Shown: positions 1-64,000 of the stretch, in pieces
Position numbering within the stretch: position 1 is the first letter of the stretch
Layout of the letters: every line of letters starts with the position of its first letter
NCBI RefSeq assembly: GCF_002024505.1
Contig: NZ_CP019402.1
Location: 3,844,001 to 3,908,000 of the forward strand
Source of the DNA: Plantibacter flavus
Lineage (GTDB): Bacteria; Actinomycetota; Actinomycetes; Actinomycetales; Microbacteriaceae
Length of the DNA stretch: 64,000 nucleotides
Reading direction: 5' to 3'
Notes under the pieces: generated by a model
The model's database searches: none
Seen by the model: the letters and a program-made list of their open reading frames with translations, nothing else
Told to the model about the DNA's origin: nothing
Made by a program: the position numbers and the translations under genes

Positions 1-724
1 GAGCGCCGCAGCCGACAGCGCGGTCATCCTCTGGATCGGCGGACACAGCCCGAGCGCGCTCGAGGTGCCGTCGAACGACCGGGCAGTCGAAGGGGCACCC
101 CTGCTCGCCGGAGTGCTCGCCGGATACGACGCCGTCCGTTCCGCGCGCGGCATCGTCTCCCAGTTGAGCGTCGTGGCGCACTCCTACGGCACGGCGACGG
201 CCTCGCTGGCGTTGGCGTCCGGCGACTACCACGTCGACGACTTCGTCATGCTCGGCTCGGCCGGCATCCCGACGGAGATCGGGATCGAGGATCTGCACGT
301 CCCGGCCGGCCGCGTGTACGCCTCCCAGGCGAGCGCCGACACCCTCGCCGGTCTCGGCCAGTTCCTGTCCGGTCGGGCCGATCCTGCGATGAGCTCCTGG
401 GGCGCGACCACCTTCGGCTCCGACGGCCTGACGCTCGGCGACGGCGACCACCTCGGCGCCGTCGACGGGCACAACGCGGTCGGGTCGAGCAACGCCGACG
501 ACCGGGGGAAGTACCTCGGGCCGGCGACCGAGAGCCTCTACGCGATCCAGCGCATCGTCACGGGTCAGGCGTCCGCGGTCGCCGATCTGACGACGCCCGG
601 GTCGTCCCACCAGCGCGGCTCCATGCCGGATGCCGCGGGCGTCGGGGCGGGCGCATCCACGACGAGCTCCTCCACGACCACCTCCGCTTCCGCCTCGGCC
701 GCGGCGCTCCTCGCCACGCACTAG
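1..724 (+). CDS. Alpha/beta hydrolase, DUF1023 type (5' end missing)
   Basis: The gene enters from outside the window; the open frame starts at base 2 with no start codon visible. The translation carries a nucleophile elbow, AHSYGTA, with the Ser codon at 182-184. This fits the actinobacterial DUF1023 alpha/beta hydrolase family (GHSYG-type elbow in a Rossmann-like fold). A later DGHNAVGS stretch could supply the catalytic His. The last 35 or so residues are a low-complexity Ser/Thr/Ala tail. The natural substrate of this family is not known. The stop is TAG at 722-724. The visible part is the C-terminal half or less, so signal peptide and full length cannot be judged. Confidence 0.8.
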   Translation, partial: SAAADSAVILWIGGHSPSALEVPSNDRAVEGAPLLAGVLAGYDAVRSARGIVSQLSVVAHSYGTATASLALASGDYHVDDFVMLGSAGIPTEIGIEDLHVPAGRVYASQASADTLAGLGQFLSGRADPAMSSWGATTFGSDGLTLGDGDHLGAVDGHNAVGSSNADDRGKYLGPATESLYAIQRIVTGQASAVADLTTPGSSHQRGSMPDAAGVGAGASTTSSSTTTSASASAAALLATH

Positions 725-813
725 TCGACGGCCCTCCACAGGTACCTGGAGCAGCGCCCACTCCACAGATCCGTGTCGGCTCACCCCTGCGCCGATGGGA
801 GAAGGTAGCGTCG

Positions 814-843
814 TTGACATACCGACATACGCCTTCGTAGGCT
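814..843 (+). promoter_or_regulatory. Promoter and possible operator of the vapBC pair
   Basis: A -35 box TTGACA (814-819) is followed after 18 bp by TAGGCT (838-843), six bases before the ATG at 850. Transcription would therefore start at or next to the start codon (leaderless). Between the boxes lies a direct repeat GACATAC (816-822 and 824-830), a plausible binding site for the ribbon-helix-helix antitoxin. The role is inferred from position. Confidence 0.55.
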
Positions 844-849
844 CGGGTC

Positions 850-1092
850 ATGCGAACGACCATCCGACTCGCCGACGAGTTCTACGAGGCCGTCCGCGAG
901 CACGCCTCGCAGGAGGGGAAGACCGTGACCGCCTACATCGAGGAGGCCCTGCGCGCGAAGCTGGCCGCGGCGGCCGCACCGCCCGAGCGGGAGCCGTACA
1001 AGGTCGTGCCGTACGGCCGGGGAGGACCCCACCCAGGAATCGACCTCACGAACAACGCGCAACTCGAGGACATCATGGACGGTTTCGAGTGA
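850..1092 (+). CDS. VapB-like ribbon-helix-helix antitoxin
   Basis: This 80-residue protein opens with MRTTIRLADEFYEAVREHA, the beta-strand and first helix of a CopG/Arc-type ribbon-helix-helix DNA-binding domain. Its C-terminal half is Pro/Gly-rich and probably wraps the toxin. It directly precedes a PIN-domain gene whose GTG start overlaps this stop (GTGA), so the two are translationally coupled. By family logic it neutralises the PIN RNase and represses its own promoter, which contains a GACATAC direct repeat. The start at 850 is fixed by the -10 box just upstream; there is no Shine-Dalgarno site, consistent with a leaderless mRNA. Confidence 0.82.
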   Translation: MRTTIRLADEFYEAVREHASQEGKTVTAYIEEALRAKLAAAAAPPEREPYKVVPYGRGGPHPGIDLTNNAQLEDIMDGFE

Positions 1093-1535
1093 AGGTGGTC
1101 GACACCAACGTCCTCATCGGCGCGTTCCGACCCGACTCACAACACCACCGCGCGCTCGCAACCTGGTTGGAAGATGCCGTCCGATCGAGAGAGCCCCTGG
1201 GCGTCAGCGAAGCCGTGCTCGCGGGGTACATCCGGATCGTGACCCAGCGTCGGATCTTCGTCGATCCCACTCCGATCCCCGTCGCGCTGGACCAGATGCA
1301 GCGACTCCGCGACGAGCCCGGGGTACAGGTGGTCCGCCCTGGCCCGTCGTTCTGGACGGTCTTCACCTCGCTCTGCGCAGCGGTCGAGGCCCGAGGCAAC
1401 CTCGTCTCGGACGCGGCCAATGCCGCACTCGCGATCGAACACCGGGCGACCTTCGTGACGCTCGATCGCGACTTCGCGCGCTTCCCGGACCTCCGGTGGG
1501 AATCGCCACTCGCCACGGGTCAAGCGCCTTCCTGA
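1089..1535 (+). CDS. VapC-like PIN-domain ribonuclease toxin
   Basis: This 148-residue protein starts [13 protein letters not shown], the first acidic motif of PIN domains (Asp5 as metal ligand). Later acidic positions are [19 protein letters not shown] and TLDRDF near the C-terminus, giving the four-acid PIN signature. PIN toxins of this type are Mg-dependent RNases that cleave tRNA or rRNA. The GTG start at 1089 overlaps the antitoxin stop by 4 bp. The TA-associated PIN subgroup (DUF4411/VapC) usually has 130-150 residues, so it looks complete. Confidence 0.85.
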
Positions 1536-1563
1536 CATCGGTCGTTCCTGCCAGACTGGTGCG

Positions 1564-3183
<1,620 letters not shown>

Positions 3184-3193
3184 CTCATCTCCT

Positions 3194-3301
3194 GGTTCCT
3201 GAGCCTGTCTAAGGGCGCACTTCGACAGGCTCAGTGACCGGTCTTCCCTGACGCCGCGCCGATCCCTGAGCCGACGCCCGGTCCCTGAGCCTGTCGGAGG
3301 G
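3194..3301. repeat. Inverted CCTGAGCCTGTC repeats between convergent genes
   Basis: CCTGAGCCTGTC at 3198-3209 faces GACAGGCTCAG at 3224-3234, and a second forward copy, CCTGAGCCTGTCGGAGGG, occupies 3284-3301 up to the stop of the leftward peptidase gene. The first two copies can fold into an 11-bp stem with a short loop. Lying between two convergent genes, it could serve as a bidirectional terminator. A degenerate copy (CCTGAGCTTGTCACC) lies at 16260-16274. Confidence 0.7.
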
Positions 3302-4159
3302 CTAGTTCAGGTACCCGGGAGCCGGCGGGAGCCCGAAGAACTCTTCGAGCGTCGTCACGCCCGTGTTGTGCATCTCGGTCGCGAGCGGCACGCCGATGTA
3401 GCGGTAGTGCCACGGCTCGAACGAGAAGCCGGTGACGTCGACCTTGTCGGCCGGGTACCGCAGGAGGAACCCGAAGCGGTAGGCGTTCGCGGCGAGCCAC
3501 TGCCCCTCCGCCGTGTCGCCGAAACAGGTGTTGAGCGAGCAGTTGCCGCTCTCGGCACCGATGTCCATCGTCCAGCCGGTCTGGTGCTCGCTGTAGCCGG
3601 GGCGTGCGGTCGTCGAGTCGTCGGGTTCGCTGTCGTACACCGACACCTGGCTCGAGTAGCTGCGGTACGCGCTGTTCGAAGCGAGCGACAGGCCGGCCTC
3701 GGCTGAAGCGGTGTCGAACAGCTGCACGATCGCGGCGGCGGCCTCGGCACGCAGCAGCGGGTCCCAGGTGTGGGCGACGGGGACGGACACGAGGTCCGGT
3801 GGCGTGTAGTCGACCGGGTTCAGCGGCCGGGTCTTGTTGACGACCACCCACGGGCTCAGCGGGTCGTCGATCGAGTAGGCGGCCTTGTCGAACGCCGGCG
3901 GGGCGGGGGGCGCGACCGGAACCGTCTCCGTCGGCGTCGGCGTGGGCGTGGGGGTCGGCGTCGGGGTGACGGACGGGGTCGCACTCGGTGTCTTCGTGGC
4001 AGCGGCCGGGGTGGGCGTGGCGCCGCCGGCGATGTTCACGACGAGCACCACGAGCAGGATCGCGAGCGCGGCGGCCAGGACGCTCAACGCGATCACGCGG
4101 TTGCGTCGGACGCGCCGCGAGACCGGGCGTCGGTGGGAGGGCTGGTGGGCTGCGGTCAC
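3302..4159 (-). CDS. VanY-type D-alanyl-D-alanine carboxypeptidase (M15B)
   Basis: The 285-residue protein should trim D-Ala from peptidoglycan stem peptides outside the membrane. Residues 1-20 are basic, 21-45 form one membrane helix, 48-88 are a Thr/Pro linker with a TP repeat, and the rest is an M15B peptidase domain. Visible motifs are SAYRSYSSQ (163-171), the zinc motif PGYSEHQTGWTMDI (187-200; His192 and Asp199 as ligands) and EPWHYRY (248-254; Glu248 base, His251 ligand). Cys207 and Cys212 may form a disulfide. It stands alone, transcribed away from the divergent esterase at 4241. It is not part of a vancomycin-resistance cluster here, so a housekeeping cell-wall role is likely. Confidence 0.92.
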   Translation of the reverse strand: MTAAHQPSHRRPVSRRVRRNRVIALSVLAAALAILLVVLVVNIAGGATPTPAAATKTPSATPSVTPTPTPTPTPTPTETVPVAPPAPPAFDKAAYSIDDPLSPWVVVNKTRPLNPVDYTPPDLVSVPVAHTWDPLLRAEAAAAIVQLFDTASAEAGLSLASNSAYRSYSSQVSVYDSEPDDSTTARPGYSEHQTGWTMDIGAESGNCSLNTCFGDTAEGQWLAANAYRFGFLLRYPADKVDVTGFSFEPWHYRYIGVPLATEMHNTGVTTLEEFFGLPPAPGYLN

Positions 4160-4240
4160 ACGTCGAGCCTAACCGCGACACGGCGCATGCGCCTCTGCCA
4201 CACTGTCGACAGGCTTGCACACCGGACGAGGGGCCCGACC

Positions 4241-5335
4241 ATGACCGCAGGGACGCCAGCACACCACGCGCCGACGCACCGGAAGCGCCCGCGGTTCCGT
4301 CGGCTCCTGACCGCGGCCGCCGTCGTGATCGGTCTCGGCCTCGTCGTCGCGGTCGTCGCTGCCATCACCCCGTGGCCGTCCGCGCTCCTCATCCGCTCGG
4401 TGTTCGAACGCGGCGGTGCTGCGACGGTCGCCGAGATGGAACCGTACGTCCCCGACACGAAGCTCACGGAGTTCCGCGACATCGCCTACGCGGCACCGAG
4501 CGGCGGCCGACCACAGGTGGACACCACCCTCGACGTCTTCACCCCGGCGGACGGCACCGAACCGCTGACCACGATCGTCTGGATCCACGGCGGCGCCTGG
4601 ATCTCCGGCGAGAAGGGGAACGTCGAGCCCTACCTCCGCATCCTCGCGGCCGAGGGGTACACGACGATCGCGGTCAACTACACGATCGCTCCCGAGGCCG
4701 TCTATCCGACGGCCGTGAACCAGCTCAACGACGCCCTCGCGTACATCTCGGAGCACGCCGCCGAGTGGAACGGGAACCCGGACCGCCTGGTGCTCGCGGG
4801 CGACTCAGCGGGATCGCAGCTCGCCAGCCAGCTCGCCGTCCTCACGACCAACCCCGACTACGCGACGCTGTCGGGCATGACCCCTGGCATCGCTGCGGAC
4901 CAGCTCGTCGGGACGATCCTCAACTGCGGGGTCTACGACCTGCCGGCGATGGCCGAGCTCGACGGCATCGGCGCCTGGGGCCTCCAGACCGCCCTCTGGG
5001 CCTACGCCGGTACGAAGGACTGGTCGGAGACGTCGACCGGCGCGCTCATGTCGACGATCGACTTCGTCACCGCCGACTTCCCGCCGACCTTCATCACGGG
5101 CGGGAACGGTGACGCCCTCACCTGGCTGCAGTCGGTCCCGATGAGCAGTGCCCTCGAGGACGCCGGCGTCGACGTCACGAAGCTCTTCTGGGCCGCGGAC
5201 CACGAGCCGGCGCTCCCCCACGAGTACCAGTTCCACCTCGACCTCGACGACGCCCACGTGGCACTCACGGCCACCCTGGACTACCTCGCGGCGCTCGACG
5301 CGGACCTCGCCGCAGCGCAGACCGCCACACCCTGA
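4241..5335 (+). CDS. Membrane-anchored alpha/beta hydrolase (esterase)
   Basis: The 364-residue protein has a basic N-terminus, one membrane helix at about 21-43 and an extracellular hydrolase domain. It shows the oxyanion motif HGGAW (116-120) and the elbow GDSAGS (187-192, Ser189 nucleophile), the pattern of the hormone-sensitive-lipase/BD-FAE esterase group. A late DHEPALPHEYQFHLD stretch probably gives the catalytic His. Substrates are likely acyl esters, but the chain length cannot be read from sequence. The ATG at 4241 follows GAGGGGCCCGACC, a modest ribosome site, and excludes an upstream open frame that lacks domain homology. It is transcribed divergently from the VanY gene. Confidence 0.86.
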   Translation: MTAGTPAHHAPTHRKRPRFRRLLTAAAVVIGLGLVVAVVAAITPWPSALLIRSVFERGGAATVAEMEPYVPDTKLTEFRDIAYAAPSGGRPQVDTTLDVFTPADGTEPLTTIVWIHGGAWISGEKGNVEPYLRILAAEGYTTIAVNYTIAPEAVYPTAVNQLNDALAYISEHAAEWNGNPDRLVLAGDSAGSQLASQLAVLTTNPDYATLSGMTPGIAADQLVGTILNCGVYDLPAMAELDGIGAWGLQTALWAYAGTKDWSETSTGALMSTIDFVTADFPPTFITGGNGDALTWLQSVPMSSALEDAGVDVTKLFWAADHEPALPHEYQFHLDLDDAHVALTATLDYLAALDADLAAAQTATP

Positions 5336-5372
5336 CCGAAGCGGTTGCCGCGGAACTTGCGCCGGGTGTAAG

Positions 5373-5389
5373 TTTGCACACTACGCAAA
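5373..5389. promoter_or_regulatory. Palindrome upstream of the MFS exporter gene
   Basis: TTTGC (5373-5377) and GCAAA (5385-5389) form a perfect inverted repeat with a 7-bp spacer, 56 bp before the exporter start. A candidate promoter (TTGCCG 5345-5350, 18 bp, TAAGTT 5369-5374) overlaps it, so a repressor bound there could control the exporter. No regulator gene is adjacent. Confidence 0.35.
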
Positions 5390-5444
5390 ATCCCCAACGT
5401 CGGTGCGCCTTCAGACCGGCGCGCCCAGAGTCGAACGAGACCGC

Positions 5445-7241
5445 ATGTCATCCAGTTCCCCCGCCTCGACCGAGCCGTCGGGATCCGCCCCCGTCCTCAG
5501 CCACCGGCAGATCCTCTTCATCATCTTCGGCCTCATGGCCGGGATGTTCCTCTCCGCACTCGACCAGACCATCGTCGGCACCTCGATGCGCACGATCGCC
5601 GACGACCTCGACGGCATGGCCCTCCAGGCGTGGGTCACCACCGCGTACCTGATCACCTCGACCGTCTCGACGCCGATCTACGGCAAGCTGTCCGACATCT
5701 TCGGCCGCCGCCCGCTGTTCATCATCGCGATCTCGATCTTCCTCATCGGCTCGCTGCTCGCCGGTATGTCCGGTTCGATGTACGAGCTGGCGATCTTCCG
5801 TGCCATCCAGGGCCTCGGCGCCGGTGGCCTCATGGCCCTGCCGCTGACGATCATGGGCGACATGCTCGCCCCGCGCGAGCGCGCCAAGTACCAGGGGTAC
5901 TTCCTCGCGGTCTTCGGTGTCTCGAGTGTCATCGGCCCGCTGATCGGCGGCCTGTTCGCCGGGGCCCCCGAGCTGCTGTTCATCACCGGTTGGCGCTGGG
6001 TGTTCCTCATCAACCTGCCGATCGGTGTCATCGCGCTCGCGATCGTCCTCCGCTTCCTGCACATCCCGCACACCCGCCACAGCGTCCGCATCGACTGGTG
6101 GGGTGCCGCAACGGTCGTCCTCGCCGTCGTGCCCCTGCTGCTCGTCGCCGAGCAGGGCCGCATCTGGGGCTGGGCCTCGGCAGGGTCCATCGCCTGCTAC
6201 GCCATCGGGGTCGCCGGCATCGTCGGGTTCATCCTCGTCGAACGGGCGATGGGCGACGACGCTCTCATCCCGTTGAAGCTCTTCAAGAACTCCACCTTCC
6301 GGGTCGCCACCATCCTCGGCGTGCTCGTCGGGTTCGGGATGTTCGGCGCGATGATGACGGTGCCGCTGTTCCTGCAGCTCGTCGAAGGCGCGACACCGAC
6401 CGAGTCCGGTCTGCTGATGCTGCCGATGATCCTCGGCCTCATGATCTCGTCGATCGCGAGCGGCCAGATCATCGCCCGGACCGGCAAGTACAAGGCGTTC
6501 CCGATCGTCGGTACCTTCCTGCTCCTGAGCGGCTTCTTCTACTTCAGCTTCGCGACGGCCGACAAGCCCGTCTGGTGGATGATGGGCGGCATGCTGCTCG
6601 TCGGCCTCGGACTCGGCCAGCTGATGCAGACGCTGACGATCGCGAGCCAGAACGCCGTCGAGGCACGCGACATCGGGGTGGCGACGAGCTCGTCGACCTT
6701 CTTCCGTCAGATCGGTGGAACGCTGGGCACGGCCGTGATCTTCTCCGTGCTCTACACGCGGATCCCGACGACCATCGCGGCGGCGTTCGCGGATCCGACG
6801 CTCAGCGAACGGGTCCGGGCCGCGGCGCAGGACCCGGCCGTGCTGTCGGACCCGGCGAACGAGGGCATCCTCAAGGTGCTGCAGCGGGCGCAGGAGAACA
6901 GCGGCTCGGCCGGTTCCGCGCTCGACGGCGACACCTCGTTCCTCGTCGGTGCGAACCACGACCTGGCCGCGCCGTTCCTCACGGGGTTCGCGGATGCGAC
7001 CGTGACCGTGTTCTGGGTGAGCTTCGCGGTGGTCGCCGTCGCATTCGTGCTGAGCTGGTTCCTCAAGGCGCCGCCGCTGCGGGCGAAGTCGGCGCTGCAG
7101 GAGCGAACCGACGCCCAGGCTGCGGAGGACGCCGAGGGCGAGTTGTCGCTCGCCGCCCAGCGTGCCGCCGAGCTGGCGGGGTCGCAGCTGTCACCCGACA
7201 CCGCGAGCAACCGCGTCGTCGATCCCTCCACCCGTCGCTGA
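5445..7241 (+). CDS. DHA2-family (EmrB/QacA) MFS drug exporter
   Basis: The 598-residue membrane protein has about 14 hydrophobic segments, as expected for the DHA2 proton-antiport subfamily. The first helix carries SALDQTIVGTSMRTIADDL, close to the DHA2 motif around the first membrane helix; KLSDIFGRRPLF is motif A between helices 2 and 3. The C-terminal 70 residues are hydrophilic, Ala/Glu-rich and cytoplasmic. A long extracellular loop near 460-500 (ERVRAAAQDPAVLSD) is typical of this group. It probably exports toxic hydrophobic compounds; specificity is not predictable. Start ATG 5445 was chosen because it directly precedes the first conserved helix. A palindrome upstream suggests repression. 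Confidence 0.9.
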   Translation: MSSSSPASTEPSGSAPVLSHRQILFIIFGLMAGMFLSALDQTIVGTSMRTIADDLDGMALQAWVTTAYLITSTVSTPIYGKLSDIFGRRPLFIIAISIFLIGSLLAGMSGSMYELAIFRAIQGLGAGGLMALPLTIMGDMLAPRERAKYQGYFLAVFGVSSVIGPLIGGLFAGAPELLFITGWRWVFLINLPIGVIALAIVLRFLHIPHTRHSVRIDWWGAATVVLAVVPLLLVAEQGRIWGWASAGSIACYAIGVAGIVGFILVERAMGDDALIPLKLFKNSTFRVATILGVLVGFGMFGAMMTVPLFLQLVEGATPTESGLLMLPMILGLMISSIASGQIIARTGKYKAFPIVGTFLLLSGFFYFSFATADKPVWWMMGGMLLVGLGLGQLMQTLTIASQNAVEARDIGVATSSSTFFRQIGGTLGTAVIFSVLYTRIPTTIAAAFADPTLSERVRAAAQDPAVLSDPANEGILKVLQRAQENSGSAGSALDGDTSFLVGANHDLAAPFLTGFADATVTVFWVSFAVVAVAFVLSWFLKAPPLRAKSALQERTDAQAAEDAEGELSLAAQRAAELAGSQLSPDTASNRVVDPSTRR

Positions 7242-7258
7242 CCGTCGTTCGTCGGTTT

Positions 7259-7460
7259 GCCAGCGCACCGCGCTGACGTGACCGCGGGCTGACCGCCGCC
7301 AGCGCACCGCGCTGACGTGGTCATCCGGGTGCCAGCGCACCGCGCTGACGTGAGCGCTGTCGAATCGGCGTCACCGCGGCCCCAGCACGTGAGCGCGCCC
7401 CTCTGGAGGGGCGCGCTCACTCCGTAGACCCGCGCTCGCGTCAGCGCACCGCGCTGGCGC
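7259..7460. repeat. Composite palindromic repeat, family 1 (copy 1)
   Basis: Three direct copies of GCCAGCGCACCGCGCTGACG start at 7259, 7298 and 7331, and an inverted copy CGTCAGCGCACCGCGCTGGC occupies 7439-7458. Each copy is itself quasi-palindromic (AGCGC-ACC-GCGCT). Between them, 7389-7420 is a perfect 15-bp hairpin, GTGAGCGCGCCCCTC against GAGGGGCGCGCTCAC with a 2-nt loop. The same element type recurs at 22441-22607 and 23453-23623. The rest of the 302-bp gap has no ORF of note, except for the operator at 7487. Confidence 0.85.
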
Positions 7461-7486
7461 CACACCCCACCCACGCGAGACCGACA

Positions 7487-7500
7487 TGAGAGCGCTCTCA
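7487..7500. promoter_or_regulatory. LacI/CebR-type operator before the beta-glucosidase
   Basis: TGAGAGCGCTCTCA is a perfect 14-bp palindrome, very close to the CebR consensus TGGGAGCGCTCCCA known from Streptomyces cellobiose genes. A -10-like TAGCAT lies at 7509-7514, so the operator sits at the -35 region and would block RNA polymerase. The LacI gene at 9130 is the obvious candidate repressor. Confidence 0.75.
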
Positions 7501-7543
7501 GCAGGCGATAGCATGGGCGTGCACCCAGCCACGAGGAGCTTCG

Positions 7544-8992
7544 ATGACGCACGCCCCCCAGCCCACCACCCGCCCGGCCCTGATCCTGCCGCCGTTCCTC
7601 TGGGGTTCCGCCACCGCGGCCGCCCAGGTCGAGGGGGCGGCACACGAGGACGGCAAGGAGGACTCCATCTGGGACGCCTTCGCCCGGGTGCCCGGAGCGA
7701 TCGCCAACGGTGACGACCTCGAGGTCGCCGTCGACCACTACCACCGCACCGCCGGCGACATCGCGATCATGTCCGAGCTGGGCCTCGACGCCTACCGCTT
7801 CTCCACGAGCTGGGCGCGCATCAAGCCGGGCGACCGCGACGTCAACCCAGCCGGCCTCGACTTCTACAGTCGCCTGGTCGACCAGCTCCTCGACGCCGGC
7901 ATCCTCCCCTGGCTCACCCTGTACCACTGGGACCTTCCGCAGGCGCTCGAGGAGCAGGGCGGCTGGACGAACCGCGACACCGCCCTGCACTTCGTCGACT
8001 ACGCCGAGGCGACCTACGACGCGCTCGGCGACCGCGTCCGGCACTGGACGACCTTCAACGAACCGTTCTGCTCCTCACTCCTCGGCTATGCGGTCGGCGT
8101 GCACGCACCGGGTCGCCGCGACGAGGCCGCCGCGCTCGCCGCCATCCACCACCAGCACCTCGCCCACGGGCTGGCGACCACCCGCCTCCGCGAGCTCGGT
8201 GCCGAGCAGATCGGCATCACCCTCAACCTCACCAACGCGATCCCGGCGGACCCCACCGACCCGGCCGACGTCGACGCCGCCCGCCGCGTCGACGGCATCA
8301 TGAACCGCATCTTCCTCGAACCGATCGTCCTCGGCGAGTACCCGGCCGACGTCGCCCAAGACCTCGAGGGCCTCGGCCTCGACACACTCATCCACGACGG
8401 TGACCTCGAGACCATCTCCGCCCCGATCGACTTCCTCGGCGTCAACCACTACCACGACGACCTCGTGTCGGGTCACCCCGACGACTCCGGCGCCGACGGC
8501 GGCCACTCCGGCGCGACCGAGCGCGAGGCAGGTTCGCCGTGGCTCGCCTCCCCCGACATCTCCTTCCCGAGCCGCGGACTCCCGCGCACCGCGATGGACT
8601 GGGAGGTGCACCCCGCCGGCCTCCGCACCCTGCTCGTCCGACTCGGCCACGAGTATCCGACGCTGCCGCCGCTGTACGTGACCGAGAACGGTGCGGCCTA
8701 CGACGACGTCGTCGCGGAGGACGGCCGCATCCACGACGTCGACCGCGACGCCTTCATCCAGGACCACATCGACCAGGTGGAACTCGCGATCGCCGACGGC
8801 GCCGACGTGCGCGGCTACTTCGTCTGGTCACTGCTCGACAACTTCGAGTGGGCCTACGGCTACGACAAGCGGTTCGGCATCGTGCGGGTCGACTACGACA
8901 CGCAGGAGCGCACGATCAAGGACAGCGGACTGGCGTACGCACGCCGCATCGCCGCCTCGCGTGTGGTGCCCACCGTGGCGGAGCTTCCCTGA
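7544..8992 (+). CDS. GH1 beta-glucosidase
   Basis: The 482-residue cytoplasmic enzyme should hydrolyse beta-glucosides such as cellobiose. GH1 hallmarks: FLWGSATAAAQVEG near the N-terminus, the acid/base motif TFNEP (Glu173), and the nucleophile motif VTENG (Glu381). The C-terminal FVWSLLDNFEWAYGYDKRFG is the aglycone-side signature. There is no signal peptide, so oligosaccharides must be imported by a transporter encoded elsewhere. GAGGAG before ATG 7544 is a good ribosome site. A CebR-like palindrome upstream and the LacI gene downstream indicate induction by a beta-glucoside. Confidence 0.95.
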   Translation: MTHAPQPTTRPALILPPFLWGSATAAAQVEGAAHEDGKEDSIWDAFARVPGAIANGDDLEVAVDHYHRTAGDIAIMSELGLDAYRFSTSWARIKPGDRDVNPAGLDFYSRLVDQLLDAGILPWLTLYHWDLPQALEEQGGWTNRDTALHFVDYAEATYDALGDRVRHWTTFNEPFCSSLLGYAVGVHAPGRRDEAAALAAIHHQHLAHGLATTRLRELGAEQIGITLNLTNAIPADPTDPADVDAARRVDGIMNRIFLEPIVLGEYPADVAQDLEGLGLDTLIHDGDLETISAPIDFLGVNHYHDDLVSGHPDDSGADGGHSGATEREAGSPWLASPDISFPSRGLPRTAMDWEVHPAGLRTLLVRLGHEYPTLPPLYVTENGAAYDDVVAEDGRIHDVDRDAFIQDHIDQVELAIADGADVRGYFVWSLLDNFEWAYGYDKRFGIVRVDYDTQERTIKDSGLAYARRIAASRVVPTVAELP

Positions 8993-9004
8993 CGCAGGAA
9001 CACT

Positions 9005-9040
9005 CCGGCGTGTCGCGATCGAGGGGCCGCGACACGCCGG
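9005..9040 (+). terminator. Hairpin terminator after the beta-glucosidase
   Basis: CCGGCGTGTCGCG (9005-9017) pairs perfectly with CGCGACACGCCGG (9028-9040) around a 10-nt loop, 13 bp after the stop codon. No U-tract follows, which is usual for high-GC actinobacteria. Confidence 0.7.
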
Positions 9041-9129
9041 TCACCTCCAGAGGAGCGACACCGGCCACGGACGTCCAGACGCCCGGCGATACACTGCACT
9101 CGGCACGCTCACCCGCTCGGAAGGGGACG

Positions 9130-10143
9130 ATGATGCAGTCCGGTCAAGGGGCCCCGACACTCGAGATGGTGGCGGCACGCGCAGGCGTCTCCCGCGCGAC
9201 CGTGTCGCGCGTCGTCAACGGCTCGCCGAAGGTCACGGCCGAGGTCGTCGCGGTCGTGAACGAGGCGATCGCCGCGCTCGACTACGTCCCGAACCGCGCC
9301 GCCCGGTCCCTGGCCTCCCGCCGGACCCAGGTCATCGCGCTCGTCGTCCCGGAGTCGACCGCCCGGGTGTTCTCGGACCCCTTCTTCGCGGCGGTCGTGC
9401 AGGGAGTGGCCCTCGAGCTGGCGGAGACCGACTACACACTCAACCTCCTCATCGCGAGTGAGGCGAACTCCGAGAAGACCCGCCGATACCTGCTCGGCGG
9501 CAACGTCGACGGCGCGCTCGTCGTGTCACACCACAGTGGCGACCACTCGTACACGCGGCTCGGCCAGGAGCTCCCGATCGTGTTCGGCGGTCGCCCGATG
9601 GGTGCCGACGTCGTCGACAGCACCTACGTCGACGTCGACAACGTCGAGGGCGCGAGGACCGCGGCCCGTCACCTCATCGAGGCCGGCCGGACCCGGATCG
9701 CGACGATCGCGGGCCGTCAGGACATGCCGGGTGGAGTCGACCGACTCGCCGGGTGGCGCGCGGAGCTCGAGCTCGCGGGTCTTCCGCACGACCTCGTCGA
9801 GGTGGGCGACTTCTCCCCGGCCGACGGCGCTGCCGCGATGCGGCGTCTCCTCGCGCGCGGCGTGCCCATCGACGGACTCTTCGCCGCGAACGACCAGATG
9901 GCCGCCGGCGCCTACTCCGTCATCCGCGAAGCCGGCCTGACGATCCCCGGCGACATCGCCGTCGTGGGCTACGACGACGACCGCTACGGCGAGACCGCCG
10001 CACCGCCGCTCACGACGATCGCGCAGTCACCCATCGACCTCGGTGCCGAGATGGCGAGGCTGCTGGTCCGTCGCCTCGCCGGCGAACCGGTCGAGCGCGT
10101 CACGATGATGCCGACCCGCCTCGTCCCGCGCGCCTCCGTCTGA
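9130..10143 (+). CDS. LacI-family repressor, CebR-like
   Basis: The 337-residue protein has an N-terminal LacI helix-turn-helix (TLEMVAARAGVSRATVSRVVNGS, about residues 10-32), the hinge helix (PNRAARSLASRRT) and a periplasmic-binding-protein-like sensor domain. It lies just after the GH1 gene, and the palindrome at 7487-7500 matches CebR operators, so it probably represses the glucosidase until a beta-glucoside binds. Start ATG 9130 (or 9133) follows GGAAGGGG. A -10-like TACACT at 9090-9095 suggests its own promoter after the hairpin terminator. Confidence 0.88.
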   Translation: MMQSGQGAPTLEMVAARAGVSRATVSRVVNGSPKVTAEVVAVVNEAIAALDYVPNRAARSLASRRTQVIALVVPESTARVFSDPFFAAVVQGVALELAETDYTLNLLIASEANSEKTRRYLLGGNVDGALVVSHHSGDHSYTRLGQELPIVFGGRPMGADVVDSTYVDVDNVEGARTAARHLIEAGRTRIATIAGRQDMPGGVDRLAGWRAELELAGLPHDLVEVGDFSPADGAAAMRRLLARGVPIDGLFAANDQMAAGAYSVIREAGLTIPGDIAVVGYDDDRYGETAAPPLTTIAQSPIDLGAEMARLLVRRLAGEPVERVTMMPTRLVPRASV

Positions 10144-10154
10144 CCCTCCCCGCC

Positions 10155-10223
10155 AGCCCGCGAACGGTCACCAGACGATAGTCCCGGGCGCAGCGACTGT
10201 GCTGAACTGACCGTTCGCGGGCT
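10155..10223. repeat. Inverted repeat, family 2 (copy 1)
   Basis: AGCCCGCGAACGGTCA (10155-10170) and TGACCGTTCGCGGGCT (10208-10223) form a perfect 16-bp inverted repeat around 37 bp. It fills the space between the stops of convergent genes and overlaps the methyltransferase stop codon. Related copies lie at 13608-13676 and 18565-18628. It could act as a two-way terminator. Confidence 0.8.
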
Positions 10224-11088
10224 AGGAGAGGCGGGAGCGGATGATCTCGATCGCCTGCGGGTTCTCGTCGACGAGGACGTAACGACGACCGAGCGCCTTC
10301 GCGACCGCCCCCGTCGTGCCGCTGCCGGCGAAGAAGTCGAGCACCCAGTCGCCCTCGCGGGAGGACGCCTGCACGATGCGACGCAGGATCCCTTCCGGCT
10401 TCTGCGTCGGGTACCCGGTCTTCTCGCGGCCGGTCGGCGACACGATCGTGTGCCACCAGACGTCGGTGGGGAGCTTGCCGCGCGCCGCCTTCTCCGCGGT
10501 GACGAGCCCGGGCGCCATGTAGGGCTCGCGGTCGACGGTCGCGTTGTCGAAGTGGTACCCCTTCGGGTCCTTCACGTAGACGAGGATCGTGTCGTGCTTC
10601 GTCGGCCAGCGGCTCTGCGCCTTCGCGCCGTAGTCGTAGGCCCAGATGATCTCGTTGAGGAAGCACTCCCGACCGAAGAGGGCGTCGAGGAGAACCTTCG
10701 CGTAGTGCGCCTCGCGGTAGTCGAGGTGGAGGTAGAGGGTGCCGTCGGCGGCCAGGACGCGCCAGGCCTCGACGAGTCGCGGCTCGAGGAAGCCCCAGTA
10801 GTCGTCGAAAGCGTCGTCGAAGCGTCTGAGGTCGCCGCGGATGCGCTCGTACGCCTGCCCTTTGAAGCCGGCGAAACGGTTCACCCCCGTCTCAGCGGTG
10901 CGCACCGAGGTCGAGGAGTGGCGACGCTGCACGCGGCCGGTGTTGAAGGGCGGGTCGAGATAGATGAGCGTGAACGCCTCGTCGGGCAATTGGGCCACGA
11001 CGTCGAGGTTGTCGCCCTCGAGGACGAGGTCGGGGCCGTCCGGGGTCCATCGCAGCGGCACTTCATCGGCTGCTGCGGCGAGGGACAT
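10222..11088 (-). CDS. Orphan site-specific DNA methyltransferase (beta class)
   Basis: The 288-residue protein is an amino-methyltransferase that uses SAM to methylate adenine (N6) or cytosine (N4). The catalytic motif DPPF (45-48) comes before the SAM-binding motif FAGSGTT (about 253-259); this IV-then-I order defines the beta class (CcrM/HinfI type). No restriction endonuclease gene is adjacent, so it may have an epigenetic role. ATG 11088 was chosen over an upstream start because CAGAAT lies 6 nt before it, as in other leaderless genes here. It lacks the extra C-terminal region of CcrM, so a different target site is possible. Confidence 0.88.
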   Translation of the reverse strand: MSLAAAADEVPLRWTPDGPDLVLEGDNLDVVAQLPDEAFTLIYLDPPFNTGRVQRRHSSTSVRTAETGVNRFAGFKGQAYERIRGDLRRFDDAFDDYWGFLEPRLVEAWRVLAADGTLYLHLDYREAHYAKVLLDALFGRECFLNEIIWAYDYGAKAQSRWPTKHDTILVYVKDPKGYHFDNATVDREPYMAPGLVTAEKAARGKLPTDVWWHTIVSPTGREKTGYPTQKPEGILRRIVQASSREGDWVLDFFAGSGTTGAVAKALGRRYVLVDENPQAIEIIRSRLS

Positions 11089-11158
11089 GTGCCTATTCTG
11101 GCAGCCCGCGGCCTGCACACCCGGGAAGGAACGACCGACCCCGCGCGTTGTACCGCGT

Positions 11159-11452
11159 ATGACCACGGAGTTCGCCAACGAGACCGATGCCCAGCGCTAC
11201 ACCATGCACGTCGACGGCCAGCTGGTGAGCGTCGTCGACTACCGCATCTCGGGCGACTCGATCTCCTTCCCCCGCACCTTCACCACGCCGCCGTTCCGCG
11301 GCAAGGGGTACGCGGGCGAACTCGTCGCCTACGCGGTCGACGACGTCGAGCAGCACAGCGACCGTCGGATCGTCCCGATGTGCTGGTACGTGGGCGAGTG
11401 GTTCGACGCGCACCCCGAGCGTCAGGACCTCCTCACCCGCTCCGCCGGCTAG
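11159..11452 (+). CDS. Small GNAT-like N-acetyltransferase (YjdJ type)
   Basis: The 97-residue protein matches the short GCN5-related group (COG2388). It has the acetyl-CoA segment TPPFRGKGYAGELVAYAVDD (about residues 45-64), with the R/Q-x-x-G-x-G/A pattern in RGKGYA, and ends in MCWYVGEWFDAHPE, a usual signature of the group. Substrates of these small enzymes are unknown. It is transcribed divergently from the methyltransferase with about 70 bp between them. Confidence 0.82.
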   Translation: MTTEFANETDAQRYTMHVDGQLVSVVDYRISGDSISFPRTFTTPPFRGKGYAGELVAYAVDDVEQHSDRRIVPMCWYVGEWFDAHPERQDLLTRSAG

Positions 11453-11512
11453 CCACGAGCGCGTCACCCACCGGCCACCTGGCGGTCACGCACGGGGACT
11501 AGCGTCCCGACC

Positions 11513-12433
11513 ATGCAGCAGCTCGTCTCGCACTACGCACCACCGCCCGCACTCGACCAGGTCGACGGTTACCAGGTGGTCGATGTCGACGACGACGACC
11601 CCATCCTGCTCGACGCCGCGGGTAGCCACGTCGACACGTGGCGCGAGGGCTACCCGTATGCGGAGCGCATGTCGCGTGAGCAGTACGAGAGCGACAAACG
11701 GCTGCTCCAGATCGAGCTGCTGAAGCTGCAGAACTGGATCAAGGCGAACGACCGTCGGCTGGTCGTCGTGTTCGAGGGACGCGACGCCGCGGGCAAGGGC
11801 GGCACGATCAAGCGCTTCACCGAGCACCTCAACCCGCGCGGCGCCCGTGTCGTGGCGCTCGAGAAGCCGACCGCCCGCGAGTCCACGCAGTGGTACTTCC
11901 AGCGCTACGTCCAGCACCTGCCGGCCGCCGGCGAGATCGTGCTGTTCGACCGGTCCTGGTACAACCGCGCGGGCGTCGAACGCGTGATGGGGTTCTGCAC
12001 CCCGGCGCAGTACGACGAGTTCATGCGCCAGGCACCGCTGTTCGAGCAGATGCTCGTCGGCGACGGCGTCGACCTCGTGAAGTTCTGGTTCTCCGTCTCC
12101 GCCGACGAGCAGCGGACGCGCTTCGCGATCCGGCAGGTCGACCCGGTGCGGCAGTGGAAGCTCTCCCCGATGGACCTCGCGTCACTCGACAAGTGGGGCG
12201 ATTACACCCGCGCGAAGGAGGCGATGCTCGAAGCGACGGACACCGCCGACGCCCCGTGGACGATCGTCAAGAGCAACGACAAGAAGCGCGCCAGGGTCGA
12301 GGCGATGCGGCACGTGCTGCACCGCTTCGACTACGACAACAAGGACCACGAGGTCGTCGGCACGCCCGACACCAACATCGTCGGGCCCGCCGCCTCGGTC
12401 TACGAGCGCGGCGAGCGCAACGTCGGCGACTGA
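11513..12433 (+). CDS. ppk2: Polyphosphate kinase 2
   Basis: The 306-residue protein transfers phosphate between polyphosphate and nucleoside phosphates. It has one PPK2 domain: Walker A GRDAAGKGG (89-97), the lid-like ARESTQWYFQRY (121-132) and Walker B FDRSWYNRAGVERVMGF (145-161). Single-domain length fits class I or III PPK2; the nucleotide preference (ADP, GDP or AMP) cannot be decided from motifs alone. A -10 box TAGCGT lies 7 nt before the ATG, so the mRNA is probably leaderless. The region RWSCKLSPMDLASLDKW-type (KLSPMDLAS) is also conserved in the family. Confidence 0.94.
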   Translation: MQQLVSHYAPPPALDQVDGYQVVDVDDDDPILLDAAGSHVDTWREGYPYAERMSREQYESDKRLLQIELLKLQNWIKANDRRLVVVFEGRDAAGKGGTIKRFTEHLNPRGARVVALEKPTARESTQWYFQRYVQHLPAAGEIVLFDRSWYNRAGVERVMGFCTPAQYDEFMRQAPLFEQMLVGDGVDLVKFWFSVSADEQRTRFAIRQVDPVRQWKLSPMDLASLDKWGDYTRAKEAMLEATDTADAPWTIVKSNDKKRARVEAMRHVLHRFDYDNKDHEVVGTPDTNIVGPAASVYERGERNVGD

Positions 12434-12474
12434 ACCGGGGACGCAGGGCCGCAGTGCCCGCTATCCTCTGGATC

Positions 12475-12975
12475 ATGCAGCCGAAACCGTCACCGTTGCG
12501 ACGCCTCACCTCGTCGAGCGCGATCTACGGCACCGTCGTCTACGCCGGCCTCGTCGGCGCGTCGAGCGTGTACGAGGACGACGACGTCGAACAGGTGCTC
12601 ATCACGAGTGCGCTGACCCTCATCGTGTTCTGGCTCGCGCACGTCTACTCGGCCGCCCTCGCACACCACGGCGACGATCGGCACGAGGCGTTGGTGACAC
12701 TCGGAGCGTCGATCAGGCACGGGTTCCAGGAGTCGTCCGGGATGCTCCTGTCCGCCGTGCTCCCGACGATCCCGCTCGTGTTCGGCATCGCCGGTGTGCT
12801 CAGCCATGAGCACGCCGTGATCCTGGCGTTGCAGGTGTCCACGCTGATGCTCTTCGTGCTCGGCTGCGCGGCCTTCGTGGTGCGCGGGTCACGCTGGTGG
12901 TGGTGTCTCCTCGGCGGTGTCGCGACGGCCCTGTTCGGGATCGTCATCATCCTGCTCGAGGCCGGCACCCACTAG
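12475..12975 (+). CDS. Conserved integral membrane protein of unknown function
   Basis: The 166-residue protein has about five hydrophobic segments (near 17-32, 43-60, 82-103, 108-130 and 140-162) and few charged residues between them. I do not recognise a named family; similar small actinobacterial membrane proteins are annotated as hypothetical. TATCCT lies 7 nt before ATG 12475, which points to leaderless transcription and to this start. It follows ppk2 by 41 bp but has its own -10 box, so co-transcription is uncertain. Confidence 0.75.
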   Translation: MQPKPSPLRRLTSSSAIYGTVVYAGLVGASSVYEDDDVEQVLITSALTLIVFWLAHVYSAALAHHGDDRHEALVTLGASIRHGFQESSGMLLSAVLPTIPLVFGIAGVLSHEHAVILALQVSTLMLFVLGCAAFVVRGSRWWWCLLGGVATALFGIVIILLEAGTH

Positions 12976-13047
12976 TCCGGCCCGCGACGGGTCCCGAATG
13001 GCTGGTGCCGAGCGTCCGGGACCGACCGCTCGGGCCCCTTCGCGAGC

Positions 13048-13593
13048 TCAGCGGCGGGCGGCGAGCGCTTTCGCCGACTGCTGCGCGGCGCGACGGACCT
13101 CGCGGTCGGGGTCACGGAGGAGCGCTTCGAGGAGCGGCTTGGCGTCCTCACCACCGACGACGGCGAGCGCCCGGGCTCCGGCTGCGCGCACGCGGGCGTG
13201 GTCGTCGCTCAGCAGTGGGGCGATCGCGGCGACGTCGCCGATCCGACGCTCGGCGCAGACGCGTGCGGCCATCTCGCGGACGCGCCAGGCCTGGTTGCCG
13301 AGTGCTCCGACGACGGGCGCGGTGGCCGAGTCGTCCCACACGTGCAGCAGGGCGCGGGTGCCCCAGAGCTCGGGCCAGTACAGCGCGGGCGCTCCGCCGA
13401 GGATGCCCTCGGCGTGGTGTCCGCCGACGACGCGGAGGAAGTCCTCACCCTCGTAGCGACCGGCGAGCAGGGAGACGCAGCGTTCGACGACCCGGGTCTC
13501 GCTCTCGGCGGCCACCGCGTTGGCGAGCCGTTGCTCGAGGGACGCCTGCGTGGCGGGGGTCGACGGGTCGGGTGTCTCGTTCTGCGCTGTCAT
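13048..13593 (-). CDS. HEAT-repeat-like protein
   Basis: The 181-residue cytoplasmic protein ends in two or three HEAT-like helical repeats (VVGALGNQAWRVREMAARV, IAPLLSDDHARVRAAGARAL, LLEALLRDPDREVRRAAQQSA), seen as alternating Leu/Ala helices with the typical D-x-x-x-R-V-R turns. Such repeats usually bind other proteins. The first 80 residues show no recognised domain. TAGGGT-like sequence lies 9 nt before the ATG. It sits alone between a membrane protein gene and lplA; no clear function. Confidence 0.78.
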   Translation of the reverse strand: MTAQNETPDPSTPATQASLEQRLANAVAAESETRVVERCVSLLAGRYEGEDFLRVVGGHHAEGILGGAPALYWPELWGTRALLHVWDDSATAPVVGALGNQAWRVREMAARVCAERRIGDVAAIAPLLSDDHARVRAAGARALAVVGGEDAKPLLEALLRDPDREVRRAAQQSAKALAARR

Positions 13594-13607
13594 CGTCCCC
13601 CCACCCT

Positions 13608-13676
13608 AGCCCGCGAGCTGTCACCAACGGTGGGTGATGCAGGCCTACACCCGCCACTGGTGACAGTTCGCGGGCT
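13608..13676. repeat. Inverted repeat, family 2 (copy 2)
   Basis: AGCCCGCGAGCTGTCACCA (13608-13626) pairs with TGGTGACAGTTCGCGGGCT (13658-13676), 18 of 19 positions complementary. It fills the gap after the lipoate ligase stop and in front of the leftward HEAT gene, whose -10-like sequence it touches. Confidence 0.8.
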
Positions 13677-13684
13677 GCGGCAGG

Positions 13685-14734
13685 TTATGGGACGCGGGTG
13701 AGCCAGGCGTCGGTGGCGAACTTGTCGGTGACGAGCTGCTCGGCGGCGGCGCGCTCGGCATCGGTGACGTGGCCGGGGGTCGCGCCGGCGATCTCGACGA
13801 AGGTGTCCTTCATGCGGTCGATGATCTCGGCCCGCGAGAGCCCGGTCTGGCTGCGGAGCGGGTCGACGCGCTTCGCCGCAGAAGTCGTGCCCTTGTCGCT
13901 GAGCTTCTCACGCCCGATGCGGAGCACCCGGGTCATGAGCTCCCCGTCCATGTCGTAGCTCATCGTGACGTGGTGCAGGACGGCGCCGTTCCCGAGTCGC
14001 TTCTGCGCGGCACCGCCGATCTTGCCCGACGGGCTCGTGATGTCGTTGAGCGGCTGGTACGTCGCCTCGATGCCGAGCGAGCGGAGGGCGACGAGCACCC
14101 AGTCGTCGAGGTAGGCGTAGGAGTCGGCGAAGGTCATGCCGTTCACGAGCTCGGCCGGGACGTAGAGCGAGTAGGTGATGATGCCACCGCGCTGCATCAT
14201 CATCGCGCCACCGCCGGAGACGCGGCGGACGACCTCGAAGCCGTTCGCCTTCGCGTTGTCGAGGTCGACCTCGTTCTTGAGCGACTGGAAGCTGCCGATG
14301 ACGACCGCCGACTGGTCCCACTCCCAGATGCGGAGCGTCGGACCGCGGCGGCCCTCGCCGACCTCGTTGGTCAGGACCTCGTCGAGCGCGAGGTGGAGCT
14401 GCGGTGACACCGAGCCCTCGTGGATGAGCTTCCAGTCGTAGTCGCCCCAGCCCGTCGCCTTCGCGAGCGAGCGGCGGATCGCCGTCGCGACGGCCTCGGG
14501 CGTGAAACCGAGGAGCACGGCGTCCTCGGGCAGGGCGCCGCGGATGGCTGCGGCGAGGCCTGCGGCGTCGGTGGTGGCGGGGAGCCCCGTGACGGCGCGG
14601 TCGATCAGCGCGAGTGCGTCGTCGGGTTCGAGGAAGAAGTCACCCGCGAGGCGGAAGTCCGCGATGCGGTCGTCGACCACCTCGAGATCGACGACGACGA
14701 GCTTGCCACCCGGGACCTTGTACTCACCATGCAT
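13685..14734 (-). CDS. lplA: Lipoate--protein ligase with swapped domain order
   Basis: The 349-residue enzyme attaches lipoate to the E2 and H proteins of 2-oxoacid dehydrogenases and glycine cleavage. Residues 1-88 resemble the accessory domain that is C-terminal in E. coli LplA (GEYKVPGGKLVVVDLEV, FRLAGDFFLEPDDAL). Residues 95-349 are the catalytic domain, with RRVSGGGA (170-177) and the lipoyl-AMP Lys in SGKIGGAAQKR (Lys238). The order is therefore reversed relative to LplA, and joins what are two separate proteins in Thermoplasma (LplA/LplB). TAGGCT lies 6 nt before ATG 14734, so the mRNA is probably leaderless. Confidence 0.9.
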   Translation of the reverse strand: MHGEYKVPGGKLVVVDLEVVDDRIADFRLAGDFFLEPDDALALIDRAVTGLPATTDAAGLAAAIRGALPEDAVLLGFTPEAVATAIRRSLAKATGWGDYDWKLIHEGSVSPQLHLALDEVLTNEVGEGRRGPTLRIWEWDQSAVVIGSFQSLKNEVDLDNAKANGFEVVRRVSGGGAMMMQRGGIITYSLYVPAELVNGMTFADSYAYLDDWVLVALRSLGIEATYQPLNDITSPSGKIGGAAQKRLGNGAVLHHVTMSYDMDGELMTRVLRIGREKLSDKGTTSAAKRVDPLRSQTGLSRAEIIDRMKDTFVEIAGATPGHVTDAERAAAEQLVTDKFATDAWLTRVP

Positions 14735-14791
14735 GCCCCCAGCCTATTCCTGGACGGCGTCCGGATTCCCCGGAAGGGGCGTCGAACCGGG

Positions 14792-16210
14792 TCAGGAGTC
14801 GAAGCCGATACCGAAGCGGTCCATGACCTTCAGGAGCAGGCCGTCGCGGCCCTCGTTCGCGTCGGAACGGGCGACCGCACGGCGGACGGTCTGGATCGCG
14901 GGGTTCGCGATGGGCTCCGGAGGGATGGGGATCGGCTTGGACCGGACCATCTTCAGGCGGGTCAGCTCGGTCGACTCGCCACTCAGCAGATCGAGCATGA
15001 CCTTCGCACCGAAGCGCGTGGCGCCGACCCCGAGTCCGGTGAACCCGGCGCTGTAGGCGACGCGTCCGCCGAGTGCCGTGCCCTGGAACGCCGAGAGCCG
15101 CGAACACATGTCGATCATGCCGCCCCACGCGTGGGTGAACCGGACGTCGAGTTGCGGGTAGGTCGTGAAGAAGTGGTCGGCGAGGGTCTCGAACGTCTCG
15201 CGGCGCTGATCATGCTCCGGCCGGATCCTGCCACCCCGGTGGTAGACCGCGTCGAAGCCGCCGTAGAGGATGCGGTCGTCGGCGGACCTGCGGGAGTAGT
15301 GGAACTCGCGACTCGAGTCGGCGATGCCGAAACGATCGGTCCACCCGATGCTCTCGAGCTGCTCCGGGGAGAGCGGCTCGGTCATGAGCACGTAGTCGTA
15401 CACGGGGATCGTCAGGAGCTCCGTGCGCTTGAGGAGCGACGGGAAGCCGTTGGTGGCGAGCGCGACGTGCCGAGCCTGCACCCCGCCCTGCTTCGTGGTC
15501 ACCGCGACGCCGTCGCCCGAGCGTCGCAGCCGGGTCGCCGGGGTGTGCTCGAAGACCCGCACTCCGAGCTCGATGCAGGCGCGCTTCAAACCCCAGGCGA
15601 GCTTCGCCGGGTGCACGAGCGCAGTGCTCTTCCACTCCCGCTGACCAGCCAGGTAGACGGGTGAGTGCACGAGCGCCTGGACGGCCTCGCGATCGAGGAA
15701 GACACCGTCGCCCGACACCTCGCGCAGCGCGTCGACCTGATGCGGCTCGGTCGCGACCGTGAGCACACCGGTGTGCTCGAACTCGGCGTCGATCCCGAGG
15801 CGGTCGAGCGTGGCGACGAACTCGTCGAAGTTCTCGTCCGCCAGGCGATCGAGCTCCGGCAGTTCGTCGGCGAAGTGGCGCTCGCCGTTGTCGACACCGT
15901 GGGTGAGGCTCTCCTCGAAGAAGCCGCCGTTCCGGCCACTCGCCGCCCATCCGACCTCCTTGCCCTCGATGAGCACGACGTCACGCGAGGGGTCGGCCTC
16001 CTTGGCGATGAGGGCCGTCCAGAGTCCGGAGTAGCCGCCGCCGACGACCAGCAGATCCGCCGTGACCTGGCCGACGAGTCGGGGCTCCGGCGTCGGCCGG
16101 TCGGGGCTGTCGAGCCAGTACGGGACCGTACTCGCTCCCGCGAGCGACCGCGCGATGCGCTCGGCCGAGTTCCGTCTGCGGTGGCTGTAGGTGGGTCCGT
16201 CCGAGGTCAC
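14792..16210 (-). CDS. FAD-dependent amine oxidase, PuuB/DAO type
   Basis: The 472-residue flavoprotein has the dinucleotide-binding motif VVGGGYSGLW (55-64) and SGRNGGFFEE (91-100), a pattern typical of gamma-glutamylputrescine oxidase and related D-amino-acid-oxidase-fold enzymes. It would oxidise an amine or amino acid, releasing H2O2. GTG 16210 is the best start because AGGAGA lies 4 nt upstream; longer in-frame extensions lack this site. The C-terminal 50 residues are extended and basic. It is transcribed in the same direction as lplA but 57 bp away, and no putrescine genes are nearby, so the substrate is unknown. Confidence 0.86.
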   Translation of the reverse strand: MTSDGPTYSHRRRNSAERIARSLAGASTVPYWLDSPDRPTPEPRLVGQVTADLLVVGGGYSGLWTALIAKEADPSRDVVLIEGKEVGWAASGRNGGFFEESLTHGVDNGERHFADELPELDRLADENFDEFVATLDRLGIDAEFEHTGVLTVATEPHQVDALREVSGDGVFLDREAVQALVHSPVYLAGQREWKSTALVHPAKLAWGLKRACIELGVRVFEHTPATRLRRSGDGVAVTTKQGGVQARHVALATNGFPSLLKRTELLTIPVYDYVLMTEPLSPEQLESIGWTDRFGIADSSREFHYSRRSADDRILYGGFDAVYHRGGRIRPEHDQRRETFETLADHFFTTYPQLDVRFTHAWGGMIDMCSRLSAFQGTALGGRVAYSAGFTGLGVGATRFGAKVMLDLLSGESTELTRLKMVRSKPIPIPPEPIANPAIQTVRRAVARSDANEGRDGLLLKVMDRFGIGFDS

Positions 16211-16301
16211 CGGGTCTCCTCTGCGTCGAGTATGGGTGTCGCGACTGTACCCCGCGGCCCCTGAGCTTGTCACCGGTCCGGATACCCGGCGACCCGCCCG
16301 C

Positions 16302-17186
16302 TCAGGTGCGCTGGTCGAGCCACTCCACGACGTCGCGCTCGACGTCCTCGCGGTTCAGCTCGTTGAAGATCTCGTGCCGCGCCTCGGGGTAGATGACGAG
16401 CGTCACGTCCGTCAGCTTCGAGCGCTTCACGTACGCGTCGCGAAGCAGGGTCAGGCCGCGGACGCCGCCGAGGGCATCGTCGGAGCCGCCGAGGATCAGC
16501 ACGGGCAGCTTGCGCGGCAGGCGCTTCGGCGGGCGACCGAGGAAGGCGAACGCCTGGATCGGGTTCCACACCGGGGTGACGCCGATGTCGAAGTTGCGCT
16601 CGTCGGCGGCGAACGCGGCCCAGGCTGCAGGGTCGCGGTTGAGCCACTCGAGACCGGTCTTCCCGGTCTTCCGCCAGCGCTTGTTGAGGTCGCCGGCGTT
16701 GATGACGCCGGGCATCGCGAGCGAGGTGCCGGAGAGGATGAGGAGTTCGTACAGATCGTGTTCGGCGACGACCTTCTGCGCCATGAGCGAGCCCCAGCTG
16801 TGACCGAGCAACGCGAGCCGCGACTCGGGGAAGCGGGTCCGCAGGTACCGGCCGACGGCGGCGACGGAGTCGATCGCGCCCCGGGTGGTCCGCGGGCCGA
16901 GCTTGCCGAGGCCGAGGTGCTCGAGGCCCGTGCGACCGTGGCCGCGGTGGTCGTCGGCCACGACCGTGTATCCCGCGTCGTTGAGCCGTGCGGCGAGACG
17001 CCCGTACCGGAGGGCGTGCTCGCCCGCGCCGTGGGCGATGTGCACGACGGCCCGCGGGTTCGGCACCTCCCACAGGTAGACGTAGACCGTGACGCCGTCG
17101 TCGTCGACGATCGTCTCGGTCGCATACGGTCGTGGCTCGACGGGGCGGTTCGCGTCGTCGACGGGTGGCGGGGTCTGCTCGCTCAT
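16302..17186 (-). CDS. Alpha/beta hydrolase, monoacylglycerol-lipase-like
   Basis: The 294-residue soluble protein belongs to the serine aminopeptidase S33/Hydrolase_4 group. Motifs: oxyanion HGAGEH (52-57), DDHRGHGRT (79-87) and elbow GHSWGS (128-133, Ser130). Asp in GGSDDALGG and His in YPEARHEIFNE complete the triad. This arrangement is typical of monoacylglycerol lipases and lysophospholipases. ATG 17186 starts just before the conserved region; upstream in-frame codons lack family similarity. Confidence 0.88.
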   Translation of the reverse strand: MSEQTPPPVDDANRPVEPRPYATETIVDDDGVTVYVYLWEVPNPRAVVHIAHGAGEHALRYGRLAARLNDAGYTVVADDHRGHGRTGLEHLGLGKLGPRTTRGAIDSVAAVGRYLRTRFPESRLALLGHSWGSLMAQKVVAEHDLYELLILSGTSLAMPGVINAGDLNKRWRKTGKTGLEWLNRDPAAWAAFAADERNFDIGVTPVWNPIQAFAFLGRPPKRLPRKLPVLILGGSDDALGGVRGLTLLRDAYVKRSKLTDVTLVIYPEARHEIFNELNREDVERDVVEWLDQRT

Positions 17187-17495
17187 CCCGCCAGCGTATG
17201 CCCTCGGACCGTCCGCGTCGCGAGTCCGTTTGCGGTTCCCGGAGGGCAGGCGTACGGTGAACGAGGCCCGAACGGCGGGCCGGCAGGTTTCGACGGAAGC
17301 GAGGTGAGCGGCCATGGCTGGTGACAGTACCCGCGCCACCGCATCGACGAGCCGCCCCGCCTCCCTCACCCGGTAGGCGCTGCCACCGCCGGTGCCGAGG
17401 CGCCCTCACTCACACCTCCCCGGGTGCGATCCACCGAGATCGCCTGCACCCGCGCGGCCGCCGCACGTTCCCGTCGATCGATGGACGGAGACCTC
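17187..17495. other. Non-coding gap before corA with possible leader structure
   Basis: This 309-bp gap separates divergent genes. It includes a GC-rich hairpin at 17376-17404 (GGCGC ... GGCGCC with an inner CCACC/GGTG stem), so corA mRNA probably has a long structured leader. I looked for the M-box magnesium riboswitch and did not find its conserved core. I see no small ORF with a ribosome site. Confidence 0.4.
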
Positions 17496-18554
17496 ATGGC
17501 ACTCATCGACAACGGCATCTACGTGACCGGACGGCGCTCGGCGAGCCCGCGATCGCTCGACGCCACGTACGAGCTCCTCAACGAACAGCGCGGCATGGCC
17601 TGGATCGGTCTGTACCGCCCCGAACCGTCGGAAATCCGCTCCGTCGCTCAGGAGTTCGACCTGCATCCGCTCGCCGTCGAGGACGCCTTGAAGGGCCATC
17701 AGCGGGCGAAGCTCGAGCGGTACGGCGACACGCTGTTCGTCGTGCTGCGTCCCGCCCGCTACCTGGACGAGGAGGAGCGGGTCGAGTTCGGCGAGGTGCA
17801 CCTGTTCGTCGGACCCGGGTTCGTCGTCACGGTCCGCCACGCGGAGAAGCCCGACCTCGGCCAGGTCCGGCGGCGACTCGAAGCCCGGCCCGACATCCTC
17901 GCACTCGGTCCCGACGCCGTCCTGCACGCGGTGCTCGACCAGGTCGTCGACGGCTACGGTCCGGTCGTCGCGGGGCTCGAGAACGACATCGACGAGATCG
18001 AGGACGAGCTCTTCGGCGACGCCGCGGACGTCTCGCGTCGCATCTACGAGCTGCTGCGCCAGGTCATCGCGTTCCAGCGCGCGACCACGCCCCTGCGGGC
18101 CATGCTCCACGGCCTGCTGCAGGGTGCCGACAAGTACGGTCTCGACGAGGAGCTGCGCAACGGCTTCCGCGACGTGCTCGACCACACCCTCCGGATCGCG
18201 GAGCGCGTCGACTCCTTCCGCCACCTGCTCCGGAACGCGCTGACGGTGCACGCGACGCTCATGACGCAGCAGCAGAACGAGGAGATGCGACGCCTCTCGG
18301 AAGCGAGCCTCGCGCAGAACGAGGAGTCGCGTCGGATGAGCGAGACGGCGCTGGCGCAGAACGAGGAGATCAAGCGGATCTCCTCCTGGGCGGCGATCCT
18401 CTTCGCCCCGACACTCATCGGCACCGTCTACGGCATGAACTTCGACGACATGCCGGAGCTGCACTGGCAGTTCGGCTACCCGGTCGCCATCGGAGCGATG
18501 CTCGTCCTCTCCGGGACCCTGTACGCCATCTTCCGAGCCCGCCGCTGGCTCTGA
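17496..18554 (+). CDS. corA: CorA-family Mg2+/divalent cation channel
   Basis: The 352-residue protein has a cytoplasmic domain, a long stalk helix, two C-terminal membrane helices and the pore signature YGMNFDDMPE (GMN at 313-315). It should carry Mg2+ (possibly Co2+ or Ni2+) as a pentamer. Just before the first membrane helix, residues 258-297 contain a 14-residue repeat (NEEMRRLSEASLAQ, NEESRRMSETALAQ, then NEEIKRISSWAAI), which lengthens the stalk by two heptad pairs. ATG 17496 was chosen because GGAG lies 7 nt upstream; an in-frame ATG at 17481 has no such site. The upstream leader is long and GC-rich. Confidence 0.93.
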   Translation: MALIDNGIYVTGRRSASPRSLDATYELLNEQRGMAWIGLYRPEPSEIRSVAQEFDLHPLAVEDALKGHQRAKLERYGDTLFVVLRPARYLDEEERVEFGEVHLFVGPGFVVTVRHAEKPDLGQVRRRLEARPDILALGPDAVLHAVLDQVVDGYGPVVAGLENDIDEIEDELFGDAADVSRRIYELLRQVIAFQRATTPLRAMLHGLLQGADKYGLDEELRNGFRDVLDHTLRIAERVDSFRHLLRNALTVHATLMTQQQNEEMRRLSEASLAQNEESRRMSETALAQNEEIKRISSWAAILFAPTLIGTVYGMNFDDMPELHWQFGYPVAIGAMLVLSGTLYAIFRARRWL

Positions 18555-18564
18555 CCCCCCCCTG

Positions 18565-18628
18565 CTCGCGAACTGTCACCATCTGCCAGTCCTGCTCCCC
18601 GTGCACTGTCGGTTTGTGACAGTTCGCG
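18565..18628. repeat. Inverted repeat, family 2 (copy 3)
   Basis: CGCGAACTGTCAC (18565-18577) and GTGACAGTTCGCG (18616-18628) form a perfect 13-bp inverted repeat. It follows the corA stop by 10 bp and ends 2 bp before the -10 box of the MarR gene, so it could both terminate corA and lie in the next promoter. Confidence 0.8.
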
Positions 18629-18630
18629 GG

Positions 18631-18663
18631 TATACTTAGGGTGGCTAATGAGCTAGGCTAATG
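18631..18663 (+). promoter_or_regulatory. Promoter and operator of the MarR/MFS operon
   Basis: TATACT (18631-18636) is a good -10 box. Directly after it, GGCTAATG occurs twice (18643-18650 and 18656-18663), with a TAGGCT 8 nt before the GTG start as an alternative -10. The repeats overlap the likely transcription start, a common place for MarR autoregulation. Confidence 0.5.
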
Positions 18664-18667
18664 GATC

Positions 18668-19120
18668 GTGGCAAGCGGAGCAGCGACGAAGACCAGGGCA
18701 CTGACGATCGCCGAGCAGGCGTCCGAACTCCGGATGGGCACCTTCCGGCTCGCGAGACGACTGCGCGGGGAGAAGTCGGTCGACGACCTCAGCGACCCGC
18801 AGTTCTCCGTCCTCGGAGGGCTCTACAAAGAGGGCTCCGCAACCCTGCGGGCACTGGCCGAACGCGACCGCGTGTCCGCGCCATCCATGAATCGCACCGT
18901 CAACTGCCTCGAAGAGGCCGGGTACGTCACCCGAGAAACCGACGCGGCCGACCGCCGGAAGGTCACCATCGCCCTCACCGAAGCGGGCCACACCACCGTC
19001 ACCGAGACCGTCCGGAAACGCGACGCGTGGATCACCCAGCAGCTGCGCGCGCTCACCCCGGACGAACGCGACACCCTCGCCCGCGCAGCCGAGATCATGA
19101 GGAGACTCGCCACCCAGTGA
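18668..19120 (+). CDS. MarR-family regulator
   Basis: The 150-residue protein has a MarR winged helix: LSDPQFSVLGGLYKEGSATLRALAERDRVSAPSMNRTV contains the recognition helix, and DAADRRKVTIALTEAG is the wing with the DxRxx-like signature. GTG 18668 is supported by the promoter just upstream. Its stop overlaps the GTG of the MFS exporter (GTGA), so the two are co-translated; the regulator probably represses this operon until a toxic ligand binds. The repeated GGCTAATG upstream is the likely operator. Confidence 0.88.
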   Translation: MASGAATKTRALTIAEQASELRMGTFRLARRLRGEKSVDDLSDPQFSVLGGLYKEGSATLRALAERDRVSAPSMNRTVNCLEEAGYVTRETDAADRRKVTIALTEAGHTTVTETVRKRDAWITQQLRALTPDERDTLARAAEIMRRLATQ

Positions 19121-20541
19121 GTGCAATGTTCCGTTCCCTGTCCAGCGTCAACTACCGCATCTGGTTCATCGGCGCACTCGTGTCGAACGTCGGCGCCTGG
19201 ATGCAGGCCACCACCCAGAACTGGGTCGTGCTGACCGACCTCACCGACAACGACGCCGTGGCCGTCGGCGCCACCATGGCCCTGCAGTTCGGGCCGCAGC
19301 TCGTCCTCGTGCCGATCACCGGTCTCATCGCCGACCGCTTCGATAAGCGGAAGATCCTCATCCTCACCCAGTCGAGCCTCATGCTCCTGGCCGCAGCCCT
19401 CGGCGCCCTGCTCATCTTCGGTCACGCCGAGCTGTGGCACATGTACCTCTTCGCGCTGGCCCTCGGCATCATCAACGCCGTCGACGGCCCGGCCCGCCAG
19501 ACCTTCGTCTCCGAGCTCGTCGACGAGCACAACATGTCGAACGCCGTCGCGCTCAACTCGGCGTCCTTCAACGCGGCGCGCATGGTCGGCCCCGCCATCG
19601 CCGGTCTCCTCATCGTCGCGATCGGCTCAGGGTGGGTGTTCGTCGTGAACGCCTTCACCTTCCTCGGCGTCATCGGCGCCCTGTTGGCCCTGCGCACCGG
19701 CAAGCTCCGTCGGGCGCCGCGCGCACCGCGGGCTCGAGGACAGTTCGTCGAGGGCTTCCGCTACGTCCGCGGACGGCCGGACCTCATGGTGATCTTCGTG
19801 ATCGTGTTCATCATGGGCGCGTTCGGCATGAACTTCCCGATCTTCGCCTCGACCATGGCCGTCGAGTTCGGCAAGGGCGCGGGCGAGTACGGCATCCTCT
19901 CCTCGGTGCTCGCGATCGGTTCCCTGACCGGCGCGCTCCTCGCGGCGCGGCGTGCGCAGGCCCAGATGCGGATGATCGTCGGCGCGGCCGGGCTCTTCGG
20001 CGTCGCTGCGCTCACGGCCGCGTTCATGCCGAGCTACTGGTCGTTCGCCGCCGTGCTGATCCTCGTCGGCTTCTCGACGGTGACGCTCCTGACGACGGCG
20101 AACGGACTCGTGCAGACGAGCACCGAGGCCGCCGTCCGTGGCCGGGTGATGGCGCTGTACATGGCGATCCTCATGGGTGGCACCCCGATCGGCGCGCCCA
20201 TCGTCGGATGGGTGGCGAACACCTTCGGGCCGCGCTGGGCGCTCGGCCTGGGCGCTCTCGCCGGGTTCGCGGCCTGCGCCACCGGTTTGGCCTACGGGGT
20301 GTTCCGTCATCACCTCCGTCTGCGCGTCGCACCGGACTCCCGCTGGCGCCTGCAGTTCACCCACGACGGGGTCGTCTCACCGGTCACGCCGGAGGACTTC
20401 TCGGAGCAGATCGCGCTCACCTCGCCGATCCCGCTGCCGAAGCCGAAGTCGCGCGCGAAGGCGCCCGAGCCGCGTCCGGAGTCGCGTCCCGAGTCGTCGC
20501 CGGTCGACGAGTCGACGACCCTCACCGGCTCCCGCCGCTAG
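19117..20541 (+). CDS. MFS exporter (MFS_3/EntS-like)
   Basis: The 474-residue protein has about 12 membrane segments and the MFS_3 look: NYRIWFIGALVSNVGAWMQATTQNW at the N-terminus and GLIADRFDKRKILI as motif A. The C-terminal 70 residues are charged and Pro-rich (PLPKPKSRAKAPEPRPESRPES in part), likely a cytoplasmic tail. GTG 19117 overlaps the MarR stop; GAGGAGA lies 12 nt upstream. A later ATG at 19126 has no ribosome site. It probably extrudes a drug or siderophore sensed by the MarR protein. Confidence 0.88.
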   Translation: MSAMFRSLSSVNYRIWFIGALVSNVGAWMQATTQNWVVLTDLTDNDAVAVGATMALQFGPQLVLVPITGLIADRFDKRKILILTQSSLMLLAAALGALLIFGHAELWHMYLFALALGIINAVDGPARQTFVSELVDEHNMSNAVALNSASFNAARMVGPAIAGLLIVAIGSGWVFVVNAFTFLGVIGALLALRTGKLRRAPRAPRARGQFVEGFRYVRGRPDLMVIFVIVFIMGAFGMNFPIFASTMAVEFGKGAGEYGILSSVLAIGSLTGALLAARRAQAQMRMIVGAAGLFGVAALTAAFMPSYWSFAAVLILVGFSTVTLLTTANGLVQTSTEAAVRGRVMALYMAILMGGTPIGAPIVGWVANTFGPRWALGLGALAGFAACATGLAYGVFRHHLRLRVAPDSRWRLQFTHDGVVSPVTPEDFSEQIALTSPIPLPKPKSRAKAPEPRPESRPESSPVDESTTLTGSRR

Positions 20542-20572
20542 ACGGTCCTCCGCTCCGACCCGCTCGGCGTCC

Positions 20573-20657
20573 ACAACTCCTGCATCCTGCGACCGCCGGG
20601 GCTCCCTGCCGGTCGGGGCGGCGGGTGACGCGGCCGGTCGTCACGCGCAGCAGGAGT
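20573..20657. repeat. Inverted repeat, family 3 (copy 1)
   Basis: ACTCCTGC (20576-20583) and GCAGGAGT (20650-20657) bracket a GC-rich interior with further pairing (GCGACCGCC region against GGTCGTCACGC). It lies between convergent stops and touches the stop of the leftward methyltransferase gene. Similar elements lie at 52299-52386 and 55437-55519. Confidence 0.7.
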
Positions 20658-21586
20658 CACGAACGACCCGACACCGGGCGGGCACTCGGGACCCAGCACC
20701 GCAGCTCATCGCGGTAGCGGCGGTAGGGCTCGCCGAAGCGCGCTTCGAGGTCGGCCTCCTCGACGGGCCGGACCAGGACGTTCCAGACGACGGCTCCGAA
20801 GACCGCGTAGACGACCACGATCCAGGACGACAGCAGGAGTCCGACGCCGATGCCCTGGACGATGCTGCCGACGGCCATCGGATTGCGGACGAAGCGATAC
20901 GGGCCGGCGATGACGAGTCGGTTCGGCATCGCGGCGGGTAGCGGCGTCCCACCACCGGTCGTCGCCATCGCGGCTGCGGACCAGAGCCCGACGACGCTCC
21001 CGAGCACCAGGACGACGATGCCGACGGCCACGGCGAACTGCTCGGCACCCGGCGGCAGGGCGACCGCGACCTGCCACCGCGACTCGAAGAAGCGCAGGAC
21101 GGCGGGGATCACCGCGAGGAAGACACCCCAGAACGCGACGATCTCGACGGCGGTCCTCACGAGTTGCGAACCGGTCGACGCCGACGCATCCGCCGGGCGG
21201 AAGGCGAACGGCCCGACGGCGATCCACGCTCTCGGGATCCCGCCCGTGAGGACGAGCGCGAGTGCCGTGACCGAGCCGAACGCGGCACCGATCATCAGCA
21301 GGGCACCGACGCCCGCCTCCTGGGTCACGGCCGCGAAGATCCCCAGTGACACGGTGACCAGCAGCGTCCATCCGGTCGCGAGGATCGCCGCCCATTGGAT
21401 GGCGCATGCGGCGAGCGCCGAGGCGACGACGAAGAACGGGACGTCGAGCACGGCTGTGACGACGGGGTCGAGGCTGCCGAGCGTCGCCGCACGGACGGGC
21501 GGGACGAGGAACACCGACACCCACCACGCTGCACCGGCGAGGGCCTGCACCGCGAAGTACCAGCGTCCCCAGCGCTCGGCGCTCAT
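20657..21586 (-). CDS. ICMT/PEMT-like membrane methyltransferase
   Basis: The 309-residue protein has around seven hydrophobic segments and a C-terminal signature AGPYRFVRNPMAVGSI, followed by EEADLEARFGEPYRRYRDEL. These are the SAM-binding and catalytic motifs of the isoprenylcysteine carboxyl methyltransferase/phospholipid methyltransferase fold. Bacterial members methylate unknown lipids or small molecules. The N-terminal half (four helices) lacks recognised motifs. The next gene on the strand is a small membrane protein 34 bp upstream, possibly in one operon. Confidence 0.84.
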   Translation of the reverse strand: MSAERWGRWYFAVQALAGAAWWVSVFLVPPVRAATLGSLDPVVTAVLDVPFFVVASALAACAIQWAAILATGWTLLVTVSLGIFAAVTQEAGVGALLMIGAAFGSVTALALVLTGGIPRAWIAVGPFAFRPADASASTGSQLVRTAVEIVAFWGVFLAVIPAVLRFFESRWQVAVALPPGAEQFAVAVGIVVLVLGSVVGLWSAAAMATTGGGTPLPAAMPNRLVIAGPYRFVRNPMAVGSIVQGIGVGLLLSSWIVVVYAVFGAVVWNVLVRPVEEADLEARFGEPYRRYRDELRCWVPSARPVSGRS

Positions 21587-21620
21587 GTGCTCGTCGGTGT
21601 CGGGGTCGGGGTCGGGGTCG

Positions 21621-22001
21621 TCATCGGCGTCGGCGCGCGATGAGCCACGCGACGAAGCGCCACCCCAGGAGGAGAGCGGCGAGGACGAGGACGGTCACGA
21701 TGACGAAGCTGAGTTGGACGCCCTGGCCGGAGACCGCGCGCAGCACCATTCCGACGACGACGGTCGACACCCAGACGACGACGCCCGCCCAGCGGACGGA
21801 GCGGGTCTCGCGCTGACCGAGGACGAGCGCGAGCACGTGTCCGACGAGGAGCCCGACGGCGAACGGCCACAGCGTCACGAGGAGTCCGAGGACGCCTTCG
21901 CCGTGGCTGGCGCGGCCGATGAGGACGAACACGATGACGGCGAGGAGGTCGATGCCGACGGTCGCGGCGAATCCGGCGGGGGTCCTGCTGGGGCGGTCCA
22001 T
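21621..22001 (-). CDS. DUF3054 membrane protein
   Basis: The 126-residue protein has four hydrophobic segments (near 11-28, 38-60, 71-88, 99-119) and ends in a basic RRRR tail. The pattern, with LLAVIVFVLIGRASHGEG and LWPFAVGLLVGH, fits the actinobacterial DUF3054 family, whose function is unknown. TAGGGT lies 6 nt before ATG 22001, so the mRNA is probably leaderless. It may be co-transcribed with the following methyltransferase gene. Confidence 0.85.
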   Translation of the reverse strand: MDRPSRTPAGFAATVGIDLLAVIVFVLIGRASHGEGVLGLLVTLWPFAVGLLVGHVLALVLGQRETRSVRWAGVVVWVSTVVVGMVLRAVSGQGVQLSFVIVTVLVLAALLLGWRFVAWLIARRRR

Positions 22002-22128
22002 CCCCTCACCCTATTGGCGTCGTCGCCGCCCACCCTGGAGGGAGGCCGCATGGCGCGCTGCGAGGCCTATCGCTCGGTGCCGGCGCTGGCTACGATGGCG
22101 CTGACACCCGATCGACGAAGGAGCCGTC

Positions 22129-22422
22129 ATGTCGTTCCAGGCCTATCTCGATGCCGCCGAGGCGAAGACCGGCAAGACCCCGCGCGCGCTCGTCGACGAG
22201 GCGCACGCCCGCGGCTTCGACGCGTCGACGAAGGCCGGTGAGATCCTCGAGTGGCTGAAGGCGGACTACGAGCTCGGCCGAGGTCACGGGATGGCGCTCG
22301 TGCACGTCATCAAGAACGGTCCGACGATCAGCGAGAAGCACGTCGGCACCGACGGGGTGCACCGTGACGAGTCGACCGAGCTCTGGCTCGACGGAGCGGC
22401 GACGAAGCCCGCCGCCCCCTGA
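22129..22422 (+). CDS. DUF4287 domain protein
   Basis: The 97-residue protein reads MSFQAYLDAAEAKTGKTPRALVDEA, then EILEWLKADYELGRGHGMALVHVI; these are the two conserved segments of DUF4287, a small family with no known role. It has an AAGGAG ribosome site 6 nt before ATG 22129. It is a single gene, divergent from the DUF3054 protein and followed by a palindromic repeat region. Confidence 0.88.
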   Translation: MSFQAYLDAAEAKTGKTPRALVDEAHARGFDASTKAGEILEWLKADYELGRGHGMALVHVIKNGPTISEKHVGTDGVHRDESTELWLDGAATKPAAP

Positions 22423-22440
22423 TTCCCCGTCCGGCTTGCT

Positions 22441-22607
22441 GCCAGCGCGGTGCGCTGACGCGAGCGCGGGGCTGTGGCGTGAGCGCGCCCCTCTGGAGAC
22501 CCGCGGTCACCCGCCAGACCCGCGCTGGAACCTGAACACCGCCGCTCGCGTCAGCGCACCGCGCTGGGCCCGGAACAGCGACCTTCGCGTCAGAGCGGTG
22601 CGCTGGC
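22441..22607. repeat. Composite palindromic repeat, family 1 (copy 2)
   Basis: GCCAGCGCGGTGCGCTGACG (22441-22460) opens the element; inverted forms CGTCAGCGCACCGCGCTGGG (22549-22568) and CGTCAGAGCGGTGCGCTGGC (22588-22607) close it. GTGAGCGCGCCCCTCTGGAG at 22479-22498 repeats the left arm of the hairpin at 7389, but here the right arm has changed (ACCCGCGGTCAC). The element separates convergent genes. No other feature is seen between 22423 and 22622. Confidence 0.8.
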
Positions 22608-22622
22608 GGACGAAGTCTTCGC

Positions 22623-23435
22623 TCAGTACCAGAAGATCGGGATCCAGTCGCGATGGTGGGCGTGCACGATCGCGAGGAAGACGATCGCGTCGAACAGCAG
22701 GTGGACCGCGAGGATGTACCCGAGCGACCGCGTCTTCGAGAACAGGTACCCCTGGAGGAGTGCGAACGGGAACGTCAGCAGCGGACCCCACGAGCGGTAA
22801 CCGAGTTCCCACAGGAACGAGACGAAGATGACGGCCTGCAGGAGGTTGGCCTGCCAGACCGGGAAGTGCCGGCGCAGCAGGGCGAAGCAGGTGCAGATGA
22901 AGAACAGCTCGTCCCACGCGCCGACCGCGTTGACGCCGACGAAGAACCGGCCGAGTTCCCCGGCGTCGCTGATTACCGGCCAGTTCTCGTAGGCGCCCGA
23001 ACGGATGAAGTAGAACGGGAGGATCGCCCAGCCGAGCAGCGGGACGGCGACGAGGTAGGCGATCTCGCCCTTCGTCTTCTTCTCGCGGCTGCGCCAGGGG
23101 AAGGTGATCGCCTTCCGCCGGTAGACGAATCGGTCGATGAGGAACGGGACACCGACCGCCAGCAGGAGGACGGTGCCGATGCGGAAGAAGCTCGGCCAGG
23201 AGACGTCCGCCTCCACGGATGTGGTCGAGACGATCCCGATGCCGATCGCGATGAGGAACAGGTCTTTCGCGAGTTCTCGGTCGATGAGGATCGCGGTCGC
23301 GAGCGCGGCGACGAGGAGCGGGTAGCCGGCGAGCGGCTGCATGAGGCCGAAGAGGCAGAACGCGGACGCGGCGAGCAGCACCGCAGGGATCAGCTTCATC
23401 GGGCGGCGGGCCGGGACGATCATCTCGGTCTGCAT
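22623..23435 (-). CDS. CPBP-family intramembrane protein
   Basis: The 270-residue protein has about eight hydrophobic segments. WDELFFICTCFALLRRHFPVW resembles motif 1 (normally EExxxR) of CPBP/Abi intramembrane proteases, followed by QAVIFVSFLWELG and a late HLLFDAIVF, which hold the usual motif 2 and 3 positions. Here the first Glu of the EE pair is Asp (DE). Some members process prenylated or signal peptides; others give bacteriocin self-immunity. ATG 23435 is supported by TAGGAT 7 nt upstream. No partner genes are obvious. Confidence 0.78.
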   Translation of the reverse strand: MQTEMIVPARRPMKLIPAVLLAASAFCLFGLMQPLAGYPLLVAALATAILIDRELAKDLFLIAIGIGIVSTTSVEADVSWPSFFRIGTVLLLAVGVPFLIDRFVYRRKAITFPWRSREKKTKGEIAYLVAVPLLGWAILPFYFIRSGAYENWPVISDAGELGRFFVGVNAVGAWDELFFICTCFALLRRHFPVWQANLLQAVIFVSFLWELGYRSWGPLLTFPFALLQGYLFSKTRSLGYILAVHLLFDAIVFLAIVHAHHRDWIPIFWY

Positions 23436-23452
23436 GCCGTCGATCCTACGGG

Positions 23453-23623
23453 TGCCGGCGCGGGGCGCTGACGTGACCGCGGGGTTGCGGGCGTCGGCGC
23501 GATGCGCTGACACGAGAGCGCCCGAACGGGCACGACCGCGGGGCTGGCGCGTGAGCGCGACGCTCCGGAGACCCGCGCTCACGCGCATGACCCGCGCTCA
23601 CGTCAGCGCGCCGCGCTGACGCA
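23453..23623. repeat. Composite palindromic repeat, family 1 (copy 3)
   Basis: A diverged copy: TGCCGGCGCGGGGCGCTGAC (23453-23472) continues GTGACCGCGGGG as in copy 1. GTGAGCGCGACGCTC (23551-23565) with a partly complementary CGCGCTCAC follows, and CGTCAGCGCGCCGCGCTGAC (23600-23619) closes the element in inverted orientation. It occupies most of the 225-bp gap between two leftward genes. Confidence 0.7.
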
Positions 23624-23660
23624 CCCACCGAGGAGGGTGTGCCCCGCGTCGGCCGGCGGG

Positions 23661-24506
23661 TCAGGCCTCTCGGGTGATCTCGACCTTCACGAAGAGCTTC
23701 GAGCGGTAAGGGCCCGCGTAGACACCGCGGAGTGGGGAGACGTCGCCGTAGTCACGCCCCCGCCCGATGAGGACGTGACGCTCACCCACGTCGACCATGT
23801 TCGTCGGGTCGAACCCACGCCAGTCACCGCAGAACCACTCGACCCACGCGTGCGACTCACCCGTCACCGTCTCGCCGATCGCCGCGTGCGGCTTCGGGTG
23901 CAGATACCCCGACACGTAGCGGGCCGGGATCCCGACCGAACGCAGCGCCCCGAGGACGATGTGCGTGATGTCCTGACAGACGCCCTTGCGGTTCGCCCAC
24001 GCCTCGGCAGCGGTCGAGTACACACTCGTGACGCCCTGCACGTAGTCCATCTGCTCGCCGATCTCCCGACTGATGGCCATCGCGGCCTCGCACGGGCTTT
24101 CGTGGCGGTCGGCGATGGTCCGGGCGAGCTCGACGAGGTCGTCCGGCGGCGTCGTGCGGCGCGTCTGTTCCAGGTGCTCCACCCGGGTCACGGCGGCCTG
24201 GGTCGCGATGTCGAGCTGCTCCCAGCCCGTCGGGTGCGGTTCGTGCTGGCGCGGCCGGACCTCGACGAGGCTCGTCGCCGTGAGCGAGAGCTCGTCGTGT
24301 GGGGTCAGCACCTCGAACGCCGAGACCTTCATGCCCCAGTAGTCGGTGTACGTCGACTGCGACGCCCCCGGCTGGATGTCGATGTGCGAGTACAGGACGT
24401 ACTGGTCCTCGGTCGTCACCGGCAGCATGCGCGCCTCGTTGTACGACGCGTTGACCTTGCCGCCGTAGGAGAAGCCGGTGCTGTGCTTGATGTGGAGCCG
24501 GGTCAT
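23661..24506 (-). CDS. Bacterial transglutaminase-like protein
   Basis: The 281-residue protein has an N-terminal beta domain (MTRLHIKHSTGFSYGGKV) and a transglutaminase-like core with the triad Cys177 (GVCQDITH), His219 (GESHAWVEWF) and Asp233 (GFDPTN). This cytosolic subgroup travels with alpha-E and circularly permuted ATP-grasp proteins and may ligate or hydrolyse peptide amides. It is the third gene of the operon and its ATG overlaps the alpha-E stop (ATGA at 24503-24506). Substrates are unknown. Confidence 0.9.
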   Translation of the reverse strand: MTRLHIKHSTGFSYGGKVNASYNEARMLPVTTEDQYVLYSHIDIQPGASQSTYTDYWGMKVSAFEVLTPHDELSLTATSLVEVRPRQHEPHPTGWEQLDIATQAAVTRVEHLEQTRRTTPPDDLVELARTIADRHESPCEAAMAISREIGEQMDYVQGVTSVYSTAAEAWANRKGVCQDITHIVLGALRSVGIPARYVSGYLHPKPHAAIGETVTGESHAWVEWFCGDWRGFDPTNMVDVGERHVLIGRGRDYGDVSPLRGVYAGPYRSKLFVKVEITREA

Positions 24507-25432
24507 GAGTTCTCTCCGATCCACGCGGGCACCGCGTGAGTGGGGAAGTAGCGTTCGCGGATCGCCTCGGACACCTGGCTGGTGACGTTCTGCACGGCGT
24601 CCATCCGACCGGGGAGGTCGACGAGCGTGTCCTGGATGGGCCGGTATTCGAGGTCGCTCCGGATCTGTCCGAGCAGGCGCTGGGCGGAATCGACCGTCCC
24701 GACGCGGCCTCGGCGCGGTTCGAGGTCGCGCATGCACTCCTCGGCCCGACTGATGGAGAACATGACCGACCTGGGGAAGAGCTGGTCGAGCAGCAGGAAC
24801 TCGGCCGCGTTCTTCGCGCTCGGCATGCCGCGGTACGTGCGCAGGTAGGCCTCGTAGGCGCCGCAGGAGCGGAGGATCGTCGTCCAGGACGGGCCACTCG
24901 CCTCGGTGAGCGACCGCGTCGCCAGGAGCCGCGCGGTCATGTCGGCGCGTTCGAGGCTGCGACCGAGGGTGAAGAAGCGCCAGGCGTCGTCACGACTCGT
25001 GGCGGAGTCGACGATGCCGACGGCGAGGGCCGAGCGCTCGCGCACCCACCCGAAGAACTCGTGCACCTTGTCGCTCGCGACCCGGCGCGGCATCCGGGCA
25101 CGCGTCGTGTTGAGACACTCCCAGAGCTCGGTCGACACGATCTCACGGGCACGACGCGCGTTCTCGCGGGCTGCGCCGAGCGAGTAGGCGATCGACGCCG
25201 GGTGGGTGCGGTCGACGGCGAGCTGCGCGAGGACGTCCTGGCGGGTGAGCTCCTGGTCGGCGGGCGCGTCGCTGCCCATGACGGACAGCAGTGACCGGCA
25301 GGCGGTGTCCTCGTCGATCCACGGGTCCTCGAGCAGCAGCTGCAGGTGGACGTCGAGGATGCGCGCGGTACCGTCGCTGCGCTCGATGTAGCGGCCGATC
25401 CAGAAGAGGCTCTCGGCGATGCGGCTCAGCAT
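24503..25432 (-). CDS. Alpha-E domain protein (DUF403)
   Basis: The 309-residue, mostly helical protein starts MLSRIAESLFWIGRYIERSDGTARILDVHLQ, the defining segment of alpha-E proteins. The helices are rich in Arg and Glu; no enzymatic motif is visible. It lies between an ATP-grasp and a transglutaminase gene, overlapping both (7 bp and 4 bp), as in many bacteria. It probably acts with the ATP-grasp partner in an uncharacterised peptide modification. Confidence 0.92.
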   Translation of the reverse strand: MLSRIAESLFWIGRYIERSDGTARILDVHLQLLLEDPWIDEDTACRSLLSVMGSDAPADQELTRQDVLAQLAVDRTHPASIAYSLGAARENARRAREIVSTELWECLNTTRARMPRRVASDKVHEFFGWVRERSALAVGIVDSATSRDDAWRFFTLGRSLERADMTARLLATRSLTEASGPSWTTILRSCGAYEAYLRTYRGMPSAKNAAEFLLLDQLFPRSVMFSISRAEECMRDLEPRRGRVGTVDSAQRLLGQIRSDLEYRPIQDTLVDLPGRMDAVQNVTSQVSEAIRERYFPTHAVPAWIGENS

Positions 25433-27129
25433 GATGCGTCCTCCTGCCCGGTGACAGCGGGCGTGGAGAGCGTCTGCTGCTGTTGCTCCTGCTGGTCCTG
25501 GTTGCCGACCGGACGGTCCTGGGGCGAGTGCTCCGGGATCGTTCCGTGGTCGTAGATGATCGGGATCGACGTCGTCTCGGTCGTGGCCTGTTCGGCGACG
25601 AGACCCTGGATGTCGTGCGACGAGGCCTCGGGCGCGGCGTTCGGGTCGAAGGCCCGGCCGACCACCCAGGTGTCCTTCGAGCCACCACCCTGGCTGGAGT
25701 TCACGACCAGCTGCCCCTCCGGCAGGGCGACGCGCGTGAGTCCGCCTGGCAGCACCCAGACGTCGTTGCCGTCGTTGACCGCGAACGGTCGCAGGTCGGC
25801 GTGGCGGGGACGCATGCCGTCCTCGACGAGCGTCGGGATCGTGGAGAGCATGACGACCGGCTGCGCGATCCAGCCGCGCGGGTCCTCCTGCAGCTTCGTC
25901 TTGAGGGTCGCGAGCTCCTCCTTCGAGGCGTCCGGACCCACGACGAGGCCCTTGCCGCCGGAACCGTCGACGGGCTTGATGACGAGCTCGTCGAGGCGGT
26001 CGAGGACCTCTTCGAGGGCGAGCGGGTCCTCGAGACGCCAGGTGTCGACGTTCGGGAGGATCGCGTCCTCGGCGAGGTAGTACTTGATGAGGTCGGGCAG
26101 ATACGTGTAGACGAGCTTGTCGTCGGCGACACCGTTCCCGACGGCGTTCGCGATGGTCACGTTGCCGAGACGTGCGGCGAGCATGAGCCCGGGCGAACCG
26201 AGCATGGAGTCGGCACGGAACGACAGCGGGTCGAGGAACTCGTCGTCGACGCGGCGGTAGATGACGTCGACGCGAGTGGGTCCGGCGGTCGTGCGCATGA
26301 AGACCTTGCCGCCGGAGCAGAAGAGGTCACGGCCCTCGACGAGTTCGACGCCCATGAGCCGCGCGAGCAGCGTGTGCTCGAAGTACGCGGAGTTGTACAC
26401 GCCGGGGGTGAGGACGACGACGTTCGGGTCCTCGACGCCGGGCGGGGCCGACGCACGCAGCGCCTGCAGGAGCTTGTTCGGGTAGTCACCGACGGGCCGG
26501 ACGCGCATCGAGACGAACAGCTCGGGGAGCGTCTGCGCCATCACGCGACGGTTGGAGATGACGTAGCTGACGCCGGACGGGACCCGGACGTTGTCCTCGA
26601 GGACGCGCATCTGACCGTGCTCGTCGCGGATGAGGTCGATACCGGAGACCTGGATGCGGACGCCGTTCGCAGCCTGGATCCCGTAGGCCTGCCGGTGGAA
26701 ATGCGACGACGAGGAGATGAGCTTCGCGGGGATGACGCCGTCGCGCACGGCGAGCTGCGGGCCGTAGACGTCGGCGAGGAAGGCCTCGAGCGCCTTGACG
26801 CGCTGTTTGATGCCGGCCTCGACCTGTGTCCACTCCTGCTGCTCGATCACCCGCGGGACCGCGTCGAGCGGGAACGGACGCTCCTCACCGGCGAAGTCGA
26901 AGGTGACGCCCTGCGCGAGGTAGGAGCTGGCGAGGGCGTCGGTGCGACCTCGGAGCTCCTCCTGGGTCATCCGAGCGAGGGAGCTGTAGATCTCCTGATA
27001 CGCCCGCCTGGCGGTCGCACCACCCGCGTGTTCCGCCGCCTCGCCGAACATCTCGTCGAAGGCGGGGACGCCGCCCGGAGTCTTGCGCGGGGCGAGCGTG
27101 CCGCCATAGCCGTTGAACAGGTCACCCAT
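25426..27129 (-). CDS. Circularly permuted type 2 ATP-grasp protein
   Basis: The 567-residue protein fits the DUF404/DUF407 family: LISSSSHFHRQAYGIQAANGVRIQVSGIDLIRDEHGQMRVLEDNVRVPSGVSYVISNR (in part) and LVIKPVDGSGGKGLVVGP, the ATP-grasp phosphate loop. YRRVDDEFLDPL and TIANAVGNGVADDK are also conserved. Such enzymes are expected to form amide bonds by an acyl-phosphate route. The last 50 residues are a Gln-rich variable tail. It heads a three-gene operon with alpha-E and transglutaminase genes; ATG 27129 has no strong ribosome site. Confidence 0.92.
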   Translation of the reverse strand: MGDLFNGYGGTLAPRKTPGGVPAFDEMFGEAAEHAGGATARRAYQEIYSSLARMTQEELRGRTDALASSYLAQGVTFDFAGEERPFPLDAVPRVIEQQEWTQVEAGIKQRVKALEAFLADVYGPQLAVRDGVIPAKLISSSSHFHRQAYGIQAANGVRIQVSGIDLIRDEHGQMRVLEDNVRVPSGVSYVISNRRVMAQTLPELFVSMRVRPVGDYPNKLLQALRASAPPGVEDPNVVVLTPGVYNSAYFEHTLLARLMGVELVEGRDLFCSGGKVFMRTTAGPTRVDVIYRRVDDEFLDPLSFRADSMLGSPGLMLAARLGNVTIANAVGNGVADDKLVYTYLPDLIKYYLAEDAILPNVDTWRLEDPLALEEVLDRLDELVIKPVDGSGGKGLVVGPDASKEELATLKTKLQEDPRGWIAQPVVMLSTIPTLVEDGMRPRHADLRPFAVNDGNDVWVLPGGLTRVALPEGQLVVNSSQGGGSKDTWVVGRAFDPNAAPEASSHDIQGLVAEQATTETTSIPIIYDHGTIPEHSPQDRPVGNQDQQEQQQQTLSTPAVTGQEDASC

Positions 27130-27202
27130 GGGCCGACTCTACCGGGACACGTGTTGCCGGGGTGTTTCGGAGCGCGGGGAGGTGCCCTCGCCGGTGCCGC
27201 CC

Positions 27203-28144
27203 CTACGCGACCGAGGCGGCGGTGAGGGCGGCCAGCTCGTCGGCGGAGAGTTCGAGCGTGGCGGAGGCGAGGAGGTCGGGCAGCTGCTCGACCGTGCGGG
27301 CGCTCGCGATCGGCGCGGCGACGGTCGGCTGCGAGCGGAGCCACGCGAGCGACACCGTCGCGACGGAGACGCCGCGGGCCGCGGCGACCTCGTCGAGGAC
27401 GGGCAGGAGCGCGGCGTGGTCGGCGAGGTAGGCCTGAGCGCCCTCGGCACGGACGCTGTCGACGCTCGACCCCTCGCGGTACTTGCCCGTCAGGAAGCCC
27501 TTCGCGAGCGAGAAGTACGGCAGCACCGCGAGCTGCTCGCGCTCGGCGATCGTGCGCAGCTCGCCCTCGAACTCGCGCTCGACGAGGTTGTAGTGCGGCT
27601 GGAGGGCGATCGGGCGGTGGAGCCCCTTGGCCTCGACGATCTCGAACCACTCGGCGATGCGCGCTGCGGAGTAGTTGGAGATGCCGAGGTGGCGGACCTT
27701 GCCGGCGTCGACGAGGGACGACAGTGCCGTCACCGTCTCCTCGAGCGGCACCGACTCGTCGTCGAAGTGCGCGTAGTAGAGGTCGATGTGGTCGGTGCGG
27801 AGGCGCTCGAGCGAGGCGTCGGCCGCCTTGAGGATGTTGTCGGCCGCGAGGCCTGTGAAGTCGGGGTGCTGGCTGACCTTGGTCGCGATGACGAGCTCGT
27901 CGCGGTTGCCTCGGAGTTCCTGCCACTCGCCGATGAGTCGCTCGGAGTCACCACCGGTGTTGCCGGGCACCCACGCCGAGTAGCCGTCGGCGGTGTCGAT
28001 GAAGTTGCCGCCGCCCGCGACGAAGGCGTCGAGGATGTCGAACGAGGTCTGCCGATCGGCGGTCCAGCCGAACACGTTGCCGCCGAGGTTCAGCGGGAAG
28101 ACGGACAGGTCGGACGTTCCGAGGGTGGTGCGGGCGTGAGTCAT
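27203..28144 (-). CDS. Aldo/keto reductase
   Basis: The 313-residue (beta/alpha)8-barrel oxidoreductase uses NADPH to reduce carbonyls. The catalytic tetrad is visible as Asp50, Tyr55 (DTADGYSAW), Lys89 (IATKV) and His126 (YYAHFDD). PIASARTVEQL near the C-terminus binds the NADP phosphate. ATG 28144 was preferred over an upstream start because GGAGGATC lies just before it. It resembles the YhdN/Tas type; the substrate is unknown. It follows the ATP-grasp operon in the same direction, 73 bp upstream, but probably has its own promoter (TAGCGT near 28191). Confidence 0.92.
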   Translation of the reverse strand: MTHARTTLGTSDLSVFPLNLGGNVFGWTADRQTSFDILDAFVAGGGNFIDTADGYSAWVPGNTGGDSERLIGEWQELRGNRDELVIATKVSQHPDFTGLAADNILKAADASLERLRTDHIDLYYAHFDDESVPLEETVTALSSLVDAGKVRHLGISNYSAARIAEWFEIVEAKGLHRPIALQPHYNLVEREFEGELRTIAEREQLAVLPYFSLAKGFLTGKYREGSSVDSVRAEGAQAYLADHAALLPVLDEVAAARGVSVATVSLAWLRSQPTVAAPIASARTVEQLPDLLASATLELSADELAALTAASVA

Positions 28145-28301
28145 CTGATGATCCTCCAGGGTTCGGTGCATCGCTGGTACTTCTCTTCACGCTAAGCCCG
28201 CGGACGGCTCGACTATTCCGTCGTGTCGTTCGATGACGAGCGGGCCACCGAGGCCGGACTGGCTCTCCACGGTCCGGCGCCGGCCGTCCTACGGTGGCTC
28301 G

Positions 28302-28742
28302 ATGGGCTATCGCATCGACGACTCGAAGGACCGCATCGACCGGGACGCCGTGTGGGCCCTGCTCCGCGAGGTCTACTGGGCGAAGTGGCGCAGCCGAGCC
28401 GACGTCGAGGCGCAGATCGACGACGCCTGGCGCGTGATCGGCGTGTACGAGGAGGAGACGGGCGCACAGGTCGGTTTCGCACGAGCGGTGTCCGACGGAC
28501 TCGGCTTCGGCTACCTCGCCGACGTCATCGTGGACGAAGCGCACCGGGGCCACGGGCTCGGCAAGCGGATCGTGCAGGCCATGATCGACGACGGTCCCGG
28601 CGCGCACTTCCGGTGGACGCTCTTCACGAGCGACGCGCACGGCCTCTACGAGCAGTTCGGGTTCACCGACCCCGGCCCGACCGCGCTCGTCCGTCCAGCC
28701 GCGCAGCTGCCTGTCCACCCGACGCAGGTACCCACCGCCTGA
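28302..28742 (+). CDS. GNAT-family N-acetyltransferase
   Basis: The 146-residue protein shows the GNAT core: VGFARAVSDGLGFGYLADVIVDEAHRGHGLGKRIVQAM, with the acetyl-CoA loop RGHGLGK (R/Q-x-x-G-x-G/A), and YEQFGF in the last strand. This YitI/ArsN-like subgroup acetylates small amines. TACGGT lies 6 nt before ATG 28302 (leaderless), which sets the start. Substrate unknown; divergent from the aldo/keto reductase gene. Confidence 0.88.
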   Translation: MGYRIDDSKDRIDRDAVWALLREVYWAKWRSRADVEAQIDDAWRVIGVYEEETGAQVGFARAVSDGLGFGYLADVIVDEAHRGHGLGKRIVQAMIDDGPGAHFRWTLFTSDAHGLYEQFGFTDPGPTALVRPAAQLPVHPTQVPTA

Positions 28743-28845
28743 GTCGCGGCACGTCGTCGCTGAACCGCGGCCCGGGCGACCGATCGCCTCACTTCACCTC
28801 ATCACTCTCGCCCGGCCTCCAGCCGCGACGGGCTAGCGTTGACGT

Positions 28846-29277
28846 ATGTGGATCTCCGACGACGGCCGATACAACATCGTCGATGTGCCCGCGGAAGCGT
28901 ATCCGGGGCGCGCCTATCTCCTCGAACTCGTCGCCGGACTCGATCCCGACGAGCTGCAGACGCTCGTGACCCGCATGCAGACGTTCGATGACGCGATGAT
29001 CGACCGACTCGAGGTCCTCGTCGACGACGAGGCGCCCGAGGTCGCACCGGATCCGGAGCGTGAAGCGCCGTACGTCGATGAGATGATTCCGCGACGCGTC
29101 CTCGATTCGATCGACTGGGACGCGATCCTCACCCCACCGTTCCGGATCGAGGCGATCGACGTCGCCGGTGACCGCTGGCGCATGGATGCGTGGGCCTTCC
29201 TGGAGTCGATCGTCGAACCGCCCGTCACCCGACCGAGCGCTCGCAACCTCGGCTCCTCCCCCATCGATCCGGCGTAG
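28846..29277 (+). CDS. Hypothetical acidic protein
   Basis: The 143-residue protein is acidic with no membrane segment or signal peptide. It begins MWISDDGRYNIVDVPAEAYPGRAYLLELVAGLDPDELQTLVTRM in part; I do not recognise a family. Coding is supported by a -10 box TAGCGT 6 nt before the ATG, by strong third-position GC bias and by the absence of a better ORF. It precedes the SMP-30 gene, which has its own -10 box. Confidence 0.7.
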   Translation: MWISDDGRYNIVDVPAEAYPGRAYLLELVAGLDPDELQTLVTRMQTFDDAMIDRLEVLVDDEAPEVAPDPEREAPYVDEMIPRRVLDSIDWDAILTPPFRIEAIDVAGDRWRMDAWAFLESIVEPPVTRPSARNLGSSPIDPA

Positions 29278-29306
29278 ACCCGCACCTGCCGAATAGGCTG
29301 GGTGTC

Positions 29307-30218
29307 ATGACCGACGACGACGTCACCATGACGAACGAACCCTCGCCGCTGCTCGCCGAGGGAGCCGAACTCGAGCACCTGTACACGGGCGCGATCTGGA
29401 GCGAGGGGCCCGCATGGATCGCGGAGACCGGCCGCGTGCGCTGGAGCGACATCCCGAACGACCGCATCCTCGAGTTCGACACCGCGACCGGTGAGACGGC
29501 CGTGTTCCGTGACGGCGCCGAGTACACGAACGGCCGCACGATCGACCGCGAGGGCCGGGTCGTGCAGTGCAGTCACGGGCGGCGCGCGGTCGAGATCGAG
29601 GGGCCCGACGGCCCGATCACGCTCGTCGACCGCTGGGCCGGCGGCCGCTTCAACTCCCCGAACGACGTCGTCGTGCACGCCGACGGCTCGATCTGGTTCA
29701 CCGACCCGCCGTACGGCATCGATCCGAGCGGGGAGGAGGGCCACCCGGGCGAGCAGGAGTACGGCGGGTGCTACGTCTTCCGGTTCGAGCCGGACACCGG
29801 AGCGGTCGAGCCGGTCATCACGGCGATGCTGCACCCGAACGGACTGGCGTTCTCACCGGACGGGTCGATCCTGTACGTGTCGGACACGGGTGACGGCGCA
29901 CTCCGCATCGCCGCGTACGACGTCGCCGAGGACGGCGTCTCGGTCGTCTTCGGCGACACCCCGGGACGCACCTTCGCGAGCACCGCGGTCCCCGCATCCG
30001 ACGGCTTCCGGATCGATGTCGACGGCAACGTCTGGTCGTCGGCCGGCGACGGCGTCGAGGTCTTCGACCCCACCGGCGCGACCATCCTGCGCATCCCGGT
30101 CCCCGAACGCACGGCGAACGTCTGCTTCGGCGGCGAGGACGGCATGACGCTCTACATCACCGCGTCGAGTTCCCTGTACCGCATCCGCACGGCCACCCGG
30201 CAGTCGCCGCGGCCCTGA
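29307..30218 (+). CDS. SMP-30/gluconolactonase-family protein
   Basis: The 303-residue six-bladed beta-propeller is expected to hydrolyse sugar lactones. Metal-site residues can be matched: Glu33 (SEGPAW), Asn119 (NSPNDV), Asn in LHPNGLAFS and Asp in YVSDTGDG. Repeated G-x-I-W-F-T-D/S-D blades are present. TAGGCT lies 7 nt before ATG 29307. Its end lies 12 bp before the remnant of a LacI gene, so it may once have belonged to a LacI-controlled sugar-acid operon. Confidence 0.92.
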   Translation: MTDDDVTMTNEPSPLLAEGAELEHLYTGAIWSEGPAWIAETGRVRWSDIPNDRILEFDTATGETAVFRDGAEYTNGRTIDREGRVVQCSHGRRAVEIEGPDGPITLVDRWAGGRFNSPNDVVVHADGSIWFTDPPYGIDPSGEEGHPGEQEYGGCYVFRFEPDTGAVEPVITAMLHPNGLAFSPDGSILYVSDTGDGALRIAAYDVAEDGVSVVFGDTPGRTFASTAVPASDGFRIDVDGNVWSSAGDGVEVFDPTGATILRIPVPERTANVCFGGEDGMTLYITASSSLYRIRTATRQSPRP

Positions 30219-30230
30219 CGGTCGCGCCGC

Positions 30231-30474
30231 TCAGACGGAGGAGGCCCGGACGACGAGCTCGGGCTGGAAGACGAGGTGGCGCGCGGACAGCGGCGGGATC
30301 GGCGCACCCTCCGCGACGGCGAACTCGCCGAGGAGCAGCTCCACCGCGGCGACACCGAAGCCCTCGTGCGGCGCCCGCACCGAGGTGAGCGGGATGATCG
30401 ACGACTCCGCGAACTCGATGTCGTCGTAGCCGACGATCAGCGATGTCCTCAGGCACCGGGACGACCGTCAAGGA
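30231..30474 (-). pseudogene. Truncated LacI-family gene (C-terminal remnant)
   Basis: Reading leftward, 30438-30231 encodes the last 69 residues of a LacI sensor domain (from IVGYDDIEFAESS to ...PELVVRASSV) and ends in TGA. This block is 194/198 identical to the 3' end of the intact lacI at 31664; all four differences (30360, 30372, 30375, 30381) are at third codon positions and are silent. Upstream the match stops abruptly; VPVPEDIA (30439-30470) is LacI-like but in another frame and differs from the intact gene (VRVPDDLA). The remnant has no start, no DNA-binding domain and a frameshift at the junction. Confidence 0.8.
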
Positions 30475-30545
30475 CGCGCTCGAGCCATCGATCCGATCGT
30501 CCACCTGGTATCTCGATATTTCGCCGCTCAGAAGCATACACATGT

Positions 30546-30574
30546 TTGATATAAAAGTTTTCTGCGTATACATA
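30546..30574 (+). promoter_or_regulatory. AT-rich promoter of the bacteriocin cassette
   Basis: TTGATA (30546-30551), a 17-bp spacer and TACATA (30569-30574, overlapping TATACA 30567-30572) form a promoter-like pair in the most AT-rich stretch of the window, 60 bp before the first cassette gene. Confidence 0.45.
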
Positions 30575-30633
30575 TTGCGCGCAAAAATGAGAAGTATTAG
30601 CTTCATGGGAAGTCGGTCGGAGGGATCAATCTC

Positions 30634-30828
30634 ATGCCATCTCATCTGCAACCGCGGTCGCGCAGGCCTCACAAAGCTTGGGGAGTCGGTCTCATCGCGG
30701 TCTCGGCGCCGATCATGTCCATGAGCCTGATTCTCCCGTCACCCGCAGCAGCGATCGGGTTCCTCTCGGTGCCATTGCTCTGCGTCGCTGGCGCGCTGCT
30801 CCTTGCGGCGTCCGCCTCAGAACGATGA
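30634..30828 (+). CDS. Small membrane peptide, possible immunity factor
   Basis: The 64-residue peptide has a basic N-terminus (about 1-14) and two hydrophobic segments (about 17-34 and 39-60), so it should be a two-helix inner-membrane protein. GGAGG lies 10 nt before ATG 30634. It has no recognised homologue. It sits 39 bp upstream of the bacteriocin precursor in the same direction and behind the cassette promoter, the usual place and size for a bacteriocin immunity protein; this role is inferred from context only. It could also take part in export. Confidence 0.55.
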   Translation: MPSHLQPRSRRPHKAWGVGLIAVSAPIMSMSLILPSPAAAIGFLSVPLLCVAGALLLAASASER

Positions 30829-30867
30829 AGAGTGCCACACAACGAAACGGAGAATGCAGTGGAGCTT

Positions 30868-31581
30868 ATGGGAGTATCACGATTTGTCGCGGCGCTGACG
30901 GCCGCTACCCTGTGCGCGGTCGTGATGACCGTTGCACCCGCACAAGCGCGCGCTGAGGACTCGACTACACCCACATCATCCGACGTCCTTCGAGTGGTCA
31001 CAGACGCGAGCGAGCTTTCGACGACCGACATCACCGGCTCGGAACGAGACCGCTTCCTCCGAGCAGCTTCACAACATCTCGAGGTTCAAGGGGGTGCGCA
31101 CGTCGACGTTGCTCGGGCTTCCGTCCTCAAAGTTGAAGAGTCGACTGTGGCCGCCAGATTCGATCTGGTTGGCGAAAACGTGGTGGCACCGTCTTCGCTG
31201 ACAGTGTTCTTGAACGACGGTGCTGAAGTCGTATCCACGGTGGAGATGCTGTTCCAGCCCGATGGTCGAGGTGGCGGAAGCATGAGCGTTTGGCAGGACT
31301 CCATCTTCACGTCGACACAGTCCGTGACCGCGTCTCAAGCCGCCGACGCTCTCTCGGGGACCGTATCGGTCAGCGGAAGTGGCGACTGGTGGGGCGAGTT
31401 GAGCTCTTGCTTGAGCCAGAGCGGCGTCCCCGTCTGGGCGGCCAGCCTCCTGGCTACCGCTTGCGCCGTGGCTTGCGCAGTCACGGTCGGCATCGGATGC
31501 GGCGTGTGCCTGGCCGCGCTGATCGGCACCTCTACAGGCATCACCGCAGCCTGCATCGACTACGCGAACAGCCACGCTTAG
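30868..31581 (+). CDS. Halocin C8-like bacteriocin precursor
   Basis: The 237-residue protein starts with a signal peptide (MGVSRFVAALTAATLCAVVM, cleavage likely at AQA or ARA near residue 30). A soluble central part follows (about 31-165). The last 65 residues are hydrophobic with six Cys spaced C-x17-C-x3-C-x7-C-x2-C-x15-C, containing VPVWAASLLATACAVACAV and GIGCGVCLAALIG. This layout is that of halocin C8-type precursors, where the Cys-rich C-terminus is the secreted peptide and the N-terminal part gives immunity. GTG 30859 is an alternative start. Family assignment rests on pattern recognition, not a search. Confidence 0.7.
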   Translation: MGVSRFVAALTAATLCAVVMTVAPAQARAEDSTTPTSSDVLRVVTDASELSTTDITGSERDRFLRAASQHLEVQGGAHVDVARASVLKVEESTVAARFDLVGENVVAPSSLTVFLNDGAEVVSTVEMLFQPDGRGGGSMSVWQDSIFTSTQSVTASQAADALSGTVSVSGSGDWWGELSSCLSQSGVPVWAASLLATACAVACAVTVGIGCGVCLAALIGTSTGITAACIDYANSHA

Positions 31582-31606
31582 CTCAGCGCCACGATAGTCG
31601 ATGAAC

Positions 31607-31641
31607 GAATCGGGCATCGCCTCCACGGCGATGCCCGATTC
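31607..31641 (+). terminator. Strong hairpin terminator after the bacteriocin gene
   Basis: GAATCGGGCATCGCC (31607-31621) and GGCGATGCCCGATTC (31627-31641) pair perfectly over 15 bp with a 5-nt loop, 26 bp after the stop. It also faces the end of the leftward lacI gene and could stop transcription both ways. Confidence 0.85.
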
Positions 31642-31663
31642 TCGCGCTTGTACGACAAGCGAA

Positions 31664-32689
31664 CTACTCGCGCGTTGAGGCCCGGACGACGAGCTCGGGC
31701 TGGAAGACGAGGTGGCGCGCGGACAGCGGCGGGATCGGCGCACCCTCCGCGACGGCGAACTCGCCGAGGAGCAGCTCCACCGCGGCGACACCGAACCCCT
31801 CGTGCGGTGCGCGCACGGAGGTGAGCGGGATGATCGACGACTCCGCGAACTCGATGTCGTCGTAGCCGACGATCGCGAGGTCGTCCGGGACGCGGACCCC
31901 GTGCTCGACGACGAGCGTCTGCATGATGCCGAGGGCGAGCAGGTCGTTCACCGCGAACACGGCGTCTGGACGCGCCTCGGGCGGGCGGCTGGCGATGGCC
32001 CGGCCGAGCTCGCGGCCCTCGGCGATCGTTCGCTCGGTGCCCGCGATCACCTCGAGGGTCGCCCCGGGCACGGCGGCCACGGCGGCGCTCGCCCCCTCGA
32101 ACCGGTCGGCGACCTGACGGATGCCGAGTGGACCACCGACGAAGGCGAGTCGCCGACGACCGGTCGCCAGCAGGTGCTCGGCCGCGAGGAACCCACCGCG
32201 CACGTCGTCGACGGACACCGAGGGCTGGTCCGGCGAGGAGGCCAGCTGCCCGACGAGGACCGAAGGGATGCCCCGCTGCCGGATGCTCGTCAGCCGCTCC
32301 TCCACCGACTCGTGCGACGCGACGAGCATGCCCTGCACCCGCTGCGCCTCGAACATGCCGAGGTAGGCGTCCTCGCGCTCACGGCTGCGGTTGGAGTTCG
32401 CGATGAAGACGGAGAGCCCGTCCTCGGCGGCGCGCTGTTCGACCCCCTCTGCGATCGTCGCGAAGAACGGGTTGCTGACGTCGGGCGCGATGTAGGCGAT
32501 GGTGCCGCTCCGGCCGAGACGCAGCTGCCAGGCGGCGTTGTTGCGGACGAACCCGAGCTGGTCGATGGCCCGCTGGATGCGCTCCTGCTTCTCGGGCGAG
32601 ACGCGGTCGGGGTGGTTGATGTAGTGGGAGACCGTGCCCATGGAGACGTCGGCGAGCGTCGCGACCTCGCGGATACCGACTCGTCCCAT
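31664..32689 (-). CDS. LacI-family repressor of the glycoside regulon
   Basis: The 341-residue protein has a LacI helix-turn-helix (IREVATLADVSMGTVSHYIN, about 6-25), hinge (NNAAWQLRLGRS) and a sugar-binding domain ending in PELVVRASTRE. It is third in a leftward series after the SDR and decarboxylase-like genes, 77 bp after the latter, and could be co-transcribed with them. TTGAAACG/TGTCAA-type operators next to the SDR, ABC transporter, Tm-1 and rhamnosidase genes are its likely targets. Its last 198 bp are duplicated beyond the bacteriocin cassette, so its 3' end has been through recombination; the C-terminus differs by three residues from the remnant. Confidence 0.9.
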   Translation of the reverse strand: MGRVGIREVATLADVSMGTVSHYINHPDRVSPEKQERIQRAIDQLGFVRNNAAWQLRLGRSGTIAYIAPDVSNPFFATIAEGVEQRAAEDGLSVFIANSNRSREREDAYLGMFEAQRVQGMLVASHESVEERLTSIRQRGIPSVLVGQLASSPDQPSVSVDDVRGGFLAAEHLLATGRRRLAFVGGPLGIRQVADRFEGASAAVAAVPGATLEVIAGTERTIAEGRELGRAIASRPPEARPDAVFAVNDLLALGIMQTLVVEHGVRVPDDLAIVGYDDIEFAESSIIPLTSVRAPHEGFGVAAVELLLGEFAVAEGAPIPPLSARHLVFQPELVVRASTRE

Positions 32690-32766
32690 GCTTCACCCCT
32701 GCCCTCGTGCTGCGTGCCCCGGGAGCGTTCCCGCGGCCCGGCTCAGTCTAGATCGCCCCGTCTCGG

Positions 32767-33207
32767 TCAGTCCTGACCGCGGTGCGGCTCCGGTCCGAGG
32801 GGCTCGGGGATCTCCACGCCGACCTCGATGAGGGCGTCCGTGACGACCCGGATCGCGTTGAGCGCACGTGGGAACCCCGCGTACTGCACGGTGTGGATGA
32901 CCGTCTCGAGGATCTCCGTCGCGGTGCAGCCGACGTTGATCGCACCGCGGGTGTGGCCGCGCAGCTGTGGTTCCAGCCCACCGAGCGCGACGAGAGCCGC
33001 GAGGGTGATGAGCTCCCGCTGCGCCAGCGTGAGCCCCGGCCGGGAGTAGATGTCGCCGAAGTTGAACTCGATGCCGAAGCGCGCAAGGTCCTGCGCGAGC
33101 CCGGTCTGCATCGCGACGAGCCCCTCCGACTTCCCCTCGCCGTACACCTCGTCGAACTTCGCCTTGCCGCGCTCGAGTCTCGTCATGTCCTCTGGTCCTG
33201 TCGTCAT
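32767..33207 (-). CDS. Carboxymuconolactone decarboxylase-like protein
   Basis: The 146-residue protein matches the PcaC/CMD fold: RELITLAALVALGGLEPQLRGHTRGAINVG and EILETVIHTVQYAGFPRALNA. It lacks the CxxC pair of AhpD-type peroxidases, so it is closer to decarboxylases or gamma-lactone-acting members. It starts 11 bp after the SDR gene and is transcribed with it under an operator-controlled promoter. Its substrate is probably an intermediate of the sugar or lactone pathway encoded around it. Confidence 0.88.
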   Translation of the reverse strand: MTTGPEDMTRLERGKAKFDEVYGEGKSEGLVAMQTGLAQDLARFGIEFNFGDIYSRPGLTLAQRELITLAALVALGGLEPQLRGHTRGAINVGCTATEILETVIHTVQYAGFPRALNAIRVVTDALIEVGVEIPEPLGPEPHRGQD

Positions 33208-33218
33208 CGTCCGTCGCC

Positions 33219-33968
33219 TCAGATCGAGTGTCCGCCGTCGAGCGGCAGGATGAGGCCGGTGAGGTTCACGGCGGCGGGTGAGGCGAGGAAGACGACCGTC
33301 TCCGCGAGGTGCTCCGGCTCGCCGAGCAGCCGGGTGGGGATCTGCGCGAGGAGCGCCTCGCGACGCTCCGGGGTGTCGTTGTCGCGGCCGGGGGTCGCCT
33401 GGGCTCCGGGGGCGAGCGCGTTGACGGTGACCCCCTGCTCGGCGACCTCGATCGCGAGCGCCTTCGTGAGTCCGACGACGCCGGCCTTGGCCGCGGCGTA
33501 GGCCGTCGCCCCGCGCACGAGGCGTCCGCCACTGACGGCGGCGATGGATGCGATGCTGATGATGCGACCGGAGCGCTGTTCGAGCATCGAGGGCAGGACC
33601 GCGCGCGTGACGTTGAACACCGAGTTGAGGTTGCGGTCCATCTGGGTCATCCAGGTCTCGTACGTCATCTCGTGGAAGAAGCTAACCGCGCCGCCGCCCG
33701 CACCGTTCAGCAAGATGTCGACCCCGCCCCACTCGTCGACGATGCCGCCGACGGCAGCTTGGACGGCGTCGAAGTCGGTCAGGTCGGCCGTCGCCGATGC
33801 GGCCCGCACCCCGTGTGCACGGACGAGCTCCGCCGTCTCCTCGAGCCCGGCGGCGTTGAGGTCGAGGCCGGCGACGTCGGCCCCCTCCGCGGCGAGCTTC
33901 TGGGCGATCACCCGGCCGAGCGCTCCTGCTGCCCCGGTGATGACGGCTCGTTTGCCCTGCAACCTCAT
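33219..33968 (-). CDS. SDR-family dehydrogenase
   Basis: The 249-residue classical short-chain dehydrogenase has the cofactor motif TGAAGALG (11-18), NGAGG (88-92) and the catalytic YAAAK (157-161), preceded by Ser141 or Ser146. Asp36 after the second strand suggests NAD(H). It heads the leftward operon (SDR, CMD-like, LacI). An operator half-site forms the -35 box of its promoter (see 34082). It probably oxidises a sugar or sugar lactone freed by the regulon's glycosidases. Confidence 0.92.
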   Translation of the reverse strand: MRLQGKRAVITGAAGALGRVIAQKLAAEGADVAGLDLNAAGLEETAELVRAHGVRAASATADLTDFDAVQAAVGGIVDEWGGVDILLNGAGGGAVSFFHEMTYETWMTQMDRNLNSVFNVTRAVLPSMLEQRSGRIISIASIAAVSGGRLVRGATAYAAAKAGVVGLTKALAIEVAEQGVTVNALAPGAQATPGRDNDTPERREALLAQIPTRLLGEPEHLAETVVFLASPAAVNLTGLILPLDGGHSI

Positions 33969-34081
33969 GTGCGGTTCCGTTCCTCGTCCGGCGGGTTGAA
34001 TCGCCGTGCATCGTCGTTGACTGTGGTCGTGCCGACATGATCGAGATCACGGGACGACGATCACCCATTCTCGTCGCCGTC

Positions 34082-34095
34082 TTGAAACGTGTCAA
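34082..34095. promoter_or_regulatory. LacI-type operator 1, overlapping the SDR promoter
   Basis: TTGAAACGTGTCAA is a near-perfect palindrome. Read leftward its TGTCAA half is TTGACA, a consensus -35, followed after 17 bp by GAGAAT, giving a promoter for the SDR operon. Repressor binding here would block that promoter. The same sequence occurs at 48453 and, with one change at the end, 48520. Confidence 0.8.
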
Positions 34096-34158
34096 TATGC
34101 ATTCCGTCCAGCCCTCGTCATGCTCGAAGTGCCTCGCCGAGCGGAACTGATCCAACGC

Positions 34159-34207
34159 TTGACATGCGACCCGTGCGCGGTTAGCCTCGGCCATTGAAAC
34201 GCTTCAA
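34159..34207 (+). promoter_or_regulatory. ABC-transporter promoter with operator 2 at its start site
   Basis: TTGACA (34159-34164), 17 bp, TAGCCT (34182-34187) form a strong promoter. The operator TTGAAACGCTTCAA (34194-34207) covers the expected transcription start. It is 112 bp from operator 1, so a looped repressor complex is possible. Apart from these sites the 300-bp gap holds no ORF. Confidence 0.8.
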
Positions 34208-34269
34208 CTTTGCTCGCGACCATCACCGCTCGCGTCTCAACATCACTGCCACATCTTCAAGGAGGAAAT

Positions 34270-35586
34270 GTGTCCACAGCGCACCGGGCCCCGAAACGTC
34301 GGTCGGCCACCGCCATCGCCGCTCTCGGCGTCACCGCTCTCGCCCTGACCGCCTGCGCAGGGAACGGCGGTGCCTCGAGCGCCACGTCGTTCGACTACCT
34401 CGCGGCCGTCGAGAACTCGATCGTCCGCGATGAACTCACCGCTCTCGGCGACGGCGCGTGCGCCGCGAACGAGAAGGCGCTGCCGCTCAAGGTCGAGACC
34501 CTGCCCCAGGCCGACGTGCTCCAGCGCGTCACGCTGCTCGCCAGCCAGAACGCCCTGCCCACCACCTTCACCGCACCGACCGCACCGCTGCGGCCCGGCG
34601 GCACCCTCGGCGACGACGACACCGTCCTCGACCTCGAAGACACCCTCACCGAGCTGGGCGTCATGGACGACATCCTCCCCTCGGCCGTCGCCACCGTGAA
34701 GAACATCTACGGCGACCGGTTCGTCTCGATGCCCTACCAGTACAACGTTGAGGGCTTCTTCTACAACAAGACGATGTTCACGGACCTCGGCATCGCGGTC
34801 CCGCAGACGTGGGACGAACTGCTCGACGCCGCCGACACCGTCCAGGCCTCCGGCAAGTCCGCCTTCACGGTCTCCGGTGCCCAGGGCTGGACGATCACCC
34901 GCTACATCAGCACCTACCTCTTCCGGCTGCTCGGCCCGGACGCGATGAACGACATCGCCTCGGGCGACGCCAAGCTGACCGACCCCGAGTACGTCGAGGC
35001 GATCACCGCCGTCGCGGACCTCGGCAAGTACTTCGGTGCCGGCATCACGACGATGGACATGCAGACCGCGACGAGCGAGTTCTTCACCGGCAACGCGGCC
35101 ATGATGTACAACGGCACCTGGATGCTCGCCGACGTCTACAACACCGAACTCAACCAGATCGGTGAGGACGCCGTGGGCTTCATGCCGTTCCCGACCGTCG
35201 AGGGCGGCAAGGGTTCGATCGACCAGTACCCGGCCAACACCGGTGCGGCGACCTCGTTCTCCACGAAGGGCTACGACGAGGAGAAGGTCGGCGGCTGGCT
35301 GAGCTGCATCGCGGAGAACTACGGCTCCAGCGTGCTGAAGAACCAGGGCGTCATCTCCGGGTTCAAGCTCAACGAAGAGGTGACCGACGTCCCCGCGCTC
35401 ACCGCCGAGGTGCAGGGCATCATGGCCGACACCGATGAGACGGTCACCTGGTTCGAGACCTTCCTCCCCGAGAAGGCCGGCGTCGACGCCCAGACCAACG
35501 CCGCCCCGCTGCTCACCGGCGGCATCTCCCCCGAGGACTTCGCGGCGCTCGTCCAGGCCGGCGTGGACGCGGGTCTCAAGAAGTAA
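34270..35586 (+). CDS. Sugar ABC transporter substrate-binding lipoprotein (CUT1)
   Basis: The 438-residue protein binds an oligosaccharide outside the cell for import. It starts with a lipoprotein signal (lipobox LTAC, Cys29) and has the SBP family 1 look (YQYNVEGFFYNKTMFTDLGI, TWDELLDAADTVQASG). GTG 34270 follows GGAGG with proper spacing; upstream open frame is not used. Expression is driven by an operator-controlled promoter, so the ligand probably is the inducer or its precursor. It is first of the ABC/aldo-keto reductase/GH2 series; no ATPase gene is included, so a shared MsiK-type ATPase is expected. Confidence 0.92.
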   Translation: MSTAHRAPKRRSATAIAALGVTALALTACAGNGGASSATSFDYLAAVENSIVRDELTALGDGACAANEKALPLKVETLPQADVLQRVTLLASQNALPTTFTAPTAPLRPGGTLGDDDTVLDLEDTLTELGVMDDILPSAVATVKNIYGDRFVSMPYQYNVEGFFYNKTMFTDLGIAVPQTWDELLDAADTVQASGKSAFTVSGAQGWTITRYISTYLFRLLGPDAMNDIASGDAKLTDPEYVEAITAVADLGKYFGAGITTMDMQTATSEFFTGNAAMMYNGTWMLADVYNTELNQIGEDAVGFMPFPTVEGGKGSIDQYPANTGAATSFSTKGYDEEKVGGWLSCIAENYGSSVLKNQGVISGFKLNEEVTDVPALTAEVQGIMADTDETVTWFETFLPEKAGVDAQTNAAPLLTGGISPEDFAALVQAGVDAGLKK

Positions 35587-35714
35587 CCGGCGATCCGGTC
35601 GCCCGGCAGTCGCCCGGCGACCGGATCCGTCCGTCCGCGGACATCCACCTCTGCAGCGGGTCTCGCACCTCGCCGCCCAGCCTCACGGTCCCCCGACCGA
35701 CTCAGGAGCACAGC

Positions 35715-36596
35715 ATGAAAGACGTCCTCGGCGACAGGAAGGCCATCGCCATCCTGCTGGGCCCGGCCCTGCTCATCTTCACCCTGGTGAAGCTCGTCCC
35801 GGTGATGTGGTCGTTCGGCCTCACCTTCTTCCAGGGCGACCTGCGCGGCTTCGAGTTCGTCGGCCTCGACAACTTCGCCCAGCTGTTCGCCGACCCGACG
35901 GCACCGGAAGCGATCTTCTTCAGCATCAAGTACTCGCTCATCGCGACGGTCGCGCAGATCGCCCTCGGGTACGCTCTCTCCCTCTTTTACGTCTTCGTCC
36001 TCAAGAAGGCGTCGACGCTCGTCCGCACGCTCGTGTTCTTCCCCGTGGTGCTGCCGACCGTCGCCGTCGGTCTGCTGTTCAAGCGCCTGTTCGAGGTCGC
36101 GCCGCAGACCGGACCGGTCAACGCCATCCTGAACGGCTTCGGCATCGACTCGGTGGACTGGTTCAGCTCGCCCGACAGCGCGTTCGTCGTGATCATCATC
36201 ATGGACCTCTGGCGGTCGATGGGCTTCTACGCCGTCCTGCTCTATGCGGGGCTCCTCGACATCCCCGAGGAGGTGATCGAGTCGGCCCGCATCGACGGCG
36301 CCCGCGGCCTGAAGCTCGTCCGGTACATCATCGTGCCGCTGTCACTCCCCGTCCTGCTGTCCGCGGTGATCTTCAGTTTCAACGCGACGCTCAAGGTGTT
36401 CGACTCGGTGCTCGCCTTGACGGGCGGCGGGCCAGGGACGGCCACGACCCCGCTGACGCTCTACATGTACAACACGACGTTCACGTACCAGAACTACGGC
36501 TACGGCTCGACGCTCGCGTTCGTGCTCACGATCATGTGCTTCCTCGTGACGCTCCTGATCTTCAAGACCTCCCGCAAAGACCTGACGAAGGACTGA
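35715..36596 (+). CDS. CUT1 sugar ABC permease, MalF type
   Basis: The 293-residue protein has six membrane helices and the ATPase-contact EAA loop EVIESARIDGARGLKLVRYIIVPL (about 186-209). It forms the membrane channel with the next gene. It follows the binding-protein gene by 128 bp and precedes the second permease by 4 bp. TGGGPGTATTPLTLYMY near the C-terminus is typical of MalF-type proteins. Confidence 0.94.
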   Translation: MKDVLGDRKAIAILLGPALLIFTLVKLVPVMWSFGLTFFQGDLRGFEFVGLDNFAQLFADPTAPEAIFFSIKYSLIATVAQIALGYALSLFYVFVLKKASTLVRTLVFFPVVLPTVAVGLLFKRLFEVAPQTGPVNAILNGFGIDSVDWFSSPDSAFVVIIIMDLWRSMGFYAVLLYAGLLDIPEEVIESARIDGARGLKLVRYIIVPLSLPVLLSAVIFSFNATLKVFDSVLALTGGGPGTATTPLTLYMYNTTFTYQNYGYGSTLAFVLTIMCFLVTLLIFKTSRKDLTKD

Positions 36597-36600
36597 CGCC

Positions 36601-37545
36601 ATGACGACCGCCATCACCCCGGCGCCCGGCGCCACCACACCGGCCTCGAGCGGCAGCGGCGACGGATCCGGCACCGCCGTCCGCCGGCCGAAGATGCGTC
36701 GCGCTCCTCGCTCGCGCGCCTACTACCTGCGGAAACTGCCCTCGGTCATCCTCATCGGACTCCTGCTCGTGATCGAGATCTACCCGATCGTCTGGCTGTT
36801 CCTGTCCTCGTTCAAGAACCAGCGCGAGTTCCTGCAGGAGTCCACCTTCTCCCTCCCGGAGTCGTGGAGCTTCGACAACTACGTCACCGCCTGGACGACC
36901 GGCAACATCTCGCAGAACCTGCTCAACAGTGTCATCGTGACCCTGCCGTCACTCGTCTTCATCCTCATCTTCGGCGTCGCCGCCGCCTTCGCCCTCGAGG
37001 TGATGGTGTGGAAACGCCGCAACCTGACGCTGCTGCTGTTCATCTCCGGCATCATGATCCCGGGCCAGATGATCCTCGTGCCACTCTTCGTCGCCTACTT
37101 CAACCTCGGCCTCACGAACACGTACTGGCCGATGATCATCACCTACACGGCGCTCGGGATGCCGCTGACGGTCTTCATGATGACCGCCTACTTCCGGGCC
37201 GTGCCGCGCGAGGTGTTCGAGGCGTCGACGATCGACGGAGCCGGCATCATCCGTTCCTTCTGGTCCATCGGACTGCCGATGGTGCGGAACGCGCTCTTCA
37301 CGATCGGGCTCGTCCAGTTCCTCTCCATCTGGAACGACCTGCTCATCTCGCTGACCTTCACGACGAACGCCGACCTCCGCACCATCCAGGCGGGTCTGCT
37401 GAACTTCAGCGGGGAGTTCGGCCAGGTCGACTACGGGCCGCTGTTCGCGGGCATCTGCATCAACGTGTTCTCACTGCTCGTCGTGTTCGTGTTCCTCAAC
37501 CAGCGGATCATGAAGGGGCTGGCATCCGGCGCGCTCAAGGGGTGA
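36601..37545 (+). CDS. CUT1 sugar ABC permease, MalG type
   Basis: The 314-residue protein has a 45-residue hydrophilic N-terminus, six membrane helices and the EAA loop EVFEASTIDGAGIIRSFWSIGLPM. It pairs with the MalF-type permease just upstream. Ends in the MalG-like tail QRIMKGLASGALKG, which contacts the binding site in maltose transporters. The aldo/keto reductase gene follows 25 bp later. Confidence 0.94.
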   Translation: MTTAITPAPGATTPASSGSGDGSGTAVRRPKMRRAPRSRAYYLRKLPSVILIGLLLVIEIYPIVWLFLSSFKNQREFLQESTFSLPESWSFDNYVTAWTTGNISQNLLNSVIVTLPSLVFILIFGVAAAFALEVMVWKRRNLTLLLFISGIMIPGQMILVPLFVAYFNLGLTNTYWPMIITYTALGMPLTVFMMTAYFRAVPREVFEASTIDGAGIIRSFWSIGLPMVRNALFTIGLVQFLSIWNDLLISLTFTTNADLRTIQAGLLNFSGEFGQVDYGPLFAGICINVFSLLVVFVFLNQRIMKGLASGALKG

Positions 37546-37570
37546 CGCCGAAGTGCCCGAGGACCGCAGG

Positions 37571-38584
37571 ATGGACGACATGATCGACGACGACACGACC
37601 CACACCTCCTCCACCGACCGGACGACCGCGGCAGTGGCGACACCAGACGACCTCCGACCGCTCGGCTCGACCGGGCTCGTCGTGAGCCCGGTCACGGTCG
37701 GCACCTCAGGACTCGGCACGCCGGCGAGCGCCGACGGCTCCACCGGCCCGGGCTCCACGGCGTTCGCATCGGCCGCCCTCCGTGGTCCGAATCTGCTTGT
37801 GGACACGTCGAACAACTACTCGGACGGACGCAGCGAGACGGCGATCGGCGACGCCATCCGTCAGAGCGGTCTGCCCGAGGGACGCGGAGTGGTGACGAAG
37901 GCCGACCAGGATCCGTCGACGGCGGTGTTCGACCGCGACCGGGTGCTGCGGTCCTTCGAGGAGAGCCTCGAGCGGCTCGGCGTCGAGCGCATCCCGGTGT
38001 TCCACCTGCACGACCCGTACTCGGTGTCGTTCGAGGAGGCGTCGGCACCGGGTGGTGCGATCGAGGGCATGCTGGCACTCAGGGAGCAGGGGCTGGTCGA
38101 CACGATCGGGATCGCCGCGGGTGCCATCAGCGTGATGCTGCCCTACGTTCGCACCGGCGTCTTCGACGTGCTCCTCACCCACAACCGGTTCACCCTCGTC
38201 GACCGATCGGCGACCGGCTTGCTGGAGGAGGCGCGCTCGCTCGGGATGGGCGTCTTCAACGCGGCTCCGTTCGGGGGCGGACTCCTCGCCGGACGGCGCG
38301 GGCGCGACGGCAAGCCGGCCACGTACGCGTACCAGGCCGGTTCGCCCGAGTTGCTGGCCTGGGTCGACCGTGCCGACGAGCTGGCCACCCGCCATGGCGT
38401 CCCGCTCGCGGCTGCCGCACTCGCGTTCTCGACGAGATCGGAACTCGTCGACTCCACCGTCGTCGGGATGAACCGGCCCGAGCGATTGGAACAGGTCGAG
38501 ACGCTGCGAACGACCCACATCCCCGAGGACTTCTGGTCGGACCTCGACGCACTCGGCACCCCGCCGAGCACCATCACCGACTGA
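37571..38584 (+). CDS. Aldo/keto reductase, aldose-dehydrogenase-like
   Basis: The 337-residue protein belongs to the AKR group near L-fucose/D-threo-aldose 1-dehydrogenase: LGSTGLVVSPVTVGTSGLG, DTSNNYSDGRSETAIGDAI (Asp, Tyr), VVTKADQ (Lys), FHLHDPYSV (His). It would oxidise an aldose to a lactone or reduce a ketone. ATG 37571 follows AGGA; a GTG at 37553 is possible. It sits in the operon between the permease and the GH2 gene, so its substrate may be the sugar released by that enzyme. Confidence 0.86.
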   Translation: MDDMIDDDTTHTSSTDRTTAAVATPDDLRPLGSTGLVVSPVTVGTSGLGTPASADGSTGPGSTAFASAALRGPNLLVDTSNNYSDGRSETAIGDAIRQSGLPEGRGVVTKADQDPSTAVFDRDRVLRSFEESLERLGVERIPVFHLHDPYSVSFEEASAPGGAIEGMLALREQGLVDTIGIAAGAISVMLPYVRTGVFDVLLTHNRFTLVDRSATGLLEEARSLGMGVFNAAPFGGGLLAGRRGRDGKPATYAYQAGSPELLAWVDRADELATRHGVPLAAAALAFSTRSELVDSTVVGMNRPERLEQVETLRTTHIPEDFWSDLDALGTPPSTITD

Positions 38585-38635
38585 GCCCGTTCTCCATCCA
38601 TCCATCCACCCACCCGCTCCCCTTTCCCTTCCACT

Positions 38636-38711
38636 GTCCCTTTCTCAGGAGTCCGCCGGCGTGGCGTCCGCTGGCCGGGCCGGCGCGCCGATGACCTCCT
38701 GAGAAAGGGAC
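38636..38711. repeat. Inverted repeat, family 4 (copy 1)
   Basis: GTCCCTTTCTCAGGAG (38636-38651) and CTCCTGAGAAAGGGAC (38696-38711) are perfect 16-bp complements around 44 GC-rich bases. It lies between the aldo/keto reductase and GH2 genes, and could reduce read-through between them. A 90-bp tandem pair of related elements is at 58631-58800. The start of this gap is a CCATCCATCCACC-rich run. Confidence 0.85.
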
Positions 38712-38719
38712 GCCCGACG

Positions 38720-38757
38720 ATGAAGGCCGCATCACGATGAAGGTTGCACGACGATGA
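38720..38757 (+). other. Two coupled six-codon leader ORFs before the GH2 gene
   Basis: ATG 38720 opens MKAASR and its TGA overlaps the ATG at 38737 (ATGA), which opens MKVARR; that TGA (38755-38757) overlaps the GH2 ATG at 38754 in the same way. The two 17-bp units are near-direct repeats (ATGAAGGCCGCATCACG, ATGAAGGTTGCACGACG). The AAGG in each may act as the ribosome site for the next start. Whether they are translated is unknown. Confidence 0.4.
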
Positions 38758-41700
38758 ACGACTCAGCAGGGCTCGCGGCGTCGTGGGTCGAAGACCCGAT
38801 CCCGGGGACCGGCCGGCGGCGACCCCGTGCCGACGAACTGAGCGACGCACGTCGGCTGTCCCTCAACGGCGACTGGGCGTTCACGCTCTCGCCCACGGCC
38901 GACGGGACGGGCGACACCTTCGGTGATCCGTCGCTCGACGACTCCTCCTGGGACCGCATCCGGGTGCCCGCGCACTGGGTCCTCGAGGGCCACGGGCAGC
39001 CGCTGTACACGAACACCGCGTTCCCGATCCCGATCGACCCGCCTCGCGTGCCCGAGGAGAACCCGACGGGCGACTACCGCCGTACCTTCACCCTGCCGGA
39101 GGACTGGCGTCGCGCTGACACGGTGCTGCGCTTCCAGGGTGTCGACTCCTGCGGGACCGTGTGGTTGAACGGTGTGCTCCTCGGCCACAGCAAGGGCAGC
39201 CGTCTCCCGGTGGAGTACGACGTCGGCGAGCACCTTGTCCCCGGTGAGAACGTCCTCGCCGTGCGGGTGCACCGGTGGTCGAGCGGCACGTACCTGGAGG
39301 ACCAGGACATGTGGTGGTTGCCGGGGATCTTCCGCGACGTCGACCTCCTGGAACGCCCGGCCGGCGCGATCGACGACGTCCAGGTCCGCGCGAGCTACGA
39401 CCATCGCGACGGCATCGGCGTCCTGCGCGTCGACACCGACGTCCCCGGCCTCGTCGACGTCCCCGAGCTCGGCATCCTCGACCTCCCCACCGGCACCGCG
39501 ACCGCTCTGCCGGTCGAGCCCTGGAGCGCCGAGGTACCGCGCCTCTACACGGCGCACCTCAGGCCGAGGCCGACCGATGAGACGCCCGTGGCCGACGAGA
39601 CCGTCGAGCTGCGCATCGGGTTCCGCACCGTCTCCATCGAGGACGGCCGCTTCCTCGTGAACGGCGTCCCGGTGCTGTTCCGCGGGGTCAACCGGCACGA
39701 GCACGACCAGGACCGCGGCCGTTCACTCGACACGGAGACCATGCGGCAGGACATCCTGCTCATGAAGCAGCACAACCTCAACGCCGTGCGCACGAGCCAC
39801 TACCCGCCCCACCCGGACTTCCTCCGCCTCTGCGACGAGCTGGGGCTGTGGGTGGTCGAGGAGTGCGACCTCGAGACCCACGGCTTCATCTACACCGACT
39901 GGGCCGGCAACCCGCCGACGGAGCCGGTCTGGGGCGACGCGATGCTCGACCGTGTCCAGCGGATGGTCGAGCGAGACAAGAACCACCCGTCGATCGTCGT
40001 GTGGTCGATGGCGAACGAGAGCTGGGTCGGCGAGAACTTCGACGTGCTGGAGCAGTGGATCCGCGAGCGCGATCCGTCTCGGCCGATCATGTACGAGCGC
40101 GATCCGTCGTATCGGAACTCGGACTTCTCCAGCCTCATGTACCCCGACCAGGAGCTGCTCGAGGCCATCGGCCGTCGCGAGGAACCGAGCCCCGTGGGCG
40201 TCGTGGCGGGGTCGCCGGACGACGTGCGTCGGCGGCGACTCCCGTTCCTGCTCTGCGAGTACGCGCACGCGATGGGCAACGGCCCGGGGTCGCTCGTCGA
40301 CTACCAGCGGATCCTCGAGTCCTCCGACCGGTTCTGCGGCGGCTTCGTCTGGGAGTGGATCGACCACGGCTTCCGCAGCACCGACGCCGCCGGGAACGAG
40401 TTCGTCATGCACGGTGGCGATGTCGCCTTCCGACCGAACGGCGGACGCTACTGCCTCGACGGACTCGTCTTCGCCGACCGCACGCCCTCCCCCGGCCTCG
40501 CGGAGCTGCACGCCGCGATCAGTCCGGTCGAGCTCCTGGCGGACGCCACCACCGGCACGCTGACGGTCAGGAACAAACACGACATGCGGTCACTCGATCA
40601 CCTGGCGCTCCGGTGGCAGCTGGAGGACGACGGCCTCGCCGTCGCGTCGGGTGCGTTGACGACACCGCCCGTCGACCCCCGGAGCGCGGCGACCGTCGAC
40701 CTGCCGGCCGAGGCGACCGTGCCGACCGCCGGTGTCGATCCCGTCTCCGGCGCACCCGTCGAGCGTTGGCTCACCGTGCGCGCGGTCCTGGCGACCGACG
40801 AGCCGTGGGCGGCAGCGGGACACGAGGTCGCGTTCGGGCAGGCGCGGATCGCCGCCGACCGACCGGCGGATCCGACCGGCGTCACCGTTCCCGTGGCGGC
40901 CGCGGCACGCAGACCCCTCGCTCACGCCGACCGCACGCCGGGCCACCGCATCACCCTCGGCGCAGGCTCCTTCGACGCCCGCACCGGCCGACTCCGCGCG
41001 CTCGGCGATCTCGAGTTCGACGGGCCCGTCCTCGACATCATGCGCGCACCCACCGAGAACGACCGGGGCCAGGGGCCGCGGAACACGGCCGCAGCCAGTT
41101 GGAAGCTCACGGGACTCGACCGCTTCCTCCACCGGACCGACGCCGTCGAGCGGATCGACGACGGGCAGGGCGGCGGCCTGCGGGTCGCCGGCCGCAGCGC
41201 CCCGGCCGCGCACGGGCTCGGCCTGCACTGGACGTTCGACTGGACCGACGTGGGCGGCGCCCTGGACCTGTCGGTCACCGTCGTCCCCGAGGGGATCTGG
41301 GAGCACACCCCCATCGGCGATCACGTGCTGACGCTGCCGCGCCTGGGCCTCCGACTCGGACTACCGGGCAGCTACACGGATGCGACCTGGTTCGGTCGGG
41401 GCCCCGGCGAGTCGTACGTCGACAGCCTCGCCGCGGCGCGCGTCGGTCGCTTCACGAGCAGTGTCGACGGGCTCCAGACCGACTACCCGGTGCCCGAGGA
41501 GAACGGCAACCACGTCGGGACGCGGTGGGTGGAACTCTCCGGCGACGGCCTGCCGACCCTGCGAGCCGAGCAGCTGCAGGACACCGGCTTCGACTTCACC
41601 GCCAGACGATGGACGAGCGAAGCGCTCGAGGAGGCCCGCCACCCGCAGGACCTCCGAGACTCCGGCCGTGTGTGGCTCAACCTCGACCACGCGCAGCACG

Positions 41701-41813
41701 GGCTCGGCAGCTCGTCGTGCGGGCCGGCCCTGCCCGAGCGCTATCGGGTGCCGGTGGCGGAGACGACCTTCGGTGTGCGGCTGCGGACGCTCACGCCCGA
41801 CCCTGCAGGATGA
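38754..41813 (+). CDS. GH2 beta-galactosidase (LacZ type)
   Basis: The 1019-residue enzyme has the full LacZ layout: sugar-binding and immunoglobulin-like domains, TIM barrel and a C-terminal beta-galactosidase small chain. The acid/base Glu422 lies in VWSMANESW, the nucleophile Glu502 in LCEYAHAMGNGPGSL. EDQDMWWLPGIFRDV and RGVNRHEHDQDRGRSLD are family signatures. No signal peptide, so it acts on imported sugars from the CUT1 system upstream. The start is coupled to a pair of tiny ORFs. Its 3' end overlaps the convergent oxidoreductase gene by 23 bp. Confidence 0.95.
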   Translation: MNDSAGLAASWVEDPIPGTGRRRPRADELSDARRLSLNGDWAFTLSPTADGTGDTFGDPSLDDSSWDRIRVPAHWVLEGHGQPLYTNTAFPIPIDPPRVPEENPTGDYRRTFTLPEDWRRADTVLRFQGVDSCGTVWLNGVLLGHSKGSRLPVEYDVGEHLVPGENVLAVRVHRWSSGTYLEDQDMWWLPGIFRDVDLLERPAGAIDDVQVRASYDHRDGIGVLRVDTDVPGLVDVPELGILDLPTGTATALPVEPWSAEVPRLYTAHLRPRPTDETPVADETVELRIGFRTVSIEDGRFLVNGVPVLFRGVNRHEHDQDRGRSLDTETMRQDILLMKQHNLNAVRTSHYPPHPDFLRLCDELGLWVVEECDLETHGFIYTDWAGNPPTEPVWGDAMLDRVQRMVERDKNHPSIVVWSMANESWVGENFDVLEQWIRERDPSRPIMYERDPSYRNSDFSSLMYPDQELLEAIGRREEPSPVGVVAGSPDDVRRRRLPFLLCEYAHAMGNGPGSLVDYQRILESSDRFCGGFVWEWIDHGFRSTDAAGNEFVMHGGDVAFRPNGGRYCLDGLVFADRTPSPGLAELHAAISPVELLADATTGTLTVRNKHDMRSLDHLALRWQLEDDGLAVASGALTTPPVDPRSAATVDLPAEATVPTAGVDPVSGAPVERWLTVRAVLATDEPWAAAGHEVAFGQARIAADRPADPTGVTVPVAAAARRPLAHADRTPGHRITLGAGSFDARTGRLRALGDLEFDGPVLDIMRAPTENDRGQGPRNTAAASWKLTGLDRFLHRTDAVERIDDGQGGGLRVAGRSAPAAHGLGLHWTFDWTDVGGALDLSVTVVPEGIWEHTPIGDHVLTLPRLGLRLGLPGSYTDATWFGRGPGESYVDSLAAARVGRFTSSVDGLQTDYPVPEENGNHVGTRWVELSGDGLPTLRAEQLQDTGFDFTARRWTSEALEEARHPQDLRDSGRVWLNLDHAQHGLGSSSCGPALPERYRVPVAETTFGVRLRTLTPDPAG

Positions 41814-43047
41814 GGTTCCAGTACACCCAGGGCAGGACGTAGCGGTCGGCGATGAACGTGAACCGACGCTCCTTCGCGAGTCCGTTCCAGAACGGGATCG
41901 AGGGCTTCGGGCGGTAGCGGTCGTCGAACTCGGCGAACACCACCGTCCCGCGGGAGACCGTGAACGGGCACACCGAGTAGCCGTTGTAGACCGTGCTCGG
42001 CTCCCGGCCGGACCGCACGGCGACGAGGTTCTTCGCGAGGGTCTTCGTCTGTTGCCGGAGGGCTCCGCCGGACTTCGAGCTCATCACCGCGGCGGCGTCG
42101 CCGAGCGCCCAGACGTCCGGGAAGCGCGGATGCCGCAGGGTCAGCGAGTCGACCTCGACGAAGCCACCCGGGTTGCCGGGCTCGGCGAGCGCCGTTGCCG
42201 CGAGCCAGTCCGGAGCGGACTGCGGCGGCACCGCGTGGAGGACGTCGTAGGGGATCTCCTCCCGGAGTCCCCCCGTCACGCCGTCCTGCCCGCGATCCGG
42301 GCCGTCCTGCGGGTCGGTCTGCGCGATGGTCACCACGCGCTGCTCCGGGTCGACCGCGACGAGCTCGCGCGAGAACCGCACCTCGATGCCGTACTCGGCG
42401 ACCTTGCGGTCGAGTTCGGCGTCGATCATCGGCATGCCGAACATCGTGGGTGTGGGCACGACGAGCACCACACGGATGTCGTCGAGGACGCCCGTCTGCC
42501 GCCAGTGGTCGCACGCGAGGTACATCGGCTTCTGCGCGGCGCCCGAGCAGCTCGCGGGGCCTGCGGGCTGCGTGAACACGACGGTGCCGGAGCGGACCGA
42601 CCGGAGCACGCGCGAGGCCTTCTGGGCGTACTCGAACGTGTAGTTGGAGATCCCCACCGGCGAGGCCATCGCCTCCGTCAGACCGGGCACGGCGTCCCAG
42701 TCCTGCTGGATGCCCGGAGCGACGATGAGCTGGTCGTACTCGACGGCGGTGCCGGATTCGAGTGTCAGCGTCTTCGCGACCGGGTCGACGGACCGGACCC
42801 GGTCCTGGAACCAGGTCACGCCCTTCGGCGTCACCGCGCGCTGGGGCCTCGTGGCCACCGACGCGGACGCGGTCCCGCCCGCGACGTGCGAGAACATCGG
42901 CTGGTACCGGTGGTGTTCGCGCGGTTCGATGACCGCGACGTCATCGACCCCGTATCGCCGGAGCCTGCCGGCGACGGACAGACCGGCGTTGCCGCCACCG
43001 ATGACGACCACCTCGTGATGGAGCGGAGCCCTGCTGGAGTCGGTCAC
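41791..43047 (-). CDS. FAD/NAD(P)-dependent oxidoreductase, SQR-like
   Basis: The 418-residue flavoprotein has the dinucleotide motif VVVIGGGNAGLS (13-24), GTAVEYDQLIVAPGIQQ and VWALGDAAAVMSSKSGGALRQQ, and ends in a hydrophobic/aromatic membrane-binding tail. This fits the sulfide:quinone oxidoreductase-like group (SQRDL). CSGAAQKPMYLACDHW holds two of the cysteines; a third, VCPFTV, lies near the C-terminus, the triad used by SQRs. It may oxidise sulfide to polysulfide at the membrane. GTG 43047 is the start. It overlaps GH2 by 23 bp (convergent) and is followed upstream by a DUF3072 gene 14 bp away. Confidence 0.86.
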   Translation of the reverse strand: MTDSSRAPLHHEVVVIGGGNAGLSVAGRLRRYGVDDVAVIEPREHHRYQPMFSHVAGGTASASVATRPQRAVTPKGVTWFQDRVRSVDPVAKTLTLESGTAVEYDQLIVAPGIQQDWDAVPGLTEAMASPVGISNYTFEYAQKASRVLRSVRSGTVVFTQPAGPASCSGAAQKPMYLACDHWRQTGVLDDIRVVLVVPTPTMFGMPMIDAELDRKVAEYGIEVRFSRELVAVDPEQRVVTIAQTDPQDGPDRGQDGVTGGLREEIPYDVLHAVPPQSAPDWLAATALAEPGNPGGFVEVDSLTLRHPRFPDVWALGDAAAVMSSKSGGALRQQTKTLAKNLVAVRSGREPSTVYNGYSVCPFTVSRGTVVFAEFDDRYRPKPSIPFWNGLAKERRFTFIADRYVLPWVYWNLILQGRA

Positions 43048-43061
43048 GGTGGCGGCGGCGC

Positions 43062-43367
43062 TCAGGATCCGGACTGACCGCGGCCGGTGGCGTTCTGCAG
43101 CCGGTCGATGTGCTCGGAGGCCTGCGCCTTCGTCAGGTCGGCGGGGAGCTCCTCGCCTGCCTCGCGCGCCAGGGTGTCGAGGTAGCTGCGCTGCGGGCCG
43201 GTCATCGGCTCGTCGCCGGTGACCCAGTCTTCGGGGTCCTTGCTCGCGCTCGTCGAGCTGTCATCGCCGCGGGCCCCGAGGGTCTCCTCGGTGGCGCCGA
43301 TCGTCTCGGGCGAGCCGGAGGTCGTTGCGTCGGGGGTCGTTGCGTCGGTCTGTTCTGCGTCAGTCAT
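43062..43367 (-). CDS. DUF3072 protein
   Basis: The 101-residue protein has a variable Thr/Ala/Asp-rich N-terminus (1-45) and a conserved C-terminal half, [20 protein letters not shown] then [26 protein letters not shown], which defines DUF3072. The end resembles a small SAP-like helix pair. Function unknown. TACCGT lies 6 nt before ATG 43367 (leaderless). It precedes the SQR-like gene by 14 bp and may share a transcript. Confidence 0.88.
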
Positions 43368-43504
43368 GCGGCAACGGTACGTCGAGCGGGCGATCGCGGA
43401 GGAGGGGTTGCGCGTCCACGTCGGACCGGTCTCGGAATAGCGATGGACGACCCCCGGTTGACCCAGGCGACCGCGTGCGGCCGCACCGTCCACGAAGGAG
43501 ACCC

Positions 43505-44221
43505 ATGTCCGACACCGCTTCCGGAACCGTCCGATCCGTCGACGAGCCGACTCCGTCGCAGAGCGTCACCATCGGCATCCTCGGTGCCGGCAAGGTCGGC
43601 ACGGTCCTGGCACGACTCGCGGTCGCCGCCGGCTACCGGGTGCTCATCAGCGGTTCGCGCGACGCCGCCCGGATCGCCCTGACGATCGACGTCCTCGCTC
43701 CGGGTGCCGTCGCCACGACCGCCGCCGAGGCAGCGACCCAGGCCGACATCGTCATCCTCGCGCTGCCCCTCGGCAAACATCGCTCGGTGCCCGTCGACGA
43801 GCTGCGCGGCAAACTCGTCATCGACGCCATGAACTACTGGTGGGAGGTCGACGGCCACCGCGAGGACCTCAGTGCGCCGGAGACCTCGACGAGCGAGCTG
43901 GTCGCCGCCTTCCTGCCGGAGTCCCGGGTCGTGAAGGCGTTCAACCACATGGGGTACCACGACCTCGACGGGGAGCCACGTCCCACCGGCGCACCGGGCC
44001 GCAAGGGCATCGCGATCGCCGGCGACGCCCCCGCGGACCGGGCGGCCGTCTCGGCCGTGGTGGACGCCCTCGGGTTCGACCCGGTCGAGATCGGGCCGCT
44101 GCGCGCTGGCGTCGTGCTCGAACCGGGGCACGAGCTCTTCGGGGCGAACATCGGTGCCGACGAGATCCGCGAGGTCGCCGAGGTGCGGGCGTTGGCCGAA
44201 GCCGAGGCCGGCGTCCGCTAG
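43505..44221 (+). CDS. NADPH-dependent F420 reductase-like protein
   Basis: The 238-residue Rossmann protein has [20 protein letters not shown] (about 20-39) and resembles the F420:NADP oxidoreductase/NADP-dependent oxidoreductase (NADPH_F420 domain) family. [13 protein letters not shown] and [15 protein letters not shown] are conserved segments. It may reduce F420 or act as an NADP-binding regulator; F420 biosynthesis genes are not seen here. GAAGGAG precedes ATG 43505. Divergent from the DUF3072 gene. Confidence 0.86.
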
Positions 44222-44463
44222 GCGACGCGGCGGGTTCCCGGACCGGTCTCGACCGTTCGTACCACTCTCGGGTGCAGCGCCGACTTTGGGCGTGCCGACC
44301 CGGGTCGCCTCGTCGAGCGCGTCGTCAGTGCCGTACTCAGCGAGGAGGAACACCCGGCCGGCCTCGGATGCCCCGTCGCCGGTCAACGGCATCGCGCTCG
44401 CGCGAACCGGGGTGCACTCATCCGTCGATCGTCCGATCAGCGCCTCGTTCGTTTCCGTGCCGA
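44222..44463. other. Non-coding gap between convergent genes
   Basis: This 242-bp stretch has open frames on both strands, but none with a plausible start, ribosome site or family motif. I see no hairpin comparable to the other intergenic repeats. Confidence 0.5.
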
Positions 44464-45327
44464 TCAGCCCCGCACTGCCTGCTCGCGCTCGAACTCGTCC
44501 CGCCAGGAGTACTCGGGCTCGAAACCGAGTCGTGTGCGGGCCTTGTCGATGGACATGAACGTCTCGAACTCGCCGAGCCCCGCCCGCAGCGGGACGCCGG
44601 GGAAGTGCCTCGCCGCGAGCTCCGCCGACGGCACGGTCGTCCCGTTGTCGGAGGCGCACACGTCGTAGACCTCGAAACCGGGCTCCGCTCGCGTCAGCGC
44701 CAGCGCGACCGCCTGCGCACCGTCGCGTGCGTCGACGTAGCTGAACAGGAGGTCGCGCCGGTACCCGGGCTCCGACGCCCGCGCGAACGTCCCGTACTCC
44801 CCGGGCGCCATGACGTTCGTGAACCGCAACGCGGTGATCGACGTCCCGTCGGCCCACCGCACCAGCTGTGCGGCCATCGCCTCCTCGGCGACCTTCCCGA
44901 GCGCATAGGTGTTGTTCGCGCGACTGACGGTCTCGTCGATCGGCAGGAACTCGGGCGCCTCCTCGAACGGGAATCCCATGGCCGTGATGCTCGACGCCGT
45001 CACGATCGTCCGGATGCCCGCCCGCAGCGCCGCGTGCAGCACGTTGAACGACACGGTCAGGTTGTTGTGGAACGTCGCCGCATCCGGCACGAGCCCGTTC
45101 ACCGGGATCGCGGCCAGGTGCACCACGGCGTCGAGACCTGCGAACCTCGCCGTCACCCCGAGCAGGCTGTCGATCGTCTGCCCGTAGTCGGTCAGGTCCA
45201 CACGGGTGAACCCCGGCCCGGCCGTGCCCGCGACGTCGAGTCCGTGCACGTCGTGGCCGTCCCGCAGCAGTCGTTCGACGGTGGCGGAGCCGAGCTTGCC
45301 CGAACTCCCGGTGACGGCGATGCGCAT
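44464..45327 (-). CDS. NAD-dependent epimerase/dehydratase
   Basis: The 287-residue extended SDR has MRIAVTGSSGKLGSATVERLL (GxxGxxG), LDAVVHLAAIPVNG and the active-site YALGK preceded by TASSITAMG. It resembles UDP-glucose 4-epimerase-like sugar dehydrogenases. It is the last gene of the leftward Tm-1/PEP-hydrolase-like/cupin operon (10 bp after the cupin). It may oxidise or epimerise a sugar lactone intermediate of the regulon. TAGGAT 7 nt before its ATG suggests an extra leaderless promoter. Confidence 0.88.
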   Translation of the reverse strand: MRIAVTGSSGKLGSATVERLLRDGHDVHGLDVAGTAGPGFTRVDLTDYGQTIDSLLGVTARFAGLDAVVHLAAIPVNGLVPDAATFHNNLTVSFNVLHAALRAGIRTIVTASSITAMGFPFEEAPEFLPIDETVSRANNTYALGKVAEEAMAAQLVRWADGTSITALRFTNVMAPGEYGTFARASEPGYRRDLLFSYVDARDGAQAVALALTRAEPGFEVYDVCASDNGTTVPSAELAARHFPGVPLRAGLGEFETFMSIDKARTRLGFEPEYSWRDEFEREQAVRG

Positions 45328-45337
45328 ACCGACGATC

Positions 45338-45733
45338 CTAGGCTCGGGCCGGGAAGTCGGCGGGCAGCGGGAGTGCGGTCACCACGTGCCCGGCTGCGTC
45401 CTCCTCGTTCGCGTGCAGATGGCCGACGCGCCCACCGGCCGGGAGTCCCGTCTCCGTGAAGAAGCCACGGATCGTCTCGTACACCTCGACGATGTCGTGG
45501 GTGTCGCCCGCCTGCGTCAGCACGATGTCGCCCGACTGCACGTAGCGCTCGCCACCGTCGACGAGCACCTTCCCCTTGCCCTCGGTGATGAACCAGATCT
45601 CGTGGTCGTCGTGGTGGTGGCGGTCGAACCGTCCTCCGTCGACCGACACCGCGAAGCGCCCGATCGTGCCGATGTCGCTCCAGTCCGGCTTCGAACCCGG
45701 ATGCACCCAGGAGCCCGGTTCGATCACCGGCAT
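45338..45733 (-). CDS. Cupin-domain protein A
   Basis: The 131-residue protein carries a cupin barrel with the metal motif HHHDDHEIWFITEGKGKVLV (His39-41, His44, Glu45 region) and GDTHDIVEVY as motif 2. It may be a sugar isomerase or dioxygenase-like enzyme. Its ATG overlaps the stop of the second cupin gene (ATGA). Role in the operon: likely a small isomerase or lactone-related step. Confidence 0.88.
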   Translation of the reverse strand: MPVIEPGSWVHPGSKPDWSDIGTIGRFAVSVDGGRFDRHHHDDHEIWFITEGKGKVLVDGGERYVQSGDIVLTQAGDTHDIVEVYETIRGFFTETGLPAGGRVGHLHANEEDAAGHVVTALPLPADFPARA

Positions 45734-46173
45734 CAGCGGTCCTGCTTCCAGCTCGGCGCCGTTCCGGCGTCGACGATGCGCGCGTCGGGCAGGCCGTCGA
45801 GCCCCGTCTCCGCGCCACCAGGGGTGTACACGACCGACAGTCGCAGCGGGCGCCACGTCGTGTTGTAGGTGGAGTGCACGGTGTCCTTCGGGATGTACAC
45901 GGCGTCGCCCTCGCGGATCGGGAACGCGGGACCGTCGCCGACGGTCTGCACGCCCTCGCCGGAGATCACCGTGATGACCTCCTCCTCGCCCGGGTGCTGG
46001 TGGGGTGCGTGGCCCTGTCCGGGGTAGACGATGACCTCGCCGACCGTGAGTCCGGCGCCCTCGTCGAGGTGCGGGGTGACGAGCCACTTGATGGTGCCCC
46101 AGTCGAAGACCCGGGTGGGGACCTCGTCGGGGCGACGGCCGGCGGTGGCGGGGGTGATGGCTGGTTCGGTCAT
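45733..46173 (-). CDS. Cupin-domain protein B
   Basis: The 146-residue protein has cupin motif 1 GQGHAPHQHPGEEEVITVISG (His at 56-59 region) and motif 2 PKDTVHSTYNT. The His-x-His-x3-Glu pattern suggests metal binding. It differs from cupin A, so the two are not a recent duplication. It comes 45 bp after the PEP-hydrolase-like gene in the same direction and overlaps cupin A. Confidence 0.88.
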   Translation of the reverse strand: MTEPAITPATAGRRPDEVPTRVFDWGTIKWLVTPHLDEGAGLTVGEVIVYPGQGHAPHQHPGEEEVITVISGEGVQTVGDGPAFPIREGDAVYIPKDTVHSTYNTTWRPLRLSVVYTPGGAETGLDGLPDARIVDAGTAPSWKQDR

Positions 46174-46218
46174 GGGATGCTCCTCGTCGAGTGGTCGGGT
46201 GGTCGGTCGTGCCGTCGG

Positions 46219-47043
46219 TCAGCGGGTCTGGATGGCCTTGAAGTCTTCGATCTGGCGTTTGATCGCCCGCTCGGTCGGGAGGCGTTCGGCCGAGGACGCG
46301 CCGAAGAACCCGGCGACGCCCGTCGTGTTGGCGAGGATGAAGGCGGCGTCCTCCGGTTCGGCGATCGGACCGCCGTGGCACAGCACGATGACGTCCGGGT
46401 TGATCGCGACGGCCGCGTCGCGCATCTCCTGCACCCGGTGCGCCGACTCCTCCAGCGAGAGTGCCGTGGTCGCGCCGATCGTGCCGGCCGTCGTGAGGCC
46501 CATGTGCGGGACGAGGACGTCAGCACCCGCCTCGGTCATCGCGACCGTCGACTCGACGTCGAAGACGTACGGGGCCGTGAGGAGGTCACGCTCGGCGGCG
46601 AGGCGGATCATGTCGACCTCGAGGTCGTAGCCCATGCCCGTCTCCTCGAGGTTCTGGCGGAAGACGCCGTCGAAGAGCCCGACGGTCGGGAAGTTCTGCA
46701 CGCCGGTGAACCCCATCGTCTTGAGCTCGTCGAGGAAGCGCTCCATGATCCGGAACGGGTCCGTCCCGTTCACGCCGGCGAGCACCGGGGTGTCGCGGAC
46801 GATCGGCAGCACCTCCCGACTCATCTCCACGACGACCTGGTTGGCGTCCCCGTAGGCGAGCAGGCCCGACAGCGAGCCGCGACCGGCCATCCGATACCTG
46901 CCGGAGTTGTAGATGATGATGAGGTCGACGCCGCCCGCCTCCGCGGACTTCGCCGAGATGCCGGTGCCTGCCCCGGCGCCGATGACGGCCTGTCCGCGCG
47001 CGACGGTGGCGCGAAGTCGTTCGAGTGCGATGGTCCTGTCCAT
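46219..47043 (-). CDS. PEP-hydrolase-family TIM-barrel protein
   Basis: The 274-residue protein matches the PEP_hydrolase (TIM-barrel) family: [52 protein letters not shown] and [16 protein letters not shown]. Members often occur next to or fused with UPF0261/Tm-1 ATP-binding proteins; here the two are separated by 2 bp. The reaction of this pair is not established. [14 protein letters not shown] and [12 protein letters not shown] form the C-terminal phosphate-binding region. Confidence 0.88.
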
Positions 47044-47045
47044 GG

Positions 47046-48344
47046 TCAGTCCTGTTCCGTGGTGTCGGTGCGGTTCCTGTTGCCGTCTCGCTCGATCACA
47101 GCGTGGAGGGCGTCGGCGGCGAGCCTCGCGAACACCGGATCATTGAGATGTTCGGGACGGTCGACGACCGTGACCGCGCTGCCCTGCACACCCGCGAGCA
47201 CGGCTTCCATGAGTGCAGCATCCGCCTCCGCGTCGCGGAAGGGCAAGCCCTCGGCGTCGAGCGCCGAGACACCGCCGCGCGGGATCAGCAGCACGGTGGG
47301 GGCCTCGGCGCCGCTGAGCTTCGCCCCGATCCGCTCGCCCAGCTCGCGGTTCTCGTCGACCGTGGTGCGCATGAGCGTCACCGTCGCGTTGTGGACGAAG
47401 AAGTCGCGATCGGCGAACCGCTCCGGCACGGTGTCACGAGGGCCGAAGTTGACCATGTCGAGCGCACCGAGGCTGACGAGCTGTGGGACGCCTGCCGCGC
47501 CGGCCGCGGTGAGTCGGTCCGGGCCCGCCGTCAGCACGCCGCCGACGAGATCGTCCGCGAGTTCGGTGGTGGTGAGATCGAGGACCCCTGCGAGCATGCC
47601 GCTCCGAGCGAGCGATTCCAGGGCCCGCCCGCCCGAACCGGTGGCGTGGAAGACGAGGACCTCGTAGCCGAGTTCGTCGAGCCGCTCGCGGGCCACGTCG
47701 ACCGCCGGCGTCGTGACCCCGAACATCGACGCCCCGACGAGCGGGCGGTCCGTCCGCTCGGCGGACGAGGCCGGACCGCGCGCCTGCGCAGCCGCCGCCA
47801 TGCCGGCGATGGCCGCCACCGCGTTCCCGAGGACGGCACGGGAGATCTGGTTGATCCCGGCGATGTCGACGACGCTGTACATGAGCGTCACGTCGTTCGC
47901 GCCGACGTACGGCGCGACGTCCCCGGACGCCATCGTCGACACGAGGAGCTTCGGGGCCCCGATCGGCAGTTCGCGGAAGACCCGGGCGGCGATGGCCGAG
48001 CCGCCGCTGCCACCGAGGGCGAGGACGGCGTCGACCCGCCCGGTGGCGTGCAGCCGGCCGATCACCGTCGCGGCACCTTCCGCCATCGCACTCACGGCGG
48101 CTCCACGGTCATCCGCGGCGAGCAGCGTGTCGAGATCGGTCCCGCCAGCGGCGGCCACCTCGTGGTTCGGGTGGTCCACGGCAGCGTCGTACCCGTGGGG
48201 CTCACGCGTTCCGGCGTCGACGACCACGACGTCCGCGCCCAGTTCGCCGAGACGACCGGCGACCCATCGGTACTCGGCGCCCTTCGTATCGAGGGTGCCG
48301 ACGAGGGCGACGGTCGGTCTGGCTGGTGCTTCGGGTGCGGTCAT
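47046..48344 (-). CDS. Tm-1-like ATP-binding protein (UPF0261)
   Basis: The 432-residue protein matches UPF0261/Tm-1: [54 protein letters not shown] and [16 protein letters not shown]. The N-terminal half resembles the Tm-1 inhibitor fold that binds ATP. It heads the operon with a PEP-hydrolase-like partner, two cupins and an epimerase, behind an operator-bound promoter (48453). Biochemical function is unknown. ATG 48344 was chosen as the family-consistent start; longer frames upstream are shadows of the rhamnosidase. Confidence 0.92.
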
Positions 48345-48452
48345 CGTCGCTCTCCATCGTCGTCGTCGTGAGCGCAGGACGGCCGTGTGTCGGCGCGCCC
48401 CACCTGACGGATCCGCTTCGACCCCGCCAGCGCCTCCATCCTGGTCCAGGTT

Positions 48453-48466
48453 TTGAAACGTGTCAA
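48453..48466. promoter_or_regulatory. LacI-type operator 3, in the Tm-1 operon promoter
   Basis: TTGAAACGTGTCAA is identical to operator 1 at 34082. Read leftward it supplies TTGACA, then 17 bp, then CAGGAT, forming the Tm-1 operon promoter, exactly as at the SDR promoter. Confidence 0.8.
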
Positions 48467-48519
48467 GAAGAGTTGCATCTTCCTCGCTTTCTCGCATACC
48501 AACGCTGTAGCATCGGGTT

Positions 48520-48533
48520 TTGAAACGTGTCAG
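48520..48533. promoter_or_regulatory. LacI-type operator 4, at the rhamnosidase start site
   Basis: TTGAAACGTGTCAG lies 6 bp after TAGCAT (48508-48513), a likely -10 box, so it covers the transcription start, as operator 2 does at the ABC promoter. Centre-to-centre distance to operator 3 is 67 bp. The 48345-48591 gap holds no ORF. Confidence 0.75.
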
Positions 48534-48591
48534 AGTTGATCGCCGAGCGAGCTGCGACGCGCCCAGCCTGACGAAAGGACCAGCAGCCACG

Positions 48592-51267
48592 ATGGTGACC
48601 ACGAGCGCCCCCAGATTCGAGCACCTCCGCGAGGCCCGAGGGATCGGCGACGCCACCCCGAGGCTGAGCTGGACGAATCTGGCGCCCGCCGGCTGGGAGC
48701 AGCACGCCGCCGAGATCGAGATCACCCGCGACGGACGGGTCACGACCACGGGCCGGGTCGCCACCGGTGAATCCGTCCTCGTCGCCTGGCCCGCCGCTCC
48801 GCTCCGCTCGCGTGAGGTGGCATCGGTGCGCGTACGGGTGTGGGGCACCGACAGCGGCCCTGGCCAGGCGGTCGAGGTGGCCGACTGGAGCCCGGTGGCG
48901 ACGGTCGAGGCCGGCCTGCTCGCACCGGGCGACTGGGTCGCGGTGCCGGTCGCAGCCGACTGGGATGAGGAGCCGGAGAGCGACACGCGTCGGCCACCGC
49001 TGCTGCGGCGGGACTTCACCGTCGGTGCCGACCTCGTGTCGGCGCGGTTGTACCTCACAGCGCACGGTGTCTACGAGGCGGAGATCAACGGTCGTCGCGT
49101 CGGGGACGAGGCGCTCGCGCCGGGTTGGACCAGCTACGCGAGCCGGCTGCGCACGGCGACGCACGATGTCACCGAGCTCCTGCACCCCGGCGACAACGCG
49201 ATCGGCTCCTGGATGGGCGACGGCTGGTACCGGGGTCGACTGGGGTGGCGCGGTGGCTTCCGCAACCTGTTCGGCTCGGACCTCTCGCTCATCGCCCAGC
49301 TCGAACTCCGCTATGAGGACGGTCGCGTCGAGACCATCGCGACCGACGAGCACTGGCGCGCCTCGTTCGGCCCCATCGTCAGCTCCGGCAACTACGACGG
49401 TGAGCACTACGACGCCCGCGAGGAGCTCCCCGGATGGTCGGAGCCCGGCTTCGACGACCGCGGGTGGGCCGGCGTACGGATCGGCACACGCGACCCGGCC
49501 ACCTTCGTCGCACCGCAGGGACCCCCGGTGCGCGCGACGCAGGAGGTCGCGCCGATCGCGGTCCTCACGAGCCCGAGCGGCAAGCGCATCCTCGACCTCG
49601 GCCAGAACCTCGTCGGTCGACTGCGGATCCGGGTCACCGGTCCGGCGGGCGAGACGGTCGTGATCCGGACCGCGGAGGTCATGCAGGAGGGCGAGATCTA
49701 CACCCGTCCACTCCGCGAGGCGAAGGCGACCGACAGCTACACCCTCGCCGGCCGCCCGGCTCCGGCGGACGGCGGTCCCGCGGAGGAGTGGGAGCCGCGG
49801 TTCACGATCCACGGTTTCCGGTACGCGGAGATCACCGGATGGCCGGGCGATCTCGACGAAGCGGTCGCGAACGGCGACGTCGTCGCGCGGGTCTACCACT
49901 CCGACCTCGAGCGGACGGGCTGGTTCGAGAGCTCCGACGAGCGGGTGGACCGCCTGCACGAGAACGTGCTCTGGAGCATGCGTGGGAACTTCGTCGACCT
50001 CCCCACCGACTGCCCGCAGCGGGACGAGCGCGTGGGCTGGACCGGCGACCTGCAGGTCTTCGCACGCACCGCCTCGTTCCTCTACGACGTGTCGGGCATG
50101 CTCGGCTCCTGGTTGCAGGACGTCGCGGTCGAGCAGCACGAGGACGGCACCGTGCCCTGGTACGTCCCGTTCATCCCCGACGACGGCCAGTGGACGCCGA
50201 ACCGACCAGGCGCGGTGTGGGGCGACGTCGCCGTCCTCACCCCATGGGTGCTCTACGAGCGCTTCGGCGACATCGGCGTCCTCGCGGCCCAGTACGACAG
50301 CGCGAAGCGGTGGGTCGACCTCGTCCACCGGCTCTCCGGCCCTAACCACCTGTGGAACGAGGGGTTCCAGCTCGGCGACTGGCTCGACCCGGCCGCACCA
50401 CCGGATCGGCCGGCGGAGTCGCTCACCGACCGCCACCTCGTCGCCACCGCCTACTCGGCCTGGTCCACGGCGCACCTCGCGAAGACCGCCGCCGTGCTCG
50501 GTCGCATCGACGACGCCGAGCACTACGCCGAGCTCGCTGAGGCGACCCGCCGGGCGTTCCTCGCGGAGTACGTCGGCGAAGACGGGCTGATGACCAGTGA
50601 TGCGCAGACCGCGTACTCGCTCGCGATCGCGTTCGAGCTCCTGCCGGACCCGGCGGCAGTGGACCGCGCCGGCGAGCGGTTGAGCGCCCTCGTCGCCGCC
50701 GCCGGTAACCGCATCGCGACGGGCTTCGTCGGGACGCCGATCGTCAGCGACGCGCTCACGACGTCGGGCCATCTCGACCGCGCCTACGACCTGCTGCTCG
50801 AGGACGAGTGCCCGTCCTGGCTGTACGCGGTGGGCCAGGGCGCGACCACGATCTGGGAGCGCTGGGACAGCATGTTGCCCGACGGGACCGTGAACCCGGG
50901 TCAGATGACCTCGTTCAACCACTACGCGCTCGGAGCGGTGGCCGACTGGCTGCACCGGGTCGTCGCCGGCATCGCTCCGTCCGCACCCGGCTACCGCTCG
51001 ATCCTGTTCCGGCCCCGACCCGGCGGTGGGCTCACCCACGCCTCGGCCGTGCACCTGACGCCCTACGGTCGGGCGTCGATCGTTTGGCGGATCGAGGCTG
51101 ACACGCTGCACGTCGAGGTCGAGGTGCCCACGGGGACGACGGCCGTCGTCGACCTGCCGGGCGCCGAGCCGGTGTCGGTGACGAGCGGTACGCACCGCTT
51201 CGAGGTGACGGTCGGGACAGTAGGCGATCCATTCAGAGGAATAGAACCGCTCCGCGCGACGCTGTAG
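48592..51267 (+). CDS. GH78 alpha-L-rhamnosidase
   Basis: The 891-residue enzyme removes terminal L-rhamnose from plant glycosides or pectin fragments. It shows N-terminal beta domains, then the (alpha/alpha)6 barrel with DCPQRDERVGWTGD (473-486; Glu479 probably the acid) and TTIWERWDS (Glu756 probably the base). DLGQNLVGRLRI and FRYAEITGW are GH78 signatures. There is no signal peptide, so substrates must enter first, perhaps through the CUT1 importer. Operator 4 sits at its start site. An AAAGGA lies 12 nt before ATG 48592. Confidence 0.95.
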   Translation: MVTTSAPRFEHLREARGIGDATPRLSWTNLAPAGWEQHAAEIEITRDGRVTTTGRVATGESVLVAWPAAPLRSREVASVRVRVWGTDSGPGQAVEVADWSPVATVEAGLLAPGDWVAVPVAADWDEEPESDTRRPPLLRRDFTVGADLVSARLYLTAHGVYEAEINGRRVGDEALAPGWTSYASRLRTATHDVTELLHPGDNAIGSWMGDGWYRGRLGWRGGFRNLFGSDLSLIAQLELRYEDGRVETIATDEHWRASFGPIVSSGNYDGEHYDAREELPGWSEPGFDDRGWAGVRIGTRDPATFVAPQGPPVRATQEVAPIAVLTSPSGKRILDLGQNLVGRLRIRVTGPAGETVVIRTAEVMQEGEIYTRPLREAKATDSYTLAGRPAPADGGPAEEWEPRFTIHGFRYAEITGWPGDLDEAVANGDVVARVYHSDLERTGWFESSDERVDRLHENVLWSMRGNFVDLPTDCPQRDERVGWTGDLQVFARTASFLYDVSGMLGSWLQDVAVEQHEDGTVPWYVPFIPDDGQWTPNRPGAVWGDVAVLTPWVLYERFGDIGVLAAQYDSAKRWVDLVHRLSGPNHLWNEGFQLGDWLDPAAPPDRPAESLTDRHLVATAYSAWSTAHLAKTAAVLGRIDDAEHYAELAEATRRAFLAEYVGEDGLMTSDAQTAYSLAIAFELLPDPAAVDRAGERLSALVAAAGNRIATGFVGTPIVSDALTTSGHLDRAYDLLLEDECPSWLYAVGQGATTIWERWDSMLPDGTVNPGQMTSFNHYALGAVADWLHRVVAGIAPSAPGYRSILFRPRPGGGLTHASAVHLTPYGRASIVWRIEADTLHVEVEVPTGTTAVVDLPGAEPVSVTSGTHRFEVTVGTVGDPFRGIEPLRATL

Positions 51268-51272
51268 TCAGC

Positions 51273-52286
51273 GTGAAGAAGATCGGGTTCCTGTCCTTCG
51301 GACACTGGCAAGACGTTCCGGGCTCCAGCGTGCGCACCGGACGTGACGCACTGCTGCAGAGCATCGACCTCGCGGTCGCAGCAGAGGAGGTCGGCGTCGA
51401 CGGCGCCTACGTGCGCGTGCACCACTTCGCCCGGCAGCTCGCGTCACCGTTCCCACTGCTGGCGGCGATGGCGGCGAAGACCTCGACGATCGAACTCGGC
51501 ACCGGTGTCATCGACATGCGGTACGAGAACCCGCTCTACATGGCCGAGGAGGCGGCGGCCACCGACCTCATCAGCGACGGCCGACTGCAGCTCGGCGTGA
51601 GCCGGGGATCACCCGAGACGGCGCTCCGCGGGTCGGAGTCGTTCGGCTACGTACCGAGCGACGACGAGACCGACGCGGACATCGCCCGCTCGCACACCGA
51701 GGTGTTCCGGGCGGCCATCGCCGGAGCCGGTGTGGCCCGCGCGAACCCGCAGATGACGGGGACGAACGGACTGCTCGCGATCCAGCCGCAGTCGCCGGAG
51801 CTCGGCGAGCGCATCTGGTGGGGTGCCGGCTCGCGGTCCACCGCGGTGTGGACGGCGGAGCAGGGCATGAACCTCATGTCGTCGACGCTCCTCACCGAGG
51901 ACACCGGGGTGCCGTTCGACGAACTGCAGGCGGAGCAGATCCAGATGTTCCGTGACGCCTGGACCGAAGCCGGTCACGAGTGGCAGCCGCGGGTCTCCGT
52001 GAGCCGCAGCATCCTGCCGCTCATCGACGACGAGACGCGCCGCTACTTCGGTCTGCGCGCCCAGGCCGACTCGAAGGACCAGGTCGGACACCTCGACGGC
52101 GGACTCGCGCGCTTCGGCCGCAGCTTCATCGGCGAGCCCGACGTCATCGCCGCCGAGCTCGCGGCCGATGCCGCCGTGCAGGCCGCCGACACCGTCCTCG
52201 TCACTGTCCCGAACCAGCTCGGCGTCGCTTTCAACGCGCGCATCCTCGAGGCGATCGTCAAGGACATCAAGCCGTCCCTGGGGTAG
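51273..52286 (+). CDS. LLM-class flavin-dependent oxidoreductase
   Basis: The 337-residue protein has the luciferase-like barrel: VKKIGFLSFGHWQ, AAKTSTIELGTGVIDMRYENPLYMAEEAAATDL and GRLQLGVSRGSPE. These enzymes use FMN or F420. GTG 51273 begins 5 bp after the rhamnosidase stop with no clear ribosome site, so it is translationally coupled. Its place in a rhamnosidase operon is unusual; it could cleave or oxidise an aglycone. A palindromic repeat follows its stop. Confidence 0.9.
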   Translation: MKKIGFLSFGHWQDVPGSSVRTGRDALLQSIDLAVAAEEVGVDGAYVRVHHFARQLASPFPLLAAMAAKTSTIELGTGVIDMRYENPLYMAEEAAATDLISDGRLQLGVSRGSPETALRGSESFGYVPSDDETDADIARSHTEVFRAAIAGAGVARANPQMTGTNGLLAIQPQSPELGERIWWGAGSRSTAVWTAEQGMNLMSSTLLTEDTGVPFDELQAEQIQMFRDAWTEAGHEWQPRVSVSRSILPLIDDETRRYFGLRAQADSKDQVGHLDGGLARFGRSFIGEPDVIAAELAADAAVQAADTVLVTVPNQLGVAFNARILEAIVKDIKPSLG

Positions 52287-52298
52287 CCCCCGAGGTTC

Positions 52299-52386
52299 AC
52301 AACTCCTGCTGATCGCCCGTCGGCAGGCTGACATGCGCACCAGGCGCTGTCTCCACGGTCGACGGCAGACCATCCGCAGGAGTTGT
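52299..52386. repeat. Inverted repeat, family 3 (copy 2)
   Basis: ACAACTCCTGC (52299-52309) pairs perfectly with GCAGGAGTTGT (52376-52386) around 66 bp. It lies between the convergent LLM and DUF952 genes and could end both transcripts. Confidence 0.8.
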
Positions 52387-52397
52387 GGTCACCTCGC

Positions 52398-52763
52398 TCA
52401 GGCCAACAGCTCGTCGAGCATTGTCGGCACCTGCCAGGCGCCGGCTCCGTCGCGCTCGAGCGGGAGCTCGGCGGTGATCGCCGGGCCGGCGGTCGGCAGC
52501 GGCGCGAGGATGCGCGGTTCCGGCTCCAGAACCACCTCGATGCCGGTCGCCTGCAGCTCCTCCACGTCGAGCACGATGAGCACGAGCGGCAGCTGGAGTG
52601 ACCCGTAGACGCGCTCGAGCACTTCGGGCAGCCGGTCGGCGGTCGTCGCGTGGACGAAGCCGGCGTCGACGAACGGCACGGCTCGCGTCGACACCTCGTA
52701 CTCGCCGAACGGCCGACTGGCCTCCCAGTCGTCGACGATCGCGACATGCAGGATCTTCGTCAT
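52398..52763 (-). CDS. DUF952 protein
   Basis: The 121-residue protein matches DUF952: MTKILHVAIVDDWEASRPFGEYEVSTRAVPFVDAGFVHATTADRLPEV, LVLIVLDVEEL (about 60-70). Related proteins resemble ADP-ribosyltransferase-like folds, but the function is unknown. ATG 52763 follows GAGAGGG; an in-frame ATG at 52778 is possible. It diverges from the TetR gene, with the TetR operator between them, so it may be under its control. Confidence 0.84.
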   Translation of the reverse strand: MTKILHVAIVDDWEASRPFGEYEVSTRAVPFVDAGFVHATTADRLPEVLERVYGSLQLPLVLIVLDVEELQATGIEVVLEPEPRILAPLPTAGPAITAELPLERDGAGAWQVPTMLDELLA

Positions 52764-52779
52764 CTCCACCCTCTCCATT

Positions 52780-52803
52780 TAATGAGACGTTACCGTATCA
52801 TTA
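52780..52803. promoter_or_regulatory. TetR operator overlapping its own -10 box
   Basis: A 24-bp imperfect palindrome (TAATGA ... TCATTA, 20 of 24 symmetric positions) lies between the DUF952 and TetR genes. TATCAT (52796-52801) inside it is the -10 of the TetR gene, 6 nt before its ATG. Confidence 0.75.
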
Positions 52804-52807
52804 GAGC

Positions 52808-53395
52808 ATGGAATCGAGACGTGGTCGCCCGACGGCAGCCGAACGCGACCGCCGCCGCGACGCGATCCTCGACGCCGCCATCCGCCGGTTCACCGAGTAC
52901 GGGTACGGCGGGACGACGATCGAGGCGATCGCCGCCGACGCGGGCGTGACGAAGCGGACGATCTACACCTGGTTCGGTGATCTCGCCGGCGTGCTGACCG
53001 CGGCGGTCGAACGCCAGCACGGGTACCTCCTCGCGGCCGACGAGCCAGGCTCCGAGGCGGAGCCTCTCGAGGACGCGGCTGCCCGACTGGTCATCGCGCT
53101 GCACTCGGACGTCTCGGTCGCGCTGCACCGACTCGTGATCGCGGAGTCTCCGCGCTTCCCCGAGGTCGCCGCCGGTTTCTACGCGGCCGGCCCGGCCCGC
53201 TCGATCGCGTTCCTCTCCGGCCATGTCGGCGAGCGGGCGGAGCAGCTCTACACCCTGCTCCTCGGCGAACCGCATCGACGCAGGCTGCTCGGCCTGGCCG
53301 CTGCGCCGACGCCGGATGCAGCACGGGCGCACGCCCGCGCGTGCCTGGCACTGGTCTCCAGCAGGAGCCACCCACCGCGCGCTCAGCGGTCGTAG
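52808..53395 (+). CDS. TetR/AcrR-family regulator
   Basis: The 195-residue protein has the TetR DNA-binding domain: RRDAILDAAIRRFTEYGYGGTTIEAIAADAGVTKRTIYTWFGD (about 16-58). The ligand-binding C-terminal half (SRSIAFLSGHVGERAEQL region) belongs to the AefR-like group. It is probably autoregulated through the palindrome at 52780, which also faces the DUF952 gene. Its end overlaps the convergent RelE gene by 13 bp. Ligand unknown. Confidence 0.88.
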   Translation: MESRRGRPTAAERDRRRDAILDAAIRRFTEYGYGGTTIEAIAADAGVTKRTIYTWFGDLAGVLTAAVERQHGYLLAADEPGSEAEPLEDAAARLVIALHSDVSVALHRLVIAESPRFPEVAAGFYAAGPARSIAFLSGHVGERAEQLYTLLLGEPHRRRLLGLAAAPTPDAARAHARACLALVSSRSHPPRAQRS

Positions 53396-53646
53396 ACCTC
53401 GCGACGGTGCGCGATCCGGAACACGGTCACCAGCACGACACCGTCCAGGATTTCGTAGAGGACGCGATAATCGCCGACCCGAATCCGCCATGCGTTCTCG
53501 AACCCAACCAGCTTGCGCGCACCAGTCTGTCGGGGGTCGGCCTCCAGCTCACCGATGGCGAGGAGCAGCCGTCGCCGCAACGGGGGATCGAGCTTCCTGA
53601 CCTCACGAGCGGCAGCGGAGCTGAACTCGACCACGTACCTCGTCAA
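53383..53646 (-). CDS. RelE/ParE-family toxin
   Basis: The 87-residue protein has the RelE fold: TRYVVEFSSAAAREVRKLDPPLRRRLL, DPRQTGARKLVGFENAWRIRVGDYRVLYEI and VLVTVFRIAHRREVYDR. Basic residues near the C-terminus fit mRNA cleavage on the ribosome. Its ATG overlaps the stop of the antitoxin gene (ATGA at 53643-53646). Complete length. Confidence 0.92.
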   Translation of the reverse strand: MTRYVVEFSSAAAREVRKLDPPLRRRLLLAIGELEADPRQTGARKLVGFENAWRIRVGDYRVLYEILDGVVLVTVFRIAHRREVYDR

Positions 53647-53906
53647 GCGTCGAGCTCGGCGCGCAGCTCGTCGAGTGAAACGCGGGTTCCATCGTCTTCA
53701 GCCTGAGCCGCCCGGAACTCCGCCTCGTCTCGTGCCGCCTCGAAGGACTCCAGCAGTTCGAGGTCCTCGACACTGATGACCACCGCGGCGAGCTTCCCGT
53801 GCCTCGTCACACCGATCCGCTCGTGCGCATAGCCGACCCGCCCGAAGACGTCTGCGAGGCCTTCACGAAGATCTCGCGTCGAGAGGGAGTGGGTGATCGT
53901 GTTCAT
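53643..53906 (-). CDS. Phd/YefM-family antitoxin
   Basis: The 87-residue protein reads MNTITHSLSTRDLREGLADVFGRVGYAHERIGVTRHGKLAAVVISVEDLELLE, the Phd/YefM DNA-binding fold. The C-terminal helix should cover the RelE toxin. The operator region upstream has a TGTGTACACA palindrome, whose TGTACA core matches YefM binding sites. It is first in the leftward pair. Confidence 0.92.
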   Translation of the reverse strand: MNTITHSLSTRDLREGLADVFGRVGYAHERIGVTRHGKLAAVVISVEDLELLESFEAARDEAEFRAAQAEDDGTRVSLDELRAELDA

Positions 53907-53924
53907 CGCCCCATGGTATCAAAC

Positions 53925-53954
53925 TGTGTACACAATTACATCTGTTCACAGATG
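53925..53954. promoter_or_regulatory. Antitoxin operator region (two palindromes)
   Basis: TGTGTACACA (53925-53934) is a perfect palindrome containing the TGTACA core known from YefM operators. CATCTGTTCACAGATG (53939-53954) is a second palindrome with 6-bp arms. They precede the antitoxin ATG on the minus strand and are AT-richer than the genome average. Confidence 0.65.
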
Positions 53955-53987
53955 GTGTATTCGGGGCATCAGCGTCCGGAAGTACGC

Positions 53988-55403
53988 TCAGCGGTCAAGC
54001 GTCACCACGTCGCTCAGGCCTGCGGTCGCGTCAGCGGCCAGGACGCCGTCCCGCGCGAAGTCGGCCCACATCTGACGCAGGAAACGGCCGCGTCGGTCGA
54101 CCTCCTCCCAGGTCGCCGAGCCGATGAGCGCCGTACGACTCCACGACCGTTCGGTGCCGAGCAGGAGCGGCAGGTCGGTCACGTGCGACGCGCCGTACGG
54201 GCTGCCGGGCGGCGCCCAGCTGAGCTCGTACCGCGTGGCCCGACCACCCGACGCCCGATGCCGTTCGACGAACTTCCGGGCGTCGCGGGTGTAGGTCACG
54301 TGCGTGGTCGCGCCGACGAGCGCCCGCCGGATGGGGTCACCGACGAGCGGCGCCGAGGTCATGCGGGCGAAGGCCGGAATGAGCGGCACGTACAACCGGG
54401 TCTCCTCCGTCGTCGAGCCGATGAGCACGTCGATGCGCGACGCCGCCTCACGCCAGGCGGCGTCGCGGTCGGCCTCCGCCGGAAGCGGCGCGTGACCGTA
54501 CTGGGTGCCGAACGCCATGCCTCCGCGCAGTCCGAACCGACGAGCGGCTCGCTCCACCCGCTCCTCGAGCGCCAGCAACTCGAACACCGGCGTGTCCCGT
54601 GTCGGGCTGCCCGCCGCTCGCATCATCGCGCTCGCCATCTTGGCGCGCCCACTGCTGATGCCGAGGGGCGCGCTCTGGATGATGGCCCGCTGGAAGAGTC
54701 CCGCGGTGCCGTCGCTGATCATGAGGTGCGCGATCGCATCGCCGCCCGCCGACTGCCCGAACAGCGTGACCGACGCCGGATCGCCACCGAACGCGCCGAT
54801 GTGCTCGTGGATCCACCGGAGCGCGAGGACGAGGTCCAGCAGGCCGAGGTTCGCCGGCAGCGTCTCGCCGTCACCGAGGAAGCCGAGGATCCCGAGCCGG
54901 TACGTGACCGACACCACGATGACCCGCTGCTCGACGACCAGGCTGATCGGATCGTAGACGTCGAGGTCGCCGGCACCCGTGACGTAGGCACCACCGTGGA
55001 TCCACACCATCACCGGCAGCGACTCGTCCGGCCGGGCGTCCGCAGGGATCGTGATCGAGAGCGCCTGGCAGTCCTCGGAGTCGACCATGCCCTCACCGGC
55101 GCCCTCGAGGACGGCCTCGAGCACCCGCGAGGAGCGCTGCGGTGAAGCAGGCGCCCGCTCGAAGGCCCGGAACGGCACTGGATCGCCGTCGGAGCCGACG
55201 GGAAGACCGATCTGCTCCGGCACCTCGAAGCGCCCCGCGCGGGCGTACGGGATGCCGCGAGCTCGCACCACCGCGCCGTCGACCCGCCCCAGGATCGTGC
55301 CGAGGGAGGTCTCGAAGCCGCGCACGTCCGCCTGCGGCATCGGAGGCGCGGAGGCCTCATTGCCAGGCGCTTCGGACGTCGGGCTCGCGTGTGACTCGGT
55401 CAT
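53988..55403 (-). CDS. Type B carboxylesterase
   Basis: The 471-residue protein has an acetylcholinesterase-like fold. Motifs: IHGGAY oxyanion (135-140), EDCQALSITIP (110-120) and the nucleophile GQSAGG (216-221, Ser218). The end of the domain gives SHVTDLPLLLG (likely catalytic His). No signal peptide. Bacterial members hydrolyse p-nitrobenzyl or phenolic esters. The N-terminal 24 residues are variable. It is a single gene, 81 bp from the antitoxin start and followed upstream by a palindromic repeat. Confidence 0.9.
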   Translation of the reverse strand: MTESHASPTSEAPGNEASAPPMPQADVRGFETSLGTILGRVDGAVVRARGIPYARAGRFEVPEQIGLPVGSDGDPVPFRAFERAPASPQRSSRVLEAVLEGAGEGMVDSEDCQALSITIPADARPDESLPVMVWIHGGAYVTGAGDLDVYDPISLVVEQRVIVVSVTYRLGILGFLGDGETLPANLGLLDLVLALRWIHEHIGAFGGDPASVTLFGQSAGGDAIAHLMISDGTAGLFQRAIIQSAPLGISSGRAKMASAMMRAAGSPTRDTPVFELLALEERVERAARRFGLRGGMAFGTQYGHAPLPAEADRDAAWREAASRIDVLIGSTTEETRLYVPLIPAFARMTSAPLVGDPIRRALVGATTHVTYTRDARKFVERHRASGGRATRYELSWAPPGSPYGASHVTDLPLLLGTERSWSRTALIGSATWEEVDRRGRFLRQMWADFARDGVLAADATAGLSDVVTLDR

Positions 55404-55436
55404 CTGTCCACGCTATCCCCGAGCGGCCTGCGCACG

Positions 55437-55519
55437 ACTCCTGCTCGACGGGCTCACACCGAAGACACGGCAGCCCGAACCGGGCCGAGCTGCTCGCCGA
55501 TGGCCGGTCGAGCAGGAGT
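55437..55519. repeat. Inverted repeat, family 3 (copy 3)
   Basis: ACTCCTGCTCGAC (55437-55449) pairs perfectly with GTCGAGCAGGAGT (55507-55519) over 13 bp around 57 bp. It lies after the NlpC/P60 stop and upstream of the carboxylesterase start. Confidence 0.8.
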
Positions 55520-55537
55520 TGCAGACGACGGTCCTGT

Positions 55538-56458
55538 CTACGGAATGCGGATGTAGACCGGATCTCCCCAGATCGTCAGACGGTGCTGGACGTAGCGACC
55601 CCAGTCGGGAGAGTCGTACATGCCGCCCGCGCCGTCATAGATCGCGATGTGACCTTCCGGCCAGTAGAGCAGGTCACCGGCGACGGCCTCCGACGCCGAG
55701 ATCTGCACGCCCGATGCGGCCTGCGCACCGGCACCGCGAGGCAGGGACACACCGAACGCCGCGAAGACGTACTGCACGTAGCCGTCGCAGGCGAAGCTGT
55801 CGGACGGGTCGTTGCCGTTGCCGTAGGGGACGACACCGACGAACTGCGCCGCGTAGGCGAGGATCGCCTCGCCGGATCGGGCGACGGCTGGGGCCGCGTA
55901 GGTGCGCCCCGCCGAAGCCGACGCGGACGACGAGGAGGCGGCGGATGCACTCGCGGCCGCCTCGGCTGCGGCAGCTGCGGCGGCGGCCGAGGCGGCGTCG
56001 ACCTCCTCCTGGCTGGTCGCGCCGTAGCCGTCGCGCACGAAGGGCACATCGGTTGCGGTCGACGGCACGGAGTACGACACCGACTGCATCGTCGCCGCAG
56101 ACGGGATCGCGCCACCGGTGGCCGCATCGACGTCGACGCCGGCAGCGGCCGCCGGCAGTGACACCGACACGAAGAGCCCGGTTGCGAGCGTCATGACGCC
56201 GAACGTGGCGAACGGCTTGGCGCGCTTCGCGAAGCAGCTCTTGGCGCGTGGGGCCGAGGGCCGCTTGGTGGGCACGAGGTCGACGTGACGTCGCTCCTCC
56301 TCGGCGGAGGCGGTCCAGCTGGCGTCCTCGAGGCGAGCCGCGCGACGGGCGGCCCGCGGGCTGAGGGCCACGTGGCGGCCGCCGGTCCGGGCGAGGGTCG
56401 CGGCCGGAGTGTTCGGGTCGCGGCGCTCGAGGGCGCGCGCAGGGGTGGTGCTGGTCAT
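55538..56458 (-). CDS. NlpC/P60 (C40) cell-wall hydrolase, membrane-anchored
   Basis: The 306-residue protein has a long basic cytoplasmic tail (1-81), one membrane helix (about 82-106), an Ala/Ser-rich linker (150-184) and a C-terminal NlpC/P60 domain. Cys224 (DSFACDGYVQYVF) is the nucleophile and His270 (YWPEGHIAIYDG) its base. It should cut gamma-D-Glu-dipeptide bonds in peptidoglycan. The catalytic Cys is preceded by Ala-Cys-Asp as in the family. A 262-bp leader upstream holds no clear riboswitch core. Confidence 0.9.
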   Translation of the reverse strand: MTSTTPARALERRDPNTPAATLARTGGRHVALSPRAARRAARLEDASWTASAEEERRHVDLVPTKRPSAPRAKSCFAKRAKPFATFGVMTLATGLFVSVSLPAAAAGVDVDAATGGAIPSAATMQSVSYSVPSTATDVPFVRDGYGATSQEEVDAASAAAAAAAAEAAASASAASSSSASASAGRTYAAPAVARSGEAILAYAAQFVGVVPYGNGNDPSDSFACDGYVQYVFAAFGVSLPRGAGAQAASGVQISASEAVAGDLLYWPEGHIAIYDGAGGMYDSPDWGRYVQHRLTIWGDPVYIRIP

Positions 56459-56676
56459 GTGCGGGGTACCGTCCTGGGTCTCGGTCGCGTCGGGGGCGCG
56501 CTCGGTTCATGCTCGGTGGGTGCAGCATCGCCTCGGCAGAGCCGTCCCTCGATGACCGCGGTCGACCGGTTGCCCGATCCGAGGAAGGCGAAACGGCCAC
56601 CCTACGTGGGCCTCCCTGAAAGGAACCTCCGCTCGGCGTGGCCTGTGGAGGACCGATGAAGCCGGACCCACTGTCC
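56459..56676. other. Non-coding leader region between NlpC/P60 and fitAB
   Basis: This stretch, together with the operator after it, separates divergent genes. On the minus strand it could be a long leader of the NlpC/P60 mRNA. I looked for the c-di-AMP (ydaO) riboswitch core and did not find its conserved bases. No ORF of note. Confidence 0.4.
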
Positions 56677-56695
56677 TGCTAGCATCGTGCTAGCA
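56677..56695. promoter_or_regulatory. FitA-type double-palindrome operator
   Basis: TGCTAGCA occurs twice (56677-56684 and 56688-56695), each a perfect 8-bp palindrome, with centres 11 bp apart, close to one helix turn. It resembles the TGCTATCA half-site of Neisseria FitA. TAGCAT (56680-56685) could be the -10. The antitoxin ATG is 25 bp downstream. Confidence 0.7.
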
Positions 56696-56720
56696 CTCCA
56701 TTTCCGCGAGAGGTGACGAC

Positions 56721-57047
56721 ATGCCCACAGTGACCGTCCGCAATCTCGACGACGACACGAAGCGCGGTCTGCAACAGCTCGGCGCCTTGCACGGACGATC
56801 CATGGAAGCGGAGATCCGGGCGATCCTCGCCGCGGCTGTCAGGACGACGACGCCTGAAGACCTCCGCGCCGCCTCGGCCGCAGACATCGACCGACCCGGG
56901 CTGGCGGAGCGTATTCATCAGCGCTTCGTCGACCTCCACCTCGACGGTGAACTCGTCATCGAACTGCCCGAGCGCACCACGACCGTCCGACCGAATCCGT
57001 TCGAGGACGCTGCGAGCGCCGACGCGGATGACCAGACCCCGAGGTGA
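56721..57047 (+). CDS. FitA/VapB-like Arc-type antitoxin
   Basis: The 108-residue protein starts MPTVTVRNLDDDTKRGLQQLGALHGRSMEAEIRAIL, the FitA ribbon-helix-helix. The rest is flexible and acidic, with a late ERTTTVRPNPFEDA stretch that could block the toxin. GAGAGG precedes the ATG. It is followed by the PIN toxin with a GTGA overlap. The TGCTAGCA pair upstream supports autoregulation. Confidence 0.9.
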   Translation: MPTVTVRNLDDDTKRGLQQLGALHGRSMEAEIRAILAAAVRTTTPEDLRAASAADIDRPGLAERIHQRFVDLHLDGELVIELPERTTTVRPNPFEDAASADADDQTPR

Positions 57048-57475
57048 TCATCCTCGACACGAACGTCGTCTCGGAACTGTTCAGACCACGGCCCCACCCG
57101 ACGGTGGTCCGGTGGCTCGATCGGCAGGACGAGGCCGCCCTCCACCTCACGGCGATGACCGCTGCCGAGCTCCTCGAAGGAGCCCTGCGCCTCCCTGCAG
57201 GCGCTCGCCGATCGGCGCTCGTCGGGGCCGTGGCGACCGTGCTCGATGCCGACTTCGCAGGGCGCGTCCTCCCCTTTTCTGCGGAAGCCGCGCTCGACTA
57301 CGCGGAGCTCATGACGACGCGACGCCGCTCCGGCAACCCGATCGGACCTCAGGATGCGATCATCGCGGCCATCGCGAGATCCTCCGACGCCGCGCTCGCG
57401 ACGCGGAACACGCGCGACTTCGCGGGTGTCGGTCTCCGCCTCATCGACCCGTGGGTCCCCGACCACCCGGCGTGA
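57044..57475 (+). CDS. FitB/VapC-like PIN-domain toxin
   Basis: The 143-residue protein starts VIILDTNVVSELFRP (Asp5) and has MTAAELLEGA, PIGPQDAIIAAIARS (acidic) and ALATRNTRDFAGVG, the PIN acidic set. Such toxins cut tRNA or rRNA. GTG 57044 overlaps the antitoxin stop (57045-57047), so the two are coupled. The length fits FitB-type toxins. Confidence 0.92.
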   Translation: MIILDTNVVSELFRPRPHPTVVRWLDRQDEAALHLTAMTAAELLEGALRLPAGARRSALVGAVATVLDADFAGRVLPFSAEAALDYAELMTTRRRSGNPIGPQDAIIAAIARSSDAALATRNTRDFAGVGLRLIDPWVPDHPA

Positions 57476-57493
57476 CGCAGGGTGGCACCAGAC

Positions 57494-58525
57494 TCAGGCC
57501 GGGTCGACGCCGACCGTCGATTGCCGGACGACGAGCTCCGGTTGGAAGATGATCTGCTCGGGCACGCGTCGAGCGCCCGCGTCCGCCTCACGGAGCAGGA
57601 GCTCGACGGCGGTGTGGCCGATGAGCGCGCTCGGCTGACGGATCGACGACAGTGGGACGACCGCCGCCGACGCGAAGTCGATGTCGTCGTACCCGATCAG
57701 CGCGATGTCGTCCGGCACGCGCACCGAACCGAGCATGCTGAACGCCTGCAGGACCCCCATCGCGAGGAGGTCGTTGGCCGCGAACACCGCGTCGGGCCAC
57801 TCGTCGCGAGGACGGTTCCGGACGGTCTCGCCCGCGGAACGGCCCTGCAGCACCGTCAACGCGGTGGTCTCCACGACCTCGAGGGAGACCTCGGCACCAC
57901 CTGCCGCGGCTGCATCGACCGCCTGGCGCGCACCGGCGAGCCGATCGACGACCTGACGGAGCGAAGACGGACCGCCCACGACCGCGATGCGACGCCGACC
58001 GAGTCCGATGAGGTGCTCGACCGCGAGCCGCCCGCCCGCGACGTCGTCGACGGCGACCGATGAGAAGCTCGTGTCATCGGTCTGCCGGTCGACGAGGACC
58101 GTCGGCGTCCCGCGGTCGCGCAGCCGGCTGAGCCGGGTGAGATCGTCGCCGAGCGGGGTGATCAGGACGCCGGCGACCCGCTGCTCCTCGAAGAGGTCGA
58201 GGTAGGCGCGCTCGCGGTCGATGCTCTCGTCGCTGTTGCCGAGGAGGACCGACCATCCCTCGGCATCGGCTCGATCCTCGGCGCCGCGGGCGACGTCGGT
58301 GAAGAACGGGTTGCCGACGTCGAGCACGACGAGGCCGACACTGCGGCTGCGACCAGCCCGGAGCTGGCGGGCCGCGTCGTTCCGGACGAAGCCGAGCTCG
58401 TCGATCGCCGCGTGGACGCGGTCGACCGTGACGGGCGAGACCTTCTCGGGGCGGTTCAGCACGTTGGAGACGGTCCCGACCGAGACGCCGGCTCTCGCCG
58501 CGACGTCCTTCACGCTCGCGCTCAC
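57494..58525 (-). CDS. LacI-family repressor, likely of the rhamnose-type operon
   Basis: The 343-residue protein starts MSASVKDVAARAGVSVGTVSNVLNRPEKVSPVTVDRV (HTH about 4-24), with a hinge (NDAARQLRAGRS) and a sugar-binding domain. It is a separate group from the LacI at 31664, though similar in style. The nearest matching operator is TGAATCGATTCA (61086) upstream of the CUT2 importer, with which it may share control. It is the last gene before the two-component genes and has palindromic repeats behind its start. Confidence 0.88.
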   Translation of the reverse strand: MSASVKDVAARAGVSVGTVSNVLNRPEKVSPVTVDRVHAAIDELGFVRNDAARQLRAGRSRSVGLVVLDVGNPFFTDVARGAEDRADAEGWSVLLGNSDESIDRERAYLDLFEEQRVAGVLITPLGDDLTRLSRLRDRGTPTVLVDRQTDDTSFSSVAVDDVAGGRLAVEHLIGLGRRRIAVVGGPSSLRQVVDRLAGARQAVDAAAAGGAEVSLEVVETTALTVLQGRSAGETVRNRPRDEWPDAVFAANDLLAMGVLQAFSMLGSVRVPDDIALIGYDDIDFASAAVVPLSSIRQPSALIGHTAVELLLREADAGARRVPEQIIFQPELVVRQSTVGVDPA

Positions 58526-58630
58526 GGCTCCCCTTCGCCTGTCGGGCCCGCCGGGTGACGCCGGACGGGCTGGCTCATTGTTGCACGCAGGGCCTCCTCG
58601 CGCCCGCGCAGTCGGCTGTCCCCGGTCGTC

Positions 58631-58800
58631 TCCGTCCCCGACTCAGGAGTTCCCCGGCGCGGCGCCCGCACCCGCCCCCGACACACCGGGCGACTCCTGA
58701 GAACAGGCCACCCACCCACATCCGTCCCCGACTCAGGAGTTCTCCGGCGCGGAGCCCCCGCCCGCCCCCGACACACCGGGCGACTCCTGCGAACGGGCGA
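58631..58800. repeat. Tandem inverted repeats, family 4 (copies 2 and 3)
   Basis: Two near-identical units of about 75 bp start at 58631 and 58721 (period 90). Each opens TCCGTCCCCGACTCAGGAGT and closes with CACACCGGGCGACTCCTG. TCAGGAGT and ACTCCTGA are inverted within a unit. They follow the histidine kinase stop and fill the 58526-58803 gap, together with a plain GC-rich stretch near 58526-58630. Confidence 0.8.
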
Positions 58801-58803
58801 CGA

Positions 58804-60237
58804 TCAGGCGGGATCGCCCGGCCTGGCCGACGCGGCGGGCAAGGTGACGACGACCTCGAGACCGTGGCCAGGACGGTTGTGGAGCACGATCTCGCCACCC
58901 GCATTGCGCGCGATGGCGGCGACGATCGCGAGCCCGAGACCGGAACCGTGCCCGGAGGAACGCGTCGCGTCCGAACGGCTGAACCGCTCGAGCGCCCGCG
59001 GTTCGAAGGCCGGGTCGAGCCCTCCGGCGTTGTCCGAAACCCGCAGCGTGAGCTGACCACCGTCGTCGTCGAGCATGACCGACACATGGCGCACAGCACC
59101 CCCGCGCTCGGTGAACGCCTGCAGCGCGTTCCCCGCGAGGTTGTCGACGACCCGGCCGACCTCGTCGGCGCGCACGGCGTACACCGCCGCGCCATCCCCC
59201 GGCCCGCTCTCGGCGATCGCACTCACGTACTCGACCTCGATCCCGGCCAGCGCGTCGTCCGCGGCGACCCGGAACCGTGCGCGCTCGACCGCTTCGAGCA
59301 CGTCGGCCTCCAGCCTGGCCGCGCTCGTCCGGTCCTCCGGCGTCGCCGCCTCGATGCGGGACAACTCGAGCAGCGAGGTGACGAGCGCCGACAGCCGCGT
59401 CGCACTGCGCTCGGCCCCCTCGATGTCAGCGAGCAATTGCTCGCGCGACGAGTCCTCGAGGCGCGCGAGTTCAAGCTGGGTTCGGAGGATCGCGAGCGGC
59501 GTCCGGAGCTCGTGACTCGCGTCGGACACGAGCTGCCGTTCGCGGTCGGCCGAGGCCCGCAGCCGCTCGATGAGGTCGTTGAGGGTGATCGCGAGCTGCG
59601 CGATCTCGTCGTCGGCACGGCCGACCGGCAGCACCTCGTCCGTCGACCGCTCGCTGAGGCTCTGCGCACTCACCCGGAGCCGGGTGACGGGTCGGAGCGA
59701 CACCGTCGTCAGGATCCATCCGCCGGCCGCCACACCGAGGACGAGGAGCGCGAAGGACCCGACGAGGAGGAGCCGCATCTGGACGAGGACGGTCGTCTCC
59801 TCAGCCTCGTCGCGACCGGCGATGACGTACCAGGTGTCGCCACCGACGGTCACGGGCTGCGACAACAGGATGTAGGTGGCGGGACCGGCGTCGACCGTGG
59901 TGACCTCCCGCGTCGCGGCGAGCGCCGGAAGTTGCGCGGCGAGCGTCGTCGGCAGGCTGAAGACCGGGATGGAACCGTCGGGGGCGATGACGGCGATGCG
60001 GGTCCCGAGGCCGGGTCCCTGGAGCGGGTCGTCGGGTCTCGCCTGCAGCGCGAACACGTATTGCGCGCCGTCACTGCGGAGCGCCTGGACGGTGCCGTCG
60101 CGGACGATGCGCTCCAGCTGGGCGTTGATCGCGAGCCCGGCGAAGAGCGACACGACGACGGCGATGAGCAGACTGCCCCCGGCGATCCGCGTGCGGATGC
60201 CGTGGTGCCGCGTCGACCGGCGACGCTCCGCCGACAC
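58804..60237 (-). CDS. Sensor histidine kinase
   Basis: The 477-residue kinase has two membrane helices (about 18-38 and 155-177), a 115-residue extracellular sensor, HAMP (about 178-230), HisKA with His242 (SDASHELRTPLAIL) and HATPase_c (N-box VDNLAGNALQAF, DNAGGL, GHGSGLGLAI). It forms a pair with the response regulator 4 bp upstream. GTG 60237 starts. The sensor shows no recognised ligand domain; cell-envelope or metal signals are plausible. Confidence 0.93.
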   Translation of the reverse strand: MSAERRRSTRHHGIRTRIAGGSLLIAVVVSLFAGLAINAQLERIVRDGTVQALRSDGAQYVFALQARPDDPLQGPGLGTRIAVIAPDGSIPVFSLPTTLAAQLPALAATREVTTVDAGPATYILLSQPVTVGGDTWYVIAGRDEAEETTVLVQMRLLLVGSFALLVLGVAAGGWILTTVSLRPVTRLRVSAQSLSERSTDEVLPVGRADDEIAQLAITLNDLIERLRASADRERQLVSDASHELRTPLAILRTQLELARLEDSSREQLLADIEGAERSATRLSALVTSLLELSRIEAATPEDRTSAARLEADVLEAVERARFRVAADDALAGIEVEYVSAIAESGPGDGAAVYAVRADEVGRVVDNLAGNALQAFTERGGAVRHVSVMLDDDGGQLTLRVSDNAGGLDPAFEPRALERFSRSDATRSSGHGSGLGLAIVAAIARNAGGEIVLHNRPGHGLEVVVTLPAASARPGDPA

Positions 60238-60241
60238 GCCC

Positions 60242-60946
60242 TCAGCTCCCTGCGGCGACGAGCGAGAAGCCCACGCCGCGGCTCGTCACGATGCGGACAC
60301 CCGCCTCCGCCAGGTCGAGTTTGCGACGGAGACGACTGATGTACTGATCGACGACGTTCGGGTCGATGTTGTCGAAGGTCTCCCAGACCTCCCGCAGCAT
60401 GGCCGCCCGGGAGACGACGACGCCCGGCTCGGTAGCGAGCACCCGGAGGACGTCGAACTCGGTCCCGCTCAGCGGCACGTCGTGGTCACCGACACGCGCG
60501 CGGTGCCGGTGCAGGTCGAGCGTCAGCCCACCGACCTCCAACCGCGGCTGCACGGTGAGCGCGTCCCGCCGCCGGACCGCGCGGATCCGGGCGGCGAGCT
60601 CGGCGAAGGCGAACGGCTTGATCATGTAGTCGTCGGCCCCCGCATCGAGCCCACGGACCCGGTCGTCCACGGCGTCGCGCGCCGTGAGCAGGATCACCGC
60701 GAGCGTCGGGTCGAGGCCTTTGAGCTCGCGGCAGACGGCGAATCCGGAGAGCCCCGGGAGCATGACGTCGACGACCGCGACCTGGAAGCCCGCGTCGCCA
60801 CCGGACGCCGGCGCGATCGCCTGCCGCGCGAGGTCCAGTGCGGCCGGGCCGTCGAACGCCGTCGTCACGTCGTGGCCGTCCGACCCGAGACCGCGGGAGA
60901 GGAGGCCCGCCATCTCGCGTTCGTCATCGACGACGAGGATCCGCAC
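60242..60946 (-). CDS. OmpR-family response regulator
   Basis: The 234-residue regulator has a receiver domain (Asp60 phospho-acceptor, Lys110 in MIKPF) and a C-terminal winged helix (EFDVLRVLATEPGVVVSRAAML, SRLRRKLDLAEAGVRIVTSRGVGFSL). GTG 60946 follows AAGGAGG at 6-nt spacing, which fixes the start. It precedes its kinase by 4 bp. The receiver has an insertion (APASGGDAGF, about 45-54), slightly unusual. Regulated genes are unknown. Confidence 0.93.
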   Translation of the reverse strand: MRILVVDDEREMAGLLSRGLGSDGHDVTTAFDGPAALDLARQAIAPASGGDAGFQVAVVDVMLPGLSGFAVCRELKGLDPTLAVILLTARDAVDDRVRGLDAGADDYMIKPFAFAELAARIRAVRRRDALTVQPRLEVGGLTLDLHRHRARVGDHDVPLSGTEFDVLRVLATEPGVVVSRAAMLREVWETFDNIDPNVVDQYISRLRRKLDLAEAGVRIVTSRGVGFSLVAAGS

Positions 60947-61038
60947 GGTCGTCCTCCTTCGCCATCGAGCATCCACAGCCTAGGCGAGACGACCTGGGCA
61001 CCGTTTCTGAAGGTCCTGTCAGGAACGACCGCTTCGCC

Positions 61039-61097
61039 TTGCCGCCCGCGATCCGGCGGCCATACAGTGCAGGTGCTCCCGACCCTGAATCGATTCA
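61039..61097 (+). promoter_or_regulatory. Promoter and operator of the CUT2 operon
   Basis: TTGCCG (61039-61044), 18 bp, TACAGT (61063-61068) is a plausible promoter. TGAATCGATTCA (61086-61097), a perfect 12-bp palindrome, lies just after the start site, as a LacI-type operator. The LacI at 57494 is the candidate repressor. Confidence 0.65.
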
Positions 61098-61143
61098 CAT
61101 CTCGCCGGGAGCAAGCCCCTCACCGTGGAGGAACGGACCCTCA

Positions 61144-62697
61144 ATGACGATCGACCATCCAGCGCAGCCGGCGCGCACCGAGCCCGCCGGGCGCAGCGCC
61201 CAGCCGGCACTCTCCCTCATCGGAGCCGCCAAGACCTTCGGCCCCGTCGTCGCCCTGGCCGACGGTACCATCCGGATCGAGGCCGGCGAGATCCACGCGC
61301 TCGTCGGTGAGAACGGCGCCGGGAAGTCCACGCTCGTGAAGATCCTCGCCGGGCTCTACACCCCCGATGCCGGCGACTTCACCCTCGCGGGGAAGCCCGT
61401 CGCCTTCCGCGGGGTCGCCGACAGCAAGGCCGCGGGCATCTCCGTGATCTACCAGGAGCCGACCCTGTTCCCCGACCTCACCGTCGCCGAGAACATCTTC
61501 ATCGGCCGCCAGCCGAAGAACGGCCTCGGCCTCATCAGCACGGGCGCCATGCGGAAGGCCGCCCGCGCCCTGTTCGACCGCCTCGGCGTCCAGATCGACC
61601 CCGACCGCGTCGCCGAGGGCCTGTCGATCGCCGACCAGCAGATCATCGAGATCGCGAAGGCCATCTCGCTCGACGCCAAGGTCCTCATCATGGACGAACC
61701 GACCGCCGCGCTCTCCGGCGTCGAGGTCGACCGCCTCTTCCAGGTCGCCCGCTCCCTGCGCGACGCGGGCGCCGGCATCATGTTCATCTCCCACCGCTTC
61801 GAGGAGGTCTTCGCGCTGTGCGACCGCATCACGGTCATGCGCGACGGCCGCTACATCGCCACGCACGTCACGAGCGAGACGACGGTCGACGCGATCGTCC
61901 GGCAGATGGTCGGTCGCGACATCGCCGCCCTCTTCCCCAAGCAGGACGCGGAGATCGGCGACGCGGTCCTCACCGTCGACGGGCTGTCGCGCGCCGGCGT
62001 GTTCTCCGACATCTCGTTCACGGTGCGCTCGGGCGAGATCGTCGCCCTCGCGGGACTCGTCGGCGCCGGGCGCACCGAGGTCGCCCGCGCCGTCTTCGGC
62101 ATCGACCCCTACGACACCGGACGCGTCACGCTCGACGGCAAGCCGGTCAAGGCCGGCGACCCGCAGGCGGCGATCGACGCCGGCATGGGCTTCGTCCCGG
62201 AGGACCGCCGCAAGCAGGGTCTCGTGATGGACCTGTCGGTCGCCCGCAACGCGACCCTCACCCTCCGCCACCGGCTCGCGCGGTTCGGGATCATCTCCGG
62301 CCGCCGCGAACGCCAGGCGGCCGAGGAATGGTCGGCCCGCCTCCAGGTGAAGACCGGCTCCCAGGAGTACGCGGTCTCCACCCTCTCCGGCGGCAACCAG
62401 CAGAAGGTCGTCCTCGCGAAGTGGCTCGCGACCGAGCCGATCCTCCTCATCGTCGACGAGCCCACCCGCGGCATCGACGTCGGCACGAAGAGCGAGGTCC
62501 ACCGCCTCATCTCCGAACTCGCCGGCCGCGGCATCGCGATCCTCATGATCTCCTCCGAACTGCCCGAGGTCCTCGGCATGGCCGACCGCGTCCTCGTCAT
62601 GCACGAGGGCCGGATCACCGCCGAGCTCACCCGCGAAGAAGCGACCCCGGAGACCGTGATGCACGCGGCCACCGGTTCCCTGGAAGGCGCACGATGA
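61144..62697 (+). CDS. CUT2 sugar ABC transporter ATPase (rhamnose/ribose type)
   Basis: The 517-residue protein has two fused ABC domains, as in RbsA. Domain 1: Walker A GENGAGKST (55-63), LSIADQQIIEI, Walker B VLIMDEPTAALS. Domain 2: degenerate Walker A GLVGAGRTE, LSGGNQQKVVLAKW and DEPTRGIDVGTKSE. It powers import of a monosaccharide; L-rhamnose is suggested by family and by the rhamnosidase in this window. GGAGG precedes ATG 61144. Its stop overlaps the permease start (ATGA). Confidence 0.92.
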   Translation: MTIDHPAQPARTEPAGRSAQPALSLIGAAKTFGPVVALADGTIRIEAGEIHALVGENGAGKSTLVKILAGLYTPDAGDFTLAGKPVAFRGVADSKAAGISVIYQEPTLFPDLTVAENIFIGRQPKNGLGLISTGAMRKAARALFDRLGVQIDPDRVAEGLSIADQQIIEIAKAISLDAKVLIMDEPTAALSGVEVDRLFQVARSLRDAGAGIMFISHRFEEVFALCDRITVMRDGRYIATHVTSETTVDAIVRQMVGRDIAALFPKQDAEIGDAVLTVDGLSRAGVFSDISFTVRSGEIVALAGLVGAGRTEVARAVFGIDPYDTGRVTLDGKPVKAGDPQAAIDAGMGFVPEDRRKQGLVMDLSVARNATLTLRHRLARFGIISGRRERQAAEEWSARLQVKTGSQEYAVSTLSGGNQQKVVLAKWLATEPILLIVDEPTRGIDVGTKSEVHRLISELAGRGIAILMISSELPEVLGMADRVLVMHEGRITAELTREEATPETVMHAATGSLEGAR

Positions 62698-63746
62698 CCG
62701 ACACCACCACCAAGCCGGGAGGCGGCGGCCCCGTCACCGTCGCGACCGAGCGCACGACGAACCCGATCGCGTCGATCGTGCGACTCCGGGAACTCCCGGT
62801 CACCGTCGCCCTCGTCGTCCTCGTGCTCGTGACCTACCTCGCGAACCCGCTGTTCCTGTCGGCGCAGGGGGTGAAGGACCTCCTCCTCAACGCGACGATC
62901 ATGATCATCCTCGCCGTCGGTCAGGCGCTCGTCATCATCACCCGCAACGTCGACCTGTCCGTCGGCTCGATCCTGGGGCTCGTCGCCTTCGCGACCGGCA
63001 CGATGTTCGCGACGATGCCGCAGCTGCCGATCATCGCGGTGTTCGCCATCGCGATGCTGCTCGGCGCGGTGCTCGGTGCGATCAACGGTGCGCTCGTCAC
63101 GATCGCGAAGGTCCCCGCCCTCGTCATCACCCTGGGCACGCTCTACATCTACCGAGGATTGAACAACGCGTGGGCCGGTGGCACGCAGTACTTCGCGGAC
63201 GACCGACCCGACGCGTTCGGGAACCTGTCCGTCGACACCGTCCTCGGCTTCCCTGTCATCACCCTCATCGCGATCCTCGTCGTGGTCGTCGTCGCCGTCT
63301 ACATGGCCGGCGCACGGTCCGGCCGCGACCTCTACGCGATCGGGTCGGACCCGGACGCCGCGAAGCTGTTCGGCATCCCGGTCGGCCGCCGCGTCTTCCT
63401 CGCCTTCCTGGCGAACGGCCTGCTCGCCGGACTCGCCGGCGTGCTCTACGCCTCCCGCTTCAACTCGGTCGGCGCGACCACCGGGTCGGGCATGGAGCTC
63501 GACGTCGTCGCAGCGGCCGTCGTCGGTGGTGTCGCGATCTTCGGTGGCAGCGGCTCCGTCGCCGGGGCCGCGATCGGCGCGATCCTCCTCACCACCATCA
63601 CGAGCGCCCTCACCGCCCTGCGCGTCGACAAGTTCTGGCAGCAGGCGATCGTGGGCATCCTCATCCTGGCCGCGATCGTCATCGACCGCGTCGCCAGCCT
63701 CCGTACGGCCAAGAAACTGCGAATGAGCGAGGCACGCGATGTCTGA
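62694..63746 (+). CDS. CUT2 sugar ABC permease 1
   Basis: The 350-residue protein has about ten membrane segments and the RbsC-like core: ITRNVDLSVGSILGLVAFATG, TLGTLYIYRGLNNAWAGGT and RSGRDLYAIGSDPDAAKLFGI. It pairs with a second permease encoded by the next gene, as in rhamnose importers (RhaP/RhaQ). The N-terminal 35 residues are hydrophilic. It overlaps the ATPase stop by 4 bp and its own stop overlaps the next start. Confidence 0.93.
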   Translation: MTDTTTKPGGGGPVTVATERTTNPIASIVRLRELPVTVALVVLVLVTYLANPLFLSAQGVKDLLLNATIMIILAVGQALVIITRNVDLSVGSILGLVAFATGTMFATMPQLPIIAVFAIAMLLGAVLGAINGALVTIAKVPALVITLGTLYIYRGLNNAWAGGTQYFADDRPDAFGNLSVDTVLGFPVITLIAILVVVVVAVYMAGARSGRDLYAIGSDPDAAKLFGIPVGRRVFLAFLANGLLAGLAGVLYASRFNSVGATTGSGMELDVVAAAVVGGVAIFGGSGSVAGAAIGAILLTTITSALTALRVDKFWQQAIVGILILAAIVIDRVASLRTAKKLRMSEARDV

Positions 63747-64000
63747 TCTGAAGACCCCGACCACCTCGGGCACCACCCCGAAGGCTCCGTTCACCAAGGG
63801 CTCCGGCCCGCTCGGCACCGACACCACCGGCGTGCTCGTGGCCGAACCGAAGGGCCGCACCGGCGCTTCGCGCATCCTGCTCGGCCGCGACGCCATCATG
63901 ATCTACGCGCTGCTCGTCGTCGTCATCGGCGCCTGCCTGCTCATCCCGCGGTTCGCCTCCCCCGTCACCGTCGGCTTCCTCCTCCTCGACGTGATCCCGA
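63739..64000 (+). CDS. CUT2 sugar ABC permease 2 (3' end outside window)
   Basis: Only the first 87 codons are visible: MSDLKTPTTSGTTPKAPFTKG and then a hydrophobic segment IMIYALLVVVIGACLLIPRF. The long hydrophilic N-terminus and first helix match the second permease of rhamnose-type CUT2 importers. ATG 63739 overlaps the stop of permease 1 by 8 bp. The binding protein and catabolic genes should follow beyond the window. Confidence 0.85.
   Translation, partial: MSDLKTPTTSGTTPKAPFTKGSGPLGTDTTGVLVAEPKGRTGASRILLGRDAIMIYALLVVVIGACLLIPRFASPVTVGFLLLDVIP

Follow-up and report, generated by a model that had tools for sequence, protein, structure and literature searches.

Halocin C8, one of the closest described counterparts of the locus reported here, is made as a 283-aa precursor, ProC8, which is exported by the Tat pathway and gives both an immunity peptide, HalI, and the 76-aa halocin, as stated in the available part of PMC11509114. 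Closticin 574 is described in the accessible portion of PMC10888436 as an 82-aa bacteriocin that is obtained from a signal-bearing 309-aa protein. Sublancin 168 and its immunity protein are carried by the SPbeta phage, according to the section of PMC8270828 at hand.

The locus lies in a window of 64,000 nucleotides (bases 3844001-3908000 of a one-contig, 4.21-Mb genome of Plantibacter, a plant-associated bacterium). An initial annotation had read it as an inserted halocin C8-like bacteriocin cassette with a promoter, a two-helix membrane peptide, a secreted precursor and a terminator. The following features were assigned:

30241..30438, no strand given: first (left) of two 198-bp direct repeats, an antisense duplicate of the lacI 3' end that is truncated
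30439..31676, plus strand: inserted cassette, 1,238 bp, GC 60.4%; no insert at the matching site in three genomes of the genus
30546..30572, plus strand: possible promoter TTGATA-15 nt-TATACA, inferred from the sequence, in an AT-rich stretch
30634..30828, plus strand: 64-aa protein with two transmembrane helices, a candidate immunity protein by its helices, its tail charges and its counterparts at homologous loci
30868..31581, plus strand: 237-aa precursor, predicted to be secreted, with a 42% identical paralogue in its own genome and a family in two phyla
30868..30954, plus strand: signal peptide, residues 1-29, ending in ARA before ED; inferred cleavage site
30955..31371, plus strand: pro-domain of two helices, six strands and a short helix (AlphaFold2)
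31381..31578, plus strand: six-Cys hydrophobic core, residues 172-237, with four predicted helices; presumed mature peptide
31607..31641, plus strand: hairpin with a perfect 15-bp stem and a 5-nt loop, a likely terminator without a T tract
31664..32689, minus strand: ORF of a presumed LacI-type regulator, whose last codons and stop now lie within the insert; the relatives' copies end differently
31677..31874, no strand given: right copy of the 198-bp direct repeat, within the intact lacI, in its 3' part

We consider it likely that the cassette is a horizontally acquired two-gene system, in which a bacteriocin comes from the C terminus of the secreted precursor and the two-helix protein acts as the immunity protein. 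The insert, its two genes, the precursor family, the predicted domain layout and the recurrent pairing of the genes were established.

The cassette differs in composition from its surroundings, with a GC content of 60.4% against 69.7% for the window and a third-position GC of 0.69-0.70 in both of its genes against 0.93-0.94 in two neighbours. The matching site in three genomes of the same genus (G005, G004 and G003; loci L050, L051 and L052) carries no insert and a single lacI end, and no precursor homologue was found in these genomes at E ≤ 0.01. The claim that the cassette is an insert foreign to its neighbours thus holds. The ORF to its right (31664-32689, minus strand) is taken to encode a LacI-type regulator, and the one to its left, ending at 30218, presumably encodes a sugar-lactonase-like protein. 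The direct repeats at 30241-30438 and 31677-31874, 198 bp each, are 98% identical, and the relatives' single lacI-end copy aligns at the left one (30241..30438). Since repeats of the lacI 3' end flank the cassette, the left flank is a copy of the right neighbour. Close to the insert, this left copy shares some variants with G003 and not with nearer genomes, which suggests, without proof, that the cassette arrived on lacI DNA from another lineage. The ORF listing of the insert contained no recognisable recombinase, transporter, maturation protease or regulator-like protein.

The promoter and terminator proposed earlier were recovered in part. A stretch of low GC (49% at 30500-30699) is indeed present, whereas the promoter scan lists no promoter in the cassette, the spacer of TTGATA-15 nt-TATACA failing the scan rule. 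The 15-bp stem was found at 31607-31641, and the 91 nt around it fold at -46.6 kcal/mol (z -5.87); it is likely to be a terminator, although it lacks a T tract and is not among the terminator-scan calls.

The 237-residue ORF ends, as had been described, in a six-Cys hydrophobic core. The gene could also begin at either of two in-frame GTG codons, 30832 or 30859. Its product has a Sec-like signal, and inspection of residues 1-30 by eye revealed no twin-arginine. The AlphaFold2 model of the precursor (44 sequences, mean pLDDT 76, pTM 0.69) has low confidence at residues 1-32, high confidence in the pro-domain (pLDDT 89-95 for blocks of residues 51-150), a low-confidence linker at 166-170 and four core helices (174-184, 189-205, 209-221 and 225-236; block pLDDT 68-83). 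A model of a Streptomyces relative (27 sequences, mean pLDDT 69.7) repeats this domain order; its confidence is low at 174-183, and its core again has four helices (block pLDDT 55-78). The structure prediction proposed as a check thus gave an ordered alpha/beta pro-domain that a linker of low confidence joins to a core of four helices, and the predicted layout of a signal peptide and a C-terminal core behind a linker is of the closticin 574 type. The 66-residue core contains six Cys, no Lys or Arg, and carries a charge of -3; the family median is +1.

Comparison with actinobacterial relatives, also proposed earlier, revealed homologues in related genera and in Streptomyces. The genome itself carries a paralogue, 42% identical, which has lost its stop codon, while the copy in G006 is intact, and homologues occur in two of seven genus genomes, this one included. 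At E ≤ 0.01, matches were obtained in 10/398 genomes of the window's family (6 accepted as homologues), 18/396 of its order (12 accepted) and 2/396 of its phylum (this genome alone accepted); three of 246 genomes of a Streptomyces-like genus matched at E ≤ 0.001. Members were also located on one Streptomyces plasmid and two Bacillaceae plasmids, and the SPbeta-like Bacillus phages Goe11, Goe13 and Goe14 carry one each. A housekeeping membrane protein, which would have spoken against the initial reading, does not fit this patchy presence (two of seven in the genus; six accepted of 398 in the family).

Database searching gave at least 47 member proteins among the matches listed; those with a source name come from Streptomyces, Bacillus and Terribacillus and, except for one jgi label, are called hypothetical or uncharacterized. 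Profile comparison connects the window type to the Bacillaceae members (99.2%) and to other members of the same order (99.5%). The six core Cys columns are the best-kept feature of the family, with Cys in 46-50 of 50 members, and the core is better conserved than the pro-region (entropy 1.87 against 2.68 bits in 50 members). A 45-sequence tree places the window gene together with L002, P0002 and P0003 (100/98). Both ORFs are genes, since other genomes also have precursor homologues with a two-helix ORF beside them. The paralogue cassette has a silent-site difference of 0.055 between two Plantibacter genomes, compared with 0.27 and 0.22 for its neighbours (p 4e-10 and 1e-5), and therefore moved recently. 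Pfam, NCBIfam, PHROGs and PADLOC assigned no function to the system; a search of mostly openly accessible papers found none on the precursor family, and the databases and literature searched contained no member with reported activity.

Identity as a halocin C8-type protein (TIGR04449, cut-off 24 bits) is not shown, with no match at E ≤ 10 and no twin-arginine signal. The window protein matches no NCBIfam model at E up to 10 and its genome has no TIGR04449 match, while three archaeal halocin C8-like proteins, used as a control, score 45.7-49.1 bits on that model. Aligned by hhalign with these three, the window-type profile reached a probability of 1.9% and two other bacterial groups 0.3% and 0.1%; a 50-sequence profile reached 22.5%, with C-x3-C-x7-C in register. 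Membership in the halocin C8 family, as first assigned, was not borne out by the HMM search; these comparisons leave room for a distant link. For TIGR04450 (Gpos_C8_like, cut-off 27 bits), 7 of 50 family members match at E ≤ 1 (best 0.0026), three single matches of relatives reach 12.5-13.4 bits over the C-terminal part of the model, and no match was found in the window protein, in its genome or, at E ≤ 0.01, in 296 genomes of the phylum. Sequence similarity of the C terminus, whose absence was to count against the initial reading, is thus nearly lacking for halocin C8 proper, and relatives touch TIGR04450 below its cut-off. Because TIGR04449 is unmatched, TIGR04450 is reached only below cut-off and the archaeal profile match is weak, the system is not classed as halocin C8-type.

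A common ancestor of the bacterial core and the archaeal domain, which would place the system in the halocin C8 superfamily proper and would be compatible with a bacteriocin, is possible but doubtful. It would account for the co-linear, sub-cut-off matches of relatives to TIGR04450 and NF040679, for the Cys register shared with the archaeal proteins at 22.5% probability, and for a 68-aa two-helix ORF that lies behind L043 and L044, though not L042, among the three intact archaeal halocin C8-like genes compared. However, the genome lacks a TIGR04449 match, the remaining hhalign probabilities are 1.9%, 0.3% and 0.1%, and the archaeal ORF passes the partner rule defined below at one of three loci.

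The 64-residue two-helix ORF was found at 30634-30828, where it had been placed. Its product has a basic N-tail, two hydrophobic helices, a short loop and a short C-tail, with four Lys/Arg in the N-tail, none in the loop and one in the C-tail; it thus displays the features of small membrane immunity proteins (adjacent gene, two helices, positive tails). A partner was defined as a protein of 50-80 aa with two helices and positive tails, encoded close by on the same strand, a rule fixed after most family loci had been seen. Such a partner occurs at 19 of 22 loci (18/19 unfused bacterial, 1/3 archaeal), compared with 3/272 genes in twenty 20-kb control stretches from eight genomes of the window's order only; the Fisher p of 1e-24 overstates independence because loci are close kin (L002/L003; L008/L015), so that the rows are not independent. 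L007 and L021 were counted as hits though their precursors are broken or truncated, and only L016 of the unfused bacterial loci counted lacks a partner, lying in tandem with L034, where one is present. The count omits the four precursors with fused helices as well as L024, L027, L037 and L038, relic loci at which the partner agrees with the rule in its helices.

The partner lies upstream or downstream of the precursor gene or is fused to it, and the link persists throughout. In the four fused members (L009, L017, L018 and L020), which form one clade (99/99), two helices are joined to the precursor N-terminus. Five further loci came up once the rule had been set: L041, L083 and phage Goe14 (L085) have a partner, while L081 and L082 have a precursor-like gene without a visible one (2/5). 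In Goe14, an SPbeta-like phage, the partner overlaps the precursor by 4 bp, and a similar overlap is seen at L002, L003, L008, L015, L019, L036 and L047. The partner is open at all eight loci with a broken, truncated or C-terminal-only precursor (L007, L021, L024, L027, L037, L038, L041 and L083), an observation that is only supportive, because a short reading frame takes longer to be disrupted by chance and because the B. velezensis group seems to have damage in both genes (proteins P0045, P0046, P0048 and P0050, which resemble fusions). We found no link of the two-helix gene to the precursor family in a search of mostly openly accessible papers.

The two-helix protein is thus probably the immunity protein of the producer. 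The earlier claim that the precursor keeps an N-terminal immunity part is not supported, since the usual companion is a separate two-helix protein (18/19 unfused bacterial loci), and a separate immunity protein is the likelier arrangement. The broadest form of this proposal, which seems unlikely, is that Actinomycetota, Bacillota, SPbeta-like phages and, judged by their two-helix neighbour, haloarchaeal halocin C8-like loci share a single bacteriocin superfamily that has gone unrecognised. Its immunity factor would then be not the N-part of the precursor but an overlooked two-helix protein of 54-78 aa that shifts freely in position, being found upstream, downstream or fused. The pro-domain could instead be the immunity factor of a single-gene system as in halocin C8, with the two-helix protein aiding, for example, export or processing. 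ProC8 is reported, in the available text of PMC11509114, to yield HalI as well as the halocin; moreover, the pro-domain is confidently folded in both AlphaFold2 models and two loci (L081 and L082) lack a visible partner. We nevertheless regard this arrangement as distinctly improbable, given that conservation is lower in the pro-domain than in the core, that 18 of the 19 unfused bacterial loci have a two-helix ORF as neighbour, and that this ORF stays open beside broken precursors.

It is reasonable to suppose that the two-gene bacteriocin system works like halocin C8 or closticin 574, and by analogy with these we infer a mode of action that comprises secretion, cleavage, disulfide formation, killing and immunity. 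The Sec-type signal peptide would export the 237-aa precursor, whose alpha/beta pro-domain may hold the C-terminal core inactive or soluble. An extracellular protease would cut in the linker before GDWWG and free a peptide of about 66 residues, with four hydrophobic helices and three disulfides, which could damage the membranes of related bacteria; the 64-aa two-helix membrane protein from the same cassette would protect the producer. A cassette without its own protease is plausible because a haloarchaeal precursor is activated by the secreted protease of another strain, as described in the accessible part of PMC12893001.

The bacteriocin reading is favoured because the insert is foreign, the family patchy, the six Cys kept and the partner recurrent; together with the architecture, these features sustain the bacteriocin cassette of the initial annotation, though not its membership in the halocin C8 family. 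Classical class II bacteriocins are cationic. The reading is weakened because the window core, in contrast, is anionic (-3), because L081 and L082 have no partner and because the insert shows no recognisable ORF for a transporter or a maturation protease. Nor is killing assured by such an architecture, because a closticin-like peptide of B. altitudinis, made in vitro, was inactive in the assays used, as reported in the available section of PMC10888436.

Very unlikely, in our judgement, is a secreted peptide with a signalling or surface role, for which a membrane protein would serve as receptor or anchor; the anionic core and an ORF beside the paralogue cassette, presumably for a LuxR-type response regulator, would suit it, but no regulator-like ORF was recognised in the window insert, and rare, mobile, phage-borne and decaying cassettes suit a weapon better than a conserved signal. 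A decayed, non-functional remnant is similarly hard to credit: the genome's paralogue lacks a stop codon, several relatives' precursors are broken and a truncated lacI copy flanks the insert, yet precursor and partner are both open here, none of the six Cys is lost and a hairpin follows the two genes.

If the two-gene bacteriocin reading is correct, it contributes a compact family of bacteriocins to which the databases used give no functional name, and provides these peptides with a candidate immunity gene. The Plantibacter cassette, the Streptomyces plasmid copy and the B. subtilis phage would then be ready test systems, and a shared immunity principle of halocin-like peptides across domains would become testable.

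Among known systems, halocin C8 resembles the window system in having a secreted precursor of similar size and a Cys-rich hydrophobic C-terminal peptide. It differs in that ProC8 is Tat-exported and contains its immunity function (PMC11509114, in the part available), whereas the window signal has no twin-arginine and the candidate for immunity is a separate protein. TIGR04450 (Gpos_C8_like), a putative immunity/bacteriocin fusion, is likened to the system by the weak matches of 7 of 50 relatives, the window protein itself being unmatched. To our knowledge, closticin 574 lacks the six-Cys pattern. It shares the signal peptide, the long pro-region and a C-terminal bacteriocin cut after secretion, as described in the accessible text of PMC10888436. 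The phage family PHROG 33667, which the Goe14 member matches at 8e-177, a Streptomyces relative at 6e-6 and the window protein only at 0.75, co-linearly, is a functionless cluster that names the phage branch and not the whole system. Sublancin 168 resembles the window system in SPbeta carriage, our precursor and partner pair being present in Goe14, but it belongs to the glycopeptides and comes with a dedicated transporter and modifying enzymes (available portion of PMC8270828), none of which were recognised in the window system. A bacteriocin cut from the C terminus of a secreted precursor is a known kind of system; here it has a form that the databases used do not name by function, and a candidate immunity gene.

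Comparison of the paralogous cassette, which encodes a 42% identical paralogue of the window precursor, in two Plantibacter genomes (loci L002 in G000 and L003 in G006) revealed a silent-site difference of 0.055, against 0.27 and 0.22 for the adjoining genes. The cassette is thus far closer at silent sites than its neighbours, which points to its recent spread or exchange between Plantibacter genomes. In the window genome, the stop codon of the paralogous copy is gone.

The truncated lacI copy at 30241-30438 is identical to the right copy of the 198-bp direct repeat at its outer end, and the four differences between the two are clustered close to the insert. Recombination between these repeats could lead to loss of the cassette.

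The precursor and its two-helix partner also occur in other arrangements. Four members (L009, L017, L018 and L020) carry the two helices fused N-terminally to the precursor, and these form one clade in the tree (support 99/99). Four Bacillus velezensis-group proteins of approximately 160 aa (P0045, P0046, P0048 and P0050) look like a precursor core joined to the two-helix partner by deletion. At a single locus in genome G602 (L016 and L034), two different precursors stand in tandem, followed by one partner.

The two-gene pair is also found on the SPbeta-like phage Goe14 (L085:3992-4911), where the genes overlap by 4 bp and both are annotated as hypothetical proteins; the same precursor is present in Goe11 and Goe13.

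Some archaeal halocin C8-like genes are followed by a 68-aa two-helix ORF, and two-helix ORFs lie downstream of such genes at:

L043:2304-2510, two-helix ORF
L044:2299-2505, two-helix ORF
L048:3968-4141, two-helix ORF

In Halobacterium NRC-34001, the order is a shortened halocin gene, an IS4-like transposase gene and the two-helix ORF.
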